Source: Chloroflexota bacterium
GTDB lineage: Bacteria; Chloroflexota; Limnocylindria; Limnocylindrales; CSP1-4
Length of the DNA: 11,006 bases
Reading direction: 5' to 3'
Assembly: GCA_025355255.1 (NCBI GenBank)
Contig: JANYAA010000338.1
Span: 1-11,006 of the forward strand
Position numbers and translations under genes: made by a program. Shown in pieces: positions 1 to 11,006 of this stretch. The notes beneath the pieces are model-generated. The model searched no databases. It saw only the letters and a list, made by a program, of their open reading frames with translations, and was not told the origin of the DNA. The stretch's first letter is position 1. Each line of letters begins with the position of its first letter.

Positions 1-1
1 C

Positions 2-1996
2 CCGGCTGACCTGACGCAGGCGTATGCCAAGGGCGCCCGGCAGCACGGGGTCCAGATCTTCGAGCACTGCGCCGTCACTGGGATCACCAAGGCCAACGGC
101 CGTGTCACGGGCGTCCTGACTGAGCGCGGCCCCGTGGCGGCCGACATCGTGATCAACGCCGCGGGGATGTGGGGTCGCGATGTTGGCGCGATGGCCGGCG
201 CCACGGTCCCGCTACAGGCCACCGAGCACTACTACCTGATCACCGACACGGTGGACTGGGCACATCCGGATCTGCCGGTGGTGGAGGACCCGAGCCTCTA
301 CGCCTACTACCGAGAAGAGGGTGGGGGCGTCCTCGTGGGGCTGTTTGAGCCTGTTGCTGGCGTTTGGGCGCTGGACGGCGTGCCGAAGGAGATCGAGTTC
401 GCCAGCCTTCCGCCCGATTGGGATCGCATCGGCCCATATATCGATGCCGCCCTTGGGCGGTTCCCGTCGCTCCGCAACGCCGGTGTCCGGACCATGTTCT
501 GCGGGCCGGAGAGCTTCACACCAGATGTCCACATGCAGCTGGGCGAGGCGCCGGAGCTGCGCGGCTTCTACGTGGCCGCCGGGATGAACTCCATCGGCGT
601 CCTGACAAGCGGCGGCGTGGGCTCCGCGATGGCAAGCCTGGTGGCAGACGGCACCGTCGATATCGACCTGACCGGGATGCAGGTGTCCCGGACTCAAACC
701 TACGAGACCAGCCGGCGCTTCCGCAAGGACCGCGGCGTGGAGCAGCTGGGCCGGCTGTACACCCACGCGGTGATGCCCGGCTGGCAGCCCGCCACGGCGC
801 GCAACGTGCGGCGGTCTGTCGTGCATGACAGGTTGGCTTCGTATGGCGCGCACTTCTCGCCATCGGCCGGCTATGAGGTTGCGGAGTGGTTTGACCCAGA
901 CGGATTGCACCCGACAGTCATCCCCGGCTTCCACCGCGACGGCACCTGGGCGCTGCGTGAGGCCGAGCACCGAGCGGTACGCGAGGGCGTCGGCCTGCTG
1001 GATCTGTCGATGATGGCCAAGGTGCTGGTGCAGGGTCGGGATGCTCTGGCGGTGCTCAACCGGGTCTGCACCTCCAATATCGATGTGCCCGTTGGGCGCC
1101 TTGTCTACACGCAATGGTGCAACGAGCGCGGCGGCATCGAGGCGGACCTCACGGTCACCCGTATTGCCGAGCATCAGTTCATGGTGGTGGCCTCGGACTT
1201 GATCCAGCGCAAGCTCGTCCCCTGGATCGAGCGGTACGCACGCCTCGACGAGCACGTCGCGGCCACTGATGTGACATCGGGCATCACGCTGCTGCAGGTC
1301 CAGGGGCCGCGCTCACGCGAGCTGCTCGCCGGGCTGACGAGCGCCGACATGTCAAACGAGGCGTTCCCGTACCTCACAGCCCGGGAGATCGACCTGGGCT
1401 ATGCGCGCTGCACCGCGATGCGCGTCACCTACCTGGGCGAGCTTGGCTGGGAGCTCCACGTTCCGGCCGACATGGCGCTCACGGTGTACGACACGCTCAT
1501 CGAGGCCGGAGCACCGTTTGGCCTGCGCAATGTCGGCATGAAGGCCCTCAGCAGCCTCCGCTTCGAGAAGGCGTATCGGGACTTCGGCACCGATATCGAC
1601 AACACCGATACCCCGATGGACGTGGGGCTCGGCTTCACCATCGCGTGGGACAAGGCCGGCGGCTTCATCGGCCGTGACGCGCTGCTCGCCAAGCGCATGG
1701 CGGGACCGCCGACAAAGCGTCTGGTACAGGTGTTCTTGGAGGACCCAGAGCCGCTGCTGTTCCACGGCGAGCCGCTATGGCGCGGTGGCGAGCGCGTGGG
1801 CCATCTGCGCGCAGGCGCGTATGGGCACACACTTGGGGGAGCCGTTGGCCTCGCCATCATGGAAGACGAGGCTGGCCTGCCGGCCGACGCGGTGAACGGC
1901 AGCGGCTATGAAGTGGACATCGCCGGCGTCCGATATCCGGCGCGAGTGTCCCTGAAGCCGATGTACGACCCGGATCGTCGCCGAATCCTCGCTTGA
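2..1996 (+). CDS. Dimethylglycine/sarcosine dehydrogenase-like FAD oxidoreductase fused to a GcvT module (5' partial)
   Basis: The reading frame is open from base 2 and the real start lies outside the window, so a GTG at 134 is only internal. The visible 664 residues carry the later part of a DAO-type FAD domain (the INAAGMWG segment and the GMNSIGV segment typical of the family), then the FAO_M linker (about 690-860), a GcvT folate-binding domain (about 880-1690; GGIEADLTV, LGELGWELH, SLRFEKAYRDFG) and a GcvT C-terminal barrel (to 1980). This order is that of dimethylglycine and sarcosine dehydrogenases, which oxidatively N-demethylate a methylated glycine and pass the one-carbon unit to tetrahydrofolate. 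About 150 residues seem to be missing, including the FAD dinucleotide motif and the covalent-flavin histidine region. Substrate cannot be set from sequence; related proteins act on other N-methyl amines. The family is clear, the substrate is not. Confidence 0.9.
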   Translation, partial: PADLTQAYAKGARQHGVQIFEHCAVTGITKANGRVTGVLTERGPVAADIVINAAGMWGRDVGAMAGATVPLQATEHYYLITDTVDWAHPDLPVVEDPSLYAYYREEGGGVLVGLFEPVAGVWALDGVPKEIEFASLPPDWDRIGPYIDAALGRFPSLRNAGVRTMFCGPESFTPDVHMQLGEAPELRGFYVAAGMNSIGVLTSGGVGSAMASLVADGTVDIDLTGMQVSRTQTYETSRRFRKDRGVEQLGRLYTHAVMPGWQPATARNVRRSVVHDRLASYGAHFSPSAGYEVAEWFDPDGLHPTVIPGFHRDGTWALREAEHRAVREGVGLLDLSMMAKVLVQGRDALAVLNRVCTSNIDVPVGRLVYTQWCNERGGIEADLTVTRIAEHQFMVVASDLIQRKLVPWIERYARLDEHVAATDVTSGITLLQVQGPRSRELLAGLTSADMSNEAFPYLTAREIDLGYARCTAMRVTYLGELGWELHVPADMALTVYDTLIEAGAPFGLRNVGMKALSSLRFEKAYRDFGTDIDNTDTPMDVGLGFTIAWDKAGGFIGRDALLAKRMAGPPTKRLVQVFLEDPEPLLFHGEPLWRGGERVGHLRAGAYGHTLGGAVGLAIMEDEAGLPADAVNGSGYEVDIAGVRYPARVSLKPMYDPDRRRILA

Positions 1997-1998
1997 AC

Positions 1999-2003
1999 AG
2001 GAG
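1999..2003 (+). promoter_or_regulatory. Ribosome binding site AGGAG deciding the start at 2011
   Basis: AGGAG ends 7 bases before the ATG at 2011 and just after the stop of the upstream dehydrogenase. It favours ATG 2011 over the in-frame TTG at 1993, which would overlap the dehydrogenase stop and lacks such a site. Confidence 0.7.
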
Positions 2004-2010
2004 TCCCCAC

Positions 2011-2370
2011 ATGACGCAGCCCGTTGAGATCCAGTACTTCTACCGCACCCGCTGGGGCGCCCACGAGGAGTTCATCGACCTCTTCAAGCGCAATCACTGG
2101 CCGATCCTCCGCGAGCAGCTCGCCGCCGGGCGGTACACGGCCGTGCGCATGACGACGGCCCGCTTCCATGCCCAGGGCCCGCACGCCTGGGACATCATGG
2201 TGTCCATCACCTACCGCGACTGGGCAGCCGTTGAGGCGCACAGCGACGGAGCGATCGCCGAGCGGCTCTATCCGGATCAGGATGCCTTTAAGGCGGAGGA
2301 GCGCCGACGGTTTGAGCTCCTCGAAGATCACTGGGACGTGGTGCTTGCAGAGGTGGCGCTGCCCGGCTGA
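2011..2370 (+). CDS. Small conserved-looking protein of unknown function (119 aa)
   Basis: I do not recognise this family with confidence. The protein is 119 residues, soluble, with no signal peptide or membrane segment. It begins with a likely beta strand (VEIQYFYRT), then an amphipathic helix (HEEFIDLFKRNHWPIL), strands (YTAVRMTTARF and WDIMVSITY), and a long charged helix (FKAEERRRFELLEDHW) before a closing strand. That strand-helix-strand-strand-helix-strand pattern and size suggest a dimeric alpha/beta-barrel (ferredoxin-like) fold like EthD, NIPSNAP or YciI proteins, but this is inferred from secondary-structure reading only. It starts 14 bases after the dehydrogenase stop with a good ribosome binding site, so the two are probably co-transcribed. 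A role in the same N-methyl amine pathway is possible but unproven. Confidence 0.8.
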   Translation: MTQPVEIQYFYRTRWGAHEEFIDLFKRNHWPILREQLAAGRYTAVRMTTARFHAQGPHAWDIMVSITYRDWAAVEAHSDGAIAERLYPDQDAFKAEERRRFELLEDHWDVVLAEVALPG

Positions 2371-2494
2371 CGGAAGCAGTCGTGGGCGTCCGACGTGTTG
2401 GCGGGCAGCTCTGCCAACCGTCGCGCGCGCCGTGCCAGCCGACCGGTGATAATGGCAGCCTCATCCTGACGCCCTCCGGAGGCCCGCGCCGCCC
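2371..2494 (+). promoter_or_regulatory. Intergenic region with possible -10 element GATAAT
   Basis: This 124-base gap separates the dehydrogenase unit from the DUF4332 gene. Besides the stem-loop it holds GATAAT at 2448-2453, five of six matches to the housekeeping -10, 41 bases before the GTG at 2495. It stands out as an AT-rich patch in very GC-rich surroundings. No -35 is visible at the usual distance. GGAGG at 2478-2482 is 12 bases before GTG 2495. Confidence 0.35.
2392..2422 (+). terminator. Stem-loop in the gap after the dehydrogenase unit, possible terminator
   Basis: GACG-T-GTTGGC (2392-2402) pairs with GCCAAC-CGTC (2413-2422), a 10-bp stem with one bulged T and a 10-base loop. It lies 21 bases past the stop at 2370, where a transcript would be expected to end. 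No T-tract follows, so an intrinsic terminator of the classic type is not shown; it could instead be a 3'-end stabiliser. Confidence 0.4.
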
Positions 2495-2884
2495 GTGCCG
2501 ATGATCACCGAGCTCACGCGTATCGAGCCCGTCCACCTTGCCCGCCTCGAAGCGCAAGGCGTCTTCACCACGGGCATCCTGCTCGAGGTGTCGTCAACGT
2601 CTACGCGTCGCCAGTCCCTTGCGGACCACGTGAAGGCCACCCCCAACGACGTCCGCACGTGGCGTGACGAAGCGCTTATGCTCAACCTCGCAGGCGTGAC
2701 AGCACACGAGCATCAGCTGTTCATTCAGGCCGGCATTGAGGGCCTTGCCAACTTGTTGTCCATTGACCTCCCCACATTCCGTCTGCGGCTGCTGCGCGCC
2801 GCCACCGAGCTCAACTGGGAGGTCCCGGCGGATCTCATGGTTGCCGGGTGGTGGGAGCAGGCGCGGACGCTCGAGGAGGCTTAG
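2495..2884 (+). CDS. DUF4332 helix-hairpin-helix protein
   Basis: The 129-residue protein matches the DUF4332 pattern: an N-terminal hairpin motif (LTRIEPVHLARLEAQGVFTT), a middle stretch with a run like RRQSLADHVKATPNDVRTW, and a second hairpin (LAGVTAHEHQLFIQAGIEGL) followed by a helical tail. These paired helix-hairpin-helix units resemble DNA-binding hairpins of ligases and nucleases, but many DUF4332 proteins have no known role and no catalytic residues are seen. The start is taken at GTG 2495 because GGAGG sits 12 bases upstream; ATG 2501 would be 18 bases away. It is the first gene of a group with the Lit-like protein and site-2 protease. Family call is fairly firm, function unknown. 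Confidence 0.75.
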   Translation: MPMITELTRIEPVHLARLEAQGVFTTGILLEVSSTSTRRQSLADHVKATPNDVRTWRDEALMLNLAGVTAHEHQLFIQAGIEGLANLLSIDLPTFRLRLLRAATELNWEVPADLMVAGWWEQARTLEEA

Positions 2885-2907
2885 CGGCCGGTACGCCGGC
2901 CCCGCCC

Positions 2908-3585
2908 ATGATCTCTACCCTCCGCGGGCTGGTGGCCGGGCTCGTGCTCGGTGTGGCCGCCGGGCTGGTTGTCGTCGCCCTGGCCATCCTGCCGTTCCTG
3001 AACCCCGTCTGGGTTGGCTTCGAGCAGACCCGCAGCAGCGTCACCAGCTGGACCGGGTATCCCGAGCAGACGGTCAGGTGGGTCACCGGTTCGGTCCTGC
3101 ACGACCTCGTCATCGGCCCGCCGGACTTCGCAGTCACCGTCGATGGTGCACCCGTGCTCAATGAGCGCGAACGCGAGCACATGCGCGATGTCCGACGTGT
3201 GTTCTCGTCGTTCTTCGTGGGAGCCGCGGGCGGCTTGGTTGTCCTTGTTGCGGCGTTTGCCTTTGCGAGGGGAGCAGGGCGCAAGGTGCTCTGGCGGCGC
3301 CTCAGCCGAGCGGGCCTGGCGATTGCTGCCGTCACCGTCATCGGCGGGGCAGCGGCGCTGTTCTTCTTCGACGCTGCGTTCGGGATCTTCCACGAGCTCT
3401 TCTTTCCGGCGGGCAGCTTCCTCTTCGACCCGCGAACCGAACGCCTCGTGCAGCTCTTTCCAGAGCAGTTCTGGGTTGAGAGCGCAACGTGTGTCGGCGT
3501 GGTCGTGATCGTCCTTGGCCTGGCGCTTGGGCACATTGCAGACCGGCGCGCCCGCGGCATCGGGATCCTGAGGCTTGGCCGGTGA
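2908..3585 (+). CDS. Lit/DUF1461-family four-helix membrane protein (possible lipoprotein intramolecular transacylase)
   Basis: The 225-residue protein has four hydrophobic segments at about residues 8-31, 102-121, 136-154 and 193-210, with a periplasmic-side loop between the first two. Family signatures are EREHMRDV with His91, FHELFF with His162, and the segment FDPRTERL followed by LFPEQFW. This matches DUF1461/TIGR01906. Characterised members of that family in Firmicutes are Lit, which moves an acyl chain from the lipid to the N-terminal cysteine of a lipoprotein to give lyso-form lipoproteins and uses two histidines. His91 and His162 are the likely equivalents. The start at ATG 2908 is chosen because the first helix begins there; no ribosome site precedes it, and in-frame GTG codons at 2848 and 2851 would overlap the previous gene. 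Activity here is inference. Confidence 0.7.
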   Translation: MISTLRGLVAGLVLGVAAGLVVVALAILPFLNPVWVGFEQTRSSVTSWTGYPEQTVRWVTGSVLHDLVIGPPDFAVTVDGAPVLNEREREHMRDVRRVFSSFFVGAAGGLVVLVAAFAFARGAGRKVLWRRLSRAGLAIAAVTVIGGAAALFFFDAAFGIFHELFFPAGSFLFDPRTERLVQLFPEQFWVESATCVGVVVIVLGLALGHIADRRARGIGILRLGR

Positions 3586-4733
3586 ACGGCGGCATCCCGA
3601 TCGCGCGCATCGCCGGGGTGGAGATCCGCGTCTCGCTCACGCTTGCGCTGCTCCTCGCCGTGGTGACGCTCCTGGGTGCTGAGCAGGCGGCCGCCACCGA
3701 TCCAACCATGAGCATGGCGATCCAGTGGCTGATCGGCGGCGCCACAGCCCTGGTGTTCTTGGGCAGCGTGATTGGCCACGAGCTCGCGCATGCCCTCACA
3801 GGACGCAGGCGGGGTGTGCCCACGGGTTCCGTTGTGGTGGGGTTCATCGGCTCTCTGGCGCCGCTGACCGTGCAGGCCGGCAAGCCCGCCGACGAGCTGG
3901 CGATTGCGGCTGCCGGACCCCTGCTGTCGCTCGGCATCGCCGCAGTAATGTTGCCGGCAGCCCTGCTCGTTGATGCGGCCTCGCCGCTGGTCGCAGCAAT
4001 CGCTGGCGGCGCCCTCGTGGTGGGCGGCCTCAACCTCGTGATGGGGGTGGTGAGCTTCTTGCCCGGTCTGCCGCTCGATGGCGGCCGCATCGTTCGGGCC
4101 ATAGCGTGGGCGCGCACAGGCGACATTGATCGGGCGGGCCGTGTGACGGTGACCGTCGGACGCCTGCTGGGCTGGATGGTCGCCGGGGGCGGCATCCTGT
4201 TGGCGCTCGTGAGCCGCCCTTCTGAGGGGTTGCTGCTGATAGCGCTCGGCTGGCTGCTGGCGGGCGGATCGCGCACCCTCGAGAAGCGCCTCGCGCTTGA
4301 GGCGTCGCTCCGCGGTGCAACGATTGAGGACGCGCTGGTGGCCGATGTCTTGCGCGTCCCGGCAGGCCTGACCGTCGACACCTTTGCAGAACGCATCGCT
4401 GCGGGCGAAGGAGGTGGCGTGGCAGTCGTGATGCAGGGCGACGTCGTCCTTGGGCTGATCGGCAGCGGCAAGATCGCCAGAACCGGCGCCAAGCGCGTTG
4501 CGACCATGCGCGCTGGTGAGCTCGTGGCGGATCAAGTGGCCATTGAGCCCCTGGCGCCAGGTGCAACGCTCTGGTCTGCAATTGAGATCCTCAACGCGGG
4601 GCGCCTCGACGGGCTGCCGGTGCTTGCTGACGGCCAGCTGCTCGGCGTGGTCACCAGGGCGAGCGCGAGCGAGGTGATCCGCGCACGGTGGCCGGACGCC
4701 CCCGCGGCGCGCAACCGCCGGCGTCCCCAGTAG
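3582..4733 (+). CDS. Site-2 protease family (M50) intramembrane metalloprotease with a C-terminal CBS pair
   Basis: The 383-residue protein has the M50 zinc motif HELAH at residues 66-70 inside a hydrophobic helix and the second metal motif PLDGG at 164-168, with Asp166 as the third ligand. Further membrane helices lie at about 17-33, 105-131, 135-160, 194-211 and 214-229. A linker (about 232-248) leads to two CBS domains, about 250-298 and 309-366, expected to be cytosolic and to bind an adenine nucleotide. This is the Rip3-like arrangement of M50 proteases, which cut transmembrane regulators such as anti-sigma factors. All catalytic residues are intact. Start GTG 3582 overlaps the stop of the Lit-like gene (GTGA), implying translational coupling; an upstream extension to 3489 has no family resemblance. 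No anti-sigma factor substrate is encoded in the window. Confidence 0.9.
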   Translation: MNGGIPIARIAGVEIRVSLTLALLLAVVTLLGAEQAAATDPTMSMAIQWLIGGATALVFLGSVIGHELAHALTGRRRGVPTGSVVVGFIGSLAPLTVQAGKPADELAIAAAGPLLSLGIAAVMLPAALLVDAASPLVAAIAGGALVVGGLNLVMGVVSFLPGLPLDGGRIVRAIAWARTGDIDRAGRVTVTVGRLLGWMVAGGGILLALVSRPSEGLLLIALGWLLAGGSRTLEKRLALEASLRGATIEDALVADVLRVPAGLTVDTFAERIAAGEGGGVAVVMQGDVVLGLIGSGKIARTGAKRVATMRAGELVADQVAIEPLAPGATLWSAIEILNAGRLDGLPVLADGQLLGVVTRASASEVIRARWPDAPAARNRRRPQ

Positions 4734-4771
4734 ACGGGCTCGTCCGCCACCCACCGCAGCGTCCGGGCCGG

Positions 4772-4777
4772 TAGGAT
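4772..4777 (+). promoter_or_regulatory. Possible -10 element TAGGAT before moaC
   Basis: TAGGAT fits TAnnnT and lies 16 bases before the moaC ATG in the 60-base gap after the protease gene. Transcription would start close to the ribosome binding site. No -35 is seen, so this rests on position and the AT patch only. Confidence 0.3.
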
Positions 4778-4784
4778 CAGCGCT

Positions 4785-4789
4785 GGAGG
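4785..4789 (+). promoter_or_regulatory. Ribosome binding site GGAGG for moaC
   Basis: GGAGG ends 4 bases before the ATG at 4794. Spacing is short but the match is full, supporting this start over later in-frame GTG codons. Confidence 0.55.
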
Positions 4790-4793
4790 TTCC

Positions 4794-5390
4794 ATGGACC
4801 GAAACGATGCCCCCCGTGCCGAGCGTCGGCGCCTGACCCACGTGGACCGCGGCGGACGGCCGCGCATGGTGGACGTGAGTGCCAAGCCCGCTACCGCTCG
4901 CCGCGCCGTTGCCGAGGCCGAGGTGGCCGTTGGCGCTGAGACCCTGAGCATGGTGATCGATGGCGGTGGCGCGAAGGGCGACGTCCTCACGGTTGCCGAG
5001 CTGGCGGGCGTGATGGGGGGCAAGCGCACCTCAGAGTTGATCCCGCTCTGCCACCCGATCGCCCTGACGGACCTCGTCGTCTCGATCATCCCGGATCGCG
5101 GCGCAAGCTGTCTGCGGATCCGCGCAGAGGCCGCCACCGTCGGAGCCACGGGCGTGGAGATGGAGGCGATGACCGCTGCCGCGGTTGCTGCGCTCACCGT
5201 GTACGACATGGTGAAGGGCGTGGAGCGCGGGGTGGAGGTCCGCAACCTGCGGCTCGTCTCCAAGAGCGGCGGCAAGAGCGGCGAGTGTCATCGGCCAGCC
5301 GAGGCGCCTCGGCTGGACGCCCCACGACCGCGCCCCAAGCCCGGCGACCGCATCGCCGGGCGCGTCGGCCGCCACAAGCCCGCAGGCTGA
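4794..5390 (+). CDS. moaC: Cyclic pyranopterin monophosphate synthase MoaC
   Basis: MoaC converts the MoaA product 3',8-cyclo-7,8-dihydro-GTP to cyclic pyranopterin monophosphate, an early step of molybdenum cofactor synthesis. Diagnostic segments are all present: LTHVD and MVDVSAK near the N terminus, AKGDV with Lys61, GKRTSELIPLCHP with His87, TGVEMEAMTAA, YDMVKG with Asp138 and Lys141, and KSGGKSG at 157-163. These map to the Escherichia coli active-site residues Lys51, His77, Asp128 and Lys131. Two oddities: the usual MAAK before RTSELIP is MGGK here, and about 35 Pro/Arg-rich residues follow the normal end at KSGGKSG, giving 198 residues against the usual 160 or so. The tail may be disordered. 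moaB follows 5 bases after the stop. moaA, moaD and moaE are not in the window. Confidence 0.95.
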   Translation: MDRNDAPRAERRRLTHVDRGGRPRMVDVSAKPATARRAVAEAEVAVGAETLSMVIDGGGAKGDVLTVAELAGVMGGKRTSELIPLCHPIALTDLVVSIIPDRGASCLRIRAEAATVGATGVEMEAMTAAAVAALTVYDMVKGVERGVEVRNLRLVSKSGGKSGECHRPAEAPRLDAPRPRPKPGDRIAGRVGRHKPAG

Positions 5391-5395
5391 GCCTC

Positions 5396-5929
5396 GTGGC
5401 GCGTACGGCCGTCGTGCTGACGGTGAGTGATCGGGTTGCGTCAGGCACGCGCGATGACGCATCCGGACCTGCGCTCGCGGCACGCCTCGGGGAGCTCGGC
5501 TGGGCGGTGGTGCACCGCCTCGTGCCCGATGAGCGCCCCCTCATCGCCGCAGCGCTGCGCAAAGCGGCCGCAGAGCACCCGCTAGTCATCTCGACCGGCG
5601 GCACGGGTCTCACGCCCCGCGACGTGACGCCGCAGGCCACGGGCGATGTCCTGGACTACGAGATCCCCGGGATTGCGGAGGCGATGCGGGCGGTCGGGCG
5701 CCTCTCCACGCCGCTTGCGGACCTGTCGCGGGCAAAGGTCGGCGTCCTCGGCCAGAGCCTGGTCATCAACCTTCCGGGATCGCCACGAGGTGCCCTGGAG
5801 TCATTCGAGGCGGTGGTCCCGTTGCTGGATCACGCCGTGCGGACGCTCGCCGGGCCGTACGATCACGAGGCTGCAGGACGTGTCCCCGGTCCCGCAGTCA
5901 GCCATGTTCATGAGCGCGAGGACCCCTAG
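5396..5929 (+). CDS. moaB: MogA/MoaB-family molybdopterin adenylyltransferase
   Basis: This family adenylylates molybdopterin before molybdate insertion. The 177-residue form has LTVSDR at 8-13, SGPALAARL at 23-31, the MPT-binding glycine loop STGGTG at 66-71 followed by LTPRDVTP, IPGIAEAMR at 90-98, LSRAKVGV, and the NLPGSP loop at 125-130. Size and motifs are closest to MoaB and the short MogA proteins of many bacteria, so the moaB symbol is a choice within the family. Start GTG 5396 is preferred since it gives normal length and starts straight into the first beta strand; an in-frame GTG at 5285 would add 37 Arg-rich residues overlapping the moaC tail in another frame. The ribosome binding site is weak, which fits translational coupling to moaC. 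The C terminus has a short His/Glu-rich tail. Confidence 0.9.
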   Translation: MARTAVVLTVSDRVASGTRDDASGPALAARLGELGWAVVHRLVPDERPLIAAALRKAAAEHPLVISTGGTGLTPRDVTPQATGDVLDYEIPGIAEAMRAVGRLSTPLADLSRAKVGVLGQSLVINLPGSPRGALESFEAVVPLLDHAVRTLAGPYDHEAAGRVPGPAVSHVHEREDP

Positions 5930-5932
5930 ATC

Positions 5933-8062
5933 ATGTTCGGCGCATTCAGCGATGTCCCGGCCTACCCGCTGGTCTTGCCCATCTTCTGGGGCTCGATGGC
6001 GATCTTCCTGCTCGTGGTCGTGCGCCATGTGAAGGTGTGGGCCAAGGCCGCCTCGATTCCGCCGCGCGCCGGCGTGGATGTGCCCCGTCGTCTTGGGGGT
6101 CTCGTGCGCTACGCGATCATCCAGACACGGATGTACCGCGAGTCTAGCGTTGGCTTGATGCACCTTGGGCTGTTTCTCGGCTCGATCATCCTGCTGATCG
6201 GCAACATGAACTTCGTCACCTGGGGCCTCTTTGAGGCGGTTGTGGCGTGGCCGCTTGACGGGCTCTTCTGGCACCTGCTGCTCGGCGTCCAGAACGTTGT
6301 GGCGATCGCCGCCTTGCTGGGTGCCGCGTATGCGTTCTATCGCCGCCTCGTCGTCCGTCCGACCCGCCTCACGCTGTCGCGCATGTCGTTGCTCACGCTG
6401 GTCTTCATCACGCTCGTCGTGGGCACGGAGACCATCGCGCAGATCTTCGAGTCGGTCGCCAGGGGCGGGCTCACGGGCGCATGGCTGGCCAACGGGCTTG
6501 CCGGCCTGTTCACCGGCATGGACCCGCAGACCGCCATCAACATCTACGCCGCGTTCTTCTGGGCGCACATGCTGGTGCTCTCGGTCTTCCTCGTCTACAT
6601 CCCGTTCAACAAGCACTTCCACGTGTACGCCAGCTTCGTCAACATCTGGCTGCGCAAGCTTGAGCCGCGCGGCCAGCTGCCGAACATGGACCTCGAGTCC
6701 GAGAACGCCTCGTTCGGCATTCGGACGCTGGCGGACTTCAGCTGGAAGGACATGCTCGACGGCTTCACGTGCACCGAGTGCGGGCGCTGCCAGCAGGCCT
6801 GCCCCGCGTTCAACACCGGCAAGCCGCTCAACCCGAAGATGCTGATCATGAACATCCGGCGCGAGGCCACTGCGGCCGAGGCCGGGCTGCCGCTGATCCC
6901 CAACTCGCCCGGGGTGGTGGCCACATATGGGCTGGACGACAGCCTCAAGCCCGCTGCTTTGGCGCGCCCCGTCATCGACAACATCATCTCGTACGACGCC
7001 GTGTGGGACTGCCTGACGTGCGGCGCATGTGTTGAGGCGTGCCCGGTCTCGATTGAGCACGTGGACAAGATCGTCGGGATCCGGCGCAACCTCGTGCTTG
7101 AGGACAGCAAGTTCCCGGCCGAGCTCACCGCCGCGTTCCGGGGCATGGAGAGCGTGTCCAACCCCTGGGGCCAGCCCCCGGCTGCGCGGCTTGACTGGAC
7201 GAAGGGTCTGCCGTTCACTGTCCAGACGGTGGCCGACGTCAAAGCCGCTGGGCTGCTCGAGGCTCTTGAGGTCCTTTACTGGGTGGGCTGTGCGGCGGCG
7301 TTTGACGATCGCAACAAGAAGGTGGCGCGCGCTGTGGCCACATGTCTCGAGGCTGCCGGCGTTTCCTTCGCGGTTCTGGGCCAGGAGGAGGCCTGTACCG
7401 GCGATCCCGCCCGCCGCATGGGCAACGAGTACGTCTTCCAGATGCTCGCGACGGCTAACGTGGCAACGCTGAACAAGTACGGCATGGCCGAGAAGACCAT
7501 CGTCACCGCGTGCCCGCATTGCTTCAACTCGCTCGGCAACGAGTACCCGCAGTTTGGCGGCAACTACAGCGTGAAACACCACAGCCAGTTCCTCGCGGAG
7601 CTGGTGGCGAAGGGCCGTCTGAAGCTAGGCAGCAACGGCCTACCGCAGCGCACCATCACGTACCACGACTCCTGCTATCTGGCGCGCTACAACGGCGTGA
7701 TCGCCGAACCGCGCAAGATCATCGGCGCCATTCCCGGGCTCGAGTTCACCGAGATGGACAAGCACGGGCGCCAGAGCTTCTGCTGCGGTGCCGGCGGCGG
7801 CCGAATGTGGATGGAGGAGGCCCGCGGCGAGCGCGTCAACGGCGCCCGGACGCTGCAGGTGCTCGACACCAAGGCTGACCTTGTTGCAACGGCCTGCCCC
7901 TTCTGCATGGTGATGCTCCGCGACGGCCTGACCGATGCCGGCCACGGGCCGGACACCGCCAATCCCGTCACCGCCCAGGACATCAGCGAGCTGCTTGCGG
8001 CCTCGCTGGCGCCCATTGCGGACCGCAACGTGCCGGAGGGCCGGCGGCTCAGCGTCGTCTAG
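5933..8062 (+). CDS. Membrane Fe-S oxidoreductase of the FadF/EtfD type (cytochrome b-like region, two 4Fe-4S, two CCG domains)
   Basis: The 709-residue protein begins with five or six membrane helices (about 10-32, 72-96, 110-138, 150-166, 203-224) resembling the nitrate reductase gamma subunit; His77, His114, His212 and His228 or His230 are candidate heme ligands. A ferredoxin-type double cluster follows: Cys280, 283, 286, 290 and Cys360, 363, 366, 370. Two heterodisulfide-reductase-like CCG domains close it: Cys453, Cys488, Cys527, Cys530 and Cys581, Cys617-618, Cys655, Cys658. This matches Bacillus FadF (YwjF) and mycobacterial EtfD (Rv0338c), thought to move electrons from electron-transfer flavoprotein to menaquinone during fatty acid oxidation. 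The acyl-CoA dehydrogenase 21 bases downstream supports this. Start ATG 5933 lies 3 bases after the moaB stop with GAGGA 10 bases before it. Electron acceptor and heme content are inferred. Confidence 0.88.
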   Translation: MFGAFSDVPAYPLVLPIFWGSMAIFLLVVVRHVKVWAKAASIPPRAGVDVPRRLGGLVRYAIIQTRMYRESSVGLMHLGLFLGSIILLIGNMNFVTWGLFEAVVAWPLDGLFWHLLLGVQNVVAIAALLGAAYAFYRRLVVRPTRLTLSRMSLLTLVFITLVVGTETIAQIFESVARGGLTGAWLANGLAGLFTGMDPQTAINIYAAFFWAHMLVLSVFLVYIPFNKHFHVYASFVNIWLRKLEPRGQLPNMDLESENASFGIRTLADFSWKDMLDGFTCTECGRCQQACPAFNTGKPLNPKMLIMNIRREATAAEAGLPLIPNSPGVVATYGLDDSLKPAALARPVIDNIISYDAVWDCLTCGACVEACPVSIEHVDKIVGIRRNLVLEDSKFPAELTAAFRGMESVSNPWGQPPAARLDWTKGLPFTVQTVADVKAAGLLEALEVLYWVGCAAAFDDRNKKVARAVATCLEAAGVSFAVLGQEEACTGDPARRMGNEYVFQMLATANVATLNKYGMAEKTIVTACPHCFNSLGNEYPQFGGNYSVKHHSQFLAELVAKGRLKLGSNGLPQRTITYHDSCYLARYNGVIAEPRKIIGAIPGLEFTEMDKHGRQSFCCGAGGGRMWMEEARGERVNGARTLQVLDTKADLVATACPFCMVMLRDGLTDAGHGPDTANPVTAQDISELLAASLAPIADRNVPEGRRLSVV

Positions 8063-8070
8063 GCGCAATC

Positions 8071-8077
8071 AAGGAGG
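8071..8077 (+). promoter_or_regulatory. Strong ribosome binding site AAGGAGG deciding a GTG start
   Basis: AAGGAGG is the best Shine-Dalgarno match noticed in the window and ends 6 bases before GTG 8084, fixing the start of the acyl-CoA dehydrogenase and suggesting high translation. Confidence 0.8.
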
Positions 8078-8083
8078 CTCAAC

Positions 8084-9256
8084 GTGGCGTCGTCCCCGGT
8101 CCACGGTTCAGTCCGCCTCACGGAAGACCAGATCCTGTTGCGCGACGCCGTGCGCGTCCTGTCCGACGACCGTGTGGCGCCGCGCGCGGCGGAGATCGAC
8201 AAGACAGGGGAGTTCCCGCAAGACCTGCGCAGGCTCCTTGCAGACCAGTCCGTGTTTGCTATTCCGTTTGCGGAGCGCCACGGCGGGCTTGGGGCAGACC
8301 TGCTGACCCTCGCGCTCGCCATCGAGCAGCTGAGCCGCCACTGCGCCACTACCGGGCTGATGCTTGCCGTGCAGGCCCTGGGCGCCATCCCCATCCAGGT
8401 GGCCGGCACAGAAGAGCAGCAGGAGCGCTGGATCCCGGGTCTCGCATCCGGCGAGAAGATGATCGCGTTTGGGCTGACGGAGGCTGAGGCAGGGTCTGAC
8501 CCCGGCGGCATCCGGACCCGCGCCGTTCGCGACGGCGACGACTACGTCATCACCGGGTCCAAGCGCTTCATCAGCCACGCCAGTGTTGCGGACTACGTGG
8601 TGGTCTTCGCCGCCACCAACCCCGACGCCGACAAGGCCAGCCGCCGCCTCTCCGCCATCCTTGTGGAGACCGACCGCCCGGGTTTCGCCGTCACGCGGCT
8701 GGAGCACAAGATGGGCCTGCGGGGATCGCCCACGGCTGAGCTCGCGTTTGACGGGGTTCGCGTGCCCATCGGCAATCGGCTCGGCGATGAGGGTCAGGGC
8801 TTCGCCATCGCGATGCAGACCTTTGAGCGCTCGCGGCCGGGGATTGCCGCGCAGGCGGTGGGCCTGGCGCAGGGCGCGCTGGAGGTGGCCGCCAAGTACG
8901 CCACGGAGCGGCGCCAGTTCGGCAAGCCCATTGCGGACCTCCAGATGGTGCAGGCAATGCTGGCCGACATGGACGCTGGAACTGAAGCGGCGCGCCATCT
9001 GCTCTACACGGCCTGCCAGGAGATCGAGGCGGGCTCGCCGGATGCCGCACGCTGGGCGGCAATCTGCAAGCTTGTCGCGGGCGACAACGCGATGCGCGTG
9101 ACCACGGATGCCGTGCAGGTCCTTGGCGGCTACGGGTATGTGGAGGACTTTCCGGTGGAGCGGATGATGCGCGACGCCAAGATCACCCAGCTGTACGAGG
9201 GCACCCAGCAGATCCAGCGCCTGATCGTTGCGAGGTCCCTGCTCAGCCCGCGCTAG
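8084..9256 (+). CDS. Acyl-CoA dehydrogenase
   Basis: This FAD enzyme would oxidise an acyl-CoA to the 2,3-enoyl-CoA and pass electrons to electron-transfer flavoprotein. At 390 residues it has normal length. Seen in order: the N-terminal helical domain, the FAD/substrate segment LTEAEAGSDP at 131-140 with ITGSKRFIS at 156-164 in the beta domain, then the C-terminal helical domain with ERRQFGKPI at 275-283, QVLGGYGY at 345-352 and YEGTQQIQR at 371-379. Glu372 sits where short-chain and related enzymes have the catalytic base, so the enzyme looks active; long-chain and isovaleryl enzymes place it elsewhere. Chain length is not readable from sequence. It follows the FadF/EtfD-type protein closely, so the two likely share a transcript and an electron path. 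etfA and etfB are not in the window. Confidence 0.95.
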   Translation: MASSPVHGSVRLTEDQILLRDAVRVLSDDRVAPRAAEIDKTGEFPQDLRRLLADQSVFAIPFAERHGGLGADLLTLALAIEQLSRHCATTGLMLAVQALGAIPIQVAGTEEQQERWIPGLASGEKMIAFGLTEAEAGSDPGGIRTRAVRDGDDYVITGSKRFISHASVADYVVVFAATNPDADKASRRLSAILVETDRPGFAVTRLEHKMGLRGSPTAELAFDGVRVPIGNRLGDEGQGFAIAMQTFERSRPGIAAQAVGLAQGALEVAAKYATERRQFGKPIADLQMVQAMLADMDAGTEAARHLLYTACQEIEAGSPDAARWAAICKLVAGDNAMRVTTDAVQVLGGYGYVEDFPVERMMRDAKITQLYEGTQQIQRLIVARSLLSPR

Positions 9257-9277
9257 GTGAGCATTGGGTCCATCTGG

Positions 9278-9293
9278 CTACCGCATGTAGTGG
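9278..9293 (+). promoter_or_regulatory. NrdR box 1 (candidate operator)
   Basis: The 16-mer CTACCGCATGTAGTGG agrees with the NrdR-box consensus ACACWATATATWGTGT at 9 of 16 positions, including AC in the left arm and TAGTG in the right. It shares TAGTGGT with box 2 at exactly 31 bp. Weaker than box 2 alone, but the spacing supports it. Confidence 0.5.
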
Positions 9294-9299
9294 TATCGT
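9294..9299 (+). promoter_or_regulatory. Possible -10 element TATCGT of the nrdR-dcd promoter
   Basis: TATCGT fits TAnnnT and lies directly after box 1 and 9 bases before box 2, so bound NrdR on the two boxes would bracket and block it. No clear -35 is seen 16-18 bases upstream. Placement is inference. Confidence 0.3.
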
Positions 9300-9308
9300 T
9301 GCGCCACA

Positions 9309-9324
9309 CCACAAGGGATAGTGG
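9309..9324 (+). promoter_or_regulatory. NrdR box 2 (candidate operator)
   Basis: The 16-mer CCACAAGGGATAGTGG agrees with ACACWATATATWGTGT at 11 of 16 positions and is an inverted repeat with the 4-8-4 layout of NrdR boxes; the arms extend to CACCAC (9307-9312) and GTGGTG (9321-9326). It ends 20 bases before the nrdR ATG, as expected for autoregulation. Confidence 0.6.
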
Positions 9325-9344
9325 TGGGATGCCATGGAGACTGG

Positions 9345-9830
9345 ATGCGCTGTCCGCAGTGCTCGGCCCGGGACACCCGCGTGGTGGACTCGCGAGACCT
9401 CGACGACGCTGCCACCATTCGGCGCCGGAGGGAGTGCCCAGGGTGCGGCAGCCGCTTCACCACGTACGAGCGCGTTGAGGCCGCTCGCCTGGTCGTGGTC
9501 AAGCGCGACGGGACCCGCCAAGAGTTTGACCGCGACAAGCTGGCGTCGGGTCTCGCGAAGGCGCTGACGCGCCGACCAGTCGCTGACGACGCGGCGGAGC
9601 GGGGAGCCGACGCCATCGAGACAACACTGCGCGCAAGCGGCCAGTCTGAGGTCCCCAGTTCGCTTGTCGGCACGCTGGCGATGGAGCGTCTCCGCGCCAT
9701 CGACCATATCGCCTACATCCGGTTTGCATCCGTGTACCAGAGCTTCGAGGACCTCGAGGATCTCAAGCGCGAGGTGGACTCGCTGTTCGCCGAAGGGGGC
9801 TCTGTGAAGAAGGGAAAGCGCGAGCGATGA
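9345..9830 (+). CDS. nrdR: Transcriptional repressor NrdR
   Basis: NrdR senses ATP and dATP and represses ribonucleotide reductase genes by binding paired NrdR boxes. The 161-residue protein begins with MRCPQC and a zinc ribbon (Cys3, Cys6, Cys31, Cys34) containing [17 protein letters not shown] and GSRFTTYER, then an ATP-cone domain from about 49 to 139 with [16 protein letters not shown] and [14 protein letters not shown]. The start is ATG 9345 because NrdR proteins begin MxCPxC and GGAG lies 5 bases upstream; an in-frame GTG at 9321 lies inside box 2. The usual length is about 150, and the small excess is a basic tail (KKGKRER). dcd overlaps the stop by ATGA. Two operator-like boxes precede the gene. 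No reductase gene is in the window. Confidence 0.96.
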
Positions 9831-10420
9831 GCGTCCTAGCGGACCGCGACATTCGGGCGGAGCTTGAGTCGGGCCGCGTGCGGATTGACCCGTACGATCC
9901 TTCGGACCTGCAGCCGTCATCGGTGGACCTCCACCTTGACGCGAGCTTTCGGGTCTTCCGCAACAACCGCTACGCCTTCATCGATCCGCGTCTGCCGCAG
10001 CCGGACTTGACGGAGCTGCTCACGATCACCGGGGACGATCCCTTCATCCTGCATCCCGGCGAGTTTGTCCTGGGCCAGACGCTTGAGTGGGTCGAGCTGC
10101 CGGACGATCTGGTAGCGAGGCTGGAGGGCAAGTCCTCCCTTGGCCGGCTTGGGCTGCTCATTCACTCCACGGCTGGCTACGTCGATCCCGGCTGGAAGGG
10201 CACGCTCACCCTTGAGCTGTCCAACGTGGCGAACCTGCCGATCGCGCTGTATGCGGGGATGCGGATTGGCCAGATCAGCTTCTTCCGCATGAGCTCGCCC
10301 GTGGAGCGCCCGTACGGATCCAAGGGTCTCGGATCCAAGTACCAGGGCCAGAGCCAGCCCACGGCCTCATCCGCGCACGCGGACTTTGAACGCGGCCGCC
10401 GGAAGCCTGCAGGCGCCTGA
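9827..10420 (+). CDS. dcd: dCTP deaminase, probably the bifunctional dCTP deaminase/dUTPase type
   Basis: dCTP deaminase makes dUTP from dCTP for dTMP synthesis. The 197-residue protein has [11 protein letters not shown] at 28-38, [13 protein letters not shown] at 71-83, [12 protein letters not shown] at 99-110, [13 protein letters not shown] at 113-125, the catalytic-glutamate segment LTLELSN with Glu130, and KYQGQ at 171-175. It closely follows Mycobacterium tuberculosis Dcd as I know it ([34 protein letters not shown]), which makes dUMP directly by deaminase plus diphosphatase activity. Bifunctionality here is an inference from that likeness. Start ATG 9827 overlaps the nrdR stop (ATGA), so the two are translationally coupled. 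The last 20 or so residues ([14 protein letters not shown]) are variable in the family. Confidence 0.95.
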
Positions 10421-10423
10421 ACC

Positions 10424-11006
10424 ATGGCCATCAACGATGCGGTCCACTGGCGGGCCGACCTTCGCGGCGGCACCACGGTCGCGCTGGTCCAGGCGGGCAG
10501 CTTCCTCGGCGATGCCGGGTCGCTGCTGGGACCCGTGCCGTGGGTCCTCTGGCGCCCCCTCGTGGAGGCCGATCTGGATGAGAACCGGCGGCTACGCCAG
10601 GCGCTGAACTGTCTGCTCGTCGAGACGCCGGCCGGCCGCGTGCTCATCGAGACGGGGATGGGGGAGCGCCAGAACCCGCATCTCGCCGCGTCACGCGGGT
10701 ATCAGGGCCCGGACATCGTTCCAACGCTGCAGAACGCCGGGTTTGACCCGGCGAGCGTGGATGTGGTGGCGATGAGCCACCTGCACTTCGACCATGCCGG
10801 CGGCTTGCTCCGCGCGGACGGGTCACGCGCCTTCCCCCGGGCGCGGATCGTGGCACAGCGGGCGGAGTGGGAGATCTCGGCCCGCGAGAACGGGCGCATC
10901 GCCGCGTCGTACGACCAGGCTGAGTTGCGCCTGGTCGCGGACTGGGGTGCCGACGGCTGGGCGGAAGGCGATCGGGAGCTGCTCCCGGGCGTCAGCGTCA
11001 TCCGCA
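10424..11006 (+). CDS. Metallo-beta-lactamase-fold hydrolase (3' partial)
   Basis: The frame starts at ATG 10424, 3 bases after the dcd stop, and runs off the window with no stop after 194 residues. The MBL zinc motif SHLHFDHAGG lies at 118-127, with His119, His121, Asp123 and His124 as metal ligands. Before it are a typical first beta sandwich (NCLLVETPAGRVLIETGMG at 62-80) and IVPTLQNAGFDPASVD leading to VVAMSH. The further metal ligands and C-terminal half are outside. Such proteins include lactonases, thioesterase-like and other hydrolases, so no substrate can be named; the NCLLVETPAGRVLIETGMG pattern is common in MBL-fold hydrolases of unknown function. It probably belongs to the nrdR-dcd transcript by spacing, but no functional link is evident. 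Translation to base 11006 is direct reading. Confidence 0.85.
   Translation, partial: MAINDAVHWRADLRGGTTVALVQAGSFLGDAGSLLGPVPWVLWRPLVEADLDENRRLRQALNCLLVETPAGRVLIETGMGERQNPHLAASRGYQGPDIVPTLQNAGFDPASVDVVAMSHLHFDHAGGLLRADGSRAFPRARIVAQRAEWEISARENGRIAASYDQAELRLVADWGADGWAEGDRELLPGVSVIR

Follow-up and report, generated by a model that had tools for sequence, protein, structure and literature searches.

Does the operator-like sequence in front of nrdR in this Chloroflexota genome serve the repressor gene alone, or does it also bring the adjoining dCTP deaminase gene, dcd, under NrdR control? The dcd product turns dCTP towards thymidine, and the dCTP/dTTP branch point is known for feedback by dTTP. 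We analysed a stretch of 11,006 nt (hereafter the window), one contig of a source genome from an uncultured bacterium that measures 2.73 Mb and is 83% complete, and compared it with relatives that are mostly metagenome-assembled genomes (MAGs) and not independent of each other. Our main reading, to which we give a probability of roughly 0.8 from the sequence comparisons described below, is that two boxes found upstream of nrdR form an NrdR operator on the promoter of an nrdR-dcd operon, through which NrdR would limit itself and Dcd while repressing nrdJ, the ribonucleotide reductase (RNR) gene.

Two candidate NrdR boxes on the proposed nrdR-dcd promoter

The features of the window to which we refer are as follows.

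8084..9256, + strand: acyl-CoA dehydrogenase gene (ORF list and Pfam), 88 nt upstream of the nrdR start
9278..9293, + strand: candidate NrdR box 1, CTACCGCATGTAGTGG, CTAC-N8-GTGG, with C4 at 9281 and G13 at 9290; kept in relatives
9291..9299, + strand: extended -10 element TGGTATCGT, of the form TGnTAnnnT, conserved in relatives by column conservation
9309..9324, + strand: candidate NrdR box 2, CCACAAGGGATAGTGG, CCAC-N8-GTGG, with C4 at 9312 and G13 at 9321; perfect arms
9345..9830, + strand: nrdR, 161 aa, repressor with Zn-ribbon and ATP-cone (TIGR00244, Pfam; start from alignment)
9827..10420, + strand: dcd, 197 aa, dCTP deaminase (TIGR02274; closest solved structure 2qxx; residues of the bifunctional type)
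10424..11006, cut at the window end, + strand: metallo-beta-lactamase-fold hydrolase gene, YtnP-like (Pfam, ORF list)

The preliminary description had reported two 16-mers in the 4-8-4 layout of NrdR boxes, with starts 31 bp apart, sharing TAGTGGT and enclosing a -10-like TATCGT, and the sequence bears this out on every point. The 16-mers stand at 9278-9293 and 9309-9324 and leave a spacer of 15 bp, TAGTGGT occurs at 9288-9294 and 9319-9325, and TATCGT (9294-9299) is part of the extended -10 element, the TG of which falls in the right arm of box 1. In the portions of the literature consulted here, paired NrdR boxes are defined as 16-bp palindromes with C4 and G13 (PMC9110341, PMC12051234), and pairs are bound at spacers of 14-17 bp (or 24-27 bp; PMC12051234). 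The window pair has this form, with CAC/GTG arms, the published C4 and G13 in both boxes, a spacer within the 14-17 bp range and a single arm mismatch, located in the left arm of box 1 (CTAC), the arms of box 2 (CCAC/GTGG) being free of mismatches. From this arrangement, transcription would be expected to start just upstream of box 2. An Rfam scan near the boxes and in the nrdJ leader (5 sources) gave no match at the gathering score.

The ORF list placed the start of nrdR at GTG 9321, which we rejected because this codon falls inside box 2 and relatives align from MRCP; alignment with relatives sets the start at ATG 9345, with a protein that begins MRCPQC. The encoded NrdR scores 187 bits against TIGR00244 (cut-off 124.65) and has the Zn-ribbon with two CxxC motifs and the ATP-cone of the family, with C3, C6, C31, C34, R12, D15, R17, R26-R29 (RRRR) and R37 kept in the alignment. 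These include the contact residues named for the S. coelicolor protein, in which R12, 26-29 and 37 make backbone contacts and D15 and R17 are the specificity residues (PMC9110341, in the part consulted). The stop codon of nrdR and the start codon of dcd overlap by 4 nt (ATGA), which supports co-transcription, presumably on a single transcript. The hydrolase gene begins 3 nt past the end of dcd and is a possible third gene of the operon. At the other end, the acyl-CoA dehydrogenase gene lies on the same strand as nrdR, and read-through from it into nrdR is possible. A relative of the hydrolase gene was matched somewhere in 101 of the 110 nrdR loci listed.

Conservation and loss of the boxes in relatives

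We found nrdR in 38/41 genomes, the source genome included (39 matches), and read 110 nrdR loci, made up of 30 of these 39 matches and the best 80 of 460. Once regions identical over their last 110 bases had been merged, 89 distinct upstream regions were left, and the window is one of the 89. Among the regions of the loci listed, a pair of boxes at exactly 31 bp occurred with at most 0, 1, 2 and 3 mismatches in 19, 41, 49 and 55 of the 89, respectively, as compared with shuffle means of 0, 0, 0.15 and 1.0. The check that the preliminary description had proposed, conservation of both boxes and of their 31-bp distance, came out in its favour, since all 11 of 11 same-genus relatives retain them, as do the 49/89 regions with two mismatches or fewer. 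The spacing profile has a spike at 31 bp, with echoes at 28 and 34 bp that we attribute to repeated CACCAC/GTGGTG edges. In a second family of the order, 7/8 loci keep the 31-bp distance with other letters (e.g., ACACAAGATCGTGTGT / CCGCAACCTGCGGTGG), and the eighth (L161) is degenerate, with 3 mismatches at 30 bp and 4 at 31 bp.

When the 55 anchored regions were aligned, the columns of box 2 proved the strongest, and the left arm of box 1 was weakly conserved. Conservation was also seen at positions outside the selection, namely the central AT of box 1 (54/55 each); in addition, an A precedes box 2 in 53/55 regions, a T follows it in 47/55, and the TATnnT block is conserved. The flanks of the boxes showed no conservation in this alignment, so that the boxes are conserved beyond their flanking sequence.

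A strict pattern, with perfect arms and a spacer of 14-17, was scanned for in 101 genomes of the family and gave 28 sites in 24 of them, against 15 sites for the reversed control. The 24 strict sites that we placed in context fall before nrdR-dcd in 21 cases, before nrdJ in one and before neither in two; the last two pairs (L231, by eye beside a tRNA-like stretch, and L233) were taken as chance. In the same scan, G008:C560 corresponds to the nrdR of L011, and G015:C6 precedes an nrdJ. No strict site was found in 77/101 family genomes, including the source genome, which fails the pattern because the arm of box 1 reads CTAC.

With the distance relaxed to 30-32 bp and up to 3 mismatches allowed, a pair was present in 61 and absent in 28 of the 89 regions of the loci listed. 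The box-less regions belong to genera g2, g7 and g14 and to many fen MAGs, and include one borderline region, L098, which has a 31-bp pair with 4 mismatches. The extended -10 (TGnTAnnnT at -80 to -20) was found in 52/61 box-bearing and in 28/28 box-less regions, with mononucleotide shuffles giving about 1.4 and 0.2, respectively. As the -10 is present in box-less regions too, it is a separate element that outlives the loss of the boxes, and NrdR control of the nrdR-dcd promoter seems to have been lost in part of the order with the operon kept. Universal NrdR control of dcd is rejected by these 28 regions; since they carry nrdR-dcd and the -10 without the boxes, control of dcd by NrdR is dispensable, and the NrdR-dcd link would be a trait of part of the lineage, not a fixed rule.

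Elsewhere in the class, another family is represented by six loci (L162-L167) with a pair at 30 bp that has 3-4 mismatches to the consensus, about 80-30 bases before nrdR; by eye, their second box differs (GTACCACnnnTGGTnT-like) and their -10 is of the same kind. Three loci from two further families (L186-L188) show 5-6 mismatches and no pair at 30-32 bp. By eye, the last 60 bases before nrdR in these loci hold box-like dyads (CGACTAGATGTAGGGG / CCCCTATATCTTGTGC and similar) 21-22 bp apart, that is, about two helical turns, with a spacer of 5-6 bp that lies below the 12-27 bp tested in the consulted part of PMC12051234.

dcd as the partner gene of nrdR

The alternative that survives best, an unlikely one in our judgement, holds that the boxes serve only the autoregulation of nrdR, with dcd as a neighbour that relies chiefly on a promoter of its own or on an internal one and whose level hardly follows NrdR. 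Gene order bears on it from both sides. Among the 110 loci listed, dcd is on the same strand as nrdR in 107 and starts between -25 and +100 nt from the nrdR end in 102, and in the window the two genes overlap by ATGA, all of which argues for a common transcript. However, gene order alone is no proof of one transcript: gaps of 405 nt (L104) and 759 nt (L027 and L100, one genome) occur, an internal promoter might drive dcd, as might transcripts running in from the gene that ends 88 nt ahead of nrdR, and dcd stays behind nrdR in 27/28 box-less relatives, the remaining locus being too short or without a match. In two further loci (L085 and L105), the first part of dcd adjoins nrdR and an insertion separates the second part.

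The wider phylum weighs against the boxes serving nrdR alone. Our sample, which addresses nrdR-dcd linkage within the phylum only, comprised 69 loci with flanks of 1.5-2 kb searched with the Dcd of the window, and 40 regions of the sampling were hand-chosen to cover families. dcd lies behind nrdR in 13/14 sampled loci of the host's class, the 14th ending at a contig end, and in 0/55 sampled loci of other families within the 1.5-2 kb read; 21 of these 55 have nrdJ behind nrdR. A box pair (here at most 2 mismatches at 30-33 bp) precedes nrdR in 9/21 nrdJ-linked as compared with 1/34 unlinked loci (Fisher P = 0.0004, kinship uncorrected), with 6 of the 9 coming from one family (f10). That boxes before nrdR go with nrdJ linkage favours boxes that serve the operon partner, not nrdR alone, and the distribution of partners suggests that dcd has replaced nrdJ behind nrdR in the host's class. 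As the preliminary description had proposed, autoregulation of nrdR together with control of dcd is supported; given the ATGA overlap of the two genes, no simpler reading is at hand, and NrdR very probably controls its own gene jointly with dcd.

The dcd product matches TIGR02274 with 218.7 bits (cut-off 92.8), as expected of a dCTP deaminase, and its closest solved proteins are 2qxx and relatives from M. tuberculosis (249.5 bits, as against 137.6 for the best E. coli-type protein). According to the part of PMC3360063 consulted, dUTP hydrolysis needs Ser102, Asp119 and Gln148, and an aromatic residue, Phe or Trp in the enzymes cited there, replaces the Arg of E. coli; the window Dcd has S103, D120 and Q149 at the equivalent positions and Tyr (Y118) as the aromatic residue. 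Dcd is thus probably a bifunctional dCTP deaminase/dUTPase that makes dUMP. A search of 25 genomes for the PF00692 dUTPase fold gave 23 matches in 22 of them (with scores above the cut-off in 18 genomes); by their coordinates, all of these directly follow nrdR, and there was none elsewhere.

In some relatives, an intein-like insertion in frame with Dcd breaks the protein at GK|SS, next to the active-site Ser; it begins with Ala, ends with THN and, in the two scanned, contains a LAGLIDADG_3 domain. Such interruptions were located at L085:4504-6132 and L101:4474-6087, in translation in L100 and L105, and as split matches in L022, L082, L130 and L140. By its motif, we take the insertion to resemble a class 3 (W-C-T) intein. 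One cyanophage paper names an intein and a dCTP deaminase together in its abstract (PMC6293099).

The nrdJ promoter, the proposed regulatory model and known systems

A second alternative, which we consider very unlikely, is that the dyads are not NrdR sites, being chance repeats, the operator of another regulator or the terminator of the upstream gene. G+C-rich dyad pairs do arise by chance: for CCAC-N8-GTGG-N15-CCAC-N8-GTGG with up to 3 mismatches, the source genome holds 21 places per strand, fewer than the 40 of the reversed control. Apart from the window site, which is the only occurrence in this genome with at most 1 mismatch, they consist of a single two-mismatch place (C48) and 19 three-mismatch places, which do not rise above the reversed control; only the top hit, the nrdR site, stands out. 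We also compared the pair with 3000 dinucleotide shuffles of the 250 bases preceding the start codon, scoring the arms as [AC]CAC and GTG[GT], by which the window pair has 1 mismatch in total. None of the 3000 shuffles reached 1 mismatch at 31 bp and 7 reached 2, and a single one reached 1 mismatch at any distance of 29-33 bp. Together with the spacing spike at 31 bp, these shuffles reject chance dyads. A terminator of the upstream gene is rejected because no T-run follows the dyads, and the boxes moreover sit on the conserved -10; the 4-8-4 layout with the published C4 and G13 likewise argues for NrdR sites, as does the presence of the same box before nrdJ.

The only RNR gene found in the source genome is nrdJ (contig C252, minus strand), the product of which is a B12-dependent class II enzyme (NF005122 and TIGR02504, both over cut-off). 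The preliminary description had asked whether nrd promoters of this genome carry the same motif, and the one found does: a box, CCACTATATCTTGTGG, lies upstream of nrdJ, 8 bp before TTGACC-N17-TAGAGT. Among 30 nrdJ loci, the source genome included, 2 lacked the N-terminus and 28 were testable, of which 27 (the exception being L060) carry such a box just ahead of TTGA(C/T), mismatched at no more than 1 arm position. In 16/27 loci, C4 and G13 are also retained in a partner box that lies 33 bp further upstream; in the source genome this partner is degenerate, with 4/8 arm letters off and C4/G13 kept. The 33-bp distance corresponds to a 17-bp spacer, inside the 14-17 bp binding range (PMC12051234, part consulted). 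Unlike the nrdR boxes, which sit on the -10, those of nrdJ precede the -35.

Several further observations were made at nrdJ. Its leader, counted from the proposed -10 as far as the ATG, is about 285 nt long, and DnaA-box-like GTGGAC/TGTGGA repeats can be seen by eye further upstream (G000:C252). In six genomes (G014, G016, G017, G019, G021 and G024) the nrdJ matches are split, several of them inside long open frames that reach 1697 aa, so that the class II reductase may likewise contain inteins. As another comparison promoter we took that of thyX, a gene present in 22/25 genomes. None of the 15 upstream loci tested had a pair with at most 2 mismatches, and a 3-mismatch pair within 700 nt in 3/15 (source genome included) was taken as chance; thyX was therefore rejected as an NrdR target.

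That NrdR acts here as an activator is hardly credible. An activating role is known for topA of P. aeruginosa, where NrdR works through one box only (PMC4409342, part consulted), whereas the window has a pair that straddles the -10 and the expected start site, which is the geometry of repression.

Under the preferred reading, an operator of the dATP/ATP sensor NrdR on the promoter of the nrdR-dcd operon, high dATP would lead an NrdR tetramer to occupy the two boxes from the same side of the DNA helix. In the structure described in the consulted part of PMC9110341, a tetramer loaded with dATP and ATP sits on two boxes separated by three helical turns, and the DNA is bent. At the window promoter, bound NrdR would bend the DNA in the same way and close off both the extended -10 and the expected start site, which lie between the boxes. 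The outcome would be that nrdR holds down its own expression and that dcd and nrdJ are repressed together. With Dcd making dUMP for ThyX, the same sensor would then set both Dcd and ribonucleotide reduction. A wider account, which we hold to be evenly poised between right and wrong, is that the class swapped nrdJ for dcd in an autoregulated nrdR operon. One dATP sensor would then repress nrdJ, through boxes of its own, and what is apparently the only dCTP-to-dUMP enzyme, which would place the dCTP/dTTP branch point under NrdR as well; part of the order would later have lost this control and kept the operon.

If the reading is true, two steps in the supply of DNA precursors may answer to a single nucleotide sensor. 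A conserved operon with dcd behind an NrdR operator would bring both thymidylate supply and the avoidance of uracil within the reach of NrdR, and this in genomes that gave no further PF00692 dUTPase match. Because the promoter is shared by relatives that have the boxes and relatives that lack them, there is a natural contrast that makes the effect testable.

Autoregulated nrdR is known from Streptomyces, with S. coelicolor nrdRJ as the worked example (PMC9110341), and against our reading counts that in Proteobacteria NrdR has never been found autoregulated (PMC5343134). NrdR is described as an RNR-specific repressor (PMC9110341), with topA of P. aeruginosa as the one exception that these papers name (PMC4409342); for all these papers we refer to the parts consulted. 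A literature search for NrdR together with dcd, conducted outside the RegPrecise Chloroflexi listing (a collection of 5 genomes; PMC3840689), returned no link in the text accessible, the two names occurring in separate gene lists or 'dcd' standing for dCDP. This agrees with the remark in the preliminary description that NrdR control of dcd is not a standard arrangement: dcd as a passenger of nrdR was not found in the print consulted.

Among known systems, P. aeruginosa topA resembles the window operon in being a DNA-metabolism gene outside RNR under NrdR (predicted here), and differs in its single box, in activation and in being unlinked to nrdR (PMC4409342, part consulted). For Dcd itself, the closest solved relative is mycobacterial Rv0321 (PDB 2qxx, 2qlp), of which Ser102, Asp119 and Gln148 are matched along with an aromatic residue that is Tyr here and Phe or Trp in the enzymes cited. 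We know of no NrdR operon link for Rv0321. The nearest regulatory counterpart is S. coelicolor nrdRJ, where the crucial GC pairs 9/18 and 40/49 are also 31 bp apart (PMC9110341, part consulted). As in that operon, two 16-bp boxes 31 bp apart lie on the promoter of an operon that begins with nrdR, with C4/G13 and the contact residues kept; unlike there, the second gene is dcd, and nrdJ is located on a different contig, preceded by a separate pair of boxes 33 bp apart. Within the phylum, the nrdR-nrdJ loci of other Chloroflexota (f10 and others) likewise combine paired boxes, at 31-32 bp, with a deoxynucleotide gene behind nrdR, which is nrdJ in those loci, whereas it is dcd here.
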